Shown here: in pieces, positions 1 through 64,000 of the stretch
Layout: each line of letters starts with the position of its first letter
Position numbering within the stretch: position 1 is the first letter of the stretch
Origin: an actinobacterium LLX17
Lineage (GTDB): Bacteria; Actinomycetota; Actinomycetes; Propionibacteriales; Nocardioidaceae
Reading direction: 5' to 3'
DNA: 64,000 nucleotides
Assembly: GCA_000471045.1 (NCBI GenBank)
Contig: KI301992.1
Coordinates: forward strand, 932,568 to 996,567
Made by a program: the position numbers and the translations under genes
Notes under the pieces: model-generated
What the model saw: the letters and a program-made list of their open reading frames with translations, nothing else
The model's database searches: none
Told to the model about the DNA's origin: nothing

Positions 1-725
1 GAGGCAGCCGCCAGCGACGCGGGACGGGAGAGTCGGTCGGCCAGCACCTGCAGGACGTCGAGGTTGAACCCGAAGCCCAGATGGGTGGAGTCGACCTCCA
101 CGTTCTCGGCATCGGGGCCGATGTCTTCCTCGCGCACCTGGCAGGCGTGCCCGGAGACGACGCCGTCGCGGGAGCTCCAGATGGCGGTGGTCGGTGCGTC
201 GATGGGCTGCGCCATGCGCTCGGCGCCCTCGTCGGTCAGATCCTCGCCTGCGGCCTGGTTGAGCAGACGGAAGAAGAACACCACCCACTGTGTGCCCTCG
301 CGGCCCCGGATCGGTGTGCCCATCGTCACGACACGACGAACCAGCTCAGGGCGCCGACGAGCCACTTCGCGGGCGTAGACCCCGCCGAGGCTCCAGCCGA
401 CGATCGTGATCGGGCCGTCGGCGGCGAGTCGCTCCACGTGGGCCTCGAGCTTTGGCTCGTCCTCGGGCTTGATGCCCAGGTTCCAGCCGAGCGACCAGCC
501 GGCGGTGCGGTAGCCCAGACGGTCGAGGAATCGGCGCATCGGGAGCGTGGTCTCGTCCGTGGCCGTGAATCCGGGCAGAACGAGCACCGTGTGGCCGTCG
601 CCGCGGGGGCACTGCGCCACGGCGTCGCCGAATCCGCGGTACATGCGAGCGAACTCCAGCGGCATGCCGACGAGCTCGCGCACCACGCCCAGCGGGCCGG
701 GGTGGAGAGATGGCAGCACGCTCAT
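1..725 (-). CDS. Alpha/beta hydrolase, 3' end beyond window
   Basis: 241 codons are visible from the ATG at 723-725; the gene runs off the left edge. The fold is clear: a GWSLGG nucleophile elbow (Ser112), a plausible acid Asp187 in an SRDG motif and a catalytic His215 in a STHLGF motif, giving a complete Ser-Asp-His triad. There is no signal peptide, so it is probably a cytoplasmic esterase or lipase-like enzyme acting on an unknown ester. AGGA lies about 8 nt upstream of the start. It has no functional partner in view. The triad is seen directly; the substrate cannot be inferred. Confidence 0.85.
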   Translation of the reverse strand, partial: MSVLPSLHPGPLGVVRELVGMPLEFARMYRGFGDAVAQCPRGDGHTVLVLPGFTATDETTLPMRRFLDRLGYRTAGWSLGWNLGIKPEDEPKLEAHVERLAADGPITIVGWSLGGVYAREVARRRPELVRRVVTMGTPIRGREGTQWVVFFFRLLNQAAGEDLTDEGAERMAQPIDAPTTAIWSSRDGVVSGHACQVREEDIGPDAENVEVDSTHLGFGFNLDVLQVLADRLSRPASLAAA

Positions 726-855
726 GCGAGTTCCTGTCGATCGGCAGCATTCAATGCTAGTGCCGATTTCAACGGTCCGCGCGGCGTTCGAGGTTTCAGG
801 TGCTGGTGACCCCCGGCCCGTGCATGATCGTCGTCACGTCAGGGAGGGAGACCCG

Positions 856-1050
856 ATGGGAGACGTGAAGGAGCCGGCGCCATCCGCGGGACGGCGCCGG
901 GCCGACGTGCCGGTGGACTCAGGAACCCCCGCCGAAGGACGGCGGCGTGCCGTCGAGCGCGCTGCACCTGCCAGCGACACGAGCGGCCGACGAGGAATCC
1001 TCGGCCGGTTGAGCCTGCGTCGCCCGTCGTCGACGGTGTCGTTCGACTGA
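856..1050 (+). CDS. Small basic hypothetical protein (64 aa)
   Basis: A 64-codon frame starts at an ATG preceded by a very strong purine-rich site (AGGGAGGGAG at 841-850, 5 nt before the start) and ends 9 nt before the stop of the convergent SNF2 gene. The product is Arg/Pro/Ser-rich with no recognisable domain, no signal peptide and no membrane segment. It reads like an intrinsically disordered protein. The strong ribosome site is the main support; high-GC DNA makes spurious frames common, so it may not be a gene. Confidence 0.45.
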   Translation: MGDVKEPAPSAGRRRADVPVDSGTPAEGRRRAVERAAPASDTSGRRGILGRLSLRRPSSTVSFD

Positions 1051-1059
1051 GGCGCTGCG

Positions 1060-3633
1060 TCAGCGGCGGAGCTGGACCAGGCGGGCGAGCTCGAGGTCGC
1101 TCAGCTCGGTCAGTGCGGCCTCGCCGGCGTTGACGACCGCATCGGCGAGCGCGCGCTTGCTGGTGATGAGCTCGGCGATCGACTCCTCGATCGTGCCCTC
1201 GGTGATGAGCCGGTGCACCTGGACGGCCTTCGTCTGGCCGATGCGGTGGGCGCGGTCGGTGGCCTGATCCTCGACCGCGGGGTTCCACCAGCGGTCGTAG
1301 TGCACGACGTGGTCGGCGCGCGTGAGGTTGAGGCCGGTGCCGGCCGCCTTCAGCGAGAGCAGGAAGACGTCGATCTCGCCGTCCTGGAACTTCTTGACCA
1401 TCGTCTCGCGGGCGCGCACGCCGGTGCCGCCGTGCAGGAACTGGTGGCGGATCTTGCGCTGCTCCATGTGGCGCGCCAGCAGCGAGCCCATCCGCGCGTA
1501 CTGCGAGAACACGAGCGCAGCGCCGCCCTCGTCGACAATCTCCTCGAGGATGTCGTCGAGCACGGTCAGCTTGCCCGACCGACCCGGCAGGCGCCCCGCG
1601 TCCTCGCGCAGGAAGTGCGCCGGGTGGTTGCAGATCTGCTTGAGCTGGGTGAGCAGCTTGATGACCAGGCCGCGTCGCTGGATGCCCGAGGCCGCCTCGA
1701 TCTCGCGCATCGTCTGGCGCACGACGGCCTCGTACAGACCGACCTGTTCGCGAGTGAGGTTGGCGGTGTAGTCGGTCTCGATCTTGGGCGGCAGCTCGGG
1801 CGCGATGCCGGGGTCGGACTTGCGACGGCGCAGCACGAACGGCCGGATGAGCCCGGCGAGCTCGGCGGCCTTGTTCGGCTCGCGGCCGGACTCGATGGGC
1901 CGCGACCACGTCTGGCGGAACTCGTCGGAACCGCCCAGCAGTCCGGGAGTGGTCCAGTCGAGGATGGCCCACAGCTCGCCGAGGTGGTTCTCGACCGGGG
2001 TGCCGGTGAGCGCGAGCCGTGCGGTGGCGTCGATCGAGCGCAAGGCCTGGGCCACGCGCGAGCGCGGGTTCTTGACGTTCTGCGCCTCGTCGGCGACGAC
2101 CAGGCCCCAGGTGTGCTCGCGCAGGTCGGCCACCGAGGTGCGCATGGTGGCGTAGGTGGTGACGACGAATCCCTCGGTCACGCCCTCCAGCGACCGGCCC
2201 GCACCGTGATAGCGGACGACGGGGACGCCGGGCGCGAACCGCTTGATCTCGCGCTCCCAGTTGCCCAGCACCGACGCGGGGCAGACGACGAGCGTGGGAC
2301 CGCTGTGCCGTTCGGCGCGCTGCAGGTGCAGGGCGATCAGCATGACCGTCTTGCCCAGACCCATGTCGTCGGCGAGGCATCCGCCGAGTCCCAGCTCGGT
2401 CAGCTGACCCATCCACCGCAGGCCCTGCAGCTGGTACTCGCGCAGGGTGCCGTCGAGCGTGGTGGGCTGCTCCGCCGGTACGAGGTCGCGGTCGAGCACC
2501 GAGAGCCGGCGACGTACGGCGTCGAGCCATCCCTCGGTCTCGATCTCGGTGCGCCGGCCGTCGACGATCATCTCGCCGGTGATGACTGCCCGCAGGGCTT
2601 CGCCGGCGTCGACCGAGGAGGAACCGCCGTGCAGGGCGCGGTGGATGCGGGCGCGGTCGACCATGACCCACTTGTCGCGCAGTCGCAGCACCGACCGCTG
2701 CTCGGTGGCCAGCTGGTCGAGCTCGGAGTCGCTCAGCACGTCACCACCGAGCGCGACCTGCCAGTCGAACCGGAACAGCTGTCCGCTGGTGAATGCCGCG
2801 GGGCGGTCGTGGGTCGGGCCTCCGTCGGCGCGCAGCACCACTCGGGTGTTGAGGTCGCGCACGAGCTCCTCGGGCCAACGGACCTCGACCCGGTTGGCCA
2901 TCAGTGCGGCCGCGATGCGGTTGCTGCCCAGCTCGGCGAGGTCGTCGGCGTTGACGGTGACGCCGCCGCGGAACCCGGGATCGGCGAGCCGTTCGGCCGG
3001 CGCCCACGAGCGGGAGAGCCGCTCGAGCATCGCCTGGGTGGGCGCGAGTGCGTCCTTCACGATGGCGCGCTCGCTGCCGCTGTGCAGCTCGGCGCCGTCG
3101 AACGGTGAGGCGACCGCGGCCCGGGGGACCACCCGCAGCCGGACGACGGCCGACTCCGTGTCGGTCGGCACGTTGAGGAAGCTGACGACGAGTGCGTAGG
3201 AGAACTCGGTCTCGGTGCGACGTGACTGCACGGTGGAGGGCCGGTCGTTCTGGGATCGCATCGCCACCTCGGGGGCGTCGACCGCCAGGGCCTCGAGAAA
3301 GGAGAAGACCGCGCGCTGGCCCGACGCGGGGTCGGGACCGATGGCCGCCCCCGACGCACGCAGGCGGTCGACGTCGCCGCCCGCAGGACTGGCGAGGCTG
3401 CCGCTGGCCATGAGGCGCAGCGCGATGATCGCCGGCGTGGCCCAGGCGCGCACCGAGGGGTGGGCGTTGATGGCCCGGATGCCCTGGCTCAGCGCGCCGA
3501 TGGCGTCGTAGGCCGAGGCGTGATGCTCGCCGTCCGGGGCCTCCACGACGAAGCGGGACTTGGCCGGATCGTCGCTCACCTCGAACCTGACCGGGTGCCG
3601 CAGCAGCGGGCGCAAGTCCGGACCATTGGGCAT
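1060..3633 (-). CDS. SNF2-family DNA-dependent ATPase/helicase
   Basis: An 857-residue Swi2/Snf2 translocase. The N-terminal third is the SNF2-associated region common in actinobacteria. The ATPase core begins with Walker A DMGLGKT near residue 425, followed by DEAQ (motif II) near 515 and a TGTPVEN motif III. The C-terminal lobe has the helicase motif with DRAHRIGQ near residue 797. Such proteins remodel DNA-protein complexes or are accessory to repair. The frame stays open to 3963, but that would overlap the divergent dioxygenase gene. The ATG at 3633 fits the conserved start of the N-domain, although TGGAGGG sits unusually close to it, so the exact start is uncertain. Confidence 0.9.
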   Translation of the reverse strand: MPNGPDLRPLLRHPVRFEVSDDPAKSRFVVEAPDGEHHASAYDAIGALSQGIRAINAHPSVRAWATPAIIALRLMASGSLASPAGGDVDRLRASGAAIGPDPASGQRAVFSFLEALAVDAPEVAMRSQNDRPSTVQSRRTETEFSYALVVSFLNVPTDTESAVVRLRVVPRAAVASPFDGAELHSGSERAIVKDALAPTQAMLERLSRSWAPAERLADPGFRGGVTVNADDLAELGSNRIAAALMANRVEVRWPEELVRDLNTRVVLRADGGPTHDRPAAFTSGQLFRFDWQVALGGDVLSDSELDQLATEQRSVLRLRDKWVMVDRARIHRALHGGSSSVDAGEALRAVITGEMIVDGRRTEIETEGWLDAVRRRLSVLDRDLVPAEQPTTLDGTLREYQLQGLRWMGQLTELGLGGCLADDMGLGKTVMLIALHLQRAERHSGPTLVVCPASVLGNWEREIKRFAPGVPVVRYHGAGRSLEGVTEGFVVTTYATMRTSVADLREHTWGLVVADEAQNVKNPRSRVAQALRSIDATARLALTGTPVENHLGELWAILDWTTPGLLGGSDEFRQTWSRPIESGREPNKAAELAGLIRPFVLRRRKSDPGIAPELPPKIETDYTANLTREQVGLYEAVVRQTMREIEAASGIQRRGLVIKLLTQLKQICNHPAHFLREDAGRLPGRSGKLTVLDDILEEIVDEGGAALVFSQYARMGSLLARHMEQRKIRHQFLHGGTGVRARETMVKKFQDGEIDVFLLSLKAAGTGLNLTRADHVVHYDRWWNPAVEDQATDRAHRIGQTKAVQVHRLITEGTIEESIAELITSKRALADAVVNAGEAALTELSDLELARLVQLRR

Positions 3634-3678
3634 CCCTCCATGATGACGGACTCCGCCAACGTCCCGATGCCGACCCTG

Positions 3679-3703
3679 TATGATTGAACCGTCAACTAGT
3701 TCA
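3679..3703 (+). promoter_or_regulatory. Candidate promoter -10 and MarR-type operator before the dioxygenase
   Basis: TATGAT (3679-3684) is immediately followed by overlapping dyads: TTGA-N4-TCAA (3684-3695 approximately) and TGAAC-N9-GTTCA (3685-3703). Dyads of this kind are typical of MarR/SlyA-like regulators, which often control LigB-fold dioxygenases. No regulator gene is adjacent and no convincing -35 is visible, so this is a suggestion only. Confidence 0.3.
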
Positions 3704-3727
3704 TTCAGCAGATGTGGCGGCACCGAC

Positions 3728-4546
3728 ATGACCTCGTACTCGATCAGCGACCTGGAGTCCCGGCTCCTGCCGAGTCCCCGCACCCCGGTCCTGTTCATCG
3801 GCCACGGCAACCCGATGCACGCCATCAGCGACAACGAGTTCACGCAGTCGTGGGCTCGAGTCGGTGCGGACCTGCCGCCGGCCCAGGCGATCGTGGTGAT
3901 CAGTGCGCACTGGCTGACGCCGGGCCAGACCCACATCACCGACGCCCCGCGCAATCGCGTCATCTACGACTTCGGTGGCTTCCCCGCCGAGCTCTCCCGC
4001 GTGCAGTACCCCACGGACGGCGACCCCGCCGTGGCCCGGATCCTGGCGCGCCAGCTCGTCGAGTACGAGGCGCAGCTCGACGCCCAGTGGGGTCTCGACC
4101 ACGGCACTTGGGCGGTGCTCAAGCACCTGGCGCCCGCGCCGACCGTGCCGGTGCTGCAGATCAGCATCGACTACGCGATGCCGCTGCAGCAGCTGATGGA
4201 CCTGTTCTCACGGCTGCGGGCGCTGCGACACCGTGGCGTGCTGTTCATCGGCAGCGGCAACATCGTGCACGCCCTCAACCGCGTGAAGTGGGACGGCGGG
4301 GGAGCGTGGGACTGGGCCACCGAGTTCGACCGGGTGACCGCCGACGCGCTGGTGGAGCGGCGTCACGACCTGCTGCTCGACCCGTTCGCGCACTGGGACA
4401 CCGCCCGACTGGCCGTGCCCACCGACGACCACTACCGGCCGATGGTGGCCTCGCTCGGCCTGCTCGAGGACGGCGAGGACCTGGAGTTCTTCAACGACCG
4501 CATCGACATGGGATCGGTCGGCATGCGCTCGTTCCTGACCGTCTGA
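3728..4546 (+). CDS. Class III extradiol dioxygenase (LigB/4,5-DOPA dioxygenase family)
   Basis: 272 residues, normal for the YgiD/DODA family of non-heme extradiol dioxygenases that open catechol-type rings. Visible metal-site and active-site segments are FIGHGNP near the N-terminus, ISAHWLTPG in the middle and the YDFGGFP motif. There is no signal peptide, so it is cytoplasmic. An ATG at 3680 is in frame, but the start at 3728 matches the family N-terminus better. It is divergent from the SNF2 gene and no ring-degradation genes lie nearby. Physiological substrate unknown; in bacteria these enzymes often answer quinone/catechol stress. Confidence 0.88.
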   Translation: MTSYSISDLESRLLPSPRTPVLFIGHGNPMHAISDNEFTQSWARVGADLPPAQAIVVISAHWLTPGQTHITDAPRNRVIYDFGGFPAELSRVQYPTDGDPAVARILARQLVEYEAQLDAQWGLDHGTWAVLKHLAPAPTVPVLQISIDYAMPLQQLMDLFSRLRALRHRGVLFIGSGNIVHALNRVKWDGGGAWDWATEFDRVTADALVERRHDLLLDPFAHWDTARLAVPTDDHYRPMVASLGLLEDGEDLEFFNDRIDMGSVGMRSFLTV

Positions 4547-4599
4547 CACGGCCGCCCCGCCTCCCTGCCGGGCCCGCGCACTGCCGCTAGCGTGTCGGC

Positions 4600-5013
4600 A
4601 TGGTCGCCCCCCGCCAGCTCGTCGTCGGCGCCGTCATCGTCGACGACCTCGACCGCCCGACGAAGGTGCTGGCTGCGCGACGCCTGGCCGGGCCGTCGCC
4701 CGTCGCCGGCCGGTGGGAGTTCCCCGGCGGCAAGGTCGATCCCGGCGAGACGCCCGAGCAGGCGCTGGTGCGCGAGCTGCAGGAAGAGCTGGGGTTCACG
4801 GCCACGCTGGGCGCCGAGATCATCAATCCCGACGGCCCCGCGTGGCCGATCGCCGACCGCTTCGAGATGCGGCTGTGGTTCGCGGTGGCCGAGGCCGAGC
4901 CGCCGGTGCTGGGCGACGTGCACAGCGAGATCCGCTGGCTGACGCCCGAGCAGCTACCGGTGCTCGACTGGCTCGAGGCCGACGTGCCCGTCCTGCGGCA
5001 CATCTTCGGCTGA
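4600..5013 (+). CDS. NUDIX hydrolase (MutT/8-oxo-dGTP diphosphatase-like)
   Basis: 137 residues with a perfect Nudix box (GX5EX7REXXEELGF) beginning near residue 46, preceded by the WEFPGGK strand typical of MutT. This size and layout match enzymes that hydrolyse oxidised or damaged nucleoside triphosphates, keeping them out of DNA; other NTP-like substrates are possible. A TAGCGT element at 4588-4593, six bases before the ATG, suggests a leaderless transcript. The neighbour downstream is a convergent thioredoxin, so a redox-stress theme is conceivable but not shown. Confidence 0.88.
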
Positions 5014-5039
5014 CGCTCTGTCGTGCCAGCCGCAGAGCC

Positions 5040-5432
5040 TCAGGCCTGCGGCGGGTCCTGCGGGCTCTCGGCCGCCACGCCCTCGGCGATCTGGCGACGG
5101 ACGTCGTCCATGTCGAGGTCGCGCACGGCCTGGATGACCTGCTCGAGGCCGGGGGCGGGCAGCGCGCCGGGCTGGCTGAAGACCAGCACGCCGTCGCGGA
5201 ACGCCATCAGCGTCGGGATGGAGCTGATCTGCGCGGCCGCGGCCAGCTGCTGCTCGGCCTCGGTGTCGATCTTGCCGAAGGTGATGTCGGGGTGCGCCTC
5301 GCTGGCGGCCTCGTAGACCGGCGCGAACTGCCGGCACGGGCCACACCAGGACGCCCACCAGTCGATCAGCGTGATGCCCTCGCCGCCGAGGGTCTCGTCG
5401 ATGGTGTTCTGGGTCAGGGTCACGGTGCTCAT
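5040..5432 (-). CDS. Thioredoxin
   Basis: 130 residues with the thioredoxin fold and the redox centre WCGPC near residues 31-35 in a DWWASWCGPC context. The cis-proline segment (ISSIPTLMAF) is also present. It is a cytoplasmic disulfide reductase. It is slightly longer than Trx1 because of a Pro/Gln-rich tail of about 20 residues. The start ATG is set by the usual N-terminal beta strand; the sequence before it lacks a good ribosome site. It is divergent from the sugar dehydrogenase lipoprotein across a 50-bp gap. Confidence 0.92.
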   Translation of the reverse strand: MSTVTLTQNTIDETLGGEGITLIDWWASWCGPCRQFAPVYEAASEAHPDITFGKIDTEAEQQLAAAAQISSIPTLMAFRDGVLVFSQPGALPAPGLEQVIQAVRDLDMDDVRRQIAEGVAAESPQDPPQA

Positions 5433-5482
5433 GACGGAGTCAACGACCTGCAGGCTCGTGACATTCCGTGGAGGATCGAGTC

Positions 5483-6568
5483 ATGGAACGCCGCACCCTG
5501 CTGACGGGGGCCCTCGGGCTCGGAGTGCTCGCGGCCTGCTCGCGCGGGGGTGAGTCCACGCCCAGCGCCTCGCCCACGCCGTCCTCCACCGGTTCGGCGA
5601 CCGCCACGGGACCGGTGAAGCTGCAGGTCGCGGGCGAGGTCGCCACCGGGCTCAACGTGCCGTGGGGGCTGGTCTTCCTGGCCGACGACTCCGCCCTCGT
5701 CTCGCAGCGTGACACCGGCAGCATCGTGCGGATCGGTGACGGCGCGGTCACCGAGATCGGCGTGGTGCCCGGGGTGCTGCCGCGCGGGGCGCCTGGGGAG
5801 GGCGGGCTGCTGGGGCTGGCGGTTCCGGAGGACGAGTCAGCGATCTACGCCTACCTGACCACCGAGTCCGACAACCGCGTGGTGCGCATGTCCTTCGACG
5901 GTGGCTCACTGGGAGCTCCCGAGCCCGTGCTGACCGGCATTCCCGCCGCCACCTTCCACCACGGTGGGCGCATCCTCATCGACCCCGAGGGGTACTTGCT
6001 CGTGGCGACCGGCGACGGCCAGCAACCGCAGAAGGCGCAGGACCTCTCGTCGCCGCTGGGCAAGATCCTTCGCATGACGACCGAGGGCAAGCCGGTGCCC
6101 GGCAGCGACTCCATCGTCTACTCCTACGGTCACCGCAACGTGCAGGGCCTCGCGTTCGACGCCGATGGCCGGCTGTGGGCGAGCGAGTTCGGCGACAAGA
6201 AGGCCGACGAGCTGAACCTCGTGACGCCGGGCGCCAATCACGGGTGGCCCCAGGTCGAGGGCGACGACCCCACCACCGACACGGTGCGGCCGAAGGTCAC
6301 CTGGCCGACCAACGAGTGTTCACCGTCGGGGCTGGCCATCACGCGCAGCACGGCGTTCCTCGGCGCCCTGCAGGGCCGGTGCGTCTACACGGTGCCGCTG
6401 GACGGCGAGGACGTCGGCGAGCCCACGGCCTGGCTCGACGAGGAGTACGGCCGCATCCGCACCATCGCCGTGGCCCCCGACGACTCGCTGTGGGTCACCA
6501 CCAGCAACACCGACGGTCGGCGCGACCCGAACGAGGGCGACGACCGCATCCTTCGCGTCACGATCTGA
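5483..6568 (+). CDS. PQQ-dependent glucose/sorbosone dehydrogenase-like lipoprotein
   Basis: 361 residues. The N-terminus ERRTLLTGALGLG...LAAC is a twin-arginine-like signal followed by a lipobox, so the mature protein should be anchored to the outer face of the membrane. A Ser/Thr-rich linker leads to a six-bladed propeller of the soluble PQQ-glucose dehydrogenase/YliI family, with NVPWG, YSYGHRNVQG and NHGWP motifs. GTGGAGGA nine bases upstream selects the ATG at 5483 over the in-frame ATG at 5468. PQQ use is a family expectation and no PQQ biosynthesis genes are in the window. Confidence 0.88.
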   Translation: MERRTLLTGALGLGVLAACSRGGESTPSASPTPSSTGSATATGPVKLQVAGEVATGLNVPWGLVFLADDSALVSQRDTGSIVRIGDGAVTEIGVVPGVLPRGAPGEGGLLGLAVPEDESAIYAYLTTESDNRVVRMSFDGGSLGAPEPVLTGIPAATFHHGGRILIDPEGYLLVATGDGQQPQKAQDLSSPLGKILRMTTEGKPVPGSDSIVYSYGHRNVQGLAFDADGRLWASEFGDKKADELNLVTPGANHGWPQVEGDDPTTDTVRPKVTWPTNECSPSGLAITRSTAFLGALQGRCVYTVPLDGEDVGEPTAWLDEEYGRIRTIAVAPDDSLWVTTSNTDGRRDPNEGDDRILRVTI

Positions 6569-6579
6569 CGCCCTGCGGG

Positions 6580-6701
6580 GGACCGGCGATGATGCCTTGC
6601 GGTAGCCAGGGCTACCCATGTGCATCATCGCCGGTCCTTCGACGGACGCAGGGTGATGCATATGGGTAGCCAGGGCTACCCATATGCACCATCGCCGGTC
6701 C
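6580..6701. repeat. Tandem pair of intergenic hairpin repeats
   Basis: Two related palindromic units lie behind the sugar dehydrogenase. Unit 1 has perfect 16-bp outer arms (6580-6595 and 6622-6637) plus an inner GGTAGCC/GGCTACC dyad. Unit 2 has perfect 15-bp arms (6657-6671 and 6674-6688). The 36 nt at 6602-6637 and at 6666-6701 differ at only two positions. There is no T-tract, so a classical terminator is unlikely; it resembles REP-like elements. Confidence 0.8.
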
Positions 6702-6754
6702 CCGCCGGAGGCGGCGAAGACTACTGGCGCGTAGGGGTTCCGGGGCGGAGAACG

Positions 6755-6768
6755 TGAGGTTAGCCTCA
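6755..6768 (+). promoter_or_regulatory. IdeR/DtxR-like iron box overlapping a -10 element
   Basis: TGAGG-TTAG-CCTCA is a perfect 5-bp dyad around a TTAG core. A 19-bp window starting at 6755 matches about 13 positions of the DtxR/IdeR consensus (TTAGGTTAGSCTAACCTAA). TAGCCT (6761-6766) inside it could act as the -10, placing a bound repressor on the promoter. Assignment is by eye and moderate. Confidence 0.45.
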
Positions 6769-6795
6769 TGTTGACGTCTATTCCGAGGAGGAACC

Positions 6796-6966
6796 ATGGA
6801 CGAGTCCACCTTCCAGTTCGACCCCGACGCCGTGGCCAGCACGTCGCGCCGCTTCCCGGCCGACCGCCGCCCGTCCGCTCCCGCCGTCAGCACCGCAGGC
6901 CTGGGCTACCTGACCCGACCCGGCAGCTTCGGCGAGCACGCCTGGGACGAGAACGGCCACTACTGA
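6796..6966 (+). CDS. Small hypothetical protein (56 aa), possibly iron-regulated
   Basis: A 56-codon frame with a textbook ribosome site (GAGGAGGAA) five bases before the ATG. The unit is self-contained: an iron-box-like dyad upstream and a strong intrinsic terminator 15 nt after the stop. The product is polar, rich in Asp/Ser/Pro/Arg, with a Gly- and aromatic-rich C-terminus ending in ENGHY. It has no Cys, membrane segment or known domain. I do not recognise the family. The flanking signals make a real transcript likely. Confidence 0.65.
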   Translation: MDESTFQFDPDAVASTSRRFPADRRPSAPAVSTAGLGYLTRPGSFGEHAWDENGHY

Positions 6967-6981
6967 GCAGCCCGCAACGCA

Positions 6982-7016
6982 ACGACGCCCCCTCCGCAGT
7001 GCGGAGGGGGCGTCGT
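6982..7016 (+). terminator. Intrinsic terminator
   Basis: Perfect 16-bp stem (6982-6997 with 7001-7016) and a 3-nt loop, followed by a short T-containing stretch. It closes the small-protein unit and, read from the other strand, also lies just past the cold-shock gene, so it may be bidirectional. Confidence 0.85.
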
Positions 7017-7066
7017 CGTTGTCTGGACTAAGGCGTTGCTCAGCTCAGATCAGGCTCTGAAATGAA

Positions 7067-7270
7067 TCAGATGGGACGAATGTTCGCCGCCTGCAGGCCC
7101 TTCTGGCCCTGCTCGATGTCGAACTCGACCTTCTGGTTCTCGTTCAGCGAACGGTAGCCCGAGGACTGGATCGCGGTGTAGTGCGCGAAGACGTCCTCGC
7201 TGCCGTCGTCCGGGGCGATGAAGCCGAAGCCCTTGTCAGCGTTGAACCACTTGACGGTTCCGGTGGCCAT
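7067..7270 (-). CDS. Cold-shock protein (CspA family)
   Basis: 67 residues, a single cold-shock domain with RNP1 (KGFGFI) and RNP2 (VFAHY). These proteins bind single-stranded RNA/DNA and act as RNA chaperones. AAGGAGAA sits 6 nt before the ATG. The roughly 180 bases upstream are clearly more A/T-rich than the surroundings, as expected for the long structured 5' leader of cspA-type mRNAs. A 13-bp palindrome at 7405-7417 lies further upstream. No partner genes are apparent. Confidence 0.95.
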
Positions 7271-7404
7271 GTTGTTTCTCCTTCAGGCGATGACCGCTCC
7301 GGCTTTTCCGGGGCGGTGGTCGCAGCGTTCACGTTCACCCGAAATAACCGGCACCAAAGCACCCGAGTCTTCCAACGGCTAACACACAAACTTTTGCAAC
7401 TGAT

Positions 7405-7417
7405 CCCTAGCCTAGGG
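7405..7417. promoter_or_regulatory. Short palindrome upstream of cold-shock gene
   Basis: CCCTAG-C-CTAGGG is a perfect 6-1-6 palindrome in the AT-richer spacer between the cold-shock gene and dut. It could be an operator for either gene or coincidence; no matching regulator is known to me. Confidence 0.25.
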
Positions 7418-7554
7418 CATCGAGCCACGATCGGCGCCATCGCGCGTCCGGGCGCGGCGTGAACGTTGGGTGACGCCGCCCCGACACGCGAGTCAACCCG
7501 CTGGCCGCCGGAGGCCGTCGGAGGCCGGTGGCGTCGGCGACTAGGGTCGGTCAC

Positions 7555-8040
7555 ATGGTCGACATCGCCCTCACCCGTCTCGATCCCGGCGTACCGGTCC
7601 CGTCCTACGCCCGGCCGGGCGACGCGGGGGCCGATCTCGTCTCGACGATCGACACCACCATCGCCCCGGGGCAGCGCACGCTGGTGCCCACCGGCATCGC
7701 CATCGCCCTGCCCGACGGGTACGCCGCATTCGTGCACCCGCGCTCGGGGCTCGCCCTGCGGCACGGACTCTCGATCGTCAACACCCCGGGCACCATCGAC
7801 GCCGGCTACCGCGGCGAGATCAAGGTGGTGCTCGTCAACCACGACCCGACCGTGCCGATCGAGATTAAGCGGGGCGATCGCATCGCCCAGCTGGTGGTGC
7901 AGCGCGTCGAGCACGCGGTCTTCACCGAGGTCGACGCGCTCGACGTCACCGAGCGCGGTGACGGCGGGTACGGGTCCACCGGCGGCTCGGCCGCTCTCGA
8001 TCGCAGCAGCGATCACATCATCAGCGAAGGGGGAGCGTGA
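7555..8040 (+). CDS. dut: dUTP diphosphatase
   Basis: 161 residues with all five trimeric dUTPase motifs in order: [12 protein letters not shown], the uracil-binding [10 protein letters not shown] hairpin, RIAQLV and the P-loop-like [11 protein letters not shown] near the C-terminus. It hydrolyses dUTP to dUMP, keeping uracil out of DNA and feeding dTMP synthesis. An in-frame ATG at 7528 exists, but TAGGGT at 7542-7547, seven bases before 7555, fits a leaderless start there. It heads the conserved actinobacterial dut-DUF3710-OB-DUF3159 cluster, the next start being 1 nt after its stop. Confidence 0.96.
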
Positions 8041-8041
8041 C

Positions 8042-8716
8042 ATGGCGTTCTGGAAGCGAAACGACACGACCGACACGACCCACGATGCAGCGGCCGCGCC
8101 GCTGCCCGAGGTGAGCGGTGTCCGCTCCCAGGGTCCGTGGGACGTGTCCGAACGACCCGGTGACGGCGAGGGGTACATCGACCTCGGCGCTCTGCGCGTC
8201 AACGTGCCCCAGGGATTCACCCTGCAGATGCCGGCCGACAAGCGCACCGGTGAGGTCGTCTCCGTCGTGGTCGTCGGACCCAACGGAGAAGGCGGTCTCG
8301 ACCTGCGGGCCTTCGCCGCACCTCGCTCCGGCGGGCTGTGGGACGACGTCCGCGGCGACCTCGCGACCGAGGTCGAGCGCCGCGAGGGCCAGCACGAGGT
8401 CGTCGAGGGTCCGTTCGGCCCTGAGCTGCGCTTCCGCGTGCCCGCCACGCTGCCGTCTGGTGAGACCGGCTTCCAGCCCAGCCGCGTCGTCGGCATCGAC
8501 GGGCCGCGCTGGATGCTGCGGGCCACGTTCCTGGGCCAGGCGGCGATCGAGCCGCGTGACGACGGCGCCCTCTTCGAGACGCTGCGCGACGTCGTGGTGG
8601 TGCGCGGCGACGTCGCCCGCCCGTCGCGCGAGGCCCTGCTGCTCACGATGCCGAAGGGGGCCGTTCCCGCGTCGGAGGCCGCCAGCCCGCCCGCCGACGG
8701 CCCCACCCCGACGTAG
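8042..8716 (+). CDS. DUF3710 protein
   Basis: 224 residues matching the actinobacterial DUF3710 family by position (immediately after dut) and by the conserved GPWDVSE and GPRWMLRATF segments. It has a variable Asp/Thr-rich N-terminus and a Pro/Ala-rich tail and no membrane segment. Function unknown. One base separates it from dut, so the two are cotranscribed. Confidence 0.85.
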   Translation: MAFWKRNDTTDTTHDAAAAPLPEVSGVRSQGPWDVSERPGDGEGYIDLGALRVNVPQGFTLQMPADKRTGEVVSVVVVGPNGEGGLDLRAFAAPRSGGLWDDVRGDLATEVERREGQHEVVEGPFGPELRFRVPATLPSGETGFQPSRVVGIDGPRWMLRATFLGQAAIEPRDDGALFETLRDVVVVRGDVARPSREALLLTMPKGAVPASEAASPPADGPTPT

Positions 8717-8725
8717 GATTGCCGC

Positions 8726-9091
8726 ATGGCCGGACTCCTCAGCAGGGCCCTCGACCGGTTCTCGCCCGAACGGGTCGAGACGGGCGAGCCCCAGCCCGAC
8801 GGTTCGCCCGACGGCGCCCCCGCGGAGTGCCGGCTCATCGCCGACGTCCCGGAACGCTCGATCGTCTCGATCCACGGCGTCCTGACCTCGGTGGCCGAGC
8901 GTCCCATCGGTGGTGGCACCGCCCTGCAGGCCGAGCTCGACGACGGGTCCGACTGCGTCACCCTGGTCTGGCTGGGTCGTCGCCAGCTCGGCGGTGTCCT
9001 GCCCGGCCGCAGCCTCACCGCCCATGGCCGGCTCGGTTGCAACGACGGTGTCAAGGTGCTCTACAACCCGCGCTACGAGCTCGATGCCTGA
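8726..9091 (+). CDS. OB-fold nucleic-acid-binding domain protein
   Basis: 121 residues. After a 35-residue polar N-terminus comes a small OB-fold similar to the tRNA-anticodon/RecG wedge type, with strands around SIVSIHGVLTSV, ALQAELDDGSD and a GRLG turn. The family always sits between DUF3710 and DUF3159 in actinobacteria. Nucleic acid binding is expected from the fold but the role is unknown. TAGGAT at 8714-8719, six bases before the ATG, indicates an internal leaderless promoter despite the short gap to the preceding gene. Confidence 0.8.
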   Translation: MAGLLSRALDRFSPERVETGEPQPDGSPDGAPAECRLIADVPERSIVSIHGVLTSVAERPIGGGTALQAELDDGSDCVTLVWLGRRQLGGVLPGRSLTAHGRLGCNDGVKVLYNPRYELDA

Positions 9092-9818
9092 GCCCACGCC
9101 CCCAGTGCCCACGCCGCCACCCGCCTCGTCGGCCGAGCAGCAGGTCGCCACCGTCGAGCAGCTGGTCCGCACCCAGCTCGCGAAGGCCCTGGGTGGGCGC
9201 CGGGGCATCGTCGAGAGCGCGGTGCCCACCATCGCCTTCACCGTCTCGTGGGTCGTCACCAAGGACCTGCGCGACTCCCTGATCATCAGCATCGGCCTCA
9301 CGGCGCTGCTGCTGGTGGTGCGCATCGCGCAACGCAGCACGCCGCAGTTCGTGCTCAACGCGCTGTTCGGCATCGGCATCGGCGCCCTGTTCGCCTCGCG
9401 CAGCGGCAACGCCGAGGACGTCTTCCTGCCCGGCATCCTCTACAACGGGGCCTACGCCGTGGCGCTGATCGCCTCGATCCTGGTGGGTCGCCCCCTCGTG
9501 GGCTACCTGATCGGCAGCCTCAGCGGAGACCTCGCCGACTGGCGCCACGACCCGCTGCTGGTGCGGCTGTGCACCCGCCTCACCTGGTTGCTGGCGGTGC
9601 CCTGCATCGTGCGTGTGATCATCCAGTACCCCCTGTGGGCGGCCGCCGAGACCGAGTGGCTCGGCGCGTCCAAGGTGGTGCTGGGCTGGCCCCTCCAGGT
9701 CGCGGCGCTGTTCGCGATGGCCTGGGTGCTGGGTCGCAACGCCACCCCGATGCAGCAGCCCTCGCCCCCTGCGAGCGACGTCGACGAGGCCCCGGGCACG
9801 GTTCCACCCCCGGGCTAG
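9084..9818 (+). CDS. DUF3159 integral membrane protein
   Basis: 244 residues. The start ATG lies inside the last codons of the OB-fold gene (8-nt overlap, ATGCCTGA), so translation is coupled. After a Pro-rich N-terminus there are about five to six membrane segments with conserved RRGIVESAVPT and SGDLADWRHDP motifs, characteristic of DUF3159. In related genomes it is linked to dut and the TrkA genes, as here. Function unknown; the neighbours hint at ion or envelope homeostasis. Confidence 0.85.
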   Translation: MPEPTPPVPTPPPASSAEQQVATVEQLVRTQLAKALGGRRGIVESAVPTIAFTVSWVVTKDLRDSLIISIGLTALLLVVRIAQRSTPQFVLNALFGIGIGALFASRSGNAEDVFLPGILYNGAYAVALIASILVGRPLVGYLIGSLSGDLADWRHDPLLVRLCTRLTWLLAVPCIVRVIIQYPLWAAAETEWLGASKVVLGWPLQVAALFAMAWVLGRNATPMQQPSPPASDVDEAPGTVPPPG

Positions 9819-9827
9819 GCTGAAATC

Positions 9828-10304
9828 GTGACCCAGGTATTTCGTCTCGAGTTCCCCCAGACCCTCAGCACGCACACCGACTACGCCACCGCGCAGGCCG
9901 AGGTCGACCAGCTCTCCGACTCCGGGTTCCCGGTCGAGAACCTGATGATCGTCGGCACCGACCTCAAGCAGGTCGAGCGCGTCACCGGCCGGCTCACCAC
10001 CGGTCGCGTCGCCCTCGCCGGAGCGCTGTCCGGTCTGTGGCTCGGTGTCTTCGTCGGTCTGCTGATCGGGCTGTTCTCGCCCGAGGGTGACTGGCTGCGC
10101 ATCGTCGCCACCGCCACCGCGATCGGTGTGGGCTTCGGCGCCATCTGGGCGCTCCTCGGCTACGCCGCCACGCGCGGGCGTCGCGACTTCAGCAGCGTCA
10201 AGACGGTCGTCGCCACCCGGTACGAGGTGCTGGTCGAGCACCGCCACCTGGCGAAGGCGCAGGACCTCGTGGGCCGCGCGTCAACGGCCCAAGCCTTCGA
10301 CTGA
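9828..10304 (+). CDS. General stress protein 17M-like (YflT-type) membrane protein
   Basis: 158 residues. An N-terminal domain with YATAQAEVDQLSDSGFPVENLMIVG matches the YflT/general stress protein 17M fold in form. A central pair of membrane helices (LAGALSGLWLGVFVGLLIG and the next hydrophobic stretch) and a C-terminal VVATRYEVLVEH strand follow. Starts at GTG with TAGGCT (9816-9821) six bases upstream, so probably leaderless. Role unknown; in other genomes relatives lie next to Trk/APC transport genes, as here. Confidence 0.7.
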   Translation: MTQVFRLEFPQTLSTHTDYATAQAEVDQLSDSGFPVENLMIVGTDLKQVERVTGRLTTGRVALAGALSGLWLGVFVGLLIGLFSPEGDWLRIVATATAIGVGFGAIWALLGYAATRGRRDFSSVKTVVATRYEVLVEHRHLAKAQDLVGRASTAQAFD

Positions 10305-10327
10305 ACCGTTCGTCGACTGAGGTCTCG

Positions 10328-10990
10328 TCAGCTCTTCGGGCTGAGCAGCGACGCCAGCTCGTCCTCGACCTCGGTCGTGGTGACGAACAGCAGCTCGTCA
10401 CCGGCCTCGAGCGTGCGGTCGGAGTCGGGCGTCAGCGTGGCGGTGGCGCGCAGGATCGCCACGAGCACGGCGTCCTTCGGCCATGCCACGTCGGCCACCC
10501 GCTGGCCCACCCAGCGCGAGTCCTCGGGCATCGTCAGCTCGACGAGGTTCGTGTTGCTCTGACGGAACGTGAACAGCCGCACGAGGTCGCCCACCGCGAC
10601 GGCCTCCTCGACCAGCGCAGCCATCAGGCGGGGCGTGGAGACGGCGACGTCGACGCCCCACGACTCGCTGAACAGCCACTCGTTGCTGGGGTGGTTGACG
10701 CGGCCGACGGTGCGCGGCACCGCGAACTCGGTCTTGGCCAGCAGCGAGACCACGAGGTTTGCCTTGTCGTCGCCCGTGGCCGAGATGACCACGTCGCACG
10801 TGTCGAGCCGGGCTTCGGCGAGCGACGACATCTCGCACGCGTCGGCCAACAGCCACTCGGCGCCGGGCACGGCGTGGGAGCGGATGGAGCCGGGGGACTT
10901 GTCGATCAGCAGGACCTCGTGGCCGTTCTCCAACAGCTCGGTGGCGACGGAGCGCCCCACGGCGCCGGCGCCGGCGATCGCGACCCGCAT
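10328..10990 (-). CDS. TrkA-type K+ regulatory subunit (second of pair)
   Basis: 220 residues: an RCK-N Rossmann domain starting with the nucleotide-binding GAGAVGRS motif and acidic Asp at the end of beta-2 (LLIDKS), then an RCK-C domain. These proteins gate potassium transporters in response to NAD(H) or ATP/ADP. It overlaps the stop of its upstream paralogue (TGATG) and corresponds by order to ceoC of mycobacteria. No membrane pore gene is adjacent in this window. Confidence 0.88.
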   Translation of the reverse strand: MRVAIAGAGAVGRSVATELLENGHEVLLIDKSPGSIRSHAVPGAEWLLADACEMSSLAEARLDTCDVVISATGDDKANLVVSLLAKTEFAVPRTVGRVNHPSNEWLFSESWGVDVAVSTPRLMAALVEEAVAVGDLVRLFTFRQSNTNLVELTMPEDSRWVGQRVADVAWPKDAVLVAILRATATLTPDSDRTLEAGDELLFVTTTEVEDELASLLSPKS

Positions 10991-11652
10991 CAGTGGTTCC
11001 CCCGCCCGTCCTGCAGCACGGCGTGTGCCTCGTCGGCACGGTCGGCCCGCACGAAGACGCTCAGGTAGTCGCCCTCCTGGATCACCAGATCACCGGTGGC
11101 CACCAGACCGGAGCCGAGCCGCGTGATGTAGGCGACGCGGACGCCGGCCGCCTTCTCGAGCAGCTCGAGCGGCTTGCCGATCCACGCGGGCGGCGCGTAC
11201 ACGTTGTCGAGCCGCAGCTCGCCCGAGGGATCGCGCCAGGCCGGTTCGGAACCGGCCGGCAGCAGGCGACGCAGCACCTGGTCGGCCGCCCACGGCACCG
11301 TCGCGACGGTCGGCACCCCGAGCCGTTCGTAGACCTCGGCGCGCCCGGCGTCGTAGATGCGGGCCACGACGTTGGACACGCCGAACTGCTCGCGCGCGAC
11401 ACGGGCCGAGATGATGTTGGAGTTGTCGCCGCTGGAGACGGCTGCGAAGGCGTCGGCGCGCTCGATGCCCGCCTCACAGAGCACCTCGCGGTCGAAGCCG
11501 ATTCCGGTGACGGTGAGGCCGCCGAACTCGGGGCCGAGCCGCCGGAAGGCCTCCGGGTTGGAGTCGATGACCGCCGTGCTGTGGGAGCGCTGCTCGAGGC
11601 CGCGCGCGAGGGACGAGCCGACGCGGCCGCACCCCATGATCACGATGTGCAC
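10990..11652 (-). CDS. TrkA-type K+ regulatory subunit (first of pair)
   Basis: 220 residues: RCK-N Rossmann domain with GCGRVGSS, VIDSN acidic strand end, and RCK-C domain with EGDYLSVFV. Corresponds to ceoB in mycobacteria; the two subunits likely assemble together on a Trk-type potassium transporter encoded elsewhere. The start is a GTG with TAGCGT (11659-11664) exactly six bases upstream, a leaderless geometry. About 190 bp without a gene lies upstream. Confidence 0.88.
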   Translation of the reverse strand: MHIVIMGCGRVGSSLARGLEQRSHSTAVIDSNPEAFRRLGPEFGGLTVTGIGFDREVLCEAGIERADAFAAVSSGDNSNIISARVAREQFGVSNVVARIYDAGRAEVYERLGVPTVATVPWAADQVLRRLLPAGSEPAWRDPSGELRLDNVYAPPAWIGKPLELLEKAAGVRVAYITRLGSGLVATGDLVIQEGDYLSVFVRADRADEAHAVLQDGRGNH

Positions 11653-11842
11653 GTGGCGACGCTACACCTCGACGCGGGCTCGACCCGCGACTCCGCTCGA
11701 GGAAGAAGGTGCGCCGGGCTGGGAGCGCCTCACGGCGCATGGCCGCTCGTGGCGGCGTGTGTTGGGACCCGGGGCTACCGCAGCCCGGCGCCCCCACAGT
11801 CTACCCGCGGGGTGGTGCGTTCAAGCGTCCCGCCGGAGGTGA

Positions 11843-12433
11843 CTAGTGAAGCGATCCGGCGCGTTCCAGGGCGGCGGCGTTGCGCAGCTGCGTGGCCAGG
11901 TCGAACAGCCGGGCAGCGCTGTGCGGATCGCCACTCTCCAGATCGCTGCGGCCCACGGCCACGACGTGCGCGAACGAGGCGGCGCGGTCGAGGACGACGT
12001 CGAGGTCGACCCCCAGCACGCCGCGCAGCACGGTGTCGACGAGCTGCACGACGTCGTCCGGCCCAGGCGGGGTGACGACGCCGGCCAGCGCTTCCTGCAC
12101 GGGCGCGTGCGCGGTGCCGGCGGCGAACTCGCGCGCGGCACGGGCCGGCTCGCGGTGGACCCACGTGTGCAGCAGGTACAGCCGCCACAGGCTGCCGGCG
12201 ACGGTGTCGGAGGGCGCGGCGGCCCAGAGCGAGGCGAGCACACCCAGCCCCTCGTGGTCGACGAGGTGCAGCACGCGGTCGACGAGCCCCTGGTCGGCGT
12301 CGTCGTGCGGTCCGCGCACCAGCAGGTGTGCGATGCGATGGCCGGCCGCCGACGCCTCCGCGGGGTCGGCAGCGCCCTCCAGCGCGGCGAACGCGTGCGG
12401 GCCGGGCAGGGTCGGCCGGTGGTAGTCACCCAT
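11843..12433 (-). CDS. Conserved actinobacterial hypothetical protein
   Basis: 196 residues, almost entirely alpha-helical, Ala/Leu/His/Asp-rich, no signal peptide. Conserved-looking segments include GPHAFAALEGA near the N-terminus and LLHTWVHREP in the middle. I recognise it as a recurring actinobacterial protein near RNase D but know no function. TATCGT lies 8 nt before the ATG, consistent with a leaderless mRNA. Confidence 0.7.
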   Translation of the reverse strand: MGDYHRPTLPGPHAFAALEGAADPAEASAAGHRIAHLLVRGPHDDADQGLVDRVLHLVDHEGLGVLASLWAAAPSDTVAGSLWRLYLLHTWVHREPARAAREFAAGTAHAPVQEALAGVVTPPGPDDVVQLVDTVLRGVLGVDLDVVLDRAASFAHVVAVGRSDLESGDPHSAARLFDLATQLRNAAALERAGSLH

Positions 12434-12485
12434 GGGACACGACGATACGTCGGGGGTGGTGCGAGGCGGTCAGCCCAGCGGACGA

Positions 12486-13880
12486 TCACCTCAGGGCGTC
12501 GCGGAGCGCAGTCGCCACGAGCTCGACCTGCCAGGGGCGTGCTCCCGCATCGCGCAACACACGGGAGACCGACTCGAGGTCGAGCGGCTTCGGAGGCTCC
12601 CAGGCCAGCTCGCGCACGGCCTGGGGGGCGACGAGGTTCTCGGGGGGCACGTCGTGCTGCTCGGCGAGCGACGTGACGACCTCGCGGCACCGGGCGAGGC
12701 GCGCGGCGGCCTCGGGGAACTTGTCAGCCCAGGCGCGGGGCGGGGGAGGGCCGTCGTGCTTGGCGCCGGCGGTGGGCAGCTCGTCCTCCGACAGCGCGAG
12801 CCCGGCCTCGACGGCGGAGAACCACTCGTCGAGGTGACGACGCGGACCGCGGTTGCGCACGGCCTTGAGGCTCTTGAGCGCGTTGAGGTCGGTGGGCGCA
12901 GCGGTGGCGATCTCGACCAGCGCCGCGTCAGACAGCACCCGCCCGGGCGTGGTGTCGCGGCGCTCGGCGATGGAGTCGCGGGTCTCCCACAGCTCGCGCA
13001 CCAGGCCCAGCGTGCGACGACCGCGGACGCGGTGCATGCCGGACGTGCGGCGCCACCGCTCGGTCTTCGGCGCGGGACCTGTGAACGACAGCAGCGCGTT
13101 GAAGTCCTGCATGGCCCACTCGAGCTTGCCGGCCTTGCGCAGCTCCTCCTCGAGGATGTCGCGCAGCTCCACCAGCACCTCGACGTCGAGCGCGGCGTAG
13201 ACGAGCCACGGCTCCGGCAGCGGGCGAGTGGACCAGTCGGCCGCCGAGTGCTCCTTGGCGAGACTGCGTCCGAGGAAGTGCTCGACCAGCGTGGCCAGGC
13301 CGACGCGCGGCAGGTTGAGCAGGCGACCGGCCAGCTCGGTGTCGAACAGCGAGGACGGGCGGAGGCCTTCGTCGGCCAGGCACATGAGGTCCTGCGTCGC
13401 GGCGTGGAGGATCCACTCGGAGTCGCCGATCGCCTCCTGCAGGGGCGTCAGGTCGTCGAAGCCGATGGGATCGACCAGGTGCGTGCCCGACCCCTCGCGC
13501 CGCAGCTGCACCAGGTAGGCGCGCTGGGAGTAGCGGTAGCCCGAGGCGCGCTCGGCGTCGAGAGCGACCGGGCCCGTGCCCGCGGCGACGGCCGCAGCGG
13601 TCTGGGCGAGCGCCTTGGGGGTGTCGACCACCGGGGGCAGCGGGTCACGCAGCTGCAGTGGAGGTGCGGCCGGCTCGGTGGGGGCGTCTGGGGGCGTGGC
13701 GGCGCTGTCGGCAGCGTCATCAGGCGGGCTCGACGGCTCCTCGACGGTGGTGTCCTCGGGCTGGATCGGTTCGCCCTGTGCCTCATTGGTGGGCGGCTCG
13801 TCGCGGGCCTGCTTCTGGGTGGGCTGCTCCCGAGCCGGCGCCATCTGCGGGACGATGAACTCAGGTCCGAGCGAGCTCAC
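12486..13880 (-). CDS. rnd: Ribonuclease D-like 3'-5' exoribonuclease with HRDC domain
   Basis: 464 residues. A disordered acidic/Pro-rich N-terminus of about 75 residues precedes a DEDD exonuclease core, with DAERASGYRY giving the first two acidic ligands, TQDL in the middle, and YAALDV supplying the third acid. A C-terminal HRDC-type helical region follows. It trims RNA 3' ends. The chosen GTG start at 13880 overlaps the stop of DUF3000 (GTGA); the frame is open further upstream but would run through that gene. The DUF3000-rnd pair is conserved in actinobacteria. Confidence 0.88.
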   Translation of the reverse strand: MSSLGPEFIVPQMAPAREQPTQKQARDEPPTNEAQGEPIQPEDTTVEEPSSPPDDAADSAATPPDAPTEPAAPPLQLRDPLPPVVDTPKALAQTAAAVAAGTGPVALDAERASGYRYSQRAYLVQLRREGSGTHLVDPIGFDDLTPLQEAIGDSEWILHAATQDLMCLADEGLRPSSLFDTELAGRLLNLPRVGLATLVEHFLGRSLAKEHSAADWSTRPLPEPWLVYAALDVEVLVELRDILEEELRKAGKLEWAMQDFNALLSFTGPAPKTERWRRTSGMHRVRGRRTLGLVRELWETRDSIAERRDTTPGRVLSDAALVEIATAAPTDLNALKSLKAVRNRGPRRHLDEWFSAVEAGLALSEDELPTAGAKHDGPPPPRAWADKFPEAAARLARCREVVTSLAEQHDVPPENLVAPQAVRELAWEPPKPLDLESVSRVLRDAGARPWQVELVATALRDALR

Positions 13881-14470
13881 TGGCCACTCCGGGGACCGGC
13901 GGTGCGGCGCCGCGGCAGCGCGATGACGTCGGGCGACAACGGCGGCAGCCCGGCCAGCGCACAGAGCAGGTCGCTCCACGCACCGAGGTGGTCGGCCACG
14001 CCGCTCGTGGGCGTCCACGACGCGCGGACCTCGACCTGGGAGGTGCTCTCGGACTCGTCCATCGCCCCGAAGCCCTCGGTGTGAACCACGGTGACGCTGC
14101 CACCCGCGGCCTCGTGCTCGGCGCCGCGGTGCTGCAGGGAGTCCTCCAGCCAGCTCCAGCCGACGGCGGGCAGCACGGGGTCGTCGGCCATGGACGACTC
14201 GACGTCGGCGCGGGCGAACGTGACACAGCGGAACGTGCCGCCCCAGGCGTCGTTGCCGGCCGGATCGTGCAACAGGATGAAGCGGCCCGTGGCCACCTCC
14301 TCGTCGCCCAGCAGGACGTCACCCGCGATGGCGTGCGCGTGCGGGGCGATGCGGCGCGGGGCCGGCATCTCCTCGACGGCGACCTCGGGGCGCACCGGAC
14401 CGCGGCTCAGCTGCTCGACGGCCGCGACGAACTGGGCCGGGACGCTACCGATCTCACTGCGGGCACCCAC
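13877..14470 (-). CDS. DUF3000 protein
   Basis: 197 residues, the size and position expected of actinobacterial DUF3000 (between hemE and RNase D). Segments such as PHAHAIAGDV and WGGTFRCVTFA are visible. There are no membrane helices. The GTG at 14470 has TACGAT (14477-14482) six bases upstream, which fits a leaderless start; a longer frame to 14629 would overlap hemE. Function unknown. Confidence 0.85.
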   Translation of the reverse strand: MGARSEIGSVPAQFVAAVEQLSRGPVRPEVAVEEMPAPRRIAPHAHAIAGDVLLGDEEVATGRFILLHDPAGNDAWGGTFRCVTFARADVESSMADDPVLPAVGWSWLEDSLQHRGAEHEAAGGSVTVVHTEGFGAMDESESTSQVEVRASWTPTSGVADHLGAWSDLLCALAGLPPLSPDVIALPRRRTAGPRSGQ

Positions 14471-14549
14471 CCGTCGATCGTAGGTCGCCCGCGCGTCGAG
14501 CGCCGGTGCGACACTCCGGCGCACGGGCCCCACCTGCGACACTGGGGGT

Positions 14550-15584
14550 GTGACGACGACGCTGACCGAGAGCCCCTTCCTGCGTGCCTGCCGTGGCGAG
14601 CGACCTGACCACGTACCGGTGTGGTTCATGCGTCAGGCCGGCCGTTCGCTGCCCGAGTACCGGGCCGTGCGCGAGGGCGTGGCGATGCTCGACTCGTGCT
14701 TCCGCACCGATCTGGTCGTCGAGATCACGATGCAGCCCGTGCGCCGCTACGGCGTCGACGCGGCGATCTTCTTCTCCGACATCGTGGTGCCGCTCAAGGC
14801 CATCGGCGTCGACCTCGACATCGTCCCGGGCACCGGGCCGGTCGTGGCCGAGCCCATCCGGTCGCGCGCGCAGCTCGACCAGCTGCGTGACCTGGAGCCC
14901 GACGACGTCACCCCCATCATCGAGGCCGTGCGCGGCCTCGTCGGCGAGCTGGGGTCCACGCCGCTGATCGGCTTCGCCGGCGCGCCGTTCACCCTCGCGT
15001 CGTACCTGGTGGAAGGCGGTCCTTCGCGCGACCACCTGCACACCAAGGCGCTCATGCACTCCGACCCGCAGCTGTGGCACGACCTGCTGGAGCGCATCGC
15101 GCGCATCGCCGGCCAGTTCCTGCGCATGCAGGTCGAGGCCGGTGCGTCGGCCGTGCAGCTGTTCGACTCGTGGGCCGGTGCGCTCAGCCTGGCCGACTAC
15201 CGCGAGCTGGTCATGCCCCACTCGGCCGCCGTGCTGGAGTCCGTGGCCGACCTCGACGTGCCACGCATCCACTTCGGTGTGGGCACCGGGGAGCTGCTCG
15301 GTGCCATGGGCGAGGCCGGCGCCGACGTCGTGGGCGTCGACTGGCGGGTGCCGCTCGACGAGGCCGTCAAGCGCATCGGTCCCGACCGCTCGGTGCAGGG
15401 CAACTTCGACCCCACGTTGCTGTTCGCGCCGCGTGAGGTCATCACGGCGCACGCGCGCCGGGTCGTCGAGGAGGGACGCGCGGCGCGCGGCCACGTGTTC
15501 AACCTCGGTCATGGCGTGCTGCCGTCGACCGATCCCGACGCGGTCTCGCACCTGGTCGACGTCGTCCACAGCCTCGAGGTCTGA
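14550..15584 (+). CDS. hemE: Uroporphyrinogen decarboxylase
   Basis: 344 residues, full length. The N-terminal signature [15 protein letters not shown] carries the two substrate-binding arginines, followed by the catalytic Asp in FFSDIVVP and the conserved C-terminal HVFNLGHGV. It converts uroporphyrinogen III to coproporphyrinogen III in the cytoplasm. First gene of a three-gene heme operon (next start 1 nt after its stop). Starts at GTG. Confidence 0.97.
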
Positions 15585-15585
15585 C

Positions 15586-16914
15586 GTGCGGGTCGCGGTC
15601 GTCGGAGGCGGCATCGCCGGCCTCACCGCGGCGCTCGAGCTGGGCGATCGCGGGCACGACGTCGTCGTGCTGGAGGGTTCCGCCCGGGTCGGCGGCAAGC
15701 TGCGCTCGGGGGAGGTCGGTGGCGTCGGACTCGACCTCGGTGCCGAGTCGCTGCTCGCCCGCCGTCCCGAGGCGACCGATCTCGCGCGCCGCGTCGGGCT
15801 CGGCGACCGGTTGACGCACCCGGAAGCCGTCCCGGCCGCCATCTGGACGCGCGGTGCGCTGCGCCCGCTGCCGCCCACCGTCATGGGCGTGCCGGCCGAC
15901 CTCGACGCCCTGGTGGCCTCGGGCATCGTCAGCGACGCCGTGGAGTCCCGGTCGTTGCCGGCGCCCGACCACGACGTGTCGGTTGCCGAGTTCGTCGCCT
16001 CGCGCGTGGGACAGGAGGTCGTCGACCGCTTGGTCGAGCCGCTGCTGGGCGGCGTCTACGCCGGGCACGCCGACCGTCTGTCGCTGCGGGCAGCCGCTCC
16101 GCAGATCGCCGCACTCGCGCCCGACCTCGTCGCTTCCGCCTCCGCCTCGCGTGCGTCTGCGACCGCCGACGGACCGGTGTTCGCCGGCATCGTCGGGGGT
16201 GTTGGCACTCTCCCGCAGGCCGTCGCCGAAGCCTCGGGGGCCGACATCCGCACCGGCACCACCGTGCGCGCCATCCACCAGCACGGCGACGGCTGGCGGC
16301 TCGCCGCCGGCGCGGTCGGCGCGGTGCAGTCCTTCGACGTCGACGCCGTCGTGGTGGCGACCCCGGCGCCTGCCACCGCGCGCCTGCTGGCCGAGGTGGC
16401 GCCAGACGCCGCCTTCGCCCTTGCAGCGGTCGACTACGCCAGCATGGCGCTGACGACCTTCGTGTTCGACGAGGTGCTCGACCTGCCCGGCTCGGGCTTC
16501 CTGGTGCCGCCCGTCGACGGCACCACCATCAAGGCGGCCACCTTCTCGTCGACCAAGTGGGCCTGGCTGGCCGAGTCCGGCCGCACGGTGCTGCGCGCCT
16601 CGGTGGGCCGCGCGGGGGAGACGCAGGCGCTGCAGGTCGACGACGCCACGCTCGTGGCTGCCGTGCTCGCCGACCTGCGTTCGGCAGTTGGATCGTTGCC
16701 GGAGCCGGCCGATCACCACGTGCAGCGCTGGGGTGGGGGACTGCCGCAGTACGACGTGGGCCACCTCGATCGCATCGCCACCGTCGACGCCTCTGTGGCC
16801 GGTGTCCGCGGTCTTGAGGTGTGCGGCGCGGCTCATCGCGGCGTGGGCATCCCGGCCGTCATCGCGTCCGCGCAGGAGGCCGTGTCACGGCTCCTGGACG
16901 AGGCGGGAGAATAA
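15586..16914 (+). CDS. cgoX: Coproporphyrinogen III oxidase (HemY/CgoX)
   Basis: 442 residues. The FAD-binding motif [10 protein letters not shown] starts at residue 7, and VGGKLRSG and the C-terminal HRGVGIPA are typical of HemY-type oxidases. In monoderm bacteria this enzyme oxidises coproporphyrinogen III to coproporphyrin III. That assignment is supported here by the coproheme decarboxylase gene that follows. The start is the GTG one base after the hemE stop. Peripheral membrane flavoprotein. Confidence 0.92.
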
Positions 16915-16919
16915 GAAGC

Positions 16920-17633
16920 ATGACTGAGCGGATGCCGAACCAGGGCAAGCTGGCCAAGGAGATCAACGAGACGATCCGCTACGCGATGTGGTCGGTGTTC
17001 CGTCTCGATCGCGTGCTGGGCCCGGACGCCGACCGTGAGGGGGAGGCGGCCGAGGTCGCCGAGCTGGTCGCATCCCTGGCTGCCGGCGATGTCGTCGTGC
17101 GCGCCGCTTACGACGTCAGCGGACTGCGGGCCGACGCCGACCTGATGATCTGGTGGCACGCCCCGAACGCCGAGGCCCTCCAGGGCGCCTACAACGCCTT
17201 CCGGCGCACGGCGCTCGGCTCACGGATGGTGCCGGTGTGGTCGCAGACCGCGCTGCACCGCCCGGCCGAGTTCAACCGCTCGCACATCCCGGCGTTCATG
17301 GCCGACGAAGAGGTGCGCGAGTGGGTCTGCGTGTACCCGTTCGTGCGGTCGTACGAGTGGTACCTGCTGCCCGAGGACGAGCGTCGGGACATGCTCAAGG
17401 AGCACGGCATGCAGGCCCGCCCGTACCCGGACGTGCGCGCCAACACCGTCGCGTCGTTCGCGCTGGGCGACTACGAGTGGATGCTGGCGTTCGAGGCCGA
17501 CGAGCTGCATCGCATCGTCGACCTGATGCGCGACCTGCGCGCCAGCCGAGCCCGGCGCCACGTGCGCGAGGAGGTCCCGTTCTACACGGGCCGTCGCCGC
17601 ACCTGGGCCGAGCTCACCGCCCTCTGGCCCTAG
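16920..17633 (+). CDS. chdC: Coproheme decarboxylase (HemQ/ChdC)
   Basis: 237 residues of the chlorite-dismutase superfamily. The catalytic Tyr139 in a [11 protein letters not shown] motif and the likely proximal heme ligand His162 (EHG) have the 23-residue spacing seen in actinobacterial Chd[16 protein letters not shown] follows. It decarboxylates coproheme III to heme b, the last step of the coproporphyrin-dependent pathway. Starts 5 nt after cgoX. The ferrochelatase (CpfC) and HemA-D genes are not in the window. Confidence 0.95.
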
Positions 17634-17648
17634 CCCCACTGCCTTGCG

Positions 17649-17712
17649 CCAGATTTGCTGACTTCGCCACCGTTCCACGGCGGTGAAAGTGTGGCGAAGT
17701 CAGCAAATCTGG
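17649..17712. repeat. 22-bp perfect inverted repeat between chdC and msrB
   Basis: Arms 17649-17670 and 17691-17712 are perfectly complementary with a 20-nt spacer that can form a small inner dyad (CACCG/CGGTG). It lies between convergent genes, so a bidirectional terminator-like role is plausible, but there is no T-tract. It is similar in style but not in sequence to the other intergenic palindromes in the window. Confidence 0.8.
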
Positions 17713-17713
17713 G

Positions 17714-18148
17714 TCAGGCGTCGGGCTGGAGCTGCAGGGCGATGCCGTTGATGCAGAAGCGCTGGTCGGTGGGGGTGTCGAAGCCCTCGCCCTCGAAGAC
17801 GTGCCCCAGGTGCGAGCCGCAGTTGGCGCAGCGCACCTCGACGCGGGTGCGGAACAGCGACTTGTCCTCGATGTACTCGACGCGGTCCTCGGCGAGCGGG
17901 CTGTAGAACGCCGGCCAGCCACAGTGCGCGTCGAACTTGGTCTCGCTGCGGAACAGCTCGGTGCCGCAGGCCCGGCAGTTGTACACGCCGACCGTCGGAT
18001 CCGTCTCGTACGAGCTGCTGAACGGCCGCTCGGTGCCGGCCTGGCGCAGCACGTGGTACTCGGCGGAGCTGAGCTCGGAGCGCCACTCGTCGTCGGACTT
18101 GTCGACCGCGTAGCTCTTGTCGGTGGTGCTGGGAGTCTTGTCGCTCAT
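17714..18148 (-). CDS. msrB: Peptide-methionine (R)-S-oxide reductase
   Basis: 144 residues. Zinc ligands Cys58/Cys61 (CRAC) and Cys107/Cys110 (CANC) and the catalytic Cys132 in RFCINGIAL are present, along with the substrate-site HCGWP. It repairs methionine-R-sulfoxide in proteins, using thioredoxin. The N-terminal 20 residues are Ser/Thr/Asp-rich and probably disordered. The preceding gene's stop is 2 nt before this start, so the two are cotranscribed. Confidence 0.95.
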   Translation of the reverse strand: MSDKTPSTTDKSYAVDKSDDEWRSELSSAEYHVLRQAGTERPFSSSYETDPTVGVYNCRACGTELFRSETKFDAHCGWPAFYSPLAEDRVEYIEDKSLFRTRVEVRCANCGSHLGHVFEGEGFDTPTDQRFCINGIALQLQPDA

Positions 18149-18149
18149 G

Positions 18150-18644
18150 TCAGATGGCCTGTCCGTCGAAGGGCACGTGCTCGAGAAGGTGCAGGGTGGG
18201 GACGTCGAGCCGGCGCTTGGCGCGGGCCGACCAGTCGAGGCCGAAGAACTCCTTGACCATGTGCGGCTCGGTCAGGATGATCGCCTCGGCCGCGCCGGAG
18301 GACTTCACGATGTCGAGCAGCGCTCGCACGGGGTCGTCCTCGGTCAAGGTCTCGACGACGGTCTGACCACGCTGGCGCAGCAGGTCGGCGCTGTGGGCCA
18401 GCTCCTCGACACCCTGGCGGCGGATCTCCTCGGCCGCGTCGAGCACGACGTCGGAGCCCACGGCGGGCGTGATGTCACCGGAGCCGAGGCTGCCCAGCGA
18501 TCGGGCCAAGGCGGCGGTGGAGCTCTCGACCGGCAGGATCAGCTGGTAGGTGACCGGTTCCTCGAGCCCTTCGTGCAGGGCGACGAGCTGGTCGGCGTCG
18601 AGCTCGTTCAGGGCACGCTCGACGAGAAGTGCGACGGTGTACAT
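18150..18644 (-). CDS. Conserved actinobacterial hypothetical protein upstream of msrB
   Basis: 164 residues with an alternating alpha/beta pattern (helix-rich N-terminus, AEAIILTEPHMV strand in the C-terminal half), no Cys cluster and no signal peptide. The layout resembles a nucleotide-binding or universal-stress-like fold, but no diagnostic motif is seen, so no function is assigned. TAGTCT six bases before the ATG suggests a leaderless start. It is tightly linked to msrB. Confidence 0.7.
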   Translation of the reverse strand: MYTVALLVERALNELDADQLVALHEGLEEPVTYQLILPVESSTAALARSLGSLGSGDITPAVGSDVVLDAAEEIRRQGVEELAHSADLLRQRGQTVVETLTEDDPVRALLDIVKSSGAAEAIILTEPHMVKEFFGLDWSARAKRRLDVPTLHLLEHVPFDGQAI

Positions 18645-18653
18645 GTCTCCAGA

Positions 18654-19358
18654 CTACGTCCGCTCGCGCAACCAGCGCGTGAGCAGGACGTCACCGGCAG
18701 GCACCACGTGGCCGAGCCGGAAGGACTGATCGAGGTCGGGCGCGTCGCGCGTCACCCGAGAACCCGAACCGCCCACGAGAGTGGGAGCCACGGTGAGGCA
18801 CAGCTCGTCGACGAGATCGAGGGTGGCGAGCGTGCCGGCGAGGTGCGGGCCGCCCTCGCACAGCACGCGCAGCAGGCCGCGATCGGCCAGCGCGGCGAGC
18901 GCAGCCGGCCAGTCGATGGTCTCGTCGCCGACCACCACGAGGTCGGCCCGCGCGGCGACCTCGGCGCGGCGCTGCTCGCTCGCGGCGGCGCAGGTGAGGA
19001 CGATGACCTCGGGCCTCAACAGGGCGTCAGGCACGTCGAGGGTCGACGACACCAGCGCGAGCACCGGCACGGGCCTCAGGCCCCGACGCTCACGCAGTCC
19101 GGCATCGACCGAGCCCGGCGCGATCGGGCCGTACCCCTCGGCCCGCGCCGTGCCGGCGCCCACCAGCACCACGTCGCACAGGTCGCGCATCACCCGGTAG
19201 GCGGCCGCGTCGGCCTCGCCGCCGAGACTGCCGGAGACCCCGTCACCGCCCGCGACGGAGCCGTCGAGGGTCGTCACGAAGCACAGCCGGACCCACGGAT
19301 CGGTCGGGTCCGGGTAGGCGTAGAGGCGCTCGAGGTCGGCGCGACGGGGGAGGCTCAC
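18654..19358 (-). CDS. Pyrimidine reductase family protein (RibD C-terminal/DHFR-like)
   Basis: 234 residues of the RibD-C family: TTLDGSVAG near the N-terminus, RDLCDVVLVGAGTARAEGYGP in the middle and CEGGPHLAGTL near residue 180, the motif that binds the NADPH cofactor in riboflavin-pathway reductases. It stands alone, without a deaminase domain or other rib genes, so the substrate is unknown. Start is GTG, 17 bp from the divergent ppk2 ATG, and probably leaderless. Confidence 0.82.
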   Translation of the reverse strand: MSLPRRADLERLYAYPDPTDPWVRLCFVTTLDGSVAGGDGVSGSLGGEADAAAYRVMRDLCDVVLVGAGTARAEGYGPIAPGSVDAGLRERRGLRPVPVLALVSSTLDVPDALLRPEVIVLTCAAASEQRRAEVAARADLVVVGDETIDWPAALAALADRGLLRVLCEGGPHLAGTLATLDLVDELCLTVAPTLVGGSGSRVTRDAPDLDQSFRLGHVVPAGDVLLTRWLRERT

Positions 19359-19363
19359 GCTGA

Positions 19364-19370
19364 CATACTG
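19364..19370. promoter_or_regulatory. Shared bidirectional -10 between pyrimidine reductase and ppk2
   Basis: The 17-bp spacer holds CATACTG. On the plus strand CATACT ends six bases before the ppk2 ATG; on the minus strand CAGTAT ends six bases before the other gene's GTG. The geometry is identical on both sides, with start codons 18 bp apart. Confidence 0.45.
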
Positions 19371-19375
19371 CCGAA

Positions 19376-20218
19376 ATGGTGACCTCCCTGCGCGATCGGC
19401 TCGTCGCTCACGAACGACCGCAGCTGGGAACGATGGACTCCCGCGCCACGCCCGGGTTCGACGGGGACAAGGCAGCCGGCAAGGCCGCCAAGCGTGCCCT
19501 CGCCCCCGACCTGGCTCACCTGCAGCAGCAGCTCTATGCCGAGGGCACCACGGGCGGCGAGCGTTCGGTGCTGCTGATCCTGCAGGGCATGGACACCTCC
19601 GGCAAGGGTGGCGTCATCAAGAAGGTCGTCGGACTGGTGAACCCGCTCGGCGTCCGGGTGGCGACGTTCAGCGCCCCCACCGAGGAGGAGCTGGCCCACG
19701 ACTTCCTGTGGCGGGTCGAGCGCCACCTGCCCGCGGCCGGGCATCTCGGAGTCTTCGATCGCTCGCACTACGAGGACGTCCTCATCGGCAAGGTGCGCCA
19801 GCTCGCCGACGCGACCGAGATCGAGCGCCGCTACGGCGCCATCAACGACTTCGAGCAGGCCTACGTCGACGGTGGCGGCACGGTGCTGAAGTGCCTGCTG
19901 CACATCACCCCCGACGACCAGGCCGACCGTCTGGCGGCACGCCTCGAGGACCCCACCAAGCATTGGAAGTTCGACCCCACTGACATCGACGAGCGCGCAC
20001 TGTGGCCGCAGTACCGCGACGCCTACGAGACGATGGTCGAGCGCTGCTCGACGGACGCCGCACCCTGGTTCGTGGTGCCCAGTGGCCGCAAGTGGTACCG
20101 CAACTGGGCGGTGGCGACCCTGCTGCACGAGACGCTGTCGTCGCTTTCGCCGCACTGGCCGCGGGCGACCTTCGACGTCAAGGCCGAGCGCGCCCGCCTC
20201 CTGGCCTCGCCCTACTGA
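19376..20218 (+). CDS. ppk2: Polyphosphate kinase 2 family protein
   Basis: 280 residues. Walker A GMDTSGKGG at 71-79, Walker B/FDRSHYED around Asp128 and the basic lid region (ERRYGAIN and following) define a PPK2 nucleotide phosphotransferase. Depending on class, such enzymes phosphorylate AMP, ADP or NMP/NDP with polyphosphate; I would not choose a class by eye. Cytoplasmic. Likely leaderless, divergent from the pyrimidine reductase-like gene. Confidence 0.92.
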   Translation: MVTSLRDRLVAHERPQLGTMDSRATPGFDGDKAAGKAAKRALAPDLAHLQQQLYAEGTTGGERSVLLILQGMDTSGKGGVIKKVVGLVNPLGVRVATFSAPTEEELAHDFLWRVERHLPAAGHLGVFDRSHYEDVLIGKVRQLADATEIERRYGAINDFEQAYVDGGGTVLKCLLHITPDDQADRLAARLEDPTKHWKFDPTDIDERALWPQYRDAYETMVERCSTDAAPWFVVPSGRKWYRNWAVATLLHETLSSLSPHWPRATFDVKAERARLLASPY

Positions 20219-20220
20219 TC

Positions 20221-20285
20221 CCGCGCTGACTGACACGTTTCGGTCGCAGAATTCGCGGATGTGCGACCGAAACGTGCCACTCAGC
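20221..20285. repeat. Intergenic palindrome, CACGTTTCGGTCGC family (copy 1)
   Basis: Arms 20225-20250 and 20260-20285 pair over 26 positions with a few mismatches. The first 27 nt from 20221 match 47369-47395 with one difference, so this is a dispersed repeat. It sits between the convergent ppk2 and sirB genes. Confidence 0.75.
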
Positions 20286-20298
20286 GGGGACGGTCCGC

Positions 20299-21063
20299 TC
20301 AGGTGCCGGCGAAGAGGGCGTCCAGGGGAACGAGGTCGACCGCGCCGACGGCGTAGCGCGCCAGGATGATCGACGCGATCTCGTCATCGACGCCCAGCGG
20401 CTCGGCCACCGCGACGGCGCCGGCCTCGAGCGCCAGCTCGCGCACCCGGTCCGGGAGCTGGCCCGGCGCCAGGAACAGCATGCCGACCGCGATGTGCCGG
20501 CGTCCGTCCGCACGGTGAGCGCGGACCGCCTCGCCGGCGGCCGGCGGCGCGCTGGACGCGAAGGCCGCGATGGTCGGCAGCTTGTGGTGGTTGCCCCAGG
20601 CGCGGGCAGCGCGGGCCACGGCGGCGTTGGCCACGGCGTCGGACGAGCCCGCACCGGCCAGCACCAGGGCGTCGAGCTCACGCACACGCTCCTGGCTCAG
20701 CACCTCGCGCAGGCGACGGTCGAGCACGCGGAACAGCGCGCCCTCGATGCCGAGCACCGACGTGGTCTGCAGCCGGACACCCTCGTGACGGGTCGCGGCA
20801 GCAGCCACGACCGCCGGCACGTCGTGCTTGGCGTGATAGGCCTCGGTGAGCAACAACGGCACGACGACGATCTCGGAGTGACCCTCCGCGACCAGGCGGT
20901 CGACGACATCGTCCAGGCTCGGGTCGTTGTGGTCGAGGAACGCGGCGGCCACCCGGAGGTCAGGACGCAAGCACGCGACCCGCTCCGTCAGGGCATGGAT
21001 GGTGCTGGCCGACCGCGGGTCGCGGCTGCCGTGCGCCAGGGCGATGAGTGCAGGTGCAGTCAT
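20299..21063 (-). CDS. Sirohydrochlorin ferrochelatase-like (CbiX/SirB)
   Basis: 254 residues in two CbiX-like halves. The N-terminal half holds the metal-chelation His in ALAHGSRDP and a second His in EAYHAKHDVP; the C-terminal half is degenerate. It would insert Fe2+ into sirohydrochlorin to make siroheme, the cofactor of the sulfite reductase two genes upstream. AAAGGAGGA lies 6 nt before the ATG, which overlaps the preceding stop (ATGA). The frame is open upstream to 21174, but the site selects 21063. Confidence 0.87.
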   Translation of the reverse strand: MTAPALIALAHGSRDPRSASTIHALTERVACLRPDLRVAAAFLDHNDPSLDDVVDRLVAEGHSEIVVVPLLLTEAYHAKHDVPAVVAAAATRHEGVRLQTTSVLGIEGALFRVLDRRLREVLSQERVRELDALVLAGAGSSDAVANAAVARAARAWGNHHKLPTIAAFASSAPPAAGEAVRAHRADGRRHIAVGMLFLAPGQLPDRVRELALEAGAVAVAEPLGVDDEIASIILARYAVGAVDLVPLDALFAGT

Positions 21064-21260
21064 GGTGCTGTCCTCCTTTCGTGGGTCCCCGTCCCGGGCT
21101 CGGGCGAGGTGGGGGTCGGGTTGCTGAGCTGTCCGATGAACTTCAGCGAGAACGCGCGCAGACAGCTGCGGCACTCCCAGGCGCCGTGCGTCTCTCCGTG
21201 CGGACGCAGGTCCTCGTCGGCGCAGTACGGGCAGTGGTACGGCATCGCGCGCGTCGTCAT
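21060..21260 (-). CDS. Small zinc-ribbon protein of the sulfite reductase operon
   Basis: 66 residues with two CxxC pairs (HCPYC near residue 9 and CRSC near residue 30) that should bind one zinc, followed by a Pro/Thr-rich tail. It lies between the sulfite reductase and chelatase genes, a position where similar short proteins occur in other actinobacteria. GAGGAG precedes the start, 10 nt after the reductase stop. Function unknown; possibly an electron-transfer or assembly helper for the reductase. Confidence 0.75.
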   Translation of the reverse strand: MTTRAMPYHCPYCADEDLRPHGETHGAWECRSCLRAFSLKFIGQLSNPTPTSPEPGTGTHERRTAP

Positions 21261-21270
21261 CAGTGACTCC

Positions 21271-22950
21271 TCATCGCAGGGCCGCCTCGTCGGCGCGGGC
21301 GACCCAGGCGGCGAAGGACTCGCCCTCGGTGCGCTCGGCCAGGAAGGTGCGAGTCAGGCCCTCGACGTAGCCGGGCAGCTGCTCGCCGGTGACCTTGTGG
21401 GCACGGAGCTTGCGGCCGAAGCCGGCCTCCAGGCCCAAGGCGCCGCCGAGGTGCACCTGGAAGCCCTCGACCTGCTCGCCGGCGTCGTTCATGACGAGCT
21501 GGCCCTTGAGACCGATGTCGGCGGTCTGGATGCGGGCGCAGGAGTTGGGGCAGCCGTTGATGTTGACGGTGATGGGGGTGTCGAGCTCGGGGACGCGCTG
21601 CTCGAGGTCGTCGATCAGGTCGAAGCCACGCTGCTTGGTCTCGATGATGGCGAGCTTGCAGAACTCGATGCCCGTGCACGCCATCGTGTTGCGCCGCCAC
21701 TGCGAGGGACGGGCGTGCAGGCCGATGCCGGCGAGGGCCTCGACGAGCGACTCGACCTGGTCCTCCTCGACGTCGAGCACCAGCAGCTTCTGCATCGGGG
21801 TCGTGCGCACGCGGTCGCTGCCGTGGGCCTCGACGATGTCGGCGACCTGGTTGAGCAGCGTGCCGGAGATGCGGCCGACCGTGGGGGCGGCGCCGACGAA
21901 GTAGCGACCGTCCTTCTGGCGGAAGACGCCGACGTGGTCGGCCGGGGTGTCCGGCGCGCCGGGGTCGGCGAGGTCGACGAGCTTGCGGTCGAGGTACTCG
22001 GTCTCGAGCACCTCGCGGAACTTCTCGATGCCCCAGTCGGCGATGAGGAACTTCAGACGGGCGCGGGTGCGCAGCCGGCGGTAGCCGTAGTCGCGGAAGA
22101 TGCTGGTGACGGCCTTCCAGACCTCGGGCACCTCGTCGAGCGGCACCCAGACGCCGACGCGCTGAGCCAGCATCGGGTTGGTCGAGAGCCCGCCGCCGAC
22201 CCACAGGTCGAAGCCGGGGCCGTGCTCGGGGTGGACCGCGCCGGCGAAGGCGATGTCGTTGATCTGCGGCACGACGTCGTGGCCGGGGTGGCCGCTGATC
22301 GCGGTCTTGTACTTGCGCGGCAGGTTCGAGAACGCGTGGTCGCCGATGAACTGGCTCTCGATCGCGTCGACCGCGGGGGTGCCGTCGATGATCTCGTCCT
22401 CGGAGACGCCGGCGACCGGGCTGCCCAGGATGACGCGGGGGCAGTCGCCGCAGGCCTCCTGCGTCGACAGGCCGACGGCCTCTAGGCGCGACCAGATGGT
22501 GGGCACGTCGCGGATGTCGATCCAGTGGTACTGGATGTTCTGGCGATCGGTGAGGTCGGCGGTGTCGCGGCCGTACTCGATCGACAGGTCGGCGATGGTG
22601 CGCAGCTGCTCGAGGTTCAGCTGACCGCCGTCGACGCGCACGCGCAGCATGAAGAACTCGTCGTCGAGCTCCTCGGGCTCGAGCGTCGCGGTCTTGCCGC
22701 CGTCGATGCCGGGGCGGCGCTGCGTGTACAGGCCCCACCAGCGGAAGCGTCCCCGCATGTCGCCGGGATCGATCGAGTCGAAGCCGCGGTGCGCGTAGAT
22801 GTTCTCGATGCGGGCGCGCACGTTGAGCGGGTTGTCGTCCTTCTTGGACTGCTCGTTGGCGTTGAGCGGCTCGCGGTACCCGAGCGCCCACTGGCCCTCG
22901 CCGCGCTTCTGGCGCGGACGTCGGGCGGCGGGGGTCTCGATGGGAGCCAT
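21271..22950 (-). CDS. sir: Ferredoxin-dependent sulfite (nitrite) reductase
   Basis: 559 residues of the SirA/NirA family. The [4Fe-4S]-siroheme ligands are Cys425, Cys431, Cys467 and Cys471 (ACTGIEFC and NGCPNSC). Tyr75 and Cys167 have the same 92-residue spacing as the covalent Tyr-Cys pair of M. tuberculosis NirA. It reduces sulfite to sulfide by six electrons for cysteine synthesis. A leader peptide and inverted repeat lie upstream, and a zinc-ribbon protein and siroheme chelatase follow in the operon. The sulfite-specific role is inferred from that context. Confidence 0.94.
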   Translation of the reverse strand: MAPIETPAARRPRQKRGEGQWALGYREPLNANEQSKKDDNPLNVRARIENIYAHRGFDSIDPGDMRGRFRWWGLYTQRRPGIDGGKTATLEPEELDDEFFMLRVRVDGGQLNLEQLRTIADLSIEYGRDTADLTDRQNIQYHWIDIRDVPTIWSRLEAVGLSTQEACGDCPRVILGSPVAGVSEDEIIDGTPAVDAIESQFIGDHAFSNLPRKYKTAISGHPGHDVVPQINDIAFAGAVHPEHGPGFDLWVGGGLSTNPMLAQRVGVWVPLDEVPEVWKAVTSIFRDYGYRRLRTRARLKFLIADWGIEKFREVLETEYLDRKLVDLADPGAPDTPADHVGVFRQKDGRYFVGAAPTVGRISGTLLNQVADIVEAHGSDRVRTTPMQKLLVLDVEEDQVESLVEALAGIGLHARPSQWRRNTMACTGIEFCKLAIIETKQRGFDLIDDLEQRVPELDTPITVNINGCPNSCARIQTADIGLKGQLVMNDAGEQVEGFQVHLGGALGLEAGFGRKLRAHKVTGEQLPGYVEGLTRTFLAERTEGESFAAWVARADEAALR

Positions 22951-23039
22951 GTGATTCCTAGCGTGAGCAGCACACGGCGAGGCGCAGTCGGCACGAGTCG
23001 CCGCGCGCAGTGGACGAAGAGGTCAGGAGCGCGCGAAGT

Positions 23040-23120
23040 TCAGCGACAGATCATGGTGCGGGCACGGCCGAGGTCAACGTGGAGACGCTCCACGAGCCAG
23101 ACGGTCAGTGCGGACTGCAT
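23040..23120 (-). CDS. Actinobacterial sulfur-metabolism leader peptide (26 aa)
   Basis: A 26-codon frame, about 90 bp upstream of sir, ends in TMICR and contains ERLHVDLGRAR. This matches the pattern of the short leader peptides found before sulfur-assimilation genes in Streptomyces and relatives (RRHVDL...CR, with a near-terminal Cys). Stalling on the penultimate Cys codon would report cysteine supply. The ribosome site is weak, and the mechanism is inferred from family knowledge. Confidence 0.7.
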   Translation of the reverse strand: MQSALTVWLVERLHVDLGRARTMICR

Positions 23121-23163
23121 GCCGGAAGTCTGACGGTGCGGAGTGCTGCGCGACAACATTCCG

Positions 23164-23198
23164 TCTTGCGATGTGGTCGGTAGGTCCACATCGCAAGA
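23164..23198. promoter_or_regulatory. 13-bp perfect inverted repeat upstream of the sir leader
   Basis: TCTTGCGATGTGG (23164-23176) and its exact complement (23186-23198) flank a 9-bp spacer, 43 bp upstream of the leader peptide start. It could be an operator for the sulfur operon or another intergenic hairpin; it lies in the only plausible promoter region of sir. Confidence 0.5.
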
Positions 23199-23264
23199 TG
23201 TGTCAGTCCGAAGTGCTGCAACGCCGGGGCCCAGTGTGCCGTGGGTCACAGGTTTGCCGAGCGT

Positions 23265-23891
23265 CTACTGATCGGCCGGGACCACCCAGGTGATGGCCCA
23301 CGACGCTGCCGCCGCTGCGACCAGGCCGGCCCCAGCGGCCACGCCGACGGCGTCCCACGGCAGGACCCCGGCGGTGGCCAGGCCGGCCAGCGCGGCCGGG
23401 TGGAACGCGAGCACCAGGCCGACGGGTCCGCCCGCACCGGCGAGCACGGGCGGCACCACGGTGAGAGCGGCGGGACCGCCGCCGTCGACCGCCAGGACGA
23501 CCCAGGCGCTGACGAGTCCGACCAGAGCGCCGACGACACCTGCGGTGACCAGTCCGGGGTCGGCCGTCACCAACGTGGGTCCGAGCTCACTGTCGAGAGC
23601 GGCCGCGCCGGCCCCCACGGCGACCGCAGCGACGGCCTGGGCGGCCAACAGCGGCAGGAAGCCGGCCCACGGGGCGCGGCCGACGACGCCGAGGGCCACG
23701 GCGGCCAGGGGGCTGGTGGCGCCCAGGCCGGAGGCCTCCTCGGTGGTGTGGAGCGCGGCAAGCCACGCGATCAGCGCAGTCACGGCAGCCACGGCGGCGA
23801 CGGTCAGGGTGGCGTCGGCTGCGCGCAGCCCGACGATGGCGGCGGCGGTGATCAGGGCGCTGCTGATGCCGCCGAGCAGGACGATCCGCAT
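23265..23891 (-). CDS. Degenerate aquaporin-like (MIP fold) membrane protein
   Basis: 208 residues, Ala/Val/Gly-rich with about six hydrophobic segments. The layout follows the aquaporin hourglass: a loop with SPLAAVALG then LLAAQAVAAVAVGAG (as in NPAVTL...AQ..GA) and, in the second half, FHPAALAGL where NPAR is expected. Both NPA boxes are altered (SPL and HPA), so water/glycerol conduction is doubtful. The start is 1 nt after the AidB-like gene's stop, so the two are cotranscribed. The family assignment is by pattern only. Confidence 0.5.
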   Translation of the reverse strand: MRIVLLGGISSALITAAAIVGLRAADATLTVAAVAAVTALIAWLAALHTTEEASGLGATSPLAAVALGVVGRAPWAGFLPLLAAQAVAAVAVGAGAAALDSELGPTLVTADPGLVTAGVVGALVGLVSAWVVLAVDGGGPAALTVVPPVLAGAGGPVGLVLAFHPAALAGLATAGVLPWDAVGVAAGAGLVAAAAASWAITWVVPADQ

Positions 23892-23892
23892 G

Positions 23893-25533
23893 TCAGGCTC
23901 CCGTCGGGGTGGTGCGCTTGACGATGGCGGCGAGGTCCAGACCGCGGGGGAGCGTGCCGAAGACACCGGCCCAGTCGCCCGCGAGGCGGGAGGCGCAGAA
24001 CGCGTCGGCCACCGCGGGGTGGCCGTGCTTCAGCAGCACCGTGGCCTGCAGCAGCACCGCCATGCGGGAGGCGATGCGGCGGGCGCGCAGCTCGAGGTCG
24101 GTCAGGTCGGCGAGGTCGTCCAGCACGGCGGTGACGGCCGCGTCGAGACGCGCGTCGAGACCGCGCACGGTGCCGACCTCGGTCAACCAGGCCTCGAGCG
24201 TCTCGGGCTCACGCTGCAGGGCCCGCAGCACGTCGAGGGCGTTGACGTTGCCGCTGCCCTCCCAGATCGAGTTGAGCGGCGACTCGCGGAACAGCAGCGG
24301 CATCCCGGACTCCTCGACGTAGCCGTTGCCGCCGAAGCACTCCAGCGCCTCCGCCGCGAGGAACGGCGTGCGCTTGCAGACCCAGAACTTCTCGAGCGCC
24401 AGACCGATGCGGCGCAAGGCCTGCTCGTGCGGGTCGTCGGGCCGGTCGAGGGCCGCGGCGAGGCGCAGGCCGACGAGCGTGGCTGCCTCGCTCTCGACCG
24501 CGAGGTCGGCGATGACATTGACCATCGCCGGCTGGTCGGCCAGCGTGGCGCCGAACGCGGAGCGGTGCGCGGTGTGCCACGAGGCCTCCGCGACGGCGCG
24601 CCGCATGAGCGCGGCTGAGCCGAGGATGCAGTCCATGCGGGTGGCCGAGACCATCTCGATGATGGTGCGGATGCCGCGGCCCTCCTCGCCGAGCCGGTAC
24701 GCGACGGTGTCGTCGAGCTCCAGCTCGCTCGAGGCGTTGGAGCGGTTGCCCAGCTTGTCCTTGAGGCGCACGATCGAGACCCGGTTGCGTGAGCCGTCCT
24801 CCAGCACGCGCGGCACGACGAAGCAGGTGACGCCGGCCTCGGTCTGGCCCAGCACCAGGAAGACATCGTTCATGGGCGCCGACGTGAACCACTTGTGGCC
24901 CGTCAGGCGGTACTCGTCGCCGGAGGCCACCGCGGTCGTGACGTTGGTGCGGAGGTCGGACCCGCCCTGCTTCTCGGTCATGCCCATGCCGGCCAGCAGG
25001 CCCGCCTTTGACGACGGCTGCCGCAGACCGAAGTCGTACGTGGTCGACGCCAGTCCCGGGACCCACTGGGCGGCGAGGCTGTCGTCCATCCGGAGGGCCG
25101 GCACCGCGGCGTAGGTCATGGTGATGGGGCACATGTGGCCCGGCTCGGTCTGTCCCCAGGCGTAGAAACCGGCGGCGCGACGTAGGTGGGCGGACGGGTC
25201 GTCGCTCGTCCACGGTGCCGCGCCGAGGCCGAAGCCGATGCCGCGCTCCATCAGCCAGTGCCACGACGGGTGGAACTCCACCTCGTCGATGCGACGGCCG
25301 AACCGGTCGACGGTGCGCAGCACCGGCTCGTGCGCGTTGGCGAGGCGGCCGTGCTCGATCGCCTCGGACGAGCCGGCCAGCACGCCGATCGGCGCCAAGG
25401 ATGCCCGGACGGCGTGCGCGTGGTCGCCGGCGAAGGCGGCCACCGCGTCGGTGAGGGCGGCATCTCCGCTGACCACGTCGTGGTCCTCGAGCGGCACGGC
25501 CTGGTTCATCGGTACGCGTTGGCGGGGATCCAT
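23893..25533 (-). CDS. AidB-family acyl-CoA dehydrogenase-like flavoprotein
   Basis: 546 residues, close to the 541 of E. coli AidB. GMGMTEKQGGSD, the FAD-binding region and the C-terminal FGGNGYVEESGMP...IWEGSGNV are diagnostic of the AidB branch of acyl-CoA dehydrogenases. E. coli AidB binds DNA and is induced by alkylation, with weak isovaleryl-CoA dehydrogenase activity; the role here may be catabolic or protective. TACGGT lies six bases before the ATG on this strand and shares its bases with the yihY promoter. An internal ATG at 25509 is an alternative start. Confidence 0.88.
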   Translation of the reverse strand: MDPRQRVPMNQAVPLEDHDVVSGDAALTDAVAAFAGDHAHAVRASLAPIGVLAGSSEAIEHGRLANAHEPVLRTVDRFGRRIDEVEFHPSWHWLMERGIGFGLGAAPWTSDDPSAHLRRAAGFYAWGQTEPGHMCPITMTYAAVPALRMDDSLAAQWVPGLASTTYDFGLRQPSSKAGLLAGMGMTEKQGGSDLRTNVTTAVASGDEYRLTGHKWFTSAPMNDVFLVLGQTEAGVTCFVVPRVLEDGSRNRVSIVRLKDKLGNRSNASSELELDDTVAYRLGEEGRGIRTIIEMVSATRMDCILGSAALMRRAVAEASWHTAHRSAFGATLADQPAMVNVIADLAVESEAATLVGLRLAAALDRPDDPHEQALRRIGLALEKFWVCKRTPFLAAEALECFGGNGYVEESGMPLLFRESPLNSIWEGSGNVNALDVLRALQREPETLEAWLTEVGTVRGLDARLDAAVTAVLDDLADLTDLELRARRIASRMAVLLQATVLLKHGHPAVADAFCASRLAGDWAGVFGTLPRGLDLAAIVKRTTPTGA

Positions 25534-25538
25534 GCCGA

Positions 25539-25545
25539 TACCGTA
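25539..25545. promoter_or_regulatory. Shared bidirectional -10 between aidB-like and yihY genes
   Basis: TACCGTA reads TACCGT on the plus strand and TACGGT on the minus strand. Each ends exactly six bases before its own ATG (25551 and 25533). The 17-bp spacer can hold only one polymerase at a time if both are leaderless. Confidence 0.55.
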
Positions 25546-25550
25546 GGCCC

Positions 25551-26531
25551 ATGTCGGTCGTTCGGACAGGTCGGCCGGGCATCCTCGGGCAGCTTCGCGA
25601 GGTCGCGGCGCACGCCTTCAGCACGTGCTTCCACAACCGCGTGACCGGGTTGGCGGCGGAAGCGGCGTTCTTCGCCATCTTGTCGCTGCCGCCGCTGGTC
25701 TTCGGCCTGGCCGGCAGCATCGGCTTCGTCGCCGAGCGCTACCAGGTGGGCCAGGTCGACGTGGCCAAGGACCGGGTCATCGAGCTGGCGTCGCGCGCGC
25801 TGACCGACAGCACCGTCGACCAAGTCATCGCCCCGACGCTCGACGAGGTGCTGCGCGGCGGCCGCATCGACGTGGTCTCGATCGGGTTCGTGCTCGCCCT
25901 GTGGTCAGGCTCGCGGGCGCTGAACGTCTTCATCGACACCATCACGATCATGTACGGCCTCGGCGGCCACCGCGGGATCGTCAAGACCCGCGCCCTGTCG
26001 TTCTCGCTCTACGTGGTGGCGCTGATCCTCGGCATCGTGCTCGTGCCGCTGGTGCTGGCGGGCCCGGAGGTCGTGCAGGCGGTGGTACCGGACGAGGCGG
26101 GCTTCGTGGTGCGGCTGTACTGGCCGTCGGTGCTGCTGCTGTCGGTCGGCTTCCTGGCGACGCTGTACCACCTGGCCGTGCCGGTGCGGAAGACCTGGCG
26201 ATCGGCGCTGCCCGGCGCGTTCTTCACCGTGACGATGTGGATCGTCGGCGCGTACCTCGTGCGGTGGGTGCTGGGGTTCAGCACCGGCGGCACGTCGATC
26301 TACGGCCCTCTGGCGGCACCGATCGCGGTCCTGTTGCTGCTCTACGTGCTGTCGATCGCCGTGCTGATCGGCGCCTCGGTCAACGCGGCCCTGGACGAGC
26401 TGCGGCACCCCGAGGAGCGCGCGGCCGAGTCGGTGCGCGTCGAGTCGGCCACGGACCACCACGACCCGTCGGACGAACCGCCCTCACCCGAGGCGCGCCG
26501 CATCCACCGCCCCGACCCCTCCACACCCTGA
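25551..26531 (+). CDS. YihY/BrkB family membrane protein
   Basis: 326 residues. Six predicted membrane helices in the YihY/UPF0761 pattern, with NRVTGLAAEAAFFAILSLPP at the start of helix 1, LWSGSRALNVFID in the middle and a charged, Pro/Glu/Asp-rich cytoplasmic tail of about 50 residues. The family is widespread; its function is not settled (once misnamed as a ribonuclease). Probably leaderless and divergent from the AidB-like gene. Confidence 0.88.
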   Translation: MSVVRTGRPGILGQLREVAAHAFSTCFHNRVTGLAAEAAFFAILSLPPLVFGLAGSIGFVAERYQVGQVDVAKDRVIELASRALTDSTVDQVIAPTLDEVLRGGRIDVVSIGFVLALWSGSRALNVFIDTITIMYGLGGHRGIVKTRALSFSLYVVALILGIVLVPLVLAGPEVVQAVVPDEAGFVVRLYWPSVLLLSVGFLATLYHLAVPVRKTWRSALPGAFFTVTMWIVGAYLVRWVLGFSTGGTSIYGPLAAPIAVLLLLYVLSIAVLIGASVNAALDELRHPEERAAESVRVESATDHHDPSDEPPSPEARRIHRPDPSTP

Positions 26532-26534
26532 CGC

Positions 26535-27002
26535 TCAGCGGGTGACGTCGACCCAGCCGACGGCGCCGCTGAGGGTCTCGAGGTCGCTCAGCGTCAGCTC
26601 GATCATCGAGCTCGGCGTGCCGCAGGCCGGGAACACCGTGGTGAACCGCTTGAGCGACTCGTCGAGGTGCACCGTCGCCGTCGCCGGGTTCGCGAACGGG
26701 CACACGCCGCCGACGGGGTGACCGGTCAGGCGCTCCACGTCCTCCGCGCGCACCATCTGCGCCTTCCGTCCGAAGGTCGCCTTGAACGCCGCGTTGTCGA
26801 TGCGCGCGTCACCCGCGGCCACCACGAGGAGGCACTCGTCGGGATCGGCGGTGCGGAAGGCGAGGGTCTTGGCGATGCGCGCCGGCTCCACGCCGATCGC
26901 CTCGGCCGCCAGCTCGACGGTGGCGCTGGACGACTCGGTCACCACGACGTCGCCGTCGCGACCGAAGGGTGCGAGGTGCGCGCGGACGGACTCCAGGGAC
27001 AT
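26535..27002 (-). CDS. YbaK/ProX-type aminoacyl-tRNA deacylase
   Basis: 155 residues of the YbaK/EbsC editing fold. The catalytic Lys in RIAKTLAFR and the GGVCPFA motif that closes the substrate pocket are present. Such free-standing domains hydrolyse mischarged tRNA (typically Ala- or Cys-tRNA(Pro)). TAGCAT seven bases before the ATG fits a leaderless transcript. The frame is open to 27263 but has no better start. Confidence 0.87.
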   Translation of the reverse strand: MSLESVRAHLAPFGRDGDVVVTESSSATVELAAEAIGVEPARIAKTLAFRTADPDECLLVVAAGDARIDNAAFKATFGRKAQMVRAEDVERLTGHPVGGVCPFANPATATVHLDESLKRFTTVFPACGTPSSMIELTLSDLETLSGAVGWVDVTR

Positions 27003-27012
27003 GCGCCCGATG

Positions 27013-27393
27013 CTAGGACGCGACGCCGTCGAGGTAGAACCAGCGGCCCGACTCGCGGCGGAACCGGCTCGTCTCGTGCTGGCGACCCGCTCCGGCGGGG
27101 GAGCGGTGGTGCGCGACGAACTCGACGACGCCGGTGTCGTGCAGCGGCGAGCCGTCGACGACCCGCTCGACGTCGAGGCGCGTCCACCGCTGGTCGGCGT
27201 CGAGCTGCAGAGTGCGCGGCCGGGTGGTGGGGTGCCAGGTGCGGAGGAGGTGCGTCGTGTCACCCAGCGCGAAGGCGGTGAACCGTGAGCGCATCAGCTG
27301 CTCGGCCGTCGTGGCCGCCGCGTGATCGGCGAGCACGCGCCCGCAGCACGTCTCGAGCGGGTGCCCGCTGGTGCAGGGGCAGCGTGACATCAT
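27013..27393 (-). CDS. YchJ-like SEC-C motif protein
   Basis: 126 residues. It begins MMSRCPCTSGHPLETCCG, the N-terminal SEC-C zinc motif of the YchJ family, followed by the AxxLMRSRFTAF segment and an NTF2-like C-terminal domain ending in the WFYLDG strand. Function unknown. The start could be either of two adjacent ATGs (27393 or 27390). Ten bp upstream of the YbaK gene on the same strand. Confidence 0.82.
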   Translation of the reverse strand: MMSRCPCTSGHPLETCCGRVLADHAAATTAEQLMRSRFTAFALGDTTHLLRTWHPTTRPRTLQLDADQRWTRLDVERVVDGSPLHDTGVVEFVAHHRSPAGAGRQHETSRFRRESGRWFYLDGVAS

Positions 27394-27464
27394 GACGCCA
27401 GTCTTCCGCACGCGGACTGGCATGCTTAACGGACAGAGCCCGTTCATCGCACCGAGGAGTCCCC

Positions 27465-27680
27465 ATGGACCTGTTCGAGACCGACCAGACCCAGCGCATG
27501 ACCCGTGAGCAGGCCGCAACCCGGCTGCGCGAGCTCGCCGACTCGATCGCGCGGCACAACTCGATCGAGGTCCAGAAGGGTGGGAACCGCGTCACGGTCA
27601 GCATCCCCGCCGAGGTCGACCTGAAGCTCGAGGTCGAGATCGGCGACGAGAACGAGCTGGAGATCGAGATCAGCTGGTGA
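27465..27680 (+). CDS. Amphi-Trp domain protein (71 aa)
   Basis: 71 residues matching the short amphi-Trp family: an N-terminal helix with MTREQAATRLRELAD, then beta strands with alternating charge and a C-terminal EIEISW. ACCGAGGAG lies upstream of the ATG. Function unknown; the family is small, acidic and cytoplasmic. The intergenic DNA before it may hold the promoter for this and the divergent YchJ gene. Confidence 0.8.
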   Translation: MDLFETDQTQRMTREQAATRLRELADSIARHNSIEVQKGGNRVTVSIPAEVDLKLEVEIGDENELEIEISW

Positions 27681-27762
27681 GCTGAACCGGTCGAACCTGG
27701 GCGAGCTCGCCGCAGGTGGGTACGGGTGTCTGCACCCGCCCACCTCGACGAAGGAGCAGCCG

Positions 27763-28152
27763 ATGAAGCGCACCACGATTCCGGCTGCCTTCGTCGCCCT
27801 CCTGCTCGGCGGCTGCGCGCCGACGGCCGAAGATCAGCATGCCGTCACCGTCACCGAGGAGGAGACGTCGGCCACGGTCGAGGTCAACAGCGTCGACGAC
27901 CGGGTCGTGCGGACCGCCGTCCAGCACGCGGTCGACACGATCGAGGAGTCCGAGAAGGACGGCGGCTGGTTCATCTACGTCGTCTGCGACGAGGGCGTCA
28001 CCGGCTTCGTCAAGAACGCGGTCGGCCTGGTGCGCTTCGCCAAGGGCGAGGCCGGGGCCACGGCGACCGGGTTGCCCGAGGGCGAGTTCGACTTCCGCCT
28101 CTACGGGGGCGCGACCTGCCCCGGGACGGCCGCGGGCCCCATCCCCGAGTGA
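27763..28152 (+). CDS. Small hypothetical lipoprotein (129 aa)
   Basis: A signal peptide with lipobox LLGGC (Cys18) predicts an outer-face membrane-anchored lipoprotein. The mature part of about 110 residues is acidic, with three more Cys residues that could form disulfides, and no known domain. GAAGGAG precedes the start and a strong terminator follows. Function not recognised. Confidence 0.75.
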   Translation: MKRTTIPAAFVALLLGGCAPTAEDQHAVTVTEEETSATVEVNSVDDRVVRTAVQHAVDTIEESEKDGGWFIYVVCDEGVTGFVKNAVGLVRFAKGEAGATATGLPEGEFDFRLYGGATCPGTAAGPIPE

Positions 28153-28159
28153 CATGACG

Positions 28160-28190
28160 AAAGCCCCCGGATCGAGGATCCGGGGGCTTT
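28160..28190. terminator. Bidirectional intrinsic terminator
   Basis: A perfect 14-bp stem (28160-28173 with 28177-28190, AAAG...CTTT ends) with a 3-nt loop. It separates the lipoprotein gene (+) from the tRNA cluster (-), and its A- and T-rich ends can serve both directions. Confidence 0.9.
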
Positions 28191-28197
28191 CTGGTGG

Positions 28198-28269
28198 TGG
28201 GCGATACTGGGTTTGAACCAGTGACCTCTTCCGTGTCAGGGAAGCGCGCTACCGCTGCGCCAATCGCCC
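28198..28269 (-). tRNA. tRNA-Val (GAC)
   Basis: 72 nt cloverleaf from 28269. Acceptor stem GGGCGAT/ATCGCCC with A73, anticodon loop CTGACAC giving GAC, T-loop GTTCAAA. The next three minus-strand bases (28195-28197) read CCA, so the tail may be encoded. Third in a Gly-Cys-Val cluster. Confidence 0.95.
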
Positions 28270-28292
28270 GCTGGTGTTCATTGTGGTGATCG

Positions 28293-28363
28293 AGGTGGGT
28301 ACGGGATTTGAACCCGTGTACACGGATTTGCAGTCCGTTGCCTCGCCTCTCGGCCAACCCACC
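28293..28363 (-). tRNA. tRNA-Cys (GCA)
   Basis: 71 nt from 28363. Acceptor stem GGTGGGT/ACCCACC with U73, a Cys identity base, and anticodon loop CTGCAAA giving GCA. Second in the Gly-Cys-Val cluster. Confidence 0.95.
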
Positions 28364-28387
28364 GCAGGACGGGTGAGACCGTCTCCG

Positions 28388-28459
28388 AGCGGACAACGAG
28401 ATTCGAACTCGCGACCCTCACCTTGGCAAGGTGATGCTCTACCACTGAGCTATGTCCGC
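28388..28459 (-). tRNA. tRNA-Gly (GCC)
   Basis: 72 nt from 28459. Acceptor stem GCGGACA/TGTCCGC with U73, anticodon loop TTGCCAA giving GCC, T-loop GTTCGAA. First in the Gly-Cys-Val cluster. Confidence 0.95.
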
Positions 28460-28542
28460 ACTGCCCCTGTTTCGGGGGCGACACAGAACATTAGCCCACG
28501 GGTCCGGCGGTGCCAAAACGGGGGTGGCCGTACCGTGGAGCC

Positions 28543-29376
28543 ATGAGGGCTTGGCTTGACGGACACCTGCTGGAAACGCCTGAGACCCCGGCGCTCGGCG
28601 TGCTGGATCATGGCTTCGTGGTCGGCGACGGGGTGTTCGAGACCGTCAAGATCGAGCACGACCGGCCGTTCGCGCTGACGCGACATCTCGATCGCCTGCA
28701 GCGATCCGCCGAGGGTCTCGGCATCGGTGCGCCGGATGTCGACCTCGTGCGCGAGGGGGTGGCGGCGACGCTCGACGGGCAGGACATCCCGTTCGGCCGC
28801 CTGCGCATCACGGTCACGTCCGGACGCGGGCCGCTGGGCTCGGCGCGCGGTGACGGCCCGCAGACGGTCATCGTGGCCGCTGAGGCGGTCGAGCGCCCGC
28901 CGGCGGTCAGCCGCATCGTCACGGTGCCCTGGCCGCGCAACGAGCGGGGAGCGCTGGCCGGTTTGAAGACCACGTCGTACGCCGAGAACGCGATCATGGT
29001 CGAGCACGCCTTGGCGCGTGGCGCGTCCGAGGCGGTCATGCCGAACACCCGCGGCGAGCTGTGCGAGGGCACCGGCTCGAACATCTTCTACGTCCTCGAC
29101 GGCACGCTGGTGACGCCGACGCTCGATGCGGGGCCGTTGGCCGGTGTCACCCGGGCCCTGGTGCTCGAGTGGGCGATGGACGAGCTCGACGCGGTCGAGC
29201 ACGACGCCCCGATCGACGTGCTGGAGCGCGCCGACGAGGTGATCCTCGTGGGCACCACACGCGACGTGCAGGCCATCGAGCAGGTCGACGACCGCACCTA
29301 TCCGGCGCCGGGCCCGGTCACGCAGAAGCTGCAGCAGATCTGGGCTCGCGAAGCCGCGAAGGGCATCGATCCCTGA
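28543..29376 (+). CDS. Class IV aminotransferase / aminodeoxychorismate lyase-like
   Basis: 277 residues of PLP fold type IV. DHGFVVGDGVFETVK near the N-terminus, the PLP-binding Lys in LKTTSYAEN near residue 147 and EGTGSNIFYV are all present. Members include PabC (folate pathway) and branched-chain or D-amino acid aminotransferases; the length and GDGVFET motif favour a PabC-like lyase, but sequence alone does not decide it. TACCGT (28531-28536) six bases before the ATG predicts a leaderless mRNA. Confidence 0.87.
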   Translation: MRAWLDGHLLETPETPALGVLDHGFVVGDGVFETVKIEHDRPFALTRHLDRLQRSAEGLGIGAPDVDLVREGVAATLDGQDIPFGRLRITVTSGRGPLGSARGDGPQTVIVAAEAVERPPAVSRIVTVPWPRNERGALAGLKTTSYAENAIMVEHALARGASEAVMPNTRGELCEGTGSNIFYVLDGTLVTPTLDAGPLAGVTRALVLEWAMDELDAVEHDAPIDVLERADEVILVGTTRDVQAIEQVDDRTYPAPGPVTQKLQQIWAREAAKGIDP

Positions 29377-29444
29377 GGTGGTCGAACGCAGCGGGCCCGA
29401 TTCGTGGGCCGCTGACCGCGTGGGTTATCGTGACTGACGCACTC

Positions 29445-29516
29445 GGGCGATTGGCGCAGTGGTAGCGCGCTTCGTTCACACCGAAGAGGTCACTGGTTCG
29501 AACCCAGTATCGCCCA
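29445..29516 (+). tRNA. tRNA-Val (CAC)
   Basis: 72 nt. Acceptor stem GGGCGAT/ATCGCCC with A73, anticodon loop TTCACAC giving CAC, T-loop GTTCGAA. It is nearly identical in its arms to the tRNA-Val(GAC) 1.2 kb away on the other strand. No CCA encoded. Followed by a terminator. Confidence 0.95.
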
Positions 29517-29525
29517 CCGAGACTG

Positions 29526-29550
29526 AAGGCCCCGAGCGATCGGGGCCTTT
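29526..29550 (+). terminator. Intrinsic terminator after tRNA-Val(CAC)
   Basis: Stem 29526-29535 with 29540-29549 (AAGGCCCCGA arm), GCGA tetraloop and a TTTCTC tail. Confidence 0.85.
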
Positions 29551-29581
29551 CTCATGTCCAGGCGGGACTGCTGACGAAGCC

Positions 29582-29770
29582 TCAGGCCACGACGTGCAGG
29601 CCGGGCTGCTCGACCTGGACGTAGCGGGTCGGCGAGGCGGCCAGCTCGCGGGCGCACGTGGGGCAGCCGTCGTCGAGCGTGCGCACGTCGTCGGACCCGT
29701 GCGACTCGTGCGACCCGTAGAGCCACGCCGAGCTGACATTTCCGCTGAACTCACCCACCACGTACTTCAT
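29582..29770 (-). CDS. Small hypothetical protein with CxxC motif (62 aa)
   Basis: 62 residues: an N-terminal strand MKYVVGEF, a His/Ser/Asp-rich middle and a GCPTCARE segment that resembles half of a zinc ribbon, then a short beta-like C-terminus. It has no signal or membrane helix. No ribosome site precedes the ATG. It is convergent with the tRNA-Val terminator. Plausible but not recognised. Confidence 0.5.
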   Translation of the reverse strand: MKYVVGEFSGNVSSAWLYGSHESHGSDDVRTLDDGCPTCARELAASPTRYVQVEQPGLHVVA

Positions 29771-29879
29771 GAGAAAGAGATTAGAACGGGGCTGCCGTTC
29801 CCGCGCGTCGGACGCGCACCGAGCGGTGCACAGGAAGTCCTCGGTGGAGGACGACTCGAACGCGTGTTCTACTGGTGCG

Positions 29880-30164
29880 GTGGAGGCGCCACCGGGAACA
29901 CGCAGCGGCTACGGCAAGGTGGCGGCCGACGGCCCGGGCGTCCCGGTGCCGTCCACGCCGCGCGCGCACCACGTCTGGGTCAACCTCCAGCGCCACCGTT
30001 CGAAGGTCGCCACGCTCGAGTATCCGGGCCTGATCCTGGGCTGGCGCCGTGGCGCCGACGAGTGGGAGGCGCACGTCGTCTGGACGACCCCGGACCTCGA
30101 CGGGACGGGGCGTACCTCGGCGCACCTGGCCTGGTTGCCTGCCCACCAGCTTCGCCCGGCATGA
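29880..30164 (+). CDS. Conserved hypothetical protein (94 aa)
   Basis: 94 residues from a GTG. The C-terminal two thirds (HVWVNLQ, PGLILGWRR, WEAHVVW, HLAWLPA) form alternating strands typical of a small SH3- or OB-like barrel; I know similar short proteins in actinobacteria without a function. The frame is open upstream to 29769, but that part is low-complexity Arg-rich and unlikely to be coding. Start uncertain. Confidence 0.6.
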   Translation: MEAPPGTRSGYGKVAADGPGVPVPSTPRAHHVWVNLQRHRSKVATLEYPGLILGWRRGADEWEAHVVWTTPDLDGTGRTSAHLAWLPAHQLRPA

Positions 30165-30249
30165 CAGTCAGAACTCCGGTGTGGACGCCGAGTTGCGGTA
30201 CTCGTGCGGATCCCTAGGTTTGTCGCAGGTCGAGTACCGGGGGTGCGGG

Positions 30250-30609
30250 ATGAGCAGCTTGGCGGATGCGACGCGGGCGGTGGTCGCGGCGGTGCCCGTG
30301 GCCAACCTCGACCGGGCCGTCACGTGGTACGCGGTGCTGTTCGACCGTCCGCCGGACGCGCTCGCGCCCGAAACCCTCGCCGAGTGGCACCTCGTGGTCG
30401 ATGGCGGCTTCACGGTGCTGCAGGTCGTCGAGGACGCCGAGCGCTCGGGCGGTGGGCTCGTCTCGATCGTCGTCGACGACCTCGGGTCCGTCGAGCGGGG
30501 CATCGTCGAGCACGGCCTCGATCCTGCGACCGCCCACGAGGGCGACGCCTCGCTGTTCGTGCGCTTCGAGGACCCGTTCGGCAACTCGGTCACGCTCGTC
30601 CAGTCGTGA
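30250..30609 (+). CDS. VOC/glyoxalase superfamily protein
   Basis: 119 residues, one vicinal-oxygen-chelate domain. PVANLDRAVTWYAVLFD and DPFGNSVTLVQS are the typical first and last strands. Metal ligands are not obvious (a Val/Gln replaces the usual His/Glu in the visible motif), so it may be a binding protein rather than an enzyme. Substrate unknown. Confidence 0.8.
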   Translation: MSSLADATRAVVAAVPVANLDRAVTWYAVLFDRPPDALAPETLAEWHLVVDGGFTVLQVVEDAERSGGGLVSIVVDDLGSVERGIVEHGLDPATAHEGDASLFVRFEDPFGNSVTLVQS

Positions 30610-30699
30610 CGGCGCTTCCCGGGCAGGATGTGGGATCGGCTCCTAGGATCGAAAAGGCATGCCGAGCGGACGAGACCAAGCCGAGGAAGTGATGACGTC

Positions 30700-30897
30700 G
30701 TGGCCCTCCTCGACGGCTCCCTGACCCAGGGTCCTTGGCCGCATTCCACCGATCCGGCCGAGCTCGAGCGCATCCGCCAGTTCCGCCAGTACATCTGGCA
30801 CGTCTGGCAGCAGGTGCTGCCGATCCAGGACGCCGAGATCGCCGCCGGCCTGAGCGAGGCGGACCTCGATCCGCGCCGTTCCGAGCTCGACGACTGA
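30700..30897 (+). CDS. Small hypothetical protein (65 aa)
   Basis: From a GTG with GAGGAAG about ten bases upstream, 65 residues: a DPAELERIRQFRQYIWHVWQQ helix followed by an acidic C-terminus. The frame stays open upstream to an ATG at 30628, but that portion is Arg-rich. No domain recognised; the amphipathic aromatic helix is the only notable part. Confidence 0.45.
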   Translation: MALLDGSLTQGPWPHSTDPAELERIRQFRQYIWHVWQQVLPIQDAEIAAGLSEADLDPRRSELDD

Positions 30898-30976
30898 GCA
30901 GGCCTGAGAAGTTCCGAGAGGGTGTCGAAGAACCCCCGAAGATGCCATTGACCCCGCCACCCGTCATGGTGGGTAC

Positions 30977-31078
30977 ATGAGGACGTTGCATCGACTCTTC
31001 GGTCACCAGCAGCAGCCTGCGGACGTCTTCGGCGTCTCGCACTGGTGCTGCTCGTGTGGCAGGCGCTGGCTGCCCTAG
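30977..31078 (+). CDS. Very small candidate ORF with CCSC motif (33 aa)
   Basis: 33 codons ending in SHWCCSCGRRWLP, a pattern seen in short actinobacterial proteins of unknown role. TTGACC lies about 20 bp upstream. It overlaps the end of the convergent decarboxylase-like gene by 4 nt. Too short for certainty. Confidence 0.3.
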   Translation: MRTLHRLFGHQQQPADVFGVSHWCCSCGRRWLP

Positions 31079-31689
31079 CGGCCGCCCGCCGAACGACCGA
31101 AGAACAGCCGGAACTGCGCCACCGTCAACGTGGCGAGGGGCCGGCGACCCGCGAGGAACCCGAGCGGACCGTCCGCAGCGAGGGCCCAAGCCCCGGTGGC
31201 CACGCCCAGTCGCGCCGTGCCGCGCACGGGCGACGTGACGAGACGCCCGTCCCGATCCTGGGCGATCCGGAAGGCAAGCGGCAGGCGGAACGGCAAGCGC
31301 CGCACTCGACGCAGCGTCAGTGATCCGATGCCGTGCGCGTCGTACGAGACGTCGGTGGTGCGGGTGAACTCCGCCAAGTCCTTGGGAATGGCCCACAGGT
31401 CGCGACCGCCGGCCATCGAGGCGGGGGAGTCGACCCAGATGTGGGTGATCGAGACGCGGGGTCGCCAGCCGTCCAGCACCAGCTGGGTCGCCATGATCTC
31501 GTCGTAGGTCAGGGGACTCGGTTCGTCGTAGCGGAAGAACGCCGCGGCCACGATCGTGCGGCCGAGGAGCCGGATCGGACGTGTGCCTGCGTGGTGCGGC
31601 GGGGGAGCGACCCCCTTCGGCAGGAGCCACACGCCCACGTGGGCGTGGCCGTGCAGGTCCCAGGGCTCGGGCGGGTAGCTCACGTCCAT
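31075..31689 (-). CDS. Acetoacetate decarboxylase-like protein
   Basis: 204 residues. It matches the ADC-fold family (GVWLLPKG, YDEIMATQLV, SITHIWVDSPASMAGGRDLWAIPKDLAEF). In true acetoacetate decarboxylases a Lys forms a Schiff base with the keto acid; a Lys is present in WAIPKD, the right region. Its start overlaps the end of the monooxygenase gene by 10 nt, so the two are translated together. Probably acts on a keto compound related to the monooxygenase substrate; that link is inferred. Confidence 0.78.
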   Translation of the reverse strand: MDVSYPPEPWDLHGHAHVGVWLLPKGVAPPPHHAGTRPIRLLGRTIVAAAFFRYDEPSPLTYDEIMATQLVLDGWRPRVSITHIWVDSPASMAGGRDLWAIPKDLAEFTRTTDVSYDAHGIGSLTLRRVRRLPFRLPLAFRIAQDRDGRLVTSPVRGTARLGVATGAWALAADGPLGFLAGRRPLATLTVAQFRLFFGRSAGGR

Positions 31690-33101
31690 GCGAAGTCCTC
31701 CGGGACCAGGTGGCGGGTGCGTCGCTCGAACGGCTTGGTCGAGCCGGGCCAGTTGGAGGTGATGCGTCCGGAGGGGTGGCGGTACCAGCTGTCGCACTGG
31801 CCCCACACCGACGATCCGAGCCGCTCCTGCGTGGCGGTGTCGAACTCCCGCTCGGCCTCCTCGGTGACCTCGACGGTGTCCCACCGCCCGGCTTCGAGCC
31901 GGTCGAGCACCTGGCGCATGTGGCGGGCCTGGGCCTCCAGCATGTAGATGATCGATCCGCCGCCGAGGTTGGTGTTGGGGCCGTACGAGACCAGCAGGTT
32001 GGGGAAGCCCGGCACGTACATACCGAGGTACGCGTGAGCGCCGTCGGCCCAGTGCGCGGCCAGCTTGCGGCCACCCGTGCCGGTGATGTCGATCGAGGAG
32101 AGGAAGTCCTGGGCGTCGAAGCCCGTGCCGTAGACGATGACGTCGGCCTCGTGCACCTGGCCGTCCGCGGTCTCGATTCCCTCGGGCAGGATGCGACTGA
32201 TCGCGGCCGACTCCAGCGTGACGTCGGGCCGGTTGACCGTCGGGTAGAAGTCGTTCGAGAACAGGATGCGCTTGCAGCCCAGCGGGTAGTCGGGGGTCAG
32301 GGCCGCGCGGGTCTGCGGGTCCTTGACCGTCTTGCGCAGGTGCAGCTCGCAGATCCTGCCGATGGCGCGGCCGGTGCGGGAGTCGAGGTCGAGGCCGCGG
32401 GAGAACTGCTCGCCGAACATCCACCACAAGCCACGCTCGGGCCGGATCATGCCGCGCCACCAGCGGGGGAGCGGTCCGTCGGGCTTGGGCAGGATGTAGT
32501 TCGCCGACCGCTGGAAGAGGGTCAGGTGCCCCGCCTGCTCGGCCAGGTGCGGCGCGTACTGGATGGCGCTCGCGCCGACGCCGACCGCCGCGACCTTCTT
32601 GCCCGCCAGGTCGAGGTCGTGCCGCCACTGCGCGGAGTGGAACTGCTCGCCGGTGAAGTCGTCGAGGCCGGGGATGTTGGGGAGGCGCGGCCGCGACAGC
32701 TGGCCCACGGCGCTGATCAGGACGTCGACGCGCTCGGTGCCGCCGTGCGCGAAGGTCACCTCCCACTGCCGAGCGGGCTCGTCCCAGTGCGCCGCGACGA
32801 CCTCGTGCTCGAACCGCACGCGCGGCGTGATGCCGTAGTCGGCGGCGGTGCGGCGCAGGTAGTCGAGGATCTCCGGCTGCAGCGCGTACCGGCGGCTCCA
32901 GTCCTTGTTGACCGCGAACGAGAAGGAGTACAGCGGCGACGGCACGTCACACCCGGCTCCGGGGTAGGTGTTGTCGCGCCAGACGCCGCCGAGCTCGGCG
33001 GAGCGTTCCCAGAGACGCACGTTCTCGTGGCCGTTCTGGGTCAGCTCGACGGCTGTGGCGATGGCGCCGAAGCCGGAGCCGATGATGCCGATCGAGGTCA
33101 T
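31680..33101 (-). CDS. Flavin-containing monooxygenase, Baeyer-Villiger type
   Basis: 473 residues. FAD-binding GSGFGA at the N-terminus, the BVMO fingerprint FTGEQFHSAQW (FxGxxxHxxxW) near residue 145 and a second Rossmann GVGASA for NADPH. Such enzymes convert ketones to esters or lactones. AAGGAGA lies upstream of the ATG, which overlaps the tetR stop (ATGA). Substrate is not visible; the divergent ChoD-like gene suggests steroid or other cyclic ketones. Confidence 0.9.
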   Translation of the reverse strand: MTSIGIIGSGFGAIATAVELTQNGHENVRLWERSAELGGVWRDNTYPGAGCDVPSPLYSFSFAVNKDWSRRYALQPEILDYLRRTAADYGITPRVRFEHEVVAAHWDEPARQWEVTFAHGGTERVDVLISAVGQLSRPRLPNIPGLDDFTGEQFHSAQWRHDLDLAGKKVAAVGVGASAIQYAPHLAEQAGHLTLFQRSANYILPKPDGPLPRWWRGMIRPERGLWWMFGEQFSRGLDLDSRTGRAIGRICELHLRKTVKDPQTRAALTPDYPLGCKRILFSNDFYPTVNRPDVTLESAAISRILPEGIETADGQVHEADVIVYGTGFDAQDFLSSIDITGTGGRKLAAHWADGAHAYLGMYVPGFPNLLVSYGPNTNLGGGSIIYMLEAQARHMRQVLDRLEAGRWDTVEVTEEAEREFDTATQERLGSSVWGQCDSWYRHPSGRITSNWPGSTKPFERRTRHLVPEDFAWT

Positions 33102-33691
33102 GAGGTCTCCTTGGTCGCGAACAGCAGGACGGTGTCGGTCAGCAGGTCGAGGGCCTCGTCGCGGGTGAGCGTGCCGCGCTGCAGCCACTCGCGGCAGACC
33201 GACTTCACGAGGGCGGCCGTGGCGCGCAGGCGGGCCCGCAGGCGCGGGTCGTCCGGCAGTCCGATCGCGTCGAGGGTGAGGCGCGCGGCGTGGTCGTCGG
33301 CCTCGTCGACCACCAGCTGCAGGTCGGAGTCGCCGTGCAGGTTCGCGGCGCCCGACACGCTGACCCAGGACGGTCCGTAGGTCTCCGCGGCAGTCAGGAT
33401 CCAGTCCATCGTGCGCCGCACCCGCTCAGGCAGCGGCAGGTCCGACAGGTCCGGCAGCTCCTCGGCGGGCATCCGGATGGACGAGCGCATGACCTCCAGG
33501 AACAAGTCGCGCTTGGAGCCGAAGTAGTGGTTGATCAAGCCGCGCGCGACGCCCGCGGCCGCGGCCAGCTCGGCGGTCGAGACGTCGTTGTACGGACGCG
33601 CCAGGTACAGCGGTCGCACCGCCTCGATGATCTGCCGGCGGCGCGTCTCGGGCTCGAGCCGGCTGCGCGCAGCGGTGGTCGGTGGGGTCAC
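33098..33691 (-). CDS. TetR-family transcriptional regulator
   Basis: 197 residues. N-terminal helix-turn-helix (TAELAAAAGVARGLINHYFGSKRDLFLEV pattern) and a helical ligand domain. It starts at GTG and is the first gene of the regulator-monooxygenase-decarboxylase operon. A 21-bp palindrome in the divergent spacer is its probable operator, so it likely represses both its own operon and the GMC oxidoreductase until a ligand appears. Confidence 0.93.
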   Translation of the reverse strand: MTPPTTAARSRLEPETRRRQIIEAVRPLYLARPYNDVSTAELAAAAGVARGLINHYFGSKRDLFLEVMRSSIRMPAEELPDLSDLPLPERVRRTMDWILTAAETYGPSWVSVSGAANLHGDSDLQLVVDEADDHAARLTLDAIGLPDDPRLRARLRATAALVKSVCREWLQRGTLTRDEALDLLTDTVLLFATKETS

Positions 33692-33709
33692 GGCGTCAGT
33701 CTCGCCCGA

Positions 33710-33730
33710 CTATTGGCAAAGTGTCAATAG
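33710..33730. promoter_or_regulatory. Probable TetR operator
   Basis: CTATTGGCA-AAG-TGTCAATAG: 9-bp arms with one mismatch around a 3-bp centre, in the 57-bp gap between divergent tetR and GMC genes. It overlaps the -35 of the GMC promoter. Confidence 0.75.
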
Positions 33731-33741
33731 AGCGGTAGCGT
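33713..33741 (+). promoter_or_regulatory. Promoter of the ChoD-like gene
   Basis: TTGGCA (33713-33718), a 17-bp spacer and TAGCGT (33736-33741), with the ATG 7 nt further at 33749: near-consensus spacing and a leaderless start. The -35 lies inside the palindromic operator. Confidence 0.7.
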
Positions 33742-33748
33742 GCTCGCC

Positions 33749-35497
33749 ATGAGCAGCAGCGCAGGTCAGTTCGACTACGACGTCGTGGTGGTGGGATCCG
33801 GGTTCGGTGGCAGCGTCGCGGCGTTGCGCCTGACCGAGAAGGGCTACCGGGTCGGCGTCATGGAGGCCGGGCGCCGGTTCGCCGACGACGAGCTGCCCGA
33901 GACGTCGTGGCGGATGCGGCGCTACCTCTGGGCGCCCTGGGCCCGCTGCTTCGGCATCATGCGCATCACGCTGCTCAAGGACGTGCTGATCGCCAGCGGC
34001 ACCGGAGTCGGTGGCGGCTCCCTGGTCTACGCCAACACGCTGTACGAGCCGCTCGAGGGCTTCTACGCCGACCCCCACTGGTCGCACATCACCGACTGGC
34101 GCGACGAGCTGGCGCCGCACTACGCCCAGGCCAAGAAGATGCTCGGCGTCACCTCCTACCCCGGACGCACCACGGGCGACGACCTCGTGAAGGCGCTGGC
34201 AGCCGACTACGGGGTCGGTGACACCTACCACGTGACGGACGTGGGGGTCCTGTTCGGCGACGAGCCCGGCCAGGAGGTCGACGACCCCTTCTTCGGCGGC
34301 GCCGGACCGGCCCGCCGCACCTGCAACGACTGCGGTGCCTGCATGACCGGCTGTCGCCACAACGCCAAGAACACGCTGGTCAAGAACTACCTGTACCTGG
34401 CCGAGCAGGCGGGTGCGGACGTGCACGCCCTCACCACCGTCCACGACGTGAAGCCGCTGGCCGGCGGCGGCTACGAGGTGCGCACCCGCCGCACCGGCAG
34501 CCCGTGGAAGCGCCGCCGGTTCACCGCCGAGCAGGTCGTCTTCGCGGGCAACGCCCTCAGCACGCAGGACCTGCTGCACCGGCTGCGGCTGAAGTCGCTC
34601 CCGGGCCTCTCATCGCGCATCGGCGAGCTGAGCCGCACCAACTCCGAGGCCGTGCTCACCGCCCGGGCGACCGACAAGGACGCTGACTACACGACGGGCG
34701 TGGCGATCACGTCGTCGTTCCACCCCGACGAGGTCACCCACGTCGAGACCGTGCGCTACGGCCGCGGGTCGAGTGCGCTGAGCCTGATGAACATGGCGCT
34801 GCCGGACCGTCCCGGCCCGGGCGGTCGCGTCCGCGCCGTGCTGCGCGGCTACCGCCAGGTCGGCCTGCGCGGAGCGCTGCGACTGCACTCGCCGCGTCGT
34901 TGGGCCGAGCAGTCCATCGTCGTGCTCGTGATGCAGTCGCTCGACAACTCCATCACCACGCGGCTCAAGCGGGGCCCCTTCGGTCGGCGCATGACGAGCG
35001 GGCAGGGCGTCGGCGAACCCAACCCGGCCTACATCCCCGTGGCCGACCGGGTGGCCAAGGACCTCTCGGCGGCGATCGGCGGTCACCCCGGCAGCTCGGT
35101 GGGTGAGCTCGTGGGCGTGCCGATGACCGCGCACTTCATCGGTGGGTGCGTCATCGGTGAGACGGCCGAGCAGGGCGTCATCGATCCGTACCAGCGGGTG
35201 CACGGCTACGAGGGTCTGCACATCGCCGACGGGTCGGCCATCTCGGCCAACCTGGGCGTCAACCCGTCCTTGACGATCACCGCCCAGGCCGAGCGGGCCA
35301 TGGCGCTGTGGCCCAACCGCGGCGAGGCCGATCCACGACCCGCGCTGGGTGAGGCCTACCGTCGGGTCGATCCGGTCGCGCCACGTTCCCCGGCCGTGCC
35401 GGCCCACGCGCCCGCAGCGTTGCTGCTGCCGATGCCGGTCGTGCGTCCGCGGGAGCATCCCGTCGAGTCCGGGCTCGTCGGTACCGTCGAAGCGTGA
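33749..35497 (+). CDS. GMC oxidoreductase, ChoD (cholesterol oxidase)-like
   Basis: 582 residues. N-terminal FAD-binding GSGFGGSVAA, a GTGVGGGSLVYAN substrate-domain motif, a Cys-rich segment CNDCGACMTGCRHNAKNT like that of mycobacterial ChoD, and the C-terminal GCVIG and SLTITAQAERAM segments of GMC enzymes. A 3-hydroxysteroid or other alcohol is the probable substrate. In-frame GTG at 33740 exists, but the promoter position fits the ATG at 33749. Its stop overlaps the GNAT start. Confidence 0.85.
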   Translation: MSSSAGQFDYDVVVVGSGFGGSVAALRLTEKGYRVGVMEAGRRFADDELPETSWRMRRYLWAPWARCFGIMRITLLKDVLIASGTGVGGGSLVYANTLYEPLEGFYADPHWSHITDWRDELAPHYAQAKKMLGVTSYPGRTTGDDLVKALAADYGVGDTYHVTDVGVLFGDEPGQEVDDPFFGGAGPARRTCNDCGACMTGCRHNAKNTLVKNYLYLAEQAGADVHALTTVHDVKPLAGGGYEVRTRRTGSPWKRRRFTAEQVVFAGNALSTQDLLHRLRLKSLPGLSSRIGELSRTNSEAVLTARATDKDADYTTGVAITSSFHPDEVTHVETVRYGRGSSALSLMNMALPDRPGPGGRVRAVLRGYRQVGLRGALRLHSPRRWAEQSIVVLVMQSLDNSITTRLKRGPFGRRMTSGQGVGEPNPAYIPVADRVAKDLSAAIGGHPGSSVGELVGVPMTAHFIGGCVIGETAEQGVIDPYQRVHGYEGLHIADGSAISANLGVNPSLTITAQAERAMALWPNRGEADPRPALGEAYRRVDPVAPRSPAVPAHAPAALLLPMPVVRPREHPVESGLVGTVEA

Positions 35498-36006
35498 TCC
35501 TGCGCGACGCGAGCGAGTCCGACTGGCCGGCGATCCTGCCGATCCTGCGAGCGGCCGCGTCGACGGGCGAGACCTACGACTGGCCCGCCGACATCACCGA
35601 CGACGAGCTGCACGATCTCTGGCTGGGCCGACCGGGCTGGGTCACCGTGGTGGCCTGCGACCACGACGGTTCCGCTTCTGACGGCACGGTGCTGGGTGTC
35701 GCCGACTTCGGGCCCAACCGCATCGGGCGCGGCGCTCACGTGGCCAACGCGAGCTTCGTCGTCGCGGAGCACGCCACCGGCCGTGGCGTCGGACGGGCCC
35801 TGGGCGAGCACGTCGTCGCGGCCGCGACGGCCGCCGGCTTCCGGGGCATGCAGTTCAACGCGGTCGTCGAGACCAACACCCGCGCCGTCGCGCTCTGGGA
35901 GTCGCTCGGCTTCACGATCGTCGGCACCGTGCCCCGGGCCTTCGACCATGCGGTGCACGGCCTCGTCGGGCTGCACGTCATGCACCGGTCGTTGACCGGC
36001 GGCTGA
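35494..36006 (+). CDS. GNAT-family N-acetyltransferase
   Basis: 170 residues. The acetyl-CoA-binding motif RGVGRALGEHV near residue 99 and the C-terminal ALWESLGFTIVGTVP are typical of GNAT enzymes. The GTG start overlaps the GMC oxidoreductase stop (GTGA), so translation is coupled. Acceptor unknown; similar to phosphinothricin/YhhY-like acetyltransferases in overall shape. Confidence 0.87.
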   Translation: MILRDASESDWPAILPILRAAASTGETYDWPADITDDELHDLWLGRPGWVTVVACDHDGSASDGTVLGVADFGPNRIGRGAHVANASFVVAEHATGRGVGRALGEHVVAAATAAGFRGMQFNAVVETNTRAVALWESLGFTIVGTVPRAFDHAVHGLVGLHVMHRSLTGG

Positions 36007-36072
36007 CCGTTAGAGTCGGATCAAGAGCGCTGCCCAGCCGTGGGGGCGGCCCAGATCCGCAGGGGTGCCCGC

Positions 36073-38052
36073 ATGTCCGAGTCCGTGACCGTGAACGTCG
36101 CCGGCGAGACCCGCGTGGTCGACCCCGGCACGAAGGCCTGGCAGCTGTTCGCCGACGACCCCGACGTCATCGCCGCCCGCATCGACGGTGAGCTGCGCGA
36201 CCTCGCTCGCGAGCTGGTCGGCGGCGAGTCCGTCGAGCCGGTCTCGATGCACAGCCCGGACGGGCTGGACGTCCTGCGCCACTCCACCGCGCACGTCATG
36301 GCCCAGGCCGTGCAGGACCTCTTCCCGGACGCCAAGCTCGGCATCGGCCCGCCGATCACCGACGGCTTCTACTACGACTTCGACGTCGAGGTGCCGTTCA
36401 CGCCCGAGGACCTCGAGAAGATCGAGACCCGGATGCGCAAGATCGTCAAGGAGGGGCAGCGCTTCTCCCGCCGCGACATCAGCGACGACGAGGCGCACGC
36501 CGAGCTGGCCGACGAGCCGTACAAGCTCGAGCTGATCGGGCTCAAGTCGAATGCTGGTGACGCTGCCGAGGGCGCCAGCGTCGAGGTCGGCGCTGGTGGC
36601 CTGAGCATCTACGACAACCTCAAGCGCGACGGCTCGCTGGCCTGGAAGGACCTGTGCCGCGGACCGCACCTGCCCACCACCAAGCGCATCCCGGCCTTCA
36701 AGCTGATGCGGTCGGCGGCCGCCTACTGGCGCGGTGACGAGAAGAACAAGCAGCTGCAGCGCATCTACGGCACCGCGTGGCCGACCAAGGAGGCGCTGGA
36801 CGACCACTTGCACCGCATCGAGGAGGCGCAGCGCCGCGACCACCGTCGCCTCGGCACCGAGCTCGACCTCTACAGCTTCCCCGACGAGATCGGGTCGGGT
36901 CTGCCGGTCTTCCACCCCCGCGGTGGCGTCATCAAGCGGGAGATGGAGGACTACGTCCGCCGCCGGCACATCGAGGAGGGCTTCGAGTACGTCGGCACCC
37001 CGCACATCGCGCGCGAGGAGCTGTTCTACACGTCGGGGCACCTGCCGTACTACGGCGACGGCATGTTCCCGGCGCTCGACGTCGACGGGCAGGACTACCG
37101 CCTGAAGGCGATGAACTGCCCGATGCACAACCTGATCTTCCGCTCCCGTCAGCGTTCGTATCGCGAGCTGCCGCTGCGGCTGTTCGAGTTCGGGCACGTC
37201 TACCGCAACGAGAAGTCCGGCGTCATCCACGGGCTCACCCGCGTGCGGGGCTTCGCGCAGGACGACTCGCACTCCTACGTGACGCCCGAGCAGGCCCCGG
37301 ACGAGATCCGCCACCTGCTGAACTTCGTGCTGAGCCTGCTGCGCGACTTCGGGATGGACGACTTCTACCTCGAGCTCTCGACCCGCGACGACTCCAAGCC
37401 CGACAAGTTCATCGGGTCCGACGAGGACTGGGCCACGGCCACCAAGGTGCTCGAGGACGTGTGCCTCGAGACCGGCCTCGAGCTCGTGCCCGACCCGGGT
37501 GGCGCGGCGTACTACGGGCCCAAGGTCTCGGTGCAGGCGCGCGACGCGATCGGCCGCACGTGGCAGATGTCGACGATCCAGTACGACTTCAACATGCCGT
37601 CGGCGGCTCGCTTCGACCTCGAGTACGTGGCGGCCGACGGCTCGCGGCAGAAGCCGGTGATGATCCACTCGGCCAAGTTCGGCTCGATCGAGCGGTTCAT
37701 GGGCGTGCTGGTCGAGCACTACGCAGGCGCCTTCCCTCCGTGGCTCGCGCCCGTGCAGGCCGTCGGCATCCCCGTGGCCGAGCGGCACACCGAGCACCTC
37801 CACCAGGTGGCCGAGAAGCTCAAGGCGGCAGGCATCCGTGTAGAGGTCGACGAGTCCGACGAGCGGATGCAGAAGAAGATCCGCAACGCCCAGACGCAGA
37901 AGGTGCCCTTCATGCTGCTGGCCGGCGACGCCGACATCGAGGCCGGGGCCGTGTCGTTCCGCTACCGCAACGGCGAGCAGGACAACGCGGTGCCGATCGA
38001 CGAGGCCGTCGAGCGCATCGTCGAGGCCGTCCGCACCCGCGCCCAGGTCTGA
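36073..38052 (+). CDS. thrS: Threonyl-tRNA synthetase
   Basis: 659 residues, full length: TGS domain (1-60), SAD editing domain with zinc-site His70/His74 (HSTAH) and Cys195/His199 (CRGPH), class II core ([16 protein letters not shown] and the C-terminal motif 3) and an anticodon-binding domain. Charges tRNA(Thr) and clears Ser-tRNA(Thr). The start at 36073 is preferred to 36040 because it begins the TGS strand. TAGAGT at 36011 suggests a 5' leader of about 50 nt; no T-box-like structure is evident. Confidence 0.97.
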
Positions 38053-38062
38053 CCCCGCTTTT

Positions 38063-38154
38063 GGCGGTCAGCCAGCAACCTTTCCTCCCCGCCTCCGGCC
38101 TCGGGCGGTCAGCTGGCAACCTCATCGACGCGAATGAGGTTGCTGGCTGACCGC
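38063..38154. repeat. Palindromic repeat cluster, GCGGTCAGCCAGCAACCT family (left of DUF559 gene)
   Basis: A single arm at 38063-38081 is followed by a palindrome with 21-nt arms 38105-38125 and 38134-38154 (two mismatches). Its arms are the same family as those at 39161-39253 on the other side of the DUF559 pseudogene. Confidence 0.75.
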
Positions 38155-38177
38155 TCGACCGGGGGGCGGGCGAAGAG

Positions 38178-39075
38178 CTAGTGCCAGCGCGGTCCGAAGT
38201 CCGGGCGTGGGCCGGTGTAGCCATGCTCGACGAGTTCCGAGTGGACCGAGAGCACCAGAGCGCGGGGTCGAGCGTGCAGGTGGTGGGTGATCTGGAAGTA
38301 GTTGATGTCACGCCGGCGCATCCACGCGTATCGGCCGATGTCGCGGCGCACCTGCTCAGGATCGGTGAAGTGGTGAGCCCCCTCGTACTCCAGGGCCGTG
38401 CGCCACTCCTCGAGCCAGAGGTCCGTGGTCGGCGCGTCCGGCTCGTCGCCCAGCAGCACGTTCACGGCGGGCCGCGGCAGACCGGCGAACTCCAGGAAGA
38501 CCCGGCTGTGTGACTCCGGCAGCGACCTGGCTCCCGCGTCCAAGAAGCGCGAGACCCACAGTGCCTGGGGCGCTCCGGGGCGCCATCGGTCGCGTCGAGC
38601 GCTCACGCAGCTCGAGCATCGTCATGTGGCCGTGGTGCAACAACCAGTCGCCGACGCCGACGAGGTCGATCACCCGAGCGGTCGCGGCGTACCCGATGAA
38701 TGCTGCCGCCCCGCTGACGCCGATGTCGTCGCACGGTGGGAGCACCTCCGTGCGGTGCAGGAACACGCCGTCGAGGGTGAGGTGGTGGTCGCCGGCGATC
38801 GTCAGGTGTACGGGTCGCCGCGGTCCGGTGTCGAGCCCGAGCTGCTGGATGCGGGTGATGTGGCTGACACGAGCCCTCGACGGGACCGCCAGGCGGGCAG
38901 CGAGCACATCGTCCTCAGGAGACAGGTCGTGCACCGTCCAGACCCAGACCCCCGGATGCAATCGACGAAACTGTCGGCCCTGGAGCTGGTGGGACGTCAT
39001 GCCATGGGCGAGCGCCTCCTCGCGGGTGAAGGGGCGATGTCGCAGGAGGTCGGGGATGTGCGGAGGTCTAGGCAT
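38178..39075 (-). pseudogene. DUF559/AbiEi-like protein, frameshifted
   Basis: The 5' part (from ATG 39075, with GGAGG upstream) encodes an AbiEi-like N-domain with a winged-helix (TREEALAHGMTSHQLQ). It continues to about 38600, where the frame is lost. The 3' part (38606-38178) continues the same protein in another frame with the DUF559/Vsr-like nuclease core (ALEYEGAHHFTDPEQVRRDIGR). A net +1 or -2 shift near 38600 joins them into one 300-residue protein. Either a real decay of a toxin/restriction-like gene or a sequencing error. Flanked on both sides by the same palindrome family. Confidence 0.8.
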
Positions 39076-39160
39076 GCCTCCAGTCCAGTCGGCGACACGT
39101 TCCCGGCGCAGCCCCTTCGTCGGCGCTGTGGACGGACTTCGGGCCTGTGGATTCCGCCGG

Positions 39161-39253
39161 GGCGGTCAGTCAGCAACCTCATTCCGCTCGGTGAGGTTGC
39201 CAGTTGACCGCTCCCGGGTGGTGCGATGCGGGAAAGGTTGCCAGCTCACCGCC
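39161..39253. repeat. Palindromic repeat cluster, GCGGTCAGCCAGCAACCT family (right of DUF559 gene)
   Basis: Arms at 39162-39181 and 39191-39211 form one imperfect palindrome; a third arm lies at 39234-39253. Each is a variant of the sequence at 38063-38154. Confidence 0.75.
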
Positions 39254-39311
39254 CACGGGTGGGAGGGCGCGGCTGGCGAGGGACAGGGGTGCGGCCGACT
39301 AGGGTGTCGGC

Positions 39312-39845
39312 GTGACCGAGGGACCCGATCGTCTGCAGCGACTGTGGACGCCGTACCGGATGTCCTACGTGCGTGGCGGCGAGCCGGAGCCCGACGATCG
39401 GTGCCCGTTCTGCCGCATCGCCGACGGGGGCGCGCAGTCCGAGCTCGTCGTGCACCGCGGCGACACCGCCTTCGTGGTCCTGAACCTGTACCCGTACAAC
39501 CCCGGCCACCTGATGGTCGTGCCCAACCGGCACGTCGCCGACTACACCGACCTCACCGAGGCCGAGACGACCGAGGTCGCCGTGCTCACCCAGCAGGCGC
39601 TGCGCACGATCCGTGCCGTCAGCGCGCCGCAGGGCTTCAACGTCGGCCTGAACCTCGGGGGAGTGGCCGGTGGGTCGCTTTCGCAGCACCTGCACCAGCA
39701 CGTGGTGCCCCGCTGGTCCGGCGACGCCAACTTCATGACCGTGCTCGGGCAGACCAAGACGCTGCCGCAGCTGCTGGAGGACACGCGCGACCTGCTCGCC
39801 GACGCGTGGTCCACGGCCCTCCCGACCGAGTCCCAGGAGGACTGA
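39312..39845 (+). CDS. HIT-domain hydrolase (AP4A phosphorylase-like)
   Basis: 177 residues. CPFCRIADGG near the N-terminus (CxxC), and the histidine triad QHLHQHVVPRW near residue 126. It corresponds to the actinobacterial diadenosine-polyphosphate phosphorylase that precedes pgsA. Starts at GTG with TAGGGT (39300-39305) six bases upstream. Its stop overlaps the pgsA start (TGATG). Confidence 0.9.
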   Translation: MTEGPDRLQRLWTPYRMSYVRGGEPEPDDRCPFCRIADGGAQSELVVHRGDTAFVVLNLYPYNPGHLMVVPNRHVADYTDLTEAETTEVAVLTQQALRTIRAVSAPQGFNVGLNLGGVAGGSLSQHLHQHVVPRWSGDANFMTVLGQTKTLPQLLEDTRDLLADAWSTALPTESQED

Positions 39846-40483
39846 TGCTCGAACGCTTCCGCCAGTTCTGGACCAACGTCTGGGCGCCGCTCGCCAACCT
39901 GCTGCTCAAGATGGGCGTCACGCCCGACCAGGTGACGATCGTCGGCACCCTCGGTGTCTCGTTCGGCGCCCTGTTCTTCTTCCCCCGCGGCGAGCTGTTC
40001 TGGGGCGTCATCTTCATCACGGCGTTCGTCTTCAGCGACATCATGGACGGCTACATGGCCCGCGCGTCGGGCAAGTCGTCGAAGTGGGGCGCCTTCCTCG
40101 ACTCGACCCTCGACCGGGTGGGTGACGCGGCGATCTTTGTCGGGCTCGCCATCTACTACACGTCGGTGCACGCCGAGGCCGACCTCGGTTCGGTCAAGAC
40201 CTACTTCTACCTGAGCCTCGCCTGCCTGGTGCTGGGCTCGCTGACCTCTTACGCCCGCGCCCGTGCCGAGAGCCTCGGCATGCAGGCCAAGGGCGGCATC
40301 GCCGAACGCGCCGACCGGCTCGTCGCGATCCTCGTGATGACGGGGCTCAACGGCCTGTTCGGGGCGGACTTCCTCACGGAGATCACGTTGTGGGCGCTCG
40401 CGGCGGCCAGTCTCATCACGGTCTTCCAGCGGATGGCCATCGTGCGCAAGCAGGCGCTGGCCGACCCCGGCCTCGGCTCCTGA
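39845..40483 (+). CDS. pgsA: Phosphatidylinositol phosphate synthase (CDP-alcohol phosphatidyltransferase)
   Basis: 212 residues, six membrane helices. The CDP-alcohol phosphotransferase motif D-I-M-D-G-Y-M-A-R...G...D...D, starting near residue 66, holds the metal-binding and catalytic aspartates. In actinobacteria the enzyme at this locus joins inositol-1-phosphate to CDP-diacylglycerol, feeding phosphatidylinositol and its mannosides. Start overlaps the HIT stop. The acyltransferase and PimA mannosyltransferase genes that usually follow are absent here. Confidence 0.9.
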   Translation: MLERFRQFWTNVWAPLANLLLKMGVTPDQVTIVGTLGVSFGALFFFPRGELFWGVIFITAFVFSDIMDGYMARASGKSSKWGAFLDSTLDRVGDAAIFVGLAIYYTSVHAEADLGSVKTYFYLSLACLVLGSLTSYARARAESLGMQAKGGIAERADRLVAILVMTGLNGLFGADFLTEITLWALAAASLITVFQRMAIVRKQALADPGLGS

Positions 40484-40579
40484 CGCCCGCCGGAGGCCCG
40501 ACCGGTGAGACGCGTCGGGCCTGGTGGTGCTGAGGCGTAGACTTCCGGGGTCAGAACACCCCCGCGTCGAGGAAGTCCA

Positions 40580-41476
40580 GTGAGCAACGAGAACAGCACC
40601 GTCGGTACGTCCCGGGTCAAGCGCGGCATGGCCGAGATGCTCAAGGGCGGCGTCATCATGGACGTCGTCGACGCCACGCAGGCCAAGATCGCCGAGGACG
40701 CCGGAGCCGTCGCCGTCATGGCGCTCGAGCGCGTCCCCGCCGACATCCGCGCCCAGGGTGGCGTGGCCCGTGCCAGCGATCCCGACCTGATCGACGGCAT
40801 CATCGAGGCCGTCTCGATCCCCGTCATGGCCAAGGCCCGCATCGGTCACTTCGCCGAGGCGCAGATCCTGCAGAGCCTCGGCGTCGACTACATCGACGAG
40901 TCCGAGGTCCTCACGCCGGCCGACTACGCCAACCACATCGACAAGTGGGCCTTCAACGTCCCGTTCGTCTGCGGCGCCACCAACCTGGGCGAGGCGCTGC
41001 GTCGGCTCACCGAGGGCGCGGCGTTCATCCGCTCCAAGGGCGAGGCCGGCACCGGCGACGTCTCGAACGCCGTCACCCACATCCGCAAGATCACCGGTGA
41101 GATCCGCCGCCTCCAGGGCCTGCGCGACGACGAGCTGTATGTCGCGGCCAAGGAGCTGCAGGCGCCCATCGAGCTGGTCAAGGAGGTCGCCGAGCTCGGC
41201 AAGCTCCCCGTGACGCTGTTCACCGCTGGCGGCATCGCCACGCCCGCCGACGCCGCGCTGGTCATGCAGCTCGGCTCCGAGGGTGTCTTCGTGGGCTCGG
41301 GCATCTTCAAGTCCGGCAACCCCGCGGAGCGCGCCGAGGCGATCGTCAAGGCCACCACGTTCTACGACGATCCCGATGTCGTCGCCAAGGTCTCGCGCGG
41401 CCTGGGCGACGCGATGGTCGGCATCAACGTCGACGACATCCCCGAGCCGCACCGCCTCGCCGAGCGCGGTTGGTGA
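40580..41476 (+). CDS. pdxS: Pyridoxal 5'-phosphate synthase subunit PdxS
   Basis: 298 residues. [17 protein letters not shown] (with the catalytic Lys) and [10 protein letters not shown] (second Lys) are diagnostic, as is [16 protein letters not shown] near the phosphate site. Makes PLP from ribose-5-phosphate, glyceraldehyde-3-phosphate and ammonia. GAGGAAG precedes the GTG start. A strong terminator follows the gene; the partner glutaminase gene pdxT lies 4.5 kb downstream, on the other side of the SipW island. Confidence 0.97.
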
Positions 41477-41508
41477 GCGGGGCGACGCTCGTCGCCCCTG
41501 CACCACAT

Positions 41509-41545
41509 CGAACGGCCCGTCTCCTCATCGGAGACGGGCCGTTCG
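41509..41545 (+). terminator. Intrinsic terminator after pdxS
   Basis: Perfect 16-bp stem (41509-41524 with 41530-41545) and 5-nt loop, ending pdxS transcription and isolating the island that follows. Confidence 0.88.
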
Positions 41546-41903
41546 TCGTGCGTGCCCCATTGGTCCACGGCATCTCGACCTGTCCAACTGCCGGAAGCGG
41601 CCTGTGCGTGGCGCCACCCCTAGATGGTCAGCACGGGCCAGCGCCATAGTTCATTCGGATGGTCTTGGTCACACATCTGCGATGTTACTGCTGAGTGACC
41701 CCCGCTGGACCCTTCAATGGTGGCAGCGGTCGTCGTCCGATGGCCGTCGGCGGCCGTGGTACGAGCGCTTGGGAGAGCGAGTGCCACAGGTCACAGCGAA
41801 ATTGGGGCATTTGTTCCCTCACTCGCGTCATGAACCGCGACCGCCGCCGTTTCATTGGTGTCACGCCGTTGGCGTGGCCGTCCTCACCACCTGGGAGAAA
41901 CTC
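41546..41903. other. Long non-coding region upstream of the SipW island
   Basis: 358 bp without a convincing gene. It is more A/T-rich than its surroundings in patches (for example 41640-41690 and 41800-41860) and should contain the promoter and 5' leader of the first island gene, whose ribosome site GGGAGAA lies at 41894-41900. A GTG-initiated 70-codon frame (41695-41907) overlaps the ATG but is probably not translated. Confidence 0.6.
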
Positions 41904-42437
41904 ATGAAGAAGTCCACCAAGGGCCTTGTCGCGGCGGGCGCTGCGGCGACCCTCCTGCTCGGCGGCGCCGGCACCCTCGCCTACTGGAACGCCACCGACG
42001 GCATCGACGGCGGCTCGATCGACTCCGGCAGCCTGGCGCTTCTGAACGAGGCGGGCACCTGGGAGCTCAACGGCGTGTCCGTCCTCGACCCGACCACCGT
42101 GGTGCTGGTTCCGGGCGATGAGCTCGAGTTCGTGGGCACCTACGAGATCGACGCGACGGGCGACAACCTGGAGGCCACGGTCAGCGTCACGGGCGGCGCC
42201 GAGTCGGGCACCTTGGCCGACGACGTGACCACCACCACCGCGTTCACCCTCGCGGGCACCGCGCTCACGGGCACCGACACGATCGACGAGACCAACGATG
42301 GCGAGACGCTCGGCGTGACCATCTCGATCGACTTCCCGTTCGGCACGACGGCCGACAACCTTTCTCAGTCGAGCACCCTCGACCTGAGCGCCATCAACGT
42401 CGTCCTGACGCAGACCGACGCCAGCCCGGTCGTCTGA
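41904..42437 (+). CDS. Alternate-signal (SipW-cognate) secreted protein
   Basis: 177 residues. Begins with a Lys-rich n-region, a hydrophobic core and GAGTLAYWN, the alternate cleavage-site form found on substrates of SipW-type peptidases (TasA/camelysin-like and the actinobacterial RER_14450-type family). After cleavage near residue 26, the mature part is acidic, Thr/Gly-rich and predicted beta-sandwich with no Cys. It is likely an exported surface or fibre protein. GGGAGAA selects the start. A hairpin follows before the peptidase gene. Confidence 0.85.
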   Translation: MKKSTKGLVAAGAAATLLLGGAGTLAYWNATDGIDGGSIDSGSLALLNEAGTWELNGVSVLDPTTVVLVPGDELEFVGTYEIDATGDNLEATVSVTGGAESGTLADDVTTTTAFTLAGTALTGTDTIDETNDGETLGVTISIDFPFGTTADNLSQSSTLDLSAINVVLTQTDASPVV

Positions 42438-42455
42438 TCCCAGTCCGGTGAGGAC

Positions 42456-42492
42456 GTCATCGGTCCCCACGCTCGCCGCGGGGACCGATGAC
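42456..42492 (+). promoter_or_regulatory. Hairpin between the first substrate gene and its peptidase
   Basis: Perfect 13-bp arms (42456-42468 and 42480-42492) with an 11-nt loop and no T-tract. Could be a partial terminator or 3'-end stabiliser that raises output of the secreted protein relative to the downstream peptidase. Confidence 0.6.
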
Positions 42493-42506
42493 ATCACCGC
42501 ACGACC

Positions 42507-43097
42507 ATGACCTCGACTCCGTCCGAGACCCAGCCCCGCAAGGGCAGTCCGCTCCGCTTCGCGTGGCGCGTGATGGTCTGGACGCTGCTGCTGGCCCTGG
42601 TGCTGGTGCTGGTCGCCGCGGTCCTGCTGCCCCGAGCAGCGGGCGCGACGCCCTACACCGTGCTCACGGGATCGATGCAGCCGGACTATCCGCCCGGAAC
42701 GCTCGTGGTGGTCAAGCCGGTCGAGATCGACGACATCGCCATCGGCGACGTCATCACCTACCAGCTCGAGTCAGGGGAGGCGACCGTGGTCACACACCGC
42801 GTCATCTCCGTGGGCACGAGCCTGGGCGGGTCGGGTGAACGCACTCTTCGCACCCAGGGAGACGCGAACACGGCGGCCGACCAGCAGCCAGTCCAAGAGG
42901 TCCAGGTCAAGGGCCGCCTCTGGTACGCGGTGCCCTACCTGGGTCACGTCAACACCTGGATCTCCAGCTCCACGCGGCAGGTCGTCACGCTCGGTGTCGC
43001 GGCCGCGCTGGTGGCCTACGCAGCATTCATGTTCGGGTCGACGCTCGTCGATCGACGCACCAGTCGAGACCGGAAGGGAGGCGCGCACACCGCATGA
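42507..43097 (+). CDS. SipW-type (ER/archaeal-type) signal peptidase I
   Basis: 196 residues with an N-terminal (about 22-42) and a C-terminal (about 160-182) membrane helix. The catalytic Ser56 (TGSMQP), His97 (VTHRVI) and Asp119 (QGDAN) are those of ER/archaeal-type peptidases, which lack the Lys of ordinary SPase I. It should cleave alternate signal sequences such as those encoded on both sides. Second gene of the island; its stop overlaps the next start (ATGA). Confidence 0.9.
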   Translation: MTSTPSETQPRKGSPLRFAWRVMVWTLLLALVLVLVAAVLLPRAAGATPYTVLTGSMQPDYPPGTLVVVKPVEIDDIAIGDVITYQLESGEATVVTHRVISVGTSLGGSGERTLRTQGDANTAADQQPVQEVQVKGRLWYAVPYLGHVNTWISSSTRQVVTLGVAAALVAYAAFMFGSTLVDRRTSRDRKGGAHTA

Positions 43098-43807
43098 ACA
43101 CCTCGCGACGCACGCGCCCGGCCCTGATGGTGACGGCGCTGCTCGCTGTCCTGCTCTGGCCGGTCCCGGCGCACGCCGCCGACGAGATCGGCTTCAGCGT
43201 CGACGGTGTCGCTTGGGCCCCGGCCTTGGCACAGCCCTTGTTCGCCCCCGAGTTCCGTTGGGTCCCGGGCGACTCGAGGACGGCCACCTTCTTCGTGCGC
43301 AACCAGGGCCCGACCTCGGCCGTCATGACCATCGAGGCGCGCAGCGCAGACGCCGACGGGCTGCTCAGCCACGGCGACATCCACCTGCACGCCCGCGTCG
43401 ACGGGGGATCGTGGGTGCCTCTCCGGAACGGGGTCGCCAGCGCCTCACTGACGGGCGAGGCCTTCGGCGCCGGGGACGTGGTGCAGATCGAGATCAACGC
43501 GGCCTTCGACCCGACGTCGGTCAACCAGTCGCAGAGCAAGAGCCTGCCCCTGACGTTCGAGGTCACCCTCGCCGACGCGGCGTCGGTCCCGGCGCCCGAG
43601 GGTCCCGACAGCGAGATGCCCGGTGTCGAGACGCCTGGTTCCGGCGGGACCGCAGCAGACCCGGCTCGCGGGGGCGTCCTCCCCGGCACTGGCGCGACGG
43701 TCGGACCCGGACTCCTGCTCGCCGCTCTCGCGCTCTGCGCCCTCGGCGCCGTCCTGATCGCCCGGCGGTCGTCCGACGACGACGCCCAGAACGGAGCCAC
43801 CTCATGA
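43094..43807 (+). CDS. LPxTG-anchored secreted protein of the island
   Basis: 237 residues. A conventional Sec signal peptide with AHA|AD cleavage near residue 28, a beta-rich domain (res 30-160), a Pro/Gly-rich linker, and a C-terminal sorting signal: LPGTG at 196-200, a hydrophobic stretch and a basic RRS tail. It should be attached to the cell wall by a sortase, which is not encoded here. Unlike its neighbours it does not need the SipW peptidase. Overlaps both flanking genes by 4 nt (ATGA). Confidence 0.85.
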   Translation: MNTSRRTRPALMVTALLAVLLWPVPAHAADEIGFSVDGVAWAPALAQPLFAPEFRWVPGDSRTATFFVRNQGPTSAVMTIEARSADADGLLSHGDIHLHARVDGGSWVPLRNGVASASLTGEAFGAGDVVQIEINAAFDPTSVNQSQSKSLPLTFEVTLADAASVPAPEGPDSEMPGVETPGSGGTAADPARGGVLPGTGATVGPGLLLAALALCALGAVLIARRSSDDDAQNGATS

Positions 43808-44487
43808 GCCGCCACAGCGCCACGTCCGCCGGACGGCGCCGTGCGTCGCGCGGCGCGCGCCGCCGGTTCGGGTCCGTGCAGATTCGTCTGCTGCTGTGCC
43901 TCGGCGTCTTCGCGTTGCCCACCGGGGTGGGCACGATGGCCTACTGGACCGACACTGCCGTCATCGACTCGGGCCCGATCCAGTCGGGCAGGCTCGACCT
44001 CACGGTGGGCACCACGACCGAGAACAGCACGAATCTCGCGGGGCAGGGTGGCACGTACGAGTACTCACAGCTGACGATCGCCAACCTGGTCCCCGGCGAG
44101 AGCATTGCCCGGCCGTTCGCCGTACACAACGCTGGCACGGTCGGTTTCTCCTACAACGGCAGCATCTCGACGCTCAACAACAGCTTGGTGGCCGCGAACA
44201 GCGGTCTGCGCGTGCAGATCTTTCCCGACAGCACGCCGTCTGAGACCGGTACCGAAGCCGCGGGCACCCGGTCCGGCACCTGCAGCGGCACGGCCGTCAG
44301 CAATCAGCTGGTCAGCACGACCACGAACACCGTCAACATCCACCCGACGAACCAGGTCCTGGCCGCCGGCGCCACGCGCATCTACTGCGCCCGCATCTTG
44401 CTCGAGGGCACCTCGCCCAACTCGCTGCAGGGGCTGGCGACCGAGCTCATCATCGGCCTGAACGCGAATCAGCTGGGTGCGCCGTGA
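43804..44487 (+). CDS. Second alternate-signal (SipW-cognate) protein
   Basis: 227 residues. A very basic n-region of about 25 residues, a hydrophobic core and GVGTMAYWTD (cleavage near residue 47), again the SipW-type site. The mature part is Thr/Ser/Asn-rich beta-sandwich with two Cys residues, resembling camelysin/TasA-like subunits. Start ATG overlaps the previous stop, and its end overlaps the next GTG, so all are coupled. Probably a second exported subunit. Confidence 0.82.
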   Translation: MSRHSATSAGRRRASRGARRRFGSVQIRLLLCLGVFALPTGVGTMAYWTDTAVIDSGPIQSGRLDLTVGTTTENSTNLAGQGGTYEYSQLTIANLVPGESIARPFAVHNAGTVGFSYNGSISTLNNSLVAANSGLRVQIFPDSTPSETGTEAAGTRSGTCSGTAVSNQLVSTTTNTVNIHPTNQVLAAGATRIYCARILLEGTSPNSLQGLATELIIGLNANQLGAP

Positions 44488-45917
44488 GTCGCCGGATCGC
44501 CAACGTGCTGCTGTGGATCGGTGCGTCCATCGGTGCGCTGAGCGTCGTCGCAACGTTACTGGTCGCCCTGCTCGGCTACGTGCCCCTCGTCTTCACGTCC
44601 GGCTCCATGTCGCCAGAGATCTCCGCCGGTGCGCTTGGTGTGGCCGAGACTGTTTCGGCTGATGAGGTCGAGGTGGGCGACGTGGTCAGCGTCGAGTCCG
44701 CCAAGGGTGCGCGCGTCACGCACCGGATCGTCGAGATCGCCCCGGGTGGAGACGATGGCGCCGCGGTCCTCACGCTGAAGGGCGACGCCAACGAGACTGT
44801 CGATGCCGACCCTTACGCCGTGACCGAGGTGGACCGGGTGGTGTTCTCGGTGCCGCTGCTCGGCCGGGTGCTGACCTGGCTGGCATCCCCAGCTGCGTTG
44901 TTCGTGGCCGGGGTGGTGGCGGCCGGGGTCGTGTTCTACATCATCTCTTCGCGCCGCGGCCCGGGGTCGCGGGACGGCCATCGGCACGGTGGCGCGCGCC
45001 GCAGGGGCAACGACGACGGCGAGCGCGGCGGCCGACGCCGCGCAGGCGCCACGCGTCAGATATCTCTGGCTCTCGCCTCCGTGACGGTGCCCGCCATGGT
45101 GCTCGTGGCCCCAGCCCAGCCCACGATGGCGGCCTTCAACGATCTGGGCGCCACGGTCACGACGTCCGGCTTCGTCTCCCATCGGGTGATGCAGCCCGCC
45201 ACGGCCGCGTGTACGTCGAGCGGACTGTCGGTCACGGTCTCGACGTCGGTCACCGATCCGCGGTACACCTACTGGGCTCGTGCGTTCAACGCATCGGGCG
45301 CGCCGGTGAGTCAGTACAAGGCAATGACTGGCACCGGAACGACCCGCAGCTCCACTTTCGGGCTCACCGACTTCAACGTCAGCATCGACGTGGGCGCCAC
45401 TTATCAGCTGCGTGTCTACGCGCGTGTGGGCAACACGACCTGGGAGTCGACCGACTTCCGTCGACACCCGTTCAACAGGACAACCCTGCTCATGAGCTGT
45501 GGCACTGCGCCCACAACGCCGACGATCAACTTCACCGAGCCCATCGATGGAGCCCGGCGCACCCTCACGACGACGACGGGCCGTGTGAACCAGTTCTGTG
45601 GTTCCGCCTACGGCTCGTCTGCTGCAGCGGCCTGTGGCACCGTCAGCGACGACGGCAGCATTGCCAGCGTCGAGTACATCCTGCAGCGCAGCGGCTTCCT
45701 CGTCGGCACGCGGTGCTGGGACGGCAGCAGTTGGGTCCTGTCCTGCACGTACCGCCCCGCGGGTCGCAACACGACGACCAACCCGCAGCGGTGGTCGGTG
45801 CCCCGCACGACAGACCCTTACACGGCCTACGCGGACCACACGCTCACCATCAGGGCCACCGACAACGAGGGTCATGTGACCGTCACGATGATCCGCTTCA
45901 CGACCGCCCTACTGTGA
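44484..45917 (+). CDS. Fusion: SipW-type signal peptidase plus alternate-signal substrate domain
   Basis: 477 residues in two parts. Residues 1-155 are a second SipW-type peptidase: helix 10-35, Ser41 (SGSMSP), His80 (VTHRIV), Asp101 (KGDAN) and a helix at 135-155. After a basic Gly/Arg-rich linker (156-190) comes a second hydrophobic segment (193-213) ending in TMAAFND, which is itself an alternate signal-type cleavage site, then a 258-residue beta-rich Thr/Ser domain with several Cys. I read one frame with no stop or shift. The enzyme may release its own C-terminal domain. Last gene of the island; starts with GTGA overlap. Confidence 0.8.
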   Translation: MSRRIANVLLWIGASIGALSVVATLLVALLGYVPLVFTSGSMSPEISAGALGVAETVSADEVEVGDVVSVESAKGARVTHRIVEIAPGGDDGAAVLTLKGDANETVDADPYAVTEVDRVVFSVPLLGRVLTWLASPAALFVAGVVAAGVVFYIISSRRGPGSRDGHRHGGARRRGNDDGERGGRRRAGATRQISLALASVTVPAMVLVAPAQPTMAAFNDLGATVTTSGFVSHRVMQPATAACTSSGLSVTVSTSVTDPRYTYWARAFNASGAPVSQYKAMTGTGTTRSSTFGLTDFNVSIDVGATYQLRVYARVGNTTWESTDFRRHPFNRTTLLMSCGTAPTTPTINFTEPIDGARRTLTTTTGRVNQFCGSAYGSSAAAACGTVSDDGSIASVEYILQRSGFLVGTRCWDGSSWVLSCTYRPAGRNTTTNPQRWSVPRTTDPYTAYADHTLTIRATDNEGHVTVTMIRFTTALL

Positions 45918-45944
45918 CTCCCGCAGGCTCCGTACCCTTGCCGC

Positions 45945-46544
45945 GTGCCTGCTTCCCCCACGATCGGCGTGTTCGCCCTGCAGGGTGACGTCCGTGAGCA
46001 CCTGTACGTCCTCGAGCGCCTCGGGGCTCGCACCCTGAGCGTGCGGCGTCCTGAGGAGCTCGCACAGTGCGACGGGCTCGTGCTGCCGGGGGGCGAGTCG
46101 ACGACCATGGCCAAGCTGGCCGTCACGTTCGAGCTCTTCGAGCCGCTGCGCGACCGCATCGCCGGCGGCATGCCGACCTTCGGCACGTGTGCGGGCATGA
46201 TCCTGCTGGCCGACCGCGTGCTGGACGGCGCCGAGGGCCAGGAGACGTTCGGCGGGCTCGACGCCACCGTGCGCCGCAACGCCTTCGGCCGTCAGGTGGA
46301 CTCCTTCGAGGGTGACGTCGACATCGCCGGTCTGGACGAGTCGGTCCACGCGATCTTCATTCGCGCGCCGTGGATTGAGGAGGCGGGCGATCGTGTCGAG
46401 GTGCTCGGCGAGGTGGAGGTGGCCGGGACCACTAAGATCGTCGGGGTCCGGCAGGGTCACCTGATGGCGACGTCGTTCCACCCCGAGGTGGGCGGTGACG
46501 ATCGAGTGCACGGCTTGTTCGTCGAGCAGGTCCGTCGCACGTAG
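45945..46544 (+). CDS. pdxT: Pyridoxal 5'-phosphate synthase glutaminase subunit PdxT
   Basis: 199 residues, class I glutamine amidotransferase. Nucleophile Cys82 in GTCAGM and the His179/Glu181 pair (HPE) complete the triad; the GGESTTM oxyanion region is present. Supplies ammonia to PdxS. Starts at GTG with TACCCT (45933-45938) six bases upstream, an independent leaderless promoter, as expected if the island was inserted between pdxS and pdxT. Confidence 0.96.
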
Positions 46545-46599
46545 ACGCACAGCAGCACCTGGACGGACAGTAGAGGCAGAGTCGGAGAAGGGACGCGCC

Positions 46600-47358
46600 A
46601 TGTCAGGCCACTCCAAGTGGGCGACCACGAAGCACAAGAAGGCCGCGATCGACGCCAAGCGCGGCAAGATGTTCGCCAAGTTGATCAAGAACATCGAGGT
46701 CGCGGCCCGCACGGGTGGCGCCGACCCTGACGGCAACCCCACGCTCTACGACGCGATCCAGAAGGCCAAGAAGTCCTCGGTCCCCAACGACAACATCGAC
46801 CGTGCGGTCAAGCGCGGCGGTGGCGTGGGCGACGACGCGGTCGACTACACCACCATCATGTACGAGGGCTACGGTCCCAACGGCGTCGCGATGCTCATCG
46901 AGTGCCTCACCGACAACAAGAACCGCGCCGCCATGGAGGTCCGCACCGCCATGACCCGCAACGGCGGCACCATGGCCGATCCCGGCTCCGTGTCCTACAT
47001 GTTCCACCGCAAGGGCGTCATCGTCGTGTCCGCCGAGCAGGAGGACGGGCCCACCACCGAGGACGACATCCTGCTGGCCGTGCTCGACGCTGGCGCCGAC
47101 GAGGTCAACGACCTCGGGGGAGCGTTCGAGGTCGTGTGCGAGGCCACCGACCTCGTCGCGGTGCGTACCGCGCTGCAGGAGGCCGGGCTCGACTACGAGT
47201 CGGCCGACGCCTCATTCGTGCCGTCGGTGCAGGTCGAGGTCGACGTCGAGGGCGCCACCAAGGTGCTCAAGCTCATCGACGCGCTCGAGGACTGCGACGA
47301 CGTGCAGAACGTCTTCGCCAACTTCGACGCCTCCGACGAGGTCCTCGCGCAGGTCTGA
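46600..47358 (+). CDS. yebC: YebC/TACO1-family protein
   Basis: 252 residues. Begins [16 protein letters not shown], the conserved YebC N-terminus, and has the acidic [11 protein letters not shown] and [11 protein letters not shown] segments. Long described as a transcription regulator, members assist translation of difficult (for example proline-rich) stretches. Ribosome site AGAAGGG upstream of the ATG at 46600. Conserved position before ruvC. Confidence 0.95.
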
Positions 47359-47368
47359 CGCGGCGAGT

Positions 47369-47424
47369 CCGCGCTGACTGTCACGTTTCGGTCGCCGAGT
47401 GGCACTTTTCGCGACCGGAACGTG
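47369..47424. repeat. Intergenic palindrome, CACGTTTCGGTCGC family (copy 2)
   Basis: Arms 47382-47395 and 47411-47424 pair at 13 of 14 positions. The 27 nt from 47369 match 20221-20247 with one difference. It lies just after yebC. Confidence 0.7.
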
Positions 47425-47529
47425 TCCCCCAAGCACTCCGCTTCGCTCCGTGCAGGGAGGTGCCCCCGCCTCAGCGCGGGTGGGCGTGTCGGGTCGGGGG
47501 AGTCCGCGGGCTCGGTTAGTGTGTCGAAC

Positions 47530-47562
47530 ATGCGTTCGCAACCAGTGGGCCGAGCCCGATGA
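47530..47562 (+). CDS. Ten-codon leader ORF coupled to ruvC
   Basis: ATG followed by ten codons, and a TGA that overlaps the ruvC ATG (ATGA). TAGTGT at 47517-47522 is seven bases before the leader ATG, so the mRNA may start at this ATG and ruvC be translated by re-initiation. Confidence 0.4.
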
Positions 47563-48074
47563 AAGTTCTGGGCATCGACCCGGGCCTGACCCGGTGCGGC
47601 GTCGGCGTCGTCGAGGGCGACGTCGGCCGGCCGATGAGTCTCGTGCACGTCGACGTGGTGCGCACGCCGCCCGATCTCGACGTCGCGCGCCGGCTGGCCA
47701 TGCTGGCCGAGGGCATCGACGCGGCGCTCATCGCGCACCGTCCCGACGCGGTGGCGGTCGAGCGCGTCTTCAGCCAGCACAACGTCCGCACCGTCATGGG
47801 CACGGCCCAGGCCAGTGGTGTCGCGATGATGCTGGCCGCCCGCCACGGCATCGGCGTCCACCTGCACACCCCCAGCGAGGTCAAGGCCGCCGTCACCGGC
47901 AGCGGCCGGGCCGACAAGGCGCAGGTCACGCAGATGGTCACCCGCATCCTGCGGCTGTCCGCCGCCCCCAAGCCGGCCGACGCTGCCGACGCCCTGGCCA
48001 TCGCCATCTGTCACGTGTGGCGCGGGGGAGCCGACCGCCGACTGGCCGAGGCGCTCGCGAGGGCCGGCCGATGA
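47559..48074 (+). CDS. ruvC: Crossover junction endodeoxyribonuclease RuvC
   Basis: 171 residues. Catalytic acids Asp7 (GIDPGL), Glu68 (VERVF) and the C-terminal pair in ADAADALA are present. Resolves Holliday junctions with RuvAB. First of the tightly overlapping ruvC-ruvA-ruvB operon; its ATG overlaps the stop of a ten-codon leader. Confidence 0.96.
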
Positions 48075-48664
48075 TCGCCTCGCTGCGTGGCACGGTCGCG
48101 TCCGTCGCCCTCGACGCCGTGGTCCTCGACGTCGCCGGGGTCGGCTACCTGGTGCGGTGCACACCCGCCACCATCGCTGGTCTGCGACTCGGGTCCGAGG
48201 CCCAGGTCTTCACGACGCTGGTCGTGCGCGAGGACTCCATGACCGTCTACGGCTTCGCCTCGGCCGACGAGCGCGACATGTTCGAGCTCGTGCAGACCGC
48301 CAGCGGCATCGGACCCAAGGTCGCGCTCGCCATGCTCTCGGTGCACCAGCCCGACGCGCTGCGCAGCGCCATCGCCCAGTCCGACCTCGCCGCCCTCACC
48401 ACGGTTCCGGGCATCGGACGCAAGGGTGCCGAGCGCATCGTCGTCGAGCTCAAGGACCGGGTCGGACTCGCCACCGGTGCCGCGCCCACCGGTGCGCCGG
48501 CGTGGCGCGAGCAGGTCCACGAGGCGCTGCTCGGCCTCGGCTGGGGTACCCGCGACGCCGAGTCGGCCGTCGACTCCGTGGCGGCCAACCTGCCCGAGGG
48601 CGAAGCCCCTGACGTCTCGGCCCTGCTGCGTGACGCCCTCCGATCCTTGGCCCGCACCCGATGA
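48071..48664 (+). CDS. ruvA: Holliday junction DNA helicase subunit RuvA
   Basis: 197 residues. N-terminal OB fold (MIASLRGTV), two helix-hairpin-helix motifs ([10 protein letters not shown] and [13 protein letters not shown]) that bind junction DNA and a C-terminal RuvB-binding domain. Its ATG overlaps the ruvC stop and its stop overlaps the ruvB ATG (ATGA both). Confidence 0.96.
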
Positions 48665-49725
48665 ACTACGACGACGACGGTGTCGATGGTGGGGCAGGTG
48701 ACGACGTCGTCGCGCCCGTCGCGCTGAGCGAGGACCGTGCCTTCGAGGCGGCTCTGCGTCCTCGCACGCTCGAGGAGGTCGTCGGCCAGGACCGTGTGCG
48801 TGAGCAGCTGTCGCTCGTGCTGGAAGCCGCCGTCGCCCGCGGCGCCACGCCCGACCACGTCCTGCTCTCCGGACCGCCGGGGCTGGGCAAGACCACGCTG
48901 GCCATGATCGTCGCGCACCAGCTGGGTGCGGCGCTGCGCATCACCAGTGGGCCGGCCATCCAGCACGCCGGCGACCTCGCCGCCATCATCTCGGGCATCG
49001 GCGAGGGCGACGTCCTGTTCATCGACGAGATCCACCGCATGTCCCGCCCGGCCGAAGAGCTGCTCTACATGGCGATGGAGGACTTCCGCGTCGACGTCGT
49101 CGTGGGCAAGGGCCCCGGAGCCACTGCCATCCCGCTGGAGATCCCGCCCTTCACCGTCGTGGGCGCCACCACCCGCGCCGGGCTGCTGCCCGGTCCGCTG
49201 CGCGACCGCTTCGGCTTCACCGCGCAGCTCGACTACTACTCCGCTGACGATCTCCACCGCATCGTCACCCGCTCGGCAGGCCTGCTCGGCGTCGAGGTCA
49301 CCGACGACGGCGGTCGCGAGATCGCCGGACGCTCGCGCGGCACACCTCGCATCGCCAACCGCCTCCTGCGCCGGGTGCGCGACTACGCCCAGGTGCGCAC
49401 CGGGGGAGTCGTCGACCGCTCGGCCGCGCGGGCAGCGCTCGACCTCTACGAGGTCGACGAGATCGGACTCGACCGGCTCGACCGCGCCGTGCTGCGGGCG
49501 TTGTGCCAAAGCTTCGGTGGCGGTCCTGTCGGCGCCTCGACGCTCGCCGTGGCGGTGGGCGAGGAGCGCGAAACGGTCGAGGAGATCGCCGAACCGTTCC
49601 TCGTGCGGCTCGGATTCCTCGCCCGCACCCCGCGGGGTCGGGTCGCCACGCCGGCCGCCTGGGCCCATCTCGGACTCACGCCTCCGGCCGGCGGCCAACT
49701 GTTGCTCGACGACGACCCGACCTGA
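48661..49725 (+). CDS. ruvB: Holliday junction branch migration ATPase RuvB
   Basis: 354 residues. Walker A GPPGLGKT at 71-78, Walker B DEIH at 122-125, sensor 1 GATTR and a C-terminal winged helix. The hexameric AAA+ motor pumps DNA through the RuvA-bound junction. An acidic N-terminal extension of about 20 residues is present. Confidence 0.97.
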
Positions 49726-49842
49726 TTTCTCACTGAGATCGACCGCGCGACGGGCCTCGACCGGTCGGAGCGGTCTACACTCGCCGATGGCCCACCGGCC
49801 AGCCCGCGTTCGCGGGAGACTGTCAACCCCGGAAGAGTGAAC

Positions 49843-50163
49843 GTGTCCGACACCTTGGCCCCACTCATCCCGCTCCTGCTGATCCTCGTGGTCTTCTGGC
49901 TGCTGGTCCTGCGCCCCGCGCGCCGTCAGCGCGAACAGGCCGGCAAGCTTCAGGCCTCGCTCGAGGTCGGCCGTGAGGTCATGACGACCAGCGGCATCTT
50001 CGGCGTGGTCGTGGCCCTCGACGAGTCCGACGTGCACCTGCGGATCGCCGACGGCGTCGTCATCCGCATGCACCGTCAGGCCATCGGCCAGGTCGTCGAC
50101 CCCGACGTCGCCGGCAGTGATGTCGAGCGCGACACCGACACCGACGGCGACGCCGGACGATGA
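49843..50163 (+). CDS. yajC: Preprotein translocase subunit YajC
   Basis: 106 residues, one N-terminal membrane helix (IPLLLILVVFWLL) followed by the RPARRQREQ basic segment and a cytoplasmic beta domain (TTSGIFGVVV). GGAAGAG at 49831-49837 is correctly spaced for the GTG at 49843 rather than 49837. Normally followed by secD and secF in actinobacteria, which are missing here. Confidence 0.9.
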   Translation: MSDTLAPLIPLLLILVVFWLLVLRPARRQREQAGKLQASLEVGREVMTTSGIFGVVVALDESDVHLRIADGVVIRMHRQAIGQVVDPDVAGSDVERDTDTDGDAGR

Positions 50164-50254
50164 CCTCGACGTCCGCGCGCACCCGGCGCCGCGGACGCTC
50201 ACGATCCCTCGTCCGCCGTCGCAGTACGGTGGGCCACCGAACCAAGGAGAACCC

Positions 50255-50800
50255 ATGAGCTCGAACACCTCCGGCGCGCCGGCCTGGCGCAGCCCGAAGG
50301 CGCTGGCCATCGCCGGCGTCGTCGTCGCGATCATCGCCGCCGTCCTGCTGCTCGGCCGCTTCGGCCCCAGCTCGGTCGCCTTCCTCGCCGACGGCTCCGA
50401 GGAGTACTGCGCCGACCTCAAGACCTGGAACGACGAGACGTCCGAGGAGCTGCCGCAGGACGCTGACGAGCAGACCGTGGTGACCGAGGTCGCGAAGCGG
50501 CTCTCGGCGAGCCTCGAGGCCTACGAGAACTTCTCCGACATCGCGCCGGACGAGGTGCAGGACGAGTGGAAGCTGTACTCCGACCGCTGGAACAACGTCT
50601 TCACGGTCGCGGAGGAGGCCGGGTTCGACCTGACGGACCCCGCGACGCTGCAGCAGCAGGCTCCGCCGGAGGCCCAGGCGGCCATCACGGAGGCGTCGAA
50701 CAAGCTCACCGAGCAGGACACGCAGAAGGCGCTGGACACGATCATCGACCACGCGAAGGAGACCTGCGACGTCGACATCTCCAAGCTCGGCCAGCAGTGA
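50255..50800 (+). CDS. Single-pass membrane hypothetical protein in the yajC-apt gap
   Basis: 181 residues. Ala/Val-rich membrane helix (about 16-38), then an acidic mostly helical extracellular domain with two Cys residues (in EEYCADL and ETCDVD) that could form a disulfide. AAGGAGA lies 8 nt before the ATG. It occupies the place of secDF. Its stop overlaps the apt start (GTGA). No family recognised. Confidence 0.75.
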   Translation: MSSNTSGAPAWRSPKALAIAGVVVAIIAAVLLLGRFGPSSVAFLADGSEEYCADLKTWNDETSEELPQDADEQTVVTEVAKRLSASLEAYENFSDIAPDEVQDEWKLYSDRWNNVFTVAEEAGFDLTDPATLQQQAPPEAQAAITEASNKLTEQDTQKALDTIIDHAKETCDVDISKLGQQ

Positions 50801-51330
50801 CCGATCTCGCGGGACAGAGCATTGCGGGTCTGATCGACGAGCGGGTGCCGGTGGTCGAGGACTGGCCCCAGCCCGGTGTCGCGTTCCGTGACGTGAACCC
50901 GTTGCTGGCCGACCCGGCCGCGTTCGGGGCCGTCGTCGAGGCGCTCGCCGACGCGGTCGGACCGGTCGATGCCGTGCTGGGCATCGAGGCCCGCGGCTTC
51001 GTGTTCGGCACCGCCGTCGCGATGCGGCGCGGTGTCGGGTTCGTGCCCGTGCGCAAGGCCGGCAAGCTGCCCGGACCGACGCTGACGGAGACCTACGATC
51101 TCGAGTACGGCACGGCGACCGTCGAGCTGCCCGACGGCGCCCTCGCCCCCGGACAGCGTGTCGCCGTCATCGACGACGTGCTGGCCACCGGAGGTACGCT
51201 CGCAGCGGCGCTGACCTTGGTGGCCCGCGCGGGCGCCGAGGTCGCTCACACCGCCGTCCTGATCGAGATCGAGGCCCTGGGTGGACGCGCTCGCGTCTCC
51301 GCGCCGCTCACCGCGCTCCGCACCTACTGA
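50797..51330 (+). CDS. apt: Adenine phosphoribosyltransferase
   Basis: 177 residues. PRPP-binding motif VAVIDDVLATGGT near residue 124, GIEARGFVFG and the APRT hood segment are present. Converts adenine to AMP. Starts at GTG overlapping the previous stop. Precedes rel as in most actinobacteria. Confidence 0.95.
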   Translation: MTDLAGQSIAGLIDERVPVVEDWPQPGVAFRDVNPLLADPAAFGAVVEALADAVGPVDAVLGIEARGFVFGTAVAMRRGVGFVPVRKAGKLPGPTLTETYDLEYGTATVELPDGALAPGQRVAVIDDVLATGGTLAAALTLVARAGAEVAHTAVLIEIEALGGRARVSAPLTALRTY

Positions 51331-51352
51331 CCGTCATCCCCGAGGAGACACC

Positions 51353-51448
51353 GTGACCCCGACCCAGATGCGTGCCGTCGCGCTCGTGCTCGTCGCTCTT
51401 CTGGTGGTCGGCGCCGCGGCCTCGCTGCTGTCCGGCCTCAGCAGCTGA
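51353..51448 (+). CDS. Single-helix membrane peptide (31 aa)
   Basis: 31 codons from a GTG with GAGGAG 6 nt upstream. VALVLVALLVVGAAASLL forms one membrane helix; the ends are short and polar. Between apt and rel. The clear ribosome site supports translation; function unknown. Confidence 0.6.
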   Translation: MTPTQMRAVALVLVALLVVGAAASLLSGLSS

Positions 51449-51509
51449 TCGGTTGGGCTGACCGGTCGGGCGACCGCCCCGCTGGCTAGACTGGAGCCAG
51501 GAGGCCGCC

Positions 51510-53906
51510 ATGGTTGATCGCAGTGAAGTCACGGCCGCGGTCGACGACGTCCGGGCCGTTCCGGAGCCGCTCCTGGAGGATGCTCCCGCCGACGACGGCG
51601 TGGACGACACGACCTCGTCCGATGCGTCCCGCACGGAGTCCGCACCCACCGGTGCGCGTGTCCGTTCACGGCTGTCGCGCATCGGCGGCAAGACCTCCTC
51701 GCCGCACGCGGTGCTCGAGCCGCTGCTGAAGATCTACCGCGCCACCCACCCCAAGGGTGATGTGGCGTCGATCCAGAAGGCGTACCAGATCGCCGAGCGG
51801 ATGCATGAAGGTCAGACCCGCAAGAGCGGCGACCCGTACATCACCCATCCGCTCGCTGTCGCGACCATCCTCGCCGAGCTGGGCATGACGGCGCCGACGC
51901 TCTGCGCAGCGCTGCTGCACGACACCGTCGAGGACACGCCGTACACGCTCGACGCCCTGCGCGACGACTTCGGTGACGAGGTCCGCCACCTGGTCGACGG
52001 CGTCACGAAGCTCGACAAGGTCAAGTACGGCGACTCCGCGCAGTCCGAGACGATCCGCAAGATGGTCGTGGCCATGAGCCGCGACATCCGCGTGCTCGTC
52101 ATCAAGCTGGCCGACCGGCTGCACAACATGCGCACCCTGCGCTACCTGCGTCAGGACAAGCAGGAGCGCATCGCCCGCGAGACCGTCGAGATCTTCGCGC
52201 CGCTGGCTCACCGCCTCGGCATGAACACCATCAAGTGGGAGCTCGAGGACCTCGCGTTCGCCACGTTGCACCCCAAGGTCTACGACGAGATCGTGCGCCT
52301 GGTCGCCGATCGTGCGCCCTCGCGCTCGACCTTCCTCGAGCGGGTGGTCGCCGATGTCGAGTCCGACCTCAAGCACACCAAGATCAAGGCCACCGTCAGC
52401 GGCCGGCCCAAGCACTACTACTCGATCTACCAGAAGATGCTGGTGCGCGGCCGCGAGTTCTCCGACATCTTCGACCTCGTCGGCGTACGCGTGCTGGTCG
52501 ACTCGGTGGCCGACTGCTACGCCGTGCTCGGCGTGCTGCACGCGCGGTGGAACCCCATTCCCGGGCGCTTCAAGGACTACATCAGCGTCCCGAAGTTCAA
52601 CATGTACCAGTCGCTGCACACCACGGTCATCGGCCCGCAGGGCAAGGCGGTCGAGCTGCAGATCCGCACCCGCGCGATGCACCGTCGTGCCGAGTACGGT
52701 GTCGCGGCGCACTGGAAGTACAAGGAGGACGCGACGGCGCGTCCCAAGAGCGACAAGACGGCCGCGGCACCTCCCGGCAGCTCCGACATGGTCTGGCTGC
52801 GCGAGCTGCTCGACTGGCAGTCCGAGACCGAGGACTCGATCGACTTCCTCGACCAGCTCCGGTTCGAGATGGGTCAGGGCGGCGTCTACGCGTACACGCC
52901 GCGCGGCGACCTCGTGCAGCTGCCGGAAGGCGCGACGCCGGTCGACTTCGCCTACTCGGTGCACACGGAGGTCGGCCACGCCTGCATCGGAGCGCGGGTC
53001 AACGGCCGCCTGGTGTCGCTCGAGTCGATCCTCGAGACCGGCGACGTCGTCGAGATCTTCACCTCCAAGTCGCCCGACGCCGGGCCCAGCCGCGACTGGC
53101 TCGAGTTCGTCGCCAGTCCGCGGGCGCGCAACAAGATCCGGCAGTGGTTCACCAAGGAGCGCCGCGAGGAGGCCATCGAGCACGGCAAGGACCTCATCGC
53201 GCGCCAGATGCGCAAGGAGAGCCTCCCGCTGGTGCGGCTGTTCCGGCAGCGCACGCTCGACACCGTGGCCTCCGACCTCAACCTGCCCGACATCTCGGCG
53301 CTCTACGCCGCGGTCGGTGAGGGCAACGTGGGCGCGCAGAGCGTCGTCGATCGTGTCATCGAGCTGGCCGGCGGCCGGCAGGGTGCTGAGGAGGACCTCG
53401 CCGAGGCCACCACGATCCCCACGGTCGGTCGCAAGATCCGGTCGCGCAACGTCGGCGATGCGGGCGTCATGGTCGAGGGGCTCGACGGTGACGTGCTGGT
53501 CAAGCTGGCTCGGTGCTGCACGCCGGTGCCGGGTGACCCGATCGAGGGATTCGTCACCCGTGCCTCAGGCGTCAGCGTGCACCGCGCGAGCTGCGTCAAC
53601 CTCCAGGCCCTGCGCCACGAGCCGGAGCGTCTGATGGCGGTCAAGTGGGCGCCCAGCGCCACCAGCACCTTCCTGGTGGCCGTCCAGGTCGAGGCACTCG
53701 ACCGGCCGGGCCTGCTCAGCGACATCACCCGGGTGATGTCCGAGCAGCACGTCAACATCCTGTCGGCAGCGCTCTCCACCGGTACCGACCGCGTGGCCAA
53801 GAGCAAGTTCACCTTCGAGATGGGCGACGCCAAGCACCTCGGCCACGTCCTCAGCGCCGTGCGCACGGTCGAGGGCGTCTTCGACGCCTACCGCATCACC
53901 CAGTAG
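51510..53906 (+). CDS. rel: Bifunctional (p)ppGpp synthetase/hydrolase
   Basis: 798 residues. A disordered acidic N-terminus of 60 residues, HD hydrolase (His137-Asp138 in LLHDTVEDT), synthetase domain ([10 protein letters not shown]...YQSLHTT), TGS, zinc-finger-like (RCCTPVPGD) and C-terminal ACT domains. The single long RSH enzyme of actinobacteria that makes and degrades the stringent alarmone. TAGACT lies about 20 bp upstream and AGGAGG 5 nt before the ATG. Its 3' end overlaps the convergent glycosidase gene by 11 nt. Confidence 0.97.
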
Positions 53907-55167
53907 CCCGTCGCGAAACGGCCCGCACCGCCACCAGCACGATGAGCATCAGGCCGCCGAAGACTGCGGGCCCGGCCCACCGGATCCATGGTCGATCGGC
54001 GTCCCCGGTGCCCGATCCGACGGAGGCGCGTTCCTGGACCTCGGTGACGGGGCCGGTCGTCGCGTCCTCGCGCACGGCTTCCGCGAACGCCTGGGCGATC
54101 TCGGGGTCGGCGGAGGTCCGCCAGTCGGTCACTGCGTCGTCAGCCTCGGGCTCAGGGCGCTCGACCTCGAACCACATGACGAGGTCCAGAGCGGGGAAGG
54201 TCTGCGCCAGGGCGGGGTCGAGCAGCTGTTGCCACCACGCCTCCTTGACGGCGCGCTCGCTCGCCACCCCATCGTCGTCGTACCAGGCGGCAGCGGTCTC
54301 GAGAGCCATCGGCAGGCCGTTCGCGACGGCGAACCGGTCGTGGAAGGAGGCTCTTCCCGCGTCGTCGGCGTAGCCGTGGCGCTCGGCCAACCGGTCGACG
54401 AGCTCGGTGGGTGTTGGGACCTCGTCCTCGCCGAACGGCCGGGCGAATCCGAAGCGGTACATCACCAGTCCCACGCGATCGACGGCGTCGGCACCCGGCC
54501 AGTACGGACCGTAGGGATCGTCGGACTCGGTGACGGTGCCGTCGCCGGTGGTGTCGAGCTCGCTCGGCGGAGGTGTCTCGCCACCCTCGGCGGTCCTCTC
54601 GTCGGCACTGTAGGCATCCGTGTACGGGTAGCCGGCGCCGTAGGCCGGCGACCAGAGCATCTCGACGGCATCGCTCTCGGCGCGCACAGCCGTGCTGACT
54701 TCGCGGTACGCCTCCCGGTACTGCGCGGGTTGCTGTCCCCAGGCTCGCCAGGTGCCGTTCATCTCCGGCGCGAAGCTCAGCACGACCGTGGTGCCGTGCT
54801 CGGCGTGCAGGTCCTGCAGCTCGGCGCCGAGCGTTGACGCGTGGTCGGTCGTCAGCTCCGAGAGGGGGAGCCGGGGCTCCAGGGTCAGCTGGGCGATGGC
54901 GCCGTGGACGGCCACCTGCTCGATGAACTGGTCGAGGACACGCCGGTCGTCGGCGTCGAGCGGATACGGCAGGGACTGGCCGAAGGCCGAGGGCGCCAGC
55001 CCCAGTCGGTCCACGTAGTCGTCCGCGGAGTCGCGCTCCCAGTCGAGGACGGGGCCGACGTACGGTCCGTTCGTCGGGTCCGGGACGGCGTCGGCCGCCG
55101 CCGAGGACGCCAGGAGCAGAGGCGCGGCCACCGAGCACAGCACGGCAGCGAGAAGGCGACGACTCAC
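53896..55167 (-). CDS. GH26-like glycosidase, secreted and membrane-anchored
   Basis: 423 residues: signal peptide, then a (beta/alpha)8-type catalytic domain in which Glu135 ([14 protein letters not shown]) and Glu290 (PMALET) are the probable acid/base and nucleophile of clan-A GH26-like enzymes. A C-terminal membrane helix (about 398-416) with a basic end anchors it on the outside. It may trim the polysaccharide made by the synthase in the same operon. Start GTG overlaps the preceding stop (GTGA). Substrate not known. Confidence 0.78.
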
Positions 55168-55583
55168 GCGGTCCTCCGGCAGGTCACCGTCCAGCGGTTG
55201 ATGTCGCCGTCGCGCTGGTAGTCGACGTCGTCGACGGCCGCCACGGCGAGCGCCAGCCCGCGTCCGCTGGTGGCGTCCTCATCCGGCATGGTCACGGCAC
55301 TGAGATCGACCGCAGCCGGCCGGCCGTCGTCGACCAGCACGGCCTGCACCTGCTCCTCGTCGACCGTCAGCGTCACGGCGACACGGCGCACGGGGGGACC
55401 ACCGTGGGCCCGTTCGCTGTGCTCCACGACGTTGGCGAAGATCTCGACGAGCGCCATCTCGAAGCGCGTGCGGTCGGTACCGCCGACACCCGGCTCGGCG
55501 TCCCAGAGGGCAGCCACCATGTCCTGCAGGACCTCGATGTCCTCCGGCCTGGCCACGAGGACCGCTTCGTGCGCCGTCGCCAT
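55164..55583 (-). CDS. RsbW-like anti-sigma/switch kinase (HATPase)
   Basis: 139 residues of the GHKL ATPase fold. N box Glu47/Asn51/His55 (ALVEIFANVVEH), DDGRP (G1) and GRGLAL (G2). In partner switching it phosphorylates the STAS protein and binds either it or a target. No sigma factor is encoded nearby. Start overlaps the STAS stop (TGATG), end overlaps the glycosidase start. Confidence 0.87.
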   Translation of the reverse strand: MATAHEAVLVARPEDIEVLQDMVAALWDAEPGVGGTDRTRFEMALVEIFANVVEHSERAHGGPPVRRVAVTLTVDEEQVQAVLVDDGRPAAVDLSAVTMPDEDATSGRGLALAVAAVDDVDYQRDGDINRWTVTCRRTA

Positions 55584-55912
55584 CAGAAGGCCTCGTCGAC
55601 GGTGGCGCGCGGCGTGAGGACCTTGTCCAGGTTCGTCAGCCGCAGGACGGTCGTGACCTGCTCGGTCGGCCGGGCGATCCGCAGGTCACCCCCAGCCTGA
55701 CGACACCGCTTCAGCCCGGCGATCAGCGCGCCCAGGCCCGAGGAGTCGATGAAGGTCGTCTCACCGAGGTCGACCACGACCTTGCTGGTGCCCTGGTCGA
55801 CCAGCGCGACCACAGCCTCGGTCAACGGCTTCGCGGCGACCATCGTCAGCCGGCCGACCGGAGTGACCACACCGATCCCGTGATCGGTGCGATGAACCTG
55901 GATGTCGCTCAT
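55583..55912 (-). CDS. STAS-domain anti-sigma factor antagonist (RsbV-like)
   Basis: 109 residues. The phosphorylatable serine lies in FIDSSGLGAL (Ser57/58). It should be phosphorylated by the HATPase and dephosphorylated by the PP2C enzyme of this operon. Its ATG overlaps the glycosyltransferase stop (ATGA). Confidence 0.9.
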   Translation of the reverse strand: MSDIQVHRTDHGIGVVTPVGRLTMVAAKPLTEAVVALVDQGTSKVVVDLGETTFIDSSGLGALIAGLKRCRQAGGDLRIARPTEQVTTVLRLTNLDKVLTPRATVDEAF

Positions 55913-57858
55913 ACGGGGAGCCTCTCGGGTTGCGGTGCGCTGCCCCGGTACAGGGCGGCACGGACGATGACACTGAGCAGGGCCAGATCGAGCACGACCC
56001 ACACGACGTTGAAGACGACGCCGAAGGCCGGCGCCTGCCCCAGGGCGAGGCGGACGAAACCGGCCACCGAAGCAGCCACGAGCGCACCCATCGCGATGAG
56101 CTGCGGACGGACCAGGTCCCACCGCGGTCCGGCATCGGCGCCGATCACCTTGGGTGTCACGGCGAAGTCGAGCGGCCGATCGCGGAACACGTTGTTGAAC
56201 GCCGTCGTGAACGACCGGATCCACACGGGGAAGAGGGCGAGCGAGTACTGCTGGCCACGCCACGTGGGGATGCCGCGTCCCACGACGAGGAACAGCAGCT
56301 GATTGATCACGAGGAAGGGGATCAGGCGGGCGAAGAAGTCGAGGCTGTACGCCTGCACCGGAAGGACGCCGAACGACAGGTAGAGGATCGGGGCGGTGAT
56401 GTAGACGACGGCGGCGAATCCCGACAGGTAGCTCCACATCGTCCCGAAGTACATGAGGCGCTGGGCGAGGGTCAGTCCCTTCTGCGTCAAGGGGTTCTCG
56501 CGGAACATGACCTGCACGGTGCCCTGCGCCCACCGCAGACGTTGGGTCAGCATCGACGACATGTCCTCGGGCGCGAGACCATGGGCCAGGACCTCGTGGT
56601 GGTAGGCCGTGCGCCACCCCATCGTGTGCAGGCGCATGGCCGTGGCCATGTCCTCGGTCACCGAGATGGTGGCGAGCGGCATGATCGGCTGGGCCTCGTC
56701 GCCGCGAGTGACGTCGACGGCGTCGATGAGCTCACGCACCGCGGCCAGGGCGCCCACGGCCGACCAGTCGCGGTCGACGGCCTCGGCCAGCACGGCGGGG
56801 TCGAGCACCGGCACGCCGACCGCCGGGTCGCCGGTGGCCGCGGCCAGCTCGGCCACGGCGGCGAGGTCGGCCGCCATGACGTCGGCGTCCGAGCGGGCGA
56901 CCCGGCGCTCGGCGTCGCGCAGCCGGCGGGCGAACTGGTAGGTCACATCGGCCACACCGACGCCACGCTCGAGCTCGCGAAGGGCCCGCGCGGAGTCGTA
57001 CTCGATGCTGGTCAGGAGCTCGCCAAGAGCGGGATCGTCGAGCGCGCGGCGGGCGCGACGGACGACCCGGCGAGCTGTACGGAGAGCCTGCGCCACTGAC
57101 TCCTGGAGCTCGAGGGCGTACCGCGAGACGCCCAGCTGCATGAGGGCTTCGCGGCGGATGACGGCGTTGGAGCCACAGAAGAACGCCGCGTTCCACCCGT
57201 CCTTTCCCATCTGGATGGGTCCGTAGAACAGCGGTGCCTGGCTGCCGAGCGGGTCGTGGCCAGGGACGTTGACGAAGTACTGCGGGGTCTGGACCAGCGC
57301 CATGCTCTCGTCGCTGAAGTAGCCAAGGGTGCGATCGAGGATGTCGGGGCGGGGCACCTGGTCGGCGTCGAGGATGAGGATGAACTCTCCGTCGGTGGCC
57401 ATCAGCGCGTTGTTGATGTTGCCGGCCTTGGCGTGCCGTGGCCGGTCGACCCAGTCGGTGCTGCGGTGGATGCAGCCGATGCCGTGCCGCTCCGCCCACT
57501 CGGCGAGCTCGGGGCGTCCGCCGTCGTCCAGGATCCACGTACGGTGCGGGTGCCGGATCTTCAACGCCGCGAGGGCGGTGGCCTGCACGAGCTCCAGCGG
57601 TTCGTTGTACGTCGCGATGAAGACGTCGACGGTGGCCTCGGGGTCGGGCAACGGCGGCTCGCCCCGCCGCCGGGCGCGCCACGACGTCAGGCCGAAGAGC
57701 AGCGAGTCGATGACGCTGTACGTCTCGGCCACCACGAGCGGTACGGCGATCCACCAGTACGACCAGTTCACCGAGGCCAGCCAGCGCCAGGTGATGTAGT
57801 TGATCGCGAGCAGGCCCGAGAGGACCACCACGATCCGGACGAGTCCGAGCCGGGTCAC
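55909..57858 (-). CDS. Cellulose-synthase-like family 2 glycosyltransferase with helical insertion
   Basis: 649 residues. Two N-terminal membrane helices, GT-A domain with DDG at 111-113, DAD at 164-166, TED at 401-403 and QRLRW at 439-443, the full processive-synthase signature, then several membrane helices. Between CGS (229) and TED (401) there are about 170 residues where BcsA-type enzymes have about 25; the extra part is charged and helical. No PilZ domain is seen. It would polymerise and export an unknown glycan. GTG start overlaps the phosphatase stop. Confidence 0.9.
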   Translation of the reverse strand: MTRLGLVRIVVVLSGLLAINYITWRWLASVNWSYWWIAVPLVVAETYSVIDSLLFGLTSWRARRRGEPPLPDPEATVDVFIATYNEPLELVQATALAALKIRHPHRTWILDDGGRPELAEWAERHGIGCIHRSTDWVDRPRHAKAGNINNALMATDGEFILILDADQVPRPDILDRTLGYFSDESMALVQTPQYFVNVPGHDPLGSQAPLFYGPIQMGKDGWNAAFFCGSNAVIRREALMQLGVSRYALELQESVAQALRTARRVVRRARRALDDPALGELLTSIEYDSARALRELERGVGVADVTYQFARRLRDAERRVARSDADVMAADLAAVAELAAATGDPAVGVPVLDPAVLAEAVDRDWSAVGALAAVRELIDAVDVTRGDEAQPIMPLATISVTEDMATAMRLHTMGWRTAYHHEVLAHGLAPEDMSSMLTQRLRWAQGTVQVMFRENPLTQKGLTLAQRLMYFGTMWSYLSGFAAVVYITAPILYLSFGVLPVQAYSLDFFARLIPFLVINQLLFLVVGRGIPTWRGQQYSLALFPVWIRSFTTAFNNVFRDRPLDFAVTPKVIGADAGPRWDLVRPQLIAMGALVAASVAGFVRLALGQAPAFGVVFNVVWVVLDLALLSVIVRAALYRGSAPQPERLPV

Positions 57859-59186
57859 GCGCCAGCCGCCTCGCGACGGACCACGAGGATCGTGACGTCG
57901 TCACGCGTGGGGACCGAGTGCGCCAGCCGCCCGACGCGCCGCACCACGTCGTCCGGGCCGTCACTGCGCAGCACGAGCTCGGCCACGGCGCGGCCCGGGT
58001 CGGCCTCCGCGCCCGGAAGGACGTCGAGGACGCCGTCGCTGAAGCACACGAGGGTGTCGCCCTCCTCGGTGTCGAGGACCCGCTCCGTCCAGCCGATGGT
58101 CGCGTCGACCCCGAGCGGAAGGTCGTCGGACCCGATGCTGGTCCACCGACCATCGGGGTGCACCAGGACCGTGAGCCCGTGCCCGGCGTCGACGTAGCGC
58201 AGGCGACCCGAGCTCGGATCAGCCCAGGCGACGAAGCCCGTGACGAACGACCCGGCGGCCTCGAGGTCGTGCTGCACGAGGTCGCGGGCGGCGCCGACGA
58301 CCTGCCCGAGGTCGTCGGCGATGCCCGTGGCGAGATCGGCGACCCGAGCACGGAGTGCGGTGCGGACCGACGCCATCAAGATGGCGGCCGCCGTGCCCTT
58401 GCCCATCACGTCGGCCACCAGGAAGTAGTGCCCGGTGTCCCACTGGACGTGGTCGAGGGCGTCACCGGCCACCAGGGCGGTCGGGACGCTACGGGCCGCG
58501 AAGCTGTACCCGGCCACCGGCTGGACGTCACGCGGTTGCAGAGCCCGCTGCACCTGACCGGCCCGGTCGCGGTCGGACGTGGTGTCGAGCTCGTCCTCGA
58601 CGCAGCGCGCCAGCTGGGCGAGCACGGCCGCGTCGTGGTCGGTGAACTCGCGTGGCCGGGTGTCGTAGATGCAGACCGTGCCGAGGACCGTGCTCCAGCG
58701 ATCGCGCACCGGGTGCCCGGCGTAGAAGCGGATGTGCGGCTCGCCCGCCACGGCCGGCAGGTCCCGGTAGGCGGGGTCGTCGAAGGCGTCGGGCACGACG
58801 ACCGGGGCCGAGGCGTGGACCACCGAGCTGCAGAACGTCTGGTCGGCCGCCATGTCGGTCAGGTCGAGACCGACGCACGAGGTGAAGTAGGCCCGGTCGC
58901 GATCGATCATCGTGACCGTGGAGATGGGCGCGTCCCAGATGGTGCGGGCCAGCTCGGCGTAGCGATCGAACCGCGACTGCACCGGCGCGTCGAGCAGGCC
59001 GTGCGCGGCCAGACTCAGGGTCGCGGCGGTCGGCTCACCCCGGGCGGGGGTGATCGACGGCGCGTCCGATCCGAGCTGGGTGAGCGGGAGGTCAGCGGTC
59101 GAAGGTCGTTCCGGCACCGCCCCAGTCAATCCCACAGCGGGGTCATGCGCATCCGAGAGCGTGCACCCGGGGATTGCGGGGTGCAC
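57855..59186 (-). CDS. GAF-PP2C (RsbU/SpoIIE-type) protein phosphatase
   Basis: 443 residues. A disordered N-terminus, GAF sensor domain (about 65-200: TMIDRDRAYFTSCVG, FCSSVV, YAGHP) and a PP2C-type phosphatase (VAGDALD, VADVMGKGTAA, DAGHG, FSDGV). It should dephosphorylate the STAS protein of the operon in response to a GAF ligand. Start GTG at 59186 is 7 nt after the DUF349 stop; a downstream start is possible because no ribosome site is visible. Confidence 0.87.
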   Translation of the reverse strand: MHPAIPGCTLSDAHDPAVGLTGAVPERPSTADLPLTQLGSDAPSITPARGEPTAATLSLAAHGLLDAPVQSRFDRYAELARTIWDAPISTVTMIDRDRAYFTSCVGLDLTDMAADQTFCSSVVHASAPVVVPDAFDDPAYRDLPAVAGEPHIRFYAGHPVRDRWSTVLGTVCIYDTRPREFTDHDAAVLAQLARCVEDELDTTSDRDRAGQVQRALQPRDVQPVAGYSFAARSVPTALVAGDALDHVQWDTGHYFLVADVMGKGTAAAILMASVRTALRARVADLATGIADDLGQVVGAARDLVQHDLEAAGSFVTGFVAWADPSSGRLRYVDAGHGLTVLVHPDGRWTSIGSDDLPLGVDATIGWTERVLDTEEGDTLVCFSDGVLDVLPGAEADPGRAVAELVLRSDGPDDVVRRVGRLAHSVPTRDDVTILVVRREAAGA

Positions 59187-59193
59187 GCCGAGG

Positions 59194-60429
59194 TCAGGAG
59201 TAGTCGGCCTGGGCCTTGCGGGCCATGTCGAGGAACTGCTCGCGGGACTTCAGGTTCTCGGTGAGGTCCTTGACCTTCTTGGTGTTGCCGGCGGCCTCGG
59301 CCTTCGCGATGTCGGCACGGATGTCCTCGATCGCCCGCTCGAGCTTGCTGACCATGTCGTCGGCGCGCGCGGACTTCTCGGGGTCGGAGCGCTTCCACTC
59401 CTGCTCGCCGGCGGCGCGGACCGCCTGCTCGACGGTGCGCAGACGTCCCTCGAGCTCGCTGATGCGAGCGCGCGGCACCTTGCCGGCGGCTTCCCAGCGG
59501 TCGGCGATGTCGTTCATCGCCTTGCGGGCGGCGTCGAGGTTCTTGATCGGCAGCAGCGCCTCGGCCTCGACGAGCAGGGCCTCCTTGACGACCGCGTTCT
59601 CGGCGAACTCGGCGTCGAGCTTCTCGTTCTCCGTCGTGCGGGCGTCGAAGAACGCGTCCTGGGCGGCGCGGAAACGCTTCCAGAGCTTGTCCTCGACGTT
59701 GCGCGGCGCGGAGCCGGCGGCCTTCCACTCGGTCATCAGGTCGCGGTACTTGCCGGCCGTCGCACCCCAGTCGGTGGAGGAGGAGAGCGCCTCGGCCTCG
59801 GCGATCAGCTTCTCCTTGATCTTCTGCGCGCCTTCGCGCTTCTGCGCCTGCTCACCGAAGTGGGACTTGCGGCGACGCGTGTAGGTGGTGCGGGCGCCGG
59901 AGAACCGGTGCCACAGGGCGTCGTCGGTGGCGCGGTCGAGCCGGGCAAGAGCCTTCCACTCGTCCAGCAGCTCGCGGAAGCGGTCGGCGCCGGCCTTCCA
60001 GTCGTTGCCCGTGGCGAGCTTCTCGGCCTCCTCGACGATGCGTGTCTTGGCCGTGAGCGCCTCGGCCTGCTTGGCGGCCTTGGCGGCCTTGCGCTCCTCG
60101 CGGTGCTTCTCGAGCAGGGGCTCGAGCGCGTCGAGCCGGGCCTCGAGCGACGCGAGGTCGCCCATGGCCTGGGCGTCGGTGACGTCGGCGCGCACCTTCG
60201 TGATGGCCTTGGCGGCGTCGTCGGGGGAGAGGGCGCCACTCTTGAGGCGCGTCTCCAGCAGGTCGACCTCGGTCTCCAGGCCGGCGAAGCGTCGCTCGTA
60301 GAGGGCGTAGGCCTCGCCAGGGTCGCCGGCGGCCCACTGTCCGATCAGCCGCTCGCCATCGGCGGTGCGGACGTAGACGTTGCCCTCGTCATCGACGCGG
60401 CCCCATGGGTGCTCGGGCGCAGAACTCAT
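59194..60429 (-). CDS. DUF349 coiled-coil protein
   Basis: 411 residues, almost entirely long charged helices, with three to four DUF349 repeats (for example DDALWHRFSGARTTYTRRR and DKLWKRFRAAQDAFFDAR) that recur every 70-80 residues. Function unknown; it commonly neighbours rel/hisS in actinobacteria. TAGGAT six bases before the ATG predicts a leaderless mRNA. Confidence 0.85.
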   Translation of the reverse strand: MSSAPEHPWGRVDDEGNVYVRTADGERLIGQWAAGDPGEAYALYERRFAGLETEVDLLETRLKSGALSPDDAAKAITKVRADVTDAQAMGDLASLEARLDALEPLLEKHREERKAAKAAKQAEALTAKTRIVEEAEKLATGNDWKAGADRFRELLDEWKALARLDRATDDALWHRFSGARTTYTRRRKSHFGEQAQKREGAQKIKEKLIAEAEALSSSTDWGATAGKYRDLMTEWKAAGSAPRNVEDKLWKRFRAAQDAFFDARTTENEKLDAEFAENAVVKEALLVEAEALLPIKNLDAARKAMNDIADRWEAAGKVPRARISELEGRLRTVEQAVRAAGEQEWKRSDPEKSARADDMVSKLERAIEDIRADIAKAEAAGNTKKVKDLTENLKSREQFLDMARKAQADYS

Positions 60430-60491
60430 GCGTGCATCCTAGGCCGAGCGTGCCGTCCGCCGGGCGGTGCGGCTCGCGTAACCTGTGCGTC

Positions 60492-61196
60492 GTGCTCCTC
60501 ACCGCCTTTCCCGCCGGCCCGTTGCAGGCGAACTGCTACCTCGTCGCCCGCGACCGTGGCGCGGGCTGCGCGATCGTCGACCCGGGGATGGACGCCGTCG
60601 ACGGGGTCCGCGAGCTGGTTGCCGAGCACGAGCTGAGCCCCCAGGCAGTGCTCGTCACGCACGGTCACTTCGACCACATGTGGGACGCGCAGAAGGTCGC
60701 CGACGAGTACGGCTGCCCGGTCTGGATCCACCCGGCCGACCGGCACCTGCTGAGCGACCCGATGGCGGCAATCTCGGGGGAGTCGGCCGCGATGCTGCGC
60801 GCGCAGCTCGGCATGACCGAGGTGCCCGAGTTCACCGAGCCCGCCGACGTGCGCGAGGCGTCCGACGGCGCGACCTTCGACGTCGACGGCATCACGTTCA
60901 CCGTCGACCACGTGCCGGGCCACACGCCGGGCACCGTGTTCTACCGGATCGACTGGCCCGACGACGACGGCGTGTCGCAGGTGATGTTCTCGGGCGACTT
61001 CCTGTTTGCCGGGTCGATCGGCCGCACCGACCTCACCGGCGGTTCGCACCCCGAGATGATCGCCAGCCTCCGCGACCGCATCCTGCCGCTCCGCGACGAC
61101 GTCGTGGTGCTGCCCGGCCACGGGGGCCAGACATCGGTCGGTCGCGAGCGCGCCACCAACCCCTTCCTCACCCAGATCGCGGACGGGTCGCTATGA
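60492..61196 (+). CDS. MBL-fold hydrolase (glyoxalase II-like)
   Basis: 234 residues. Metal motif THGHFDH (HxHxDH) near residue 56, HTPGT near 155, GDFLF and the C-terminal PGHGG. Similar enzymes hydrolyse thioesters such as S-lactoyl adducts; the thiol here would be mycothiol rather than glutathione, which is an inference. Starts at GTG with TAACCT (60479-60484) seven bases upstream. Its stop overlaps the hisS ATG. Confidence 0.88.
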   Translation: MLLTAFPAGPLQANCYLVARDRGAGCAIVDPGMDAVDGVRELVAEHELSPQAVLVTHGHFDHMWDAQKVADEYGCPVWIHPADRHLLSDPMAAISGESAAMLRAQLGMTEVPEFTEPADVREASDGATFDVDGITFTVDHVPGHTPGTVFYRIDWPDDDGVSQVMFSGDFLFAGSIGRTDLTGGSHPEMIASLRDRILPLRDDVVVLPGHGGQTSVGRERATNPFLTQIADGSL

Positions 61197-62584
61197 GCCG
61201 CCTCTCGGGCTTCCCCGAGCACACGCCGGCCGAGCGGATCGTCGAGCTCGCCGTGCTCGACCACCTGCGCGCCACGTTCGAGCTGCACGGCTTCGGGTCG
61301 GTCGAGACCCGCGCCGTCGAGCCGCTCGACGTGCTGCTGCGCAAGGGCGAGATCGACAAGGAGGTGTACGTCGTCAAGCGCCTGCAGGGAGCTGACGACG
61401 AGGCCGCCTCCCTGGCGCTGCACTTCGACCTCACCGTGCCGTTCGCCCGCTACGTCGTCGAGAACGCCTCGCGCCTGGAGTTCCCGTTCCGCCGCTACCA
61501 GATCCAGAAGGTCTGGCGGGGTGAGCGCCCCCAGCAGGGCCGCTTCCGCGAGTTCACGCAGGCCGACATCGACATCGTCGCCCGCGACGTGCTGCGCCCC
61601 CACTTCGACGTCGAGATCGCTCAGGTCATGGCCGAGGCGCTCGACGGCGTCATCGCCCTGGTCGGCACCGATGGCGCGCAGGCCACCCTGCAGGTCTCGA
61701 ACCGCAAGGTGCTGGAGGGCTTCTACCTCGGACTCGGGGTGGCCGACCCCACCGCCGTGATGCAGGTCGTCGACAAGCTCGACAAGCTGCCGGGCGAGAA
61801 GATCGTCGCGCTGCTGCTCGAGCAGGGCCTCGACCAAGCCCAGGCTGAGTCCTGCCTGGCGCTGGCCGAGATCGCCACCCCCGACACATCGTTCGTCGAG
61901 CGGGTCCGCGCCCTCGGGGTCGAGCATCCATTGCTCGACGAGGGCCTGGCCGAGCTGGCGCAGGTCGTCGGCAGCGTGCGCGCGACCGAGCGCGTCGTCG
62001 TGCTGGCCGACCTGCGCATCGCCCGCGGCCTCGACTACTACACCGGCACCGTGTTCGAGACCCGGTTGAGCGGTTACGAGCAGCTGGGCTCCATCTGCTC
62101 CGGCGGCCGCTACGACCAGCTGGCCGCCGACAACCGCAGCACGTATCCCGGCGTCGGCATCTCGCTCGGCGTCTCGCGCCTCCTGGCCGCACTGCTCGCC
62201 GACGGCGTCACCGCCTCCCGCACGGTGCCGTCGGCCGTGCTGGTGGCCGTCTCCGACGAGGACACGCGCGCCGAGGCCGATGCCGTGGCCCACGCCCTGC
62301 GCTCGCGCGGCATCCCCACGGAGGTCGCGCCCGCGGCGGCCAAGTTCGGCAAGCAGATCCGTCACGCCGAGCGCCGCGGCATCCCCTACGTCTTCTTCCC
62401 TGCTGACAGCCGCCCACGGCCCGGCAGCACCCCCGCCGAGGGCGTTACCTCCCACACCGTCAAGGACATCCGAAGCGGCGAGCAGGTCGAGGCCGACCCC
62501 GCCACGTGGACACCCGCCCCCGACGAGCTGCGCCCGCAGATCGTCCGCCCCATCACCCCCAACCAGCAGGAGAGCACCCCGTGA
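61193..62584 (+). CDS. hisS: Histidyl-tRNA synthetase
   Basis: 463 residues, slightly long for the bacterial type. Class II motif 2 region ([23 protein letters not shown]), the histidine motif ARGLDYYTG and a C-terminal anticodon-binding domain. Starts with an ATGA overlap with the hydrolase and ends with a GTGA overlap with aspS. The pairing with aspS is standard. Confidence 0.95.
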
Positions 62585-64000
62585 TCCGCACGCATGACGC
62601 CGGAACCCTGACCGCCGACTCGATCGGCGAGCGCGTCACGCTGGCCGGCTGGGTCGCCCGCCGCCGCGACCACGGCGGCGTCGCCTTCATCGACCTGCGC
62701 GAGGCCTCCGGCGTCGTCCAGGTCGTGGTGCGCGAGGAGGTCGCCCACCAGCTGCGCTCGGAGTTCTGCCTCAAGATCGTCGGCACCGTCGAGCGGCGCC
62801 CCGAGGGCAACGAGAACCCCGGCATCCCCACCGGCCAGATCGAGGTCATCGCCGAGGACGTCGAGATCCTCAGCACGTCCGCGCCGCTGCCGTTCCCGAT
62901 CGATGAGTCGGCGGCCTCCAGCGCCGGCGAGGTGGGCGAGGAGGCGCGGCTGCGCTACCGCTACCTCGACATGCGTCGTCCGGCCCTGGCCCACGCCCTT
63001 CGCCTGCGCAGCAAGGTCAACGCCGTCGCGCGCGACGTGCTGGCCCGTCACGACTTCGTCGAGGTCGAGACGCCGACCCTCACCCGGTCCACCCCCGAGG
63101 GTGCGCGCGACTTCCTGGTGCCCGCCCGGCTCCGCCCCGGCAGCTGGTACGCGCTGCCCCAGAGCCCCCAGCTGTTCAAGCAGCTGCTGATGGTCGGCGG
63201 CGTCGAGCGGTACTACCAGATCGCGCGCTGCTACCGCGACGAGGACTTCCGGGCTGACCGCCAGCCCGAGTTCACCCAGCTCGACATCGAGATGAGCTTC
63301 GTCGAGTCCGACGACGTCATGGCCCTGGCCGAGGAGATCTACGCCGCGCTCTGGAAGCTCATCGACGTCGAGCTGCCGACGCCGTTCCCGCGCATCACGT
63401 ACGACGACGCCATGCGCAAGTACGGCTCGGACAAGCCCGACCTGCGCCTCGACCTCGAGCTCGTCGAGTGCACCGACTACTTCAAGGACACGCCGTTCCG
63501 CGTGTTCCAGGCCCCGTACGTCGGCGCGGTCGTCATGCCCGGGGGAGCCTCGCAGGCCCGCCGCCAGCTCGACGCCTGGCAGGAGTGGGCCAAGCAGCGC
63601 GGCGCCAAGGGCCTGGCGTACGTGCTGGTGCAGGAGGACGGCGAGCTGGGTGGCCCCGTCGCCAAGAACCTGTCCGACGCCGAGAAGGCCGGCCTCGCCG
63701 AGCACGTGGGCGCCAAGCCCGGTGACTGCATCTTCTTCGGCGCAGGCGCGGTCAAGTCGACCCGCCAGCTGCTGGGCGCCGCCCGCCTCGAGATCGGCCG
63801 CCGCTGCGACCTGATCGACGAGTCGGCCTGGGCGTTCTGCTTCGTGGTCGACTGGCCGATGTTCGAGTCGGTCAGCGAGCTCGACTCCGGCGACGTGGCC
63901 GTCGGTGGTGGCGAGTGGACCGCGGTGCACCACGCGTTCACCGCGCCCCAGGACCCCGAGACGCTGGCCGATCCCGGCTCGTCGCTCGCGCAGGCCTACG
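62581..64000 (+). CDS. aspS: Aspartyl-tRNA synthetase, 3' end beyond window
   Basis: 473 codons visible from a GTG that overlaps the hisS stop. N-terminal OB anticodon-binding domain ([15 protein letters not shown]), motif 1 region, [22 protein letters not shown] (class II motif 2) and the GAD insertion typical of bacterial enzymes. The C-terminal motif 3 lies outside the window. Confidence 0.95.

What the first reader, a model, noticed from the sequence alone, without database searches (positions are those of the whole stretch)
44484..45917. Signal peptidase fused to its apparent own substrate
One uninterrupted frame encodes a SipW-type peptidase (Ser41, His80, Asp101) and, after a basic linker, a second membrane segment ending in TMAAFND, the alternate cleavage-site type, then a 258-residue secreted-like domain. 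The peptidase may cleave its own tail, coupling enzyme maturation to release of the substrate. I do not know a described protein of this design.
Basis: partly seen in the sequence, partly recalled or inferred. Interest (0 to 1): 0.8.

Follow-up and report, generated by a model that had tools for sequence, protein, structure and literature searches.

The report
Signal peptidase carrying its own cargo
A bacterial enzyme that clips export tags off secreted proteins is made as one chain with a secreted protein whose own export tag looks like that enzyme's target; the design is kept in dozens of species, which suggests a precursor that releases its own cargo, though no cut has been shown.

Summary
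Window 44484-45917 is one open frame of 477 aa. It encodes an ER/SipW-like signal peptidase I (Ser41, His80, Asp101), a second membrane segment, a basic linker, a third hydrophobic segment ending T214-M-A216|A217-F-N-D, and a 261-aa tail of two predicted beta-sandwich domains.

A sequencing artefact is very unlikely. Of 73 peptidase genes found beside the same TasA-like gene, the window's included, 71 carry a tail. In 69 aligned proteins the catalytic residues never vary. The predicted P1 alanine is present in 68; the 69th lacks the segment. The first tail domain averages only 23% identity.

The gene ends a conserved five-gene operon: TasA-like protein, free SipW-like peptidase, LPxTG-like protein, second TasA-like protein, fusion. 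In 47 of 71 cases it has pdxS upstream and pdxT downstream.

Best reading: a natural enzyme-plus-preprotein precursor. Its third segment works as an internal SipW-type signal peptide, and a cut after Ala216 frees an Fn3/Ig-like accessory protein of a TasA-like surface fibre. The cut, and whether the same chain, a sister chain or the free peptidase makes it, is inferred.

The parts
44484..45917 (+). fusion gene: SipW-like signal peptidase I + internal SipW-type signal segment + secreted tail (477 aa)
44487..44573 (+). TM1, residues 2-30
   Evidence: predicted helix
44574..44888 (+). catalytic domain, residues 31-135; Ser41 (44604-44606), His80 (44721-44723), Asp101 (44784-44786), invariant in 69 of 69
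   Evidence: VIA Z 11.8, rmsd 4.5, 135 aligned to human SEC11C (7p2q_A) over model 1-137
44889..44954 (+). TM2, residues 136-157
44955..45053 (+). basic linker, residues 158-190, predicted cytoplasmic, low model confidence; no in-frame ATG/GTG/TTG from residue 151 to 199
45054..45119 (+). TM3 / internal signal-peptide-like hydrophobic segment, residues about 191-212
45123..45143 (+). predicted SipW-type cleavage site T214-M-A216 | A217-F-N-D220 (cut predicted at 45131/45132)
   Evidence: P1 Ala 68 of 69, 52 of 52 non-redundant; TasA P3-P4' is TWA-AFND (PMC10269814, passages)
45132..45914 (+). predicted released tail, residues 217-477
45180..45488 (+). tail domain 1, residues about 233-335, fibronectin-III-like beta sandwich; conserved Cys243 and Cys339 in and after it
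45507..45914 (+). tail domain 2, residues about 342-477, Ig-like beta sandwich, seen in the longer-tailed relatives aligned in A2
43804..44487 (+). exported protein with SipW-type signal (TMA|YWTD), possibly TasA-like, overlaps the fusion by 4 nt
   Evidence: TIGR04088 26.1 bits > cut-off 19; TIGR04089 35.4 bits < cut-off 60; weak profile hits to AbpX and TasA-type chains
43094..43807 (+). surface protein with LPGTG-like C-terminal anchor (all model matches below cut-off)
42507..43097 (+). free SipW-like signal peptidase (SipW1)
   Evidence: TIGR02228 88.1 bits; its low-scoring class was under 270 aa in 74 of 74 cases
41904..42437 (+). alternate-signal exported protein of family TIGR04089 (here called TasA-like), TLA|YWNA signal
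   Evidence: TIGR04089 138.5 bits > cut-off 60; TIGR04088 29 bits > 19

Best explanation
The gene makes a natural enzyme-plus-preprotein precursor. (Shown) The N-terminal 157 residues are a complete ER/SipW-like signal peptidase I. (Supported by comparison) The third hydrophobic segment plus TxA|x-aromatic-x-D works as a SipW-type signal peptide placed inside the chain, followed by an Fn3-like and an Ig-like domain. (Inferred) The third segment inserts N-in/C-out, and the chain is cut after Ala216 by a SipW-type peptidase, most likely its own catalytic domain (same chain or a sister copy), with the free SipW1 of the operon as the alternative. (Inferred) The released tail is an accessory part (adhesin, nucleator or cap) of a TasA/AbpA-like surface fibre built from the two TasA-like proteins of the operon. 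The fusion would fix one tail per peptidase and place the substrate at the enzyme.
For: Fusion conserved: 71 of 73 peptidases downstream of the 43804-type gene, window included, by length; 74 fused with a SipW-type site, 3 differently fused, 24 unfused and 1 odd among 102 high-scoring peptidases, while 74 of 74 low-scoring ones are unfused by length. Catalytic Ser, His and Asp 69 of 69; P1 Ala 68 of 69; non-redundant set P1 Ala 52 of 52, P2' aromatic 51 of 52, P4' Asp 48 of 52. An HMM built only from 122 signal peptides of the neighbouring exported proteins hits 23 of 69 fused proteins at i-E<0.01, each in the internal segment, and 0 of 82 control peptidases. TIGR04088 hits relative L026 internally, residues 193-224, 23.3 bits against a cut-off of 19. 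Aromatic P2' disfavours LepB and TasA's such site is handled by SipW (PMC10269814, passages). No start codon exists between TM2 and TM3 in this gene. The model has two folded tail domains and a low-confidence site region. Operon order is conserved.
Against: No cleavage has been observed. The window's own segment is not matched by TIGR04088 nor by the neighbour-signal HMM, and TIGR04088 matched only 2 of 29 aligned proteins; the window's case rests on the site and on relatives. The site has pLDDT <50, so docking into the catalytic site is untested. SipW1 is present upstream of 68 of 71 fusions, so self-cleavage is not required. Fn3/Ig folds are common and do not by themselves point to a fibre; the TasA relation of 43804 is weak. 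In 22 of 68 fused genes an in-frame start codon exists that could make a separate tail, 5 with a Shine-Dalgarno-like sequence. The loci were found with fused queries.
Confidence: 0.66

Rival explanations
1. The fusion is real but the tail is cut in trans by the free SipW1 (42507-43097); the fused peptidase processes other exported proteins. The fusion mainly ensures co-delivery.
For: SipW1 lies upstream of 68 of 71 fusions. The three exported chains of the operon share T-[LM]-A|[YA]-[WF]-[NT] sites (sequences).
Against: Catalytic residues of the fused enzyme are kept in 69 of 69, and the substrate is tethered to it by a short linker. Neither excludes this rival.
Confidence: 0.25
2. The tail is never cut: TM3 is a plain anchor that displays the Fn3/Ig domains beside the peptidase, for instance to hold fibre subunits for processing.
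For: No free tail is known. Fn3/Ig domains are common binding modules (general knowledge). The window's segment is not matched by signal models.
Against: An anchor needs no invariant P1 Ala, aromatic P2' and Asp P4' between stretches of 19-23% identity.
Confidence: 0.12
3. Sequencing or assembly artefact joining two genes.
For: None found for the window. L107 and L119 show that unfused forms exist.
Against: 71 of 73 homologous positions are fused by length, from different genomes, several of them in one contig. Third-position G+C stays 0.80-0.88 in every segment of the gene.
Confidence: 0.01

Closest known systems
ER-type signal peptidase I (TIGR02228; Bacillus SipW, eukaryotic SEC11)
   Same: Ser-His-Asp catalytic residues, N-terminal TM, SEC11-like fold (7p2q_A, Z 11.8, rmsd 4.5, 135 aligned); operon with alternate-signal proteins
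   Different: The free peptidases seen here end soon after TM2 in most cases; this one continues into a signal segment and a secreted domain. Below the Bacillus SipW cut-off (48.8 vs 190 bits).
SipW-dependent exported proteins (TIGR04088/TIGR04089; TasA, CalY/camelysin, BsaA)
   Same: Hydrophobic segment and TxA|x-[FWY]-x-D site, nearly TasA's TWA-AFND (PMC10269814, passages)
   Different: The signal is internal, behind a peptidase, not N-terminal; the mature part is predicted Fn3/Ig-like. The window segment is not matched by TIGR04088.
tapA-sipW-tasA (B. subtilis) and sipW-tasA/calY + capP (B. cereus) (PMC13082335, passages); sipW-bsaA (C. perfringens, PMC7395162, passages)
   Same: A dedicated SipW-type peptidase next to fibre proteins, with accessory factors
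   Different: Here there are two peptidases, an LPxTG-like protein, and the proposed accessory part is fused to the second peptidase.
Peptidase-plus-LPxTG-like fusions seen here in L050, L051, L143
   Same: A SipW-like peptidase fused to a downstream exported protein
   Different: Another partner, an AxA-type rather than TasA-like site (read from the sequences), and a separate branch of the tree where fused and unfused forms mix.

Membership tests
ER-type (SipW-like) signal peptidase I | TIGR02228 above curated cut-off | tested here: met
   57.1 vs 51.85 bits; 29 of 29 aligned proteins, window included, match at E<=1
ER-type (SipW-like) signal peptidase I | catalytic Ser, His (not Lys), Asp | tested here: met
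   Ser41, His80, Asp101; 69 of 69
ER-type (SipW-like) signal peptidase I | SEC11-like fold | tested here: met
   7p2q_A Z 11.8, rmsd 4.5, 135 residues; phmmer E 0.0015
SipW of Bacillus (NF046067) | above curated cut-off | tested here: not met
   48.8 vs 190 bits
SipW-dependent signal peptide (TIGR04088) | model match above cut-off in the internal segment | tested here: not met
   no match in the window protein or its 72-aa segment; met in relative L026, residues 193-224, 23.3 vs 19 bits; 2 of 29 aligned proteins match at E<=1, the second one not located
works like a SipW-type substrate | small P1/P3, aromatic P2', Asp P4' after a hydrophobic segment preceded by basic residues | tested here: met
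works like a SipW-type substrate | cleavage by a SipW-type peptidase | not testable with these tools
   needs expression and mass spectrometry
TasA/AbpA-like fibre protein (gene 43804) | recognisable relation to TasA or AbpX structures | tested here: inconclusive
   profile A3, five hits: FAP74 E 0.00055 (unrelated protein, the best), AbpX 9sj2 E 0.0086, 5of1 (Spore coat-associated protein N; recalled as TasA) E 0.06, 8aur (Major biofilm matrix component) E 0.078, AbpX 9rhp E 0.38; Pfam Peptidase_M73 (camelysin) 21.1 bits, below its cut-off of 22.5; Foldseek 7ueg bundling pili E 0.005, rank 12; model pLDDT 70.9; VIA rows all under Z 8, mostly viral jelly-rolls

The most novel reading that the evidence does not exclude
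A whole clade of signal peptidases has become obligate self-processing precursors: each enzyme is born covalently joined to a preprotein of the type it cuts, releases it after Ala216, and so delivers exactly one accessory subunit per peptidase to a TasA-like fibre. Similar enzyme-cargo fusions have arisen more than once.
Probability: 0.42. Interest if true: 0.8.

Novelty: new variant of a known kind. Interest (0 to 1): 0.66.

Why it matters
Signal peptidases are generally known as free enzymes that act on separate preproteins (general knowledge). A conserved chain that carries both the enzyme and a substrate-type signal in one polypeptide gives a ready system for testing how an ER-type signal peptidase sees its cleavage site, and whether it can cut in cis. 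It also points to a TasA-like surface-fibre operon with two peptidases in many related genomes, which could show how fibre subunits are matched in number.

Tried and rejected
Artefact or frameshift: rejected, because the fusion recurs in 71 of 73 operon positions. Site on the cytoplasmic side: rejected on membrane-segment count and linker charge; this is a prediction, and 12 of 68 linkers are not net positive. Internal translation start giving a free tail: none in the window gene between TM2 and TM3 (residues 151-199 scanned; the first in-frame ATG/GTG/TTG is at residue 200 inside TM3); a candidate exists in 22 of 68 fused genes. Docking of the site into the catalytic centre: not answerable, because the model is below pLDDT 50 there and its coordinates were not at hand. 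Homologues of the tail in solved structures by sequence: nothing better than E 0.038. Models on the tail of the window protein: no Pfam match at E<=1, one NCBIfam match below cut-off (choice_anch_G, E 0.044). The Pfam Herpes_US8A match to the peptidase half (E 0.0094) is below cut-off and taken as compositional; Pfam Peptidase_S26 is also below its cut-off (14.1 vs 22.9 bits). Fusions outside the class: none recognised in the 13 loci L125-L137; L133's long frame reads as spurious; further matches with long open frames were not fetched and not examined. Foldseek and VIA rows for the 43804 model are mostly viral jelly-rolls; one Foldseek row (CanA) has E below 0.001 and no VIA row reaches Z 8.

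Limits of the counts: the loci were found with fused queries (the window protein, or relative L019), so absolute frequencies lean to the fused form. Not every genome has it: 112 of 197 genomes of the family matched the window protein at E<=1e-8, and these matches include unfused SipW1-type peptidases. The score cut-offs 150 and 85 were chosen after seeing the score distribution. In 'unfused' means under 270 aa; 'fusedSipWsite' used a motif rule, whereas the column counts did not. The neighbour signal peptides for the HMM were chosen with a motif filter. L042, the one sequence without the segment, was dropped. Five loci that duplicate later-fetched ones were dropped before the tree. The backbone of that tree is weakly supported in several places, so the number of gains and losses of the tail is uncertain.

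Literature: no description of a SipW-type peptidase fused to a substrate was seen in the listings of searches (open-access PubMed Central papers only). Passages were read of PMC10269814, PMC7395162 and PMC13082335; of the others only listings.

Full report
WHAT IS THERE. Window 44484-45917 is one open frame of 477 aa, beginning at a GTG that overlaps the stop of the preceding gene by 4 nt. Residues 4-137 match the signal peptidase model TIGR02228 above its cut-off (57.1 vs 51.85 bits). Ser41, His80 and Asp101 are present. An AlphaFold2 model on an alignment of 29 sequences (window plus 28 relatives; mean pLDDT 83.0, pTM 0.44) gives helices 2-30, 136-156 and 191-206, a catalytic beta domain, stretches under pLDDT 50 at 165-191 and 207-227, and two tail beta domains. 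VIA-align puts human SEC11C first, for residues 1-137 (7p2q_A, Z 11.8, rmsd 4.5, 135 aligned), with fibronectin-III-type chains for about 233-335 (for example 1tdq_A, Z 10.1, rmsd 2.2, 92 aligned) and Ig-like domains for about 342-476 (2ca4_A, Z 9.9, rmsd 2.7, 92 aligned; 9kvu, Z 9.2, rmsd 2.6, 92 aligned).

THE FUSION IS NATURAL AND CONSERVED. A search of 197 genomes of the same family found matches in 112, unfused SipW1-type peptidases included. All 28 complete relatives aligned with the window protein as A1 carry a tail in the same frame; one more locus (L032) is cut off after the site. In a wider survey of loci, 71 of 73 peptidase genes next to the 43804-type gene, window included, are 270 aa or longer. 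The two exceptions are L107, with no third segment or tail in any forward frame (pdxT follows), and L119, where the peptidase stops and a separate protein with a SipW-type signal starts with a 4-nt overlap. Among 102 high-scoring peptidases, 74 are fused with a SipW-type site, 3 are fused to an LPxTG-like protein, 24 are unfused and 1 (L149) lacks the third segment; all 74 low-scoring peptidases are under 270 aa. The tree places a clade of eight short copies (160-179 aa) inside the fused group, which reads as loss of the tail, though the backbone is weakly supported. The same kind of fusion occurs in another family of the order (L142, L146) and in two further families of the class (L147, L148). 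In a phylum-wide draw of 396 genomes, 23 matched; in the 13 loci L125-L137 taken from it the peptidases look unfused, some with an exported-looking protein next to them. Other matches of that draw were not examined.

THE SITE. The 69 proteins with score at least 150 and length at least 270 aa, window included, were aligned without reference to any motif. Ser41, His80 and Asp101 are present in 69 of 69. The column of Ala216 is Ala in 68 and a gap in 1, the protein without the third segment. After removing that one and filtering at 70% peptidase identity, 52 remain: P1 Ala 52, P3 Thr/Ala/Ser 49, P2' Trp/Phe/Tyr 51, P4' Asp 48. Mean pairwise identity is 0.48 in the peptidase, 0.28 in the linker, 0.19 in the third segment, 0.51 at the site and 0.23 in tail domain 1. 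Ala216 and Cys339 are the most conserved columns between residues 158 and 342. This is the pattern of a site under selection for cleavage. TasA's site is TWA-AFND; the residues around it make it a poor LepB substrate, and SipW cuts it in Bacillus (PMC10269814, passages read).

INDEPENDENT TESTS OF THE INTERNAL SIGNAL. An HMM built from 122 signal peptides of the neighbouring exported proteins (chosen with a motif filter) hit 23 of 69 fused proteins at i-E<0.01, each in the internal segment, and none of 82 control peptidases. The window protein was not among the 23. The curated model TIGR04088 hit relative L026 at residues 193-224 with 23.3 bits against a cut-off of 19, 2 of 29 aligned proteins in all, and not the window protein. 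The linker has a net positive charge in 56 of 68 fused proteins, as expected for a cytoplasmic loop before an N-in/C-out segment. The window gene has no in-frame ATG, GTG or TTG between the second and third membrane segments, so a tail with its signal can only be made as part of the fusion. 46 of 68 fused genes likewise lack a candidate start; 22 have one, 5 with a Shine-Dalgarno-like sequence.

SURROUNDINGS. Upstream lie a TIGR04089 exported protein (41904-42437; 138.5 bits, cut-off 60), a free SipW-like peptidase (42507-43097), an LPxTG-like protein (43094-43807) and a second SipW-signal protein (43804-44487); from 42507 on, each gene overlaps the next by 4 nt. Of the 71 fusions, 68 have the TIGR04089-type gene upstream, 68 the free peptidase, 58 the LPxTG-like gene, and 47 have both pdxS upstream and pdxT downstream. 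In 30 of 61 cases measured the fusion overlaps the preceding gene by 4 nt. A profile of the 43804 family has five weak hits in solved structures: FAP74 (E 0.00055, unrelated), AbpX (E 0.0086 and 0.38), chain 5of1 (Spore coat-associated protein N, recalled as TasA; E 0.06) and 8aur (Major biofilm matrix component; E 0.078). Foldseek puts the archaeal cannula protein CanA first (E 5.4e-4) and lists bundling pili 7ueg at rank 12 (E 0.005) for its model, among many viral jelly-rolls; no VIA row reaches Z 8. These are leads towards a TasA/AbpA-like fibre, not proof.

HOW IT MOST LIKELY WORKS. The chain inserts with its catalytic domain outside. The third segment crosses the membrane as an internal signal peptide, and a cut after Ala216 frees the Fn3/Ig tail. 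In Bacillus cereus, TasA and CalY form mixed filaments controlled by the accessory protein CapP (PMC13082335, passages). In C. perfringens SipW is needed for BsaA to leave the cell and polymerise (PMC7395162, passages). By analogy the tail is an accessory part of a fibre made of the two TasA-like proteins. Shown here: the architecture, its conservation, the site pattern and the operon. Inferred: topology, the cut, who makes it, and the role of the tail. The free peptidase of the operon is a full alternative for the cut.

NOVELTY. The enzyme and the signal type are known; joining them in one conserved chain was not seen in the listings of searches (open-access papers only). I rate it a new variant of a known kind. 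A second, separate fusion of SipW-like peptidases, to an LPxTG-like partner, occurs in L050, L051 and L143, with unfused near relatives such as L052 beside L051. So enzyme-cargo fusion has probably happened more than once.

Noticed in passing
window 41904-45917, flanked by 40580-41476 (pdxS) and 45945-46544 (pdxT): A five-gene surface-fibre-like operon sits between the pyridoxal genes pdxS and pdxT; 47 of 71 fusions, window included, have both flanks.
   Followed up: partly
L050, L051, L143: A different fusion: SipW-like peptidase joined to an LPxTG-like surface protein; relatives L049 and L052 have the two as separate genes with a 4-nt overlap.
   Followed up: partly
L068, L070, L071, L079, L081, L084, L087, L088, L108: All or part of the operon is duplicated in tandem, with diverged tails.
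   Followed up: no
L075, L079, L081, L083, L087, L088, L108, L113: Short tail-less peptidase copies of 160-179 aa, in the first seven directly after a fused copy; they form one clade within the fused group of the tree.
   Followed up: partly
L119 4322 onward (- strand): Split form: an unfused peptidase overlaps a separate 350-aa protein with a SipW-type signal by 4 nt.
   Followed up: partly
L149 5255 (- strand): A relative whose tail-like domain follows the linker without the third hydrophobic segment or site; a cytoplasmic tail would be expected, or the gene is decaying.
   Followed up: no
L089, L091, L094, L097: Free SipW1-type peptidases of 233-254 aa that carry a third hydrophobic segment near their C terminus.
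   Followed up: no
L003 (own genome, C1:761554-761973): A third SipW-like peptidase of the genome, 226 aa, unfused, followed 16 nt later by an exported-looking 431-aa protein.
   Followed up: no
L026 493-2529, L152 5467-7410: Very long tails (679- and 648-aa proteins); L026 has an OmpL47-type domain match, and L152 reads as a similar repeat protein.
   Followed up: no
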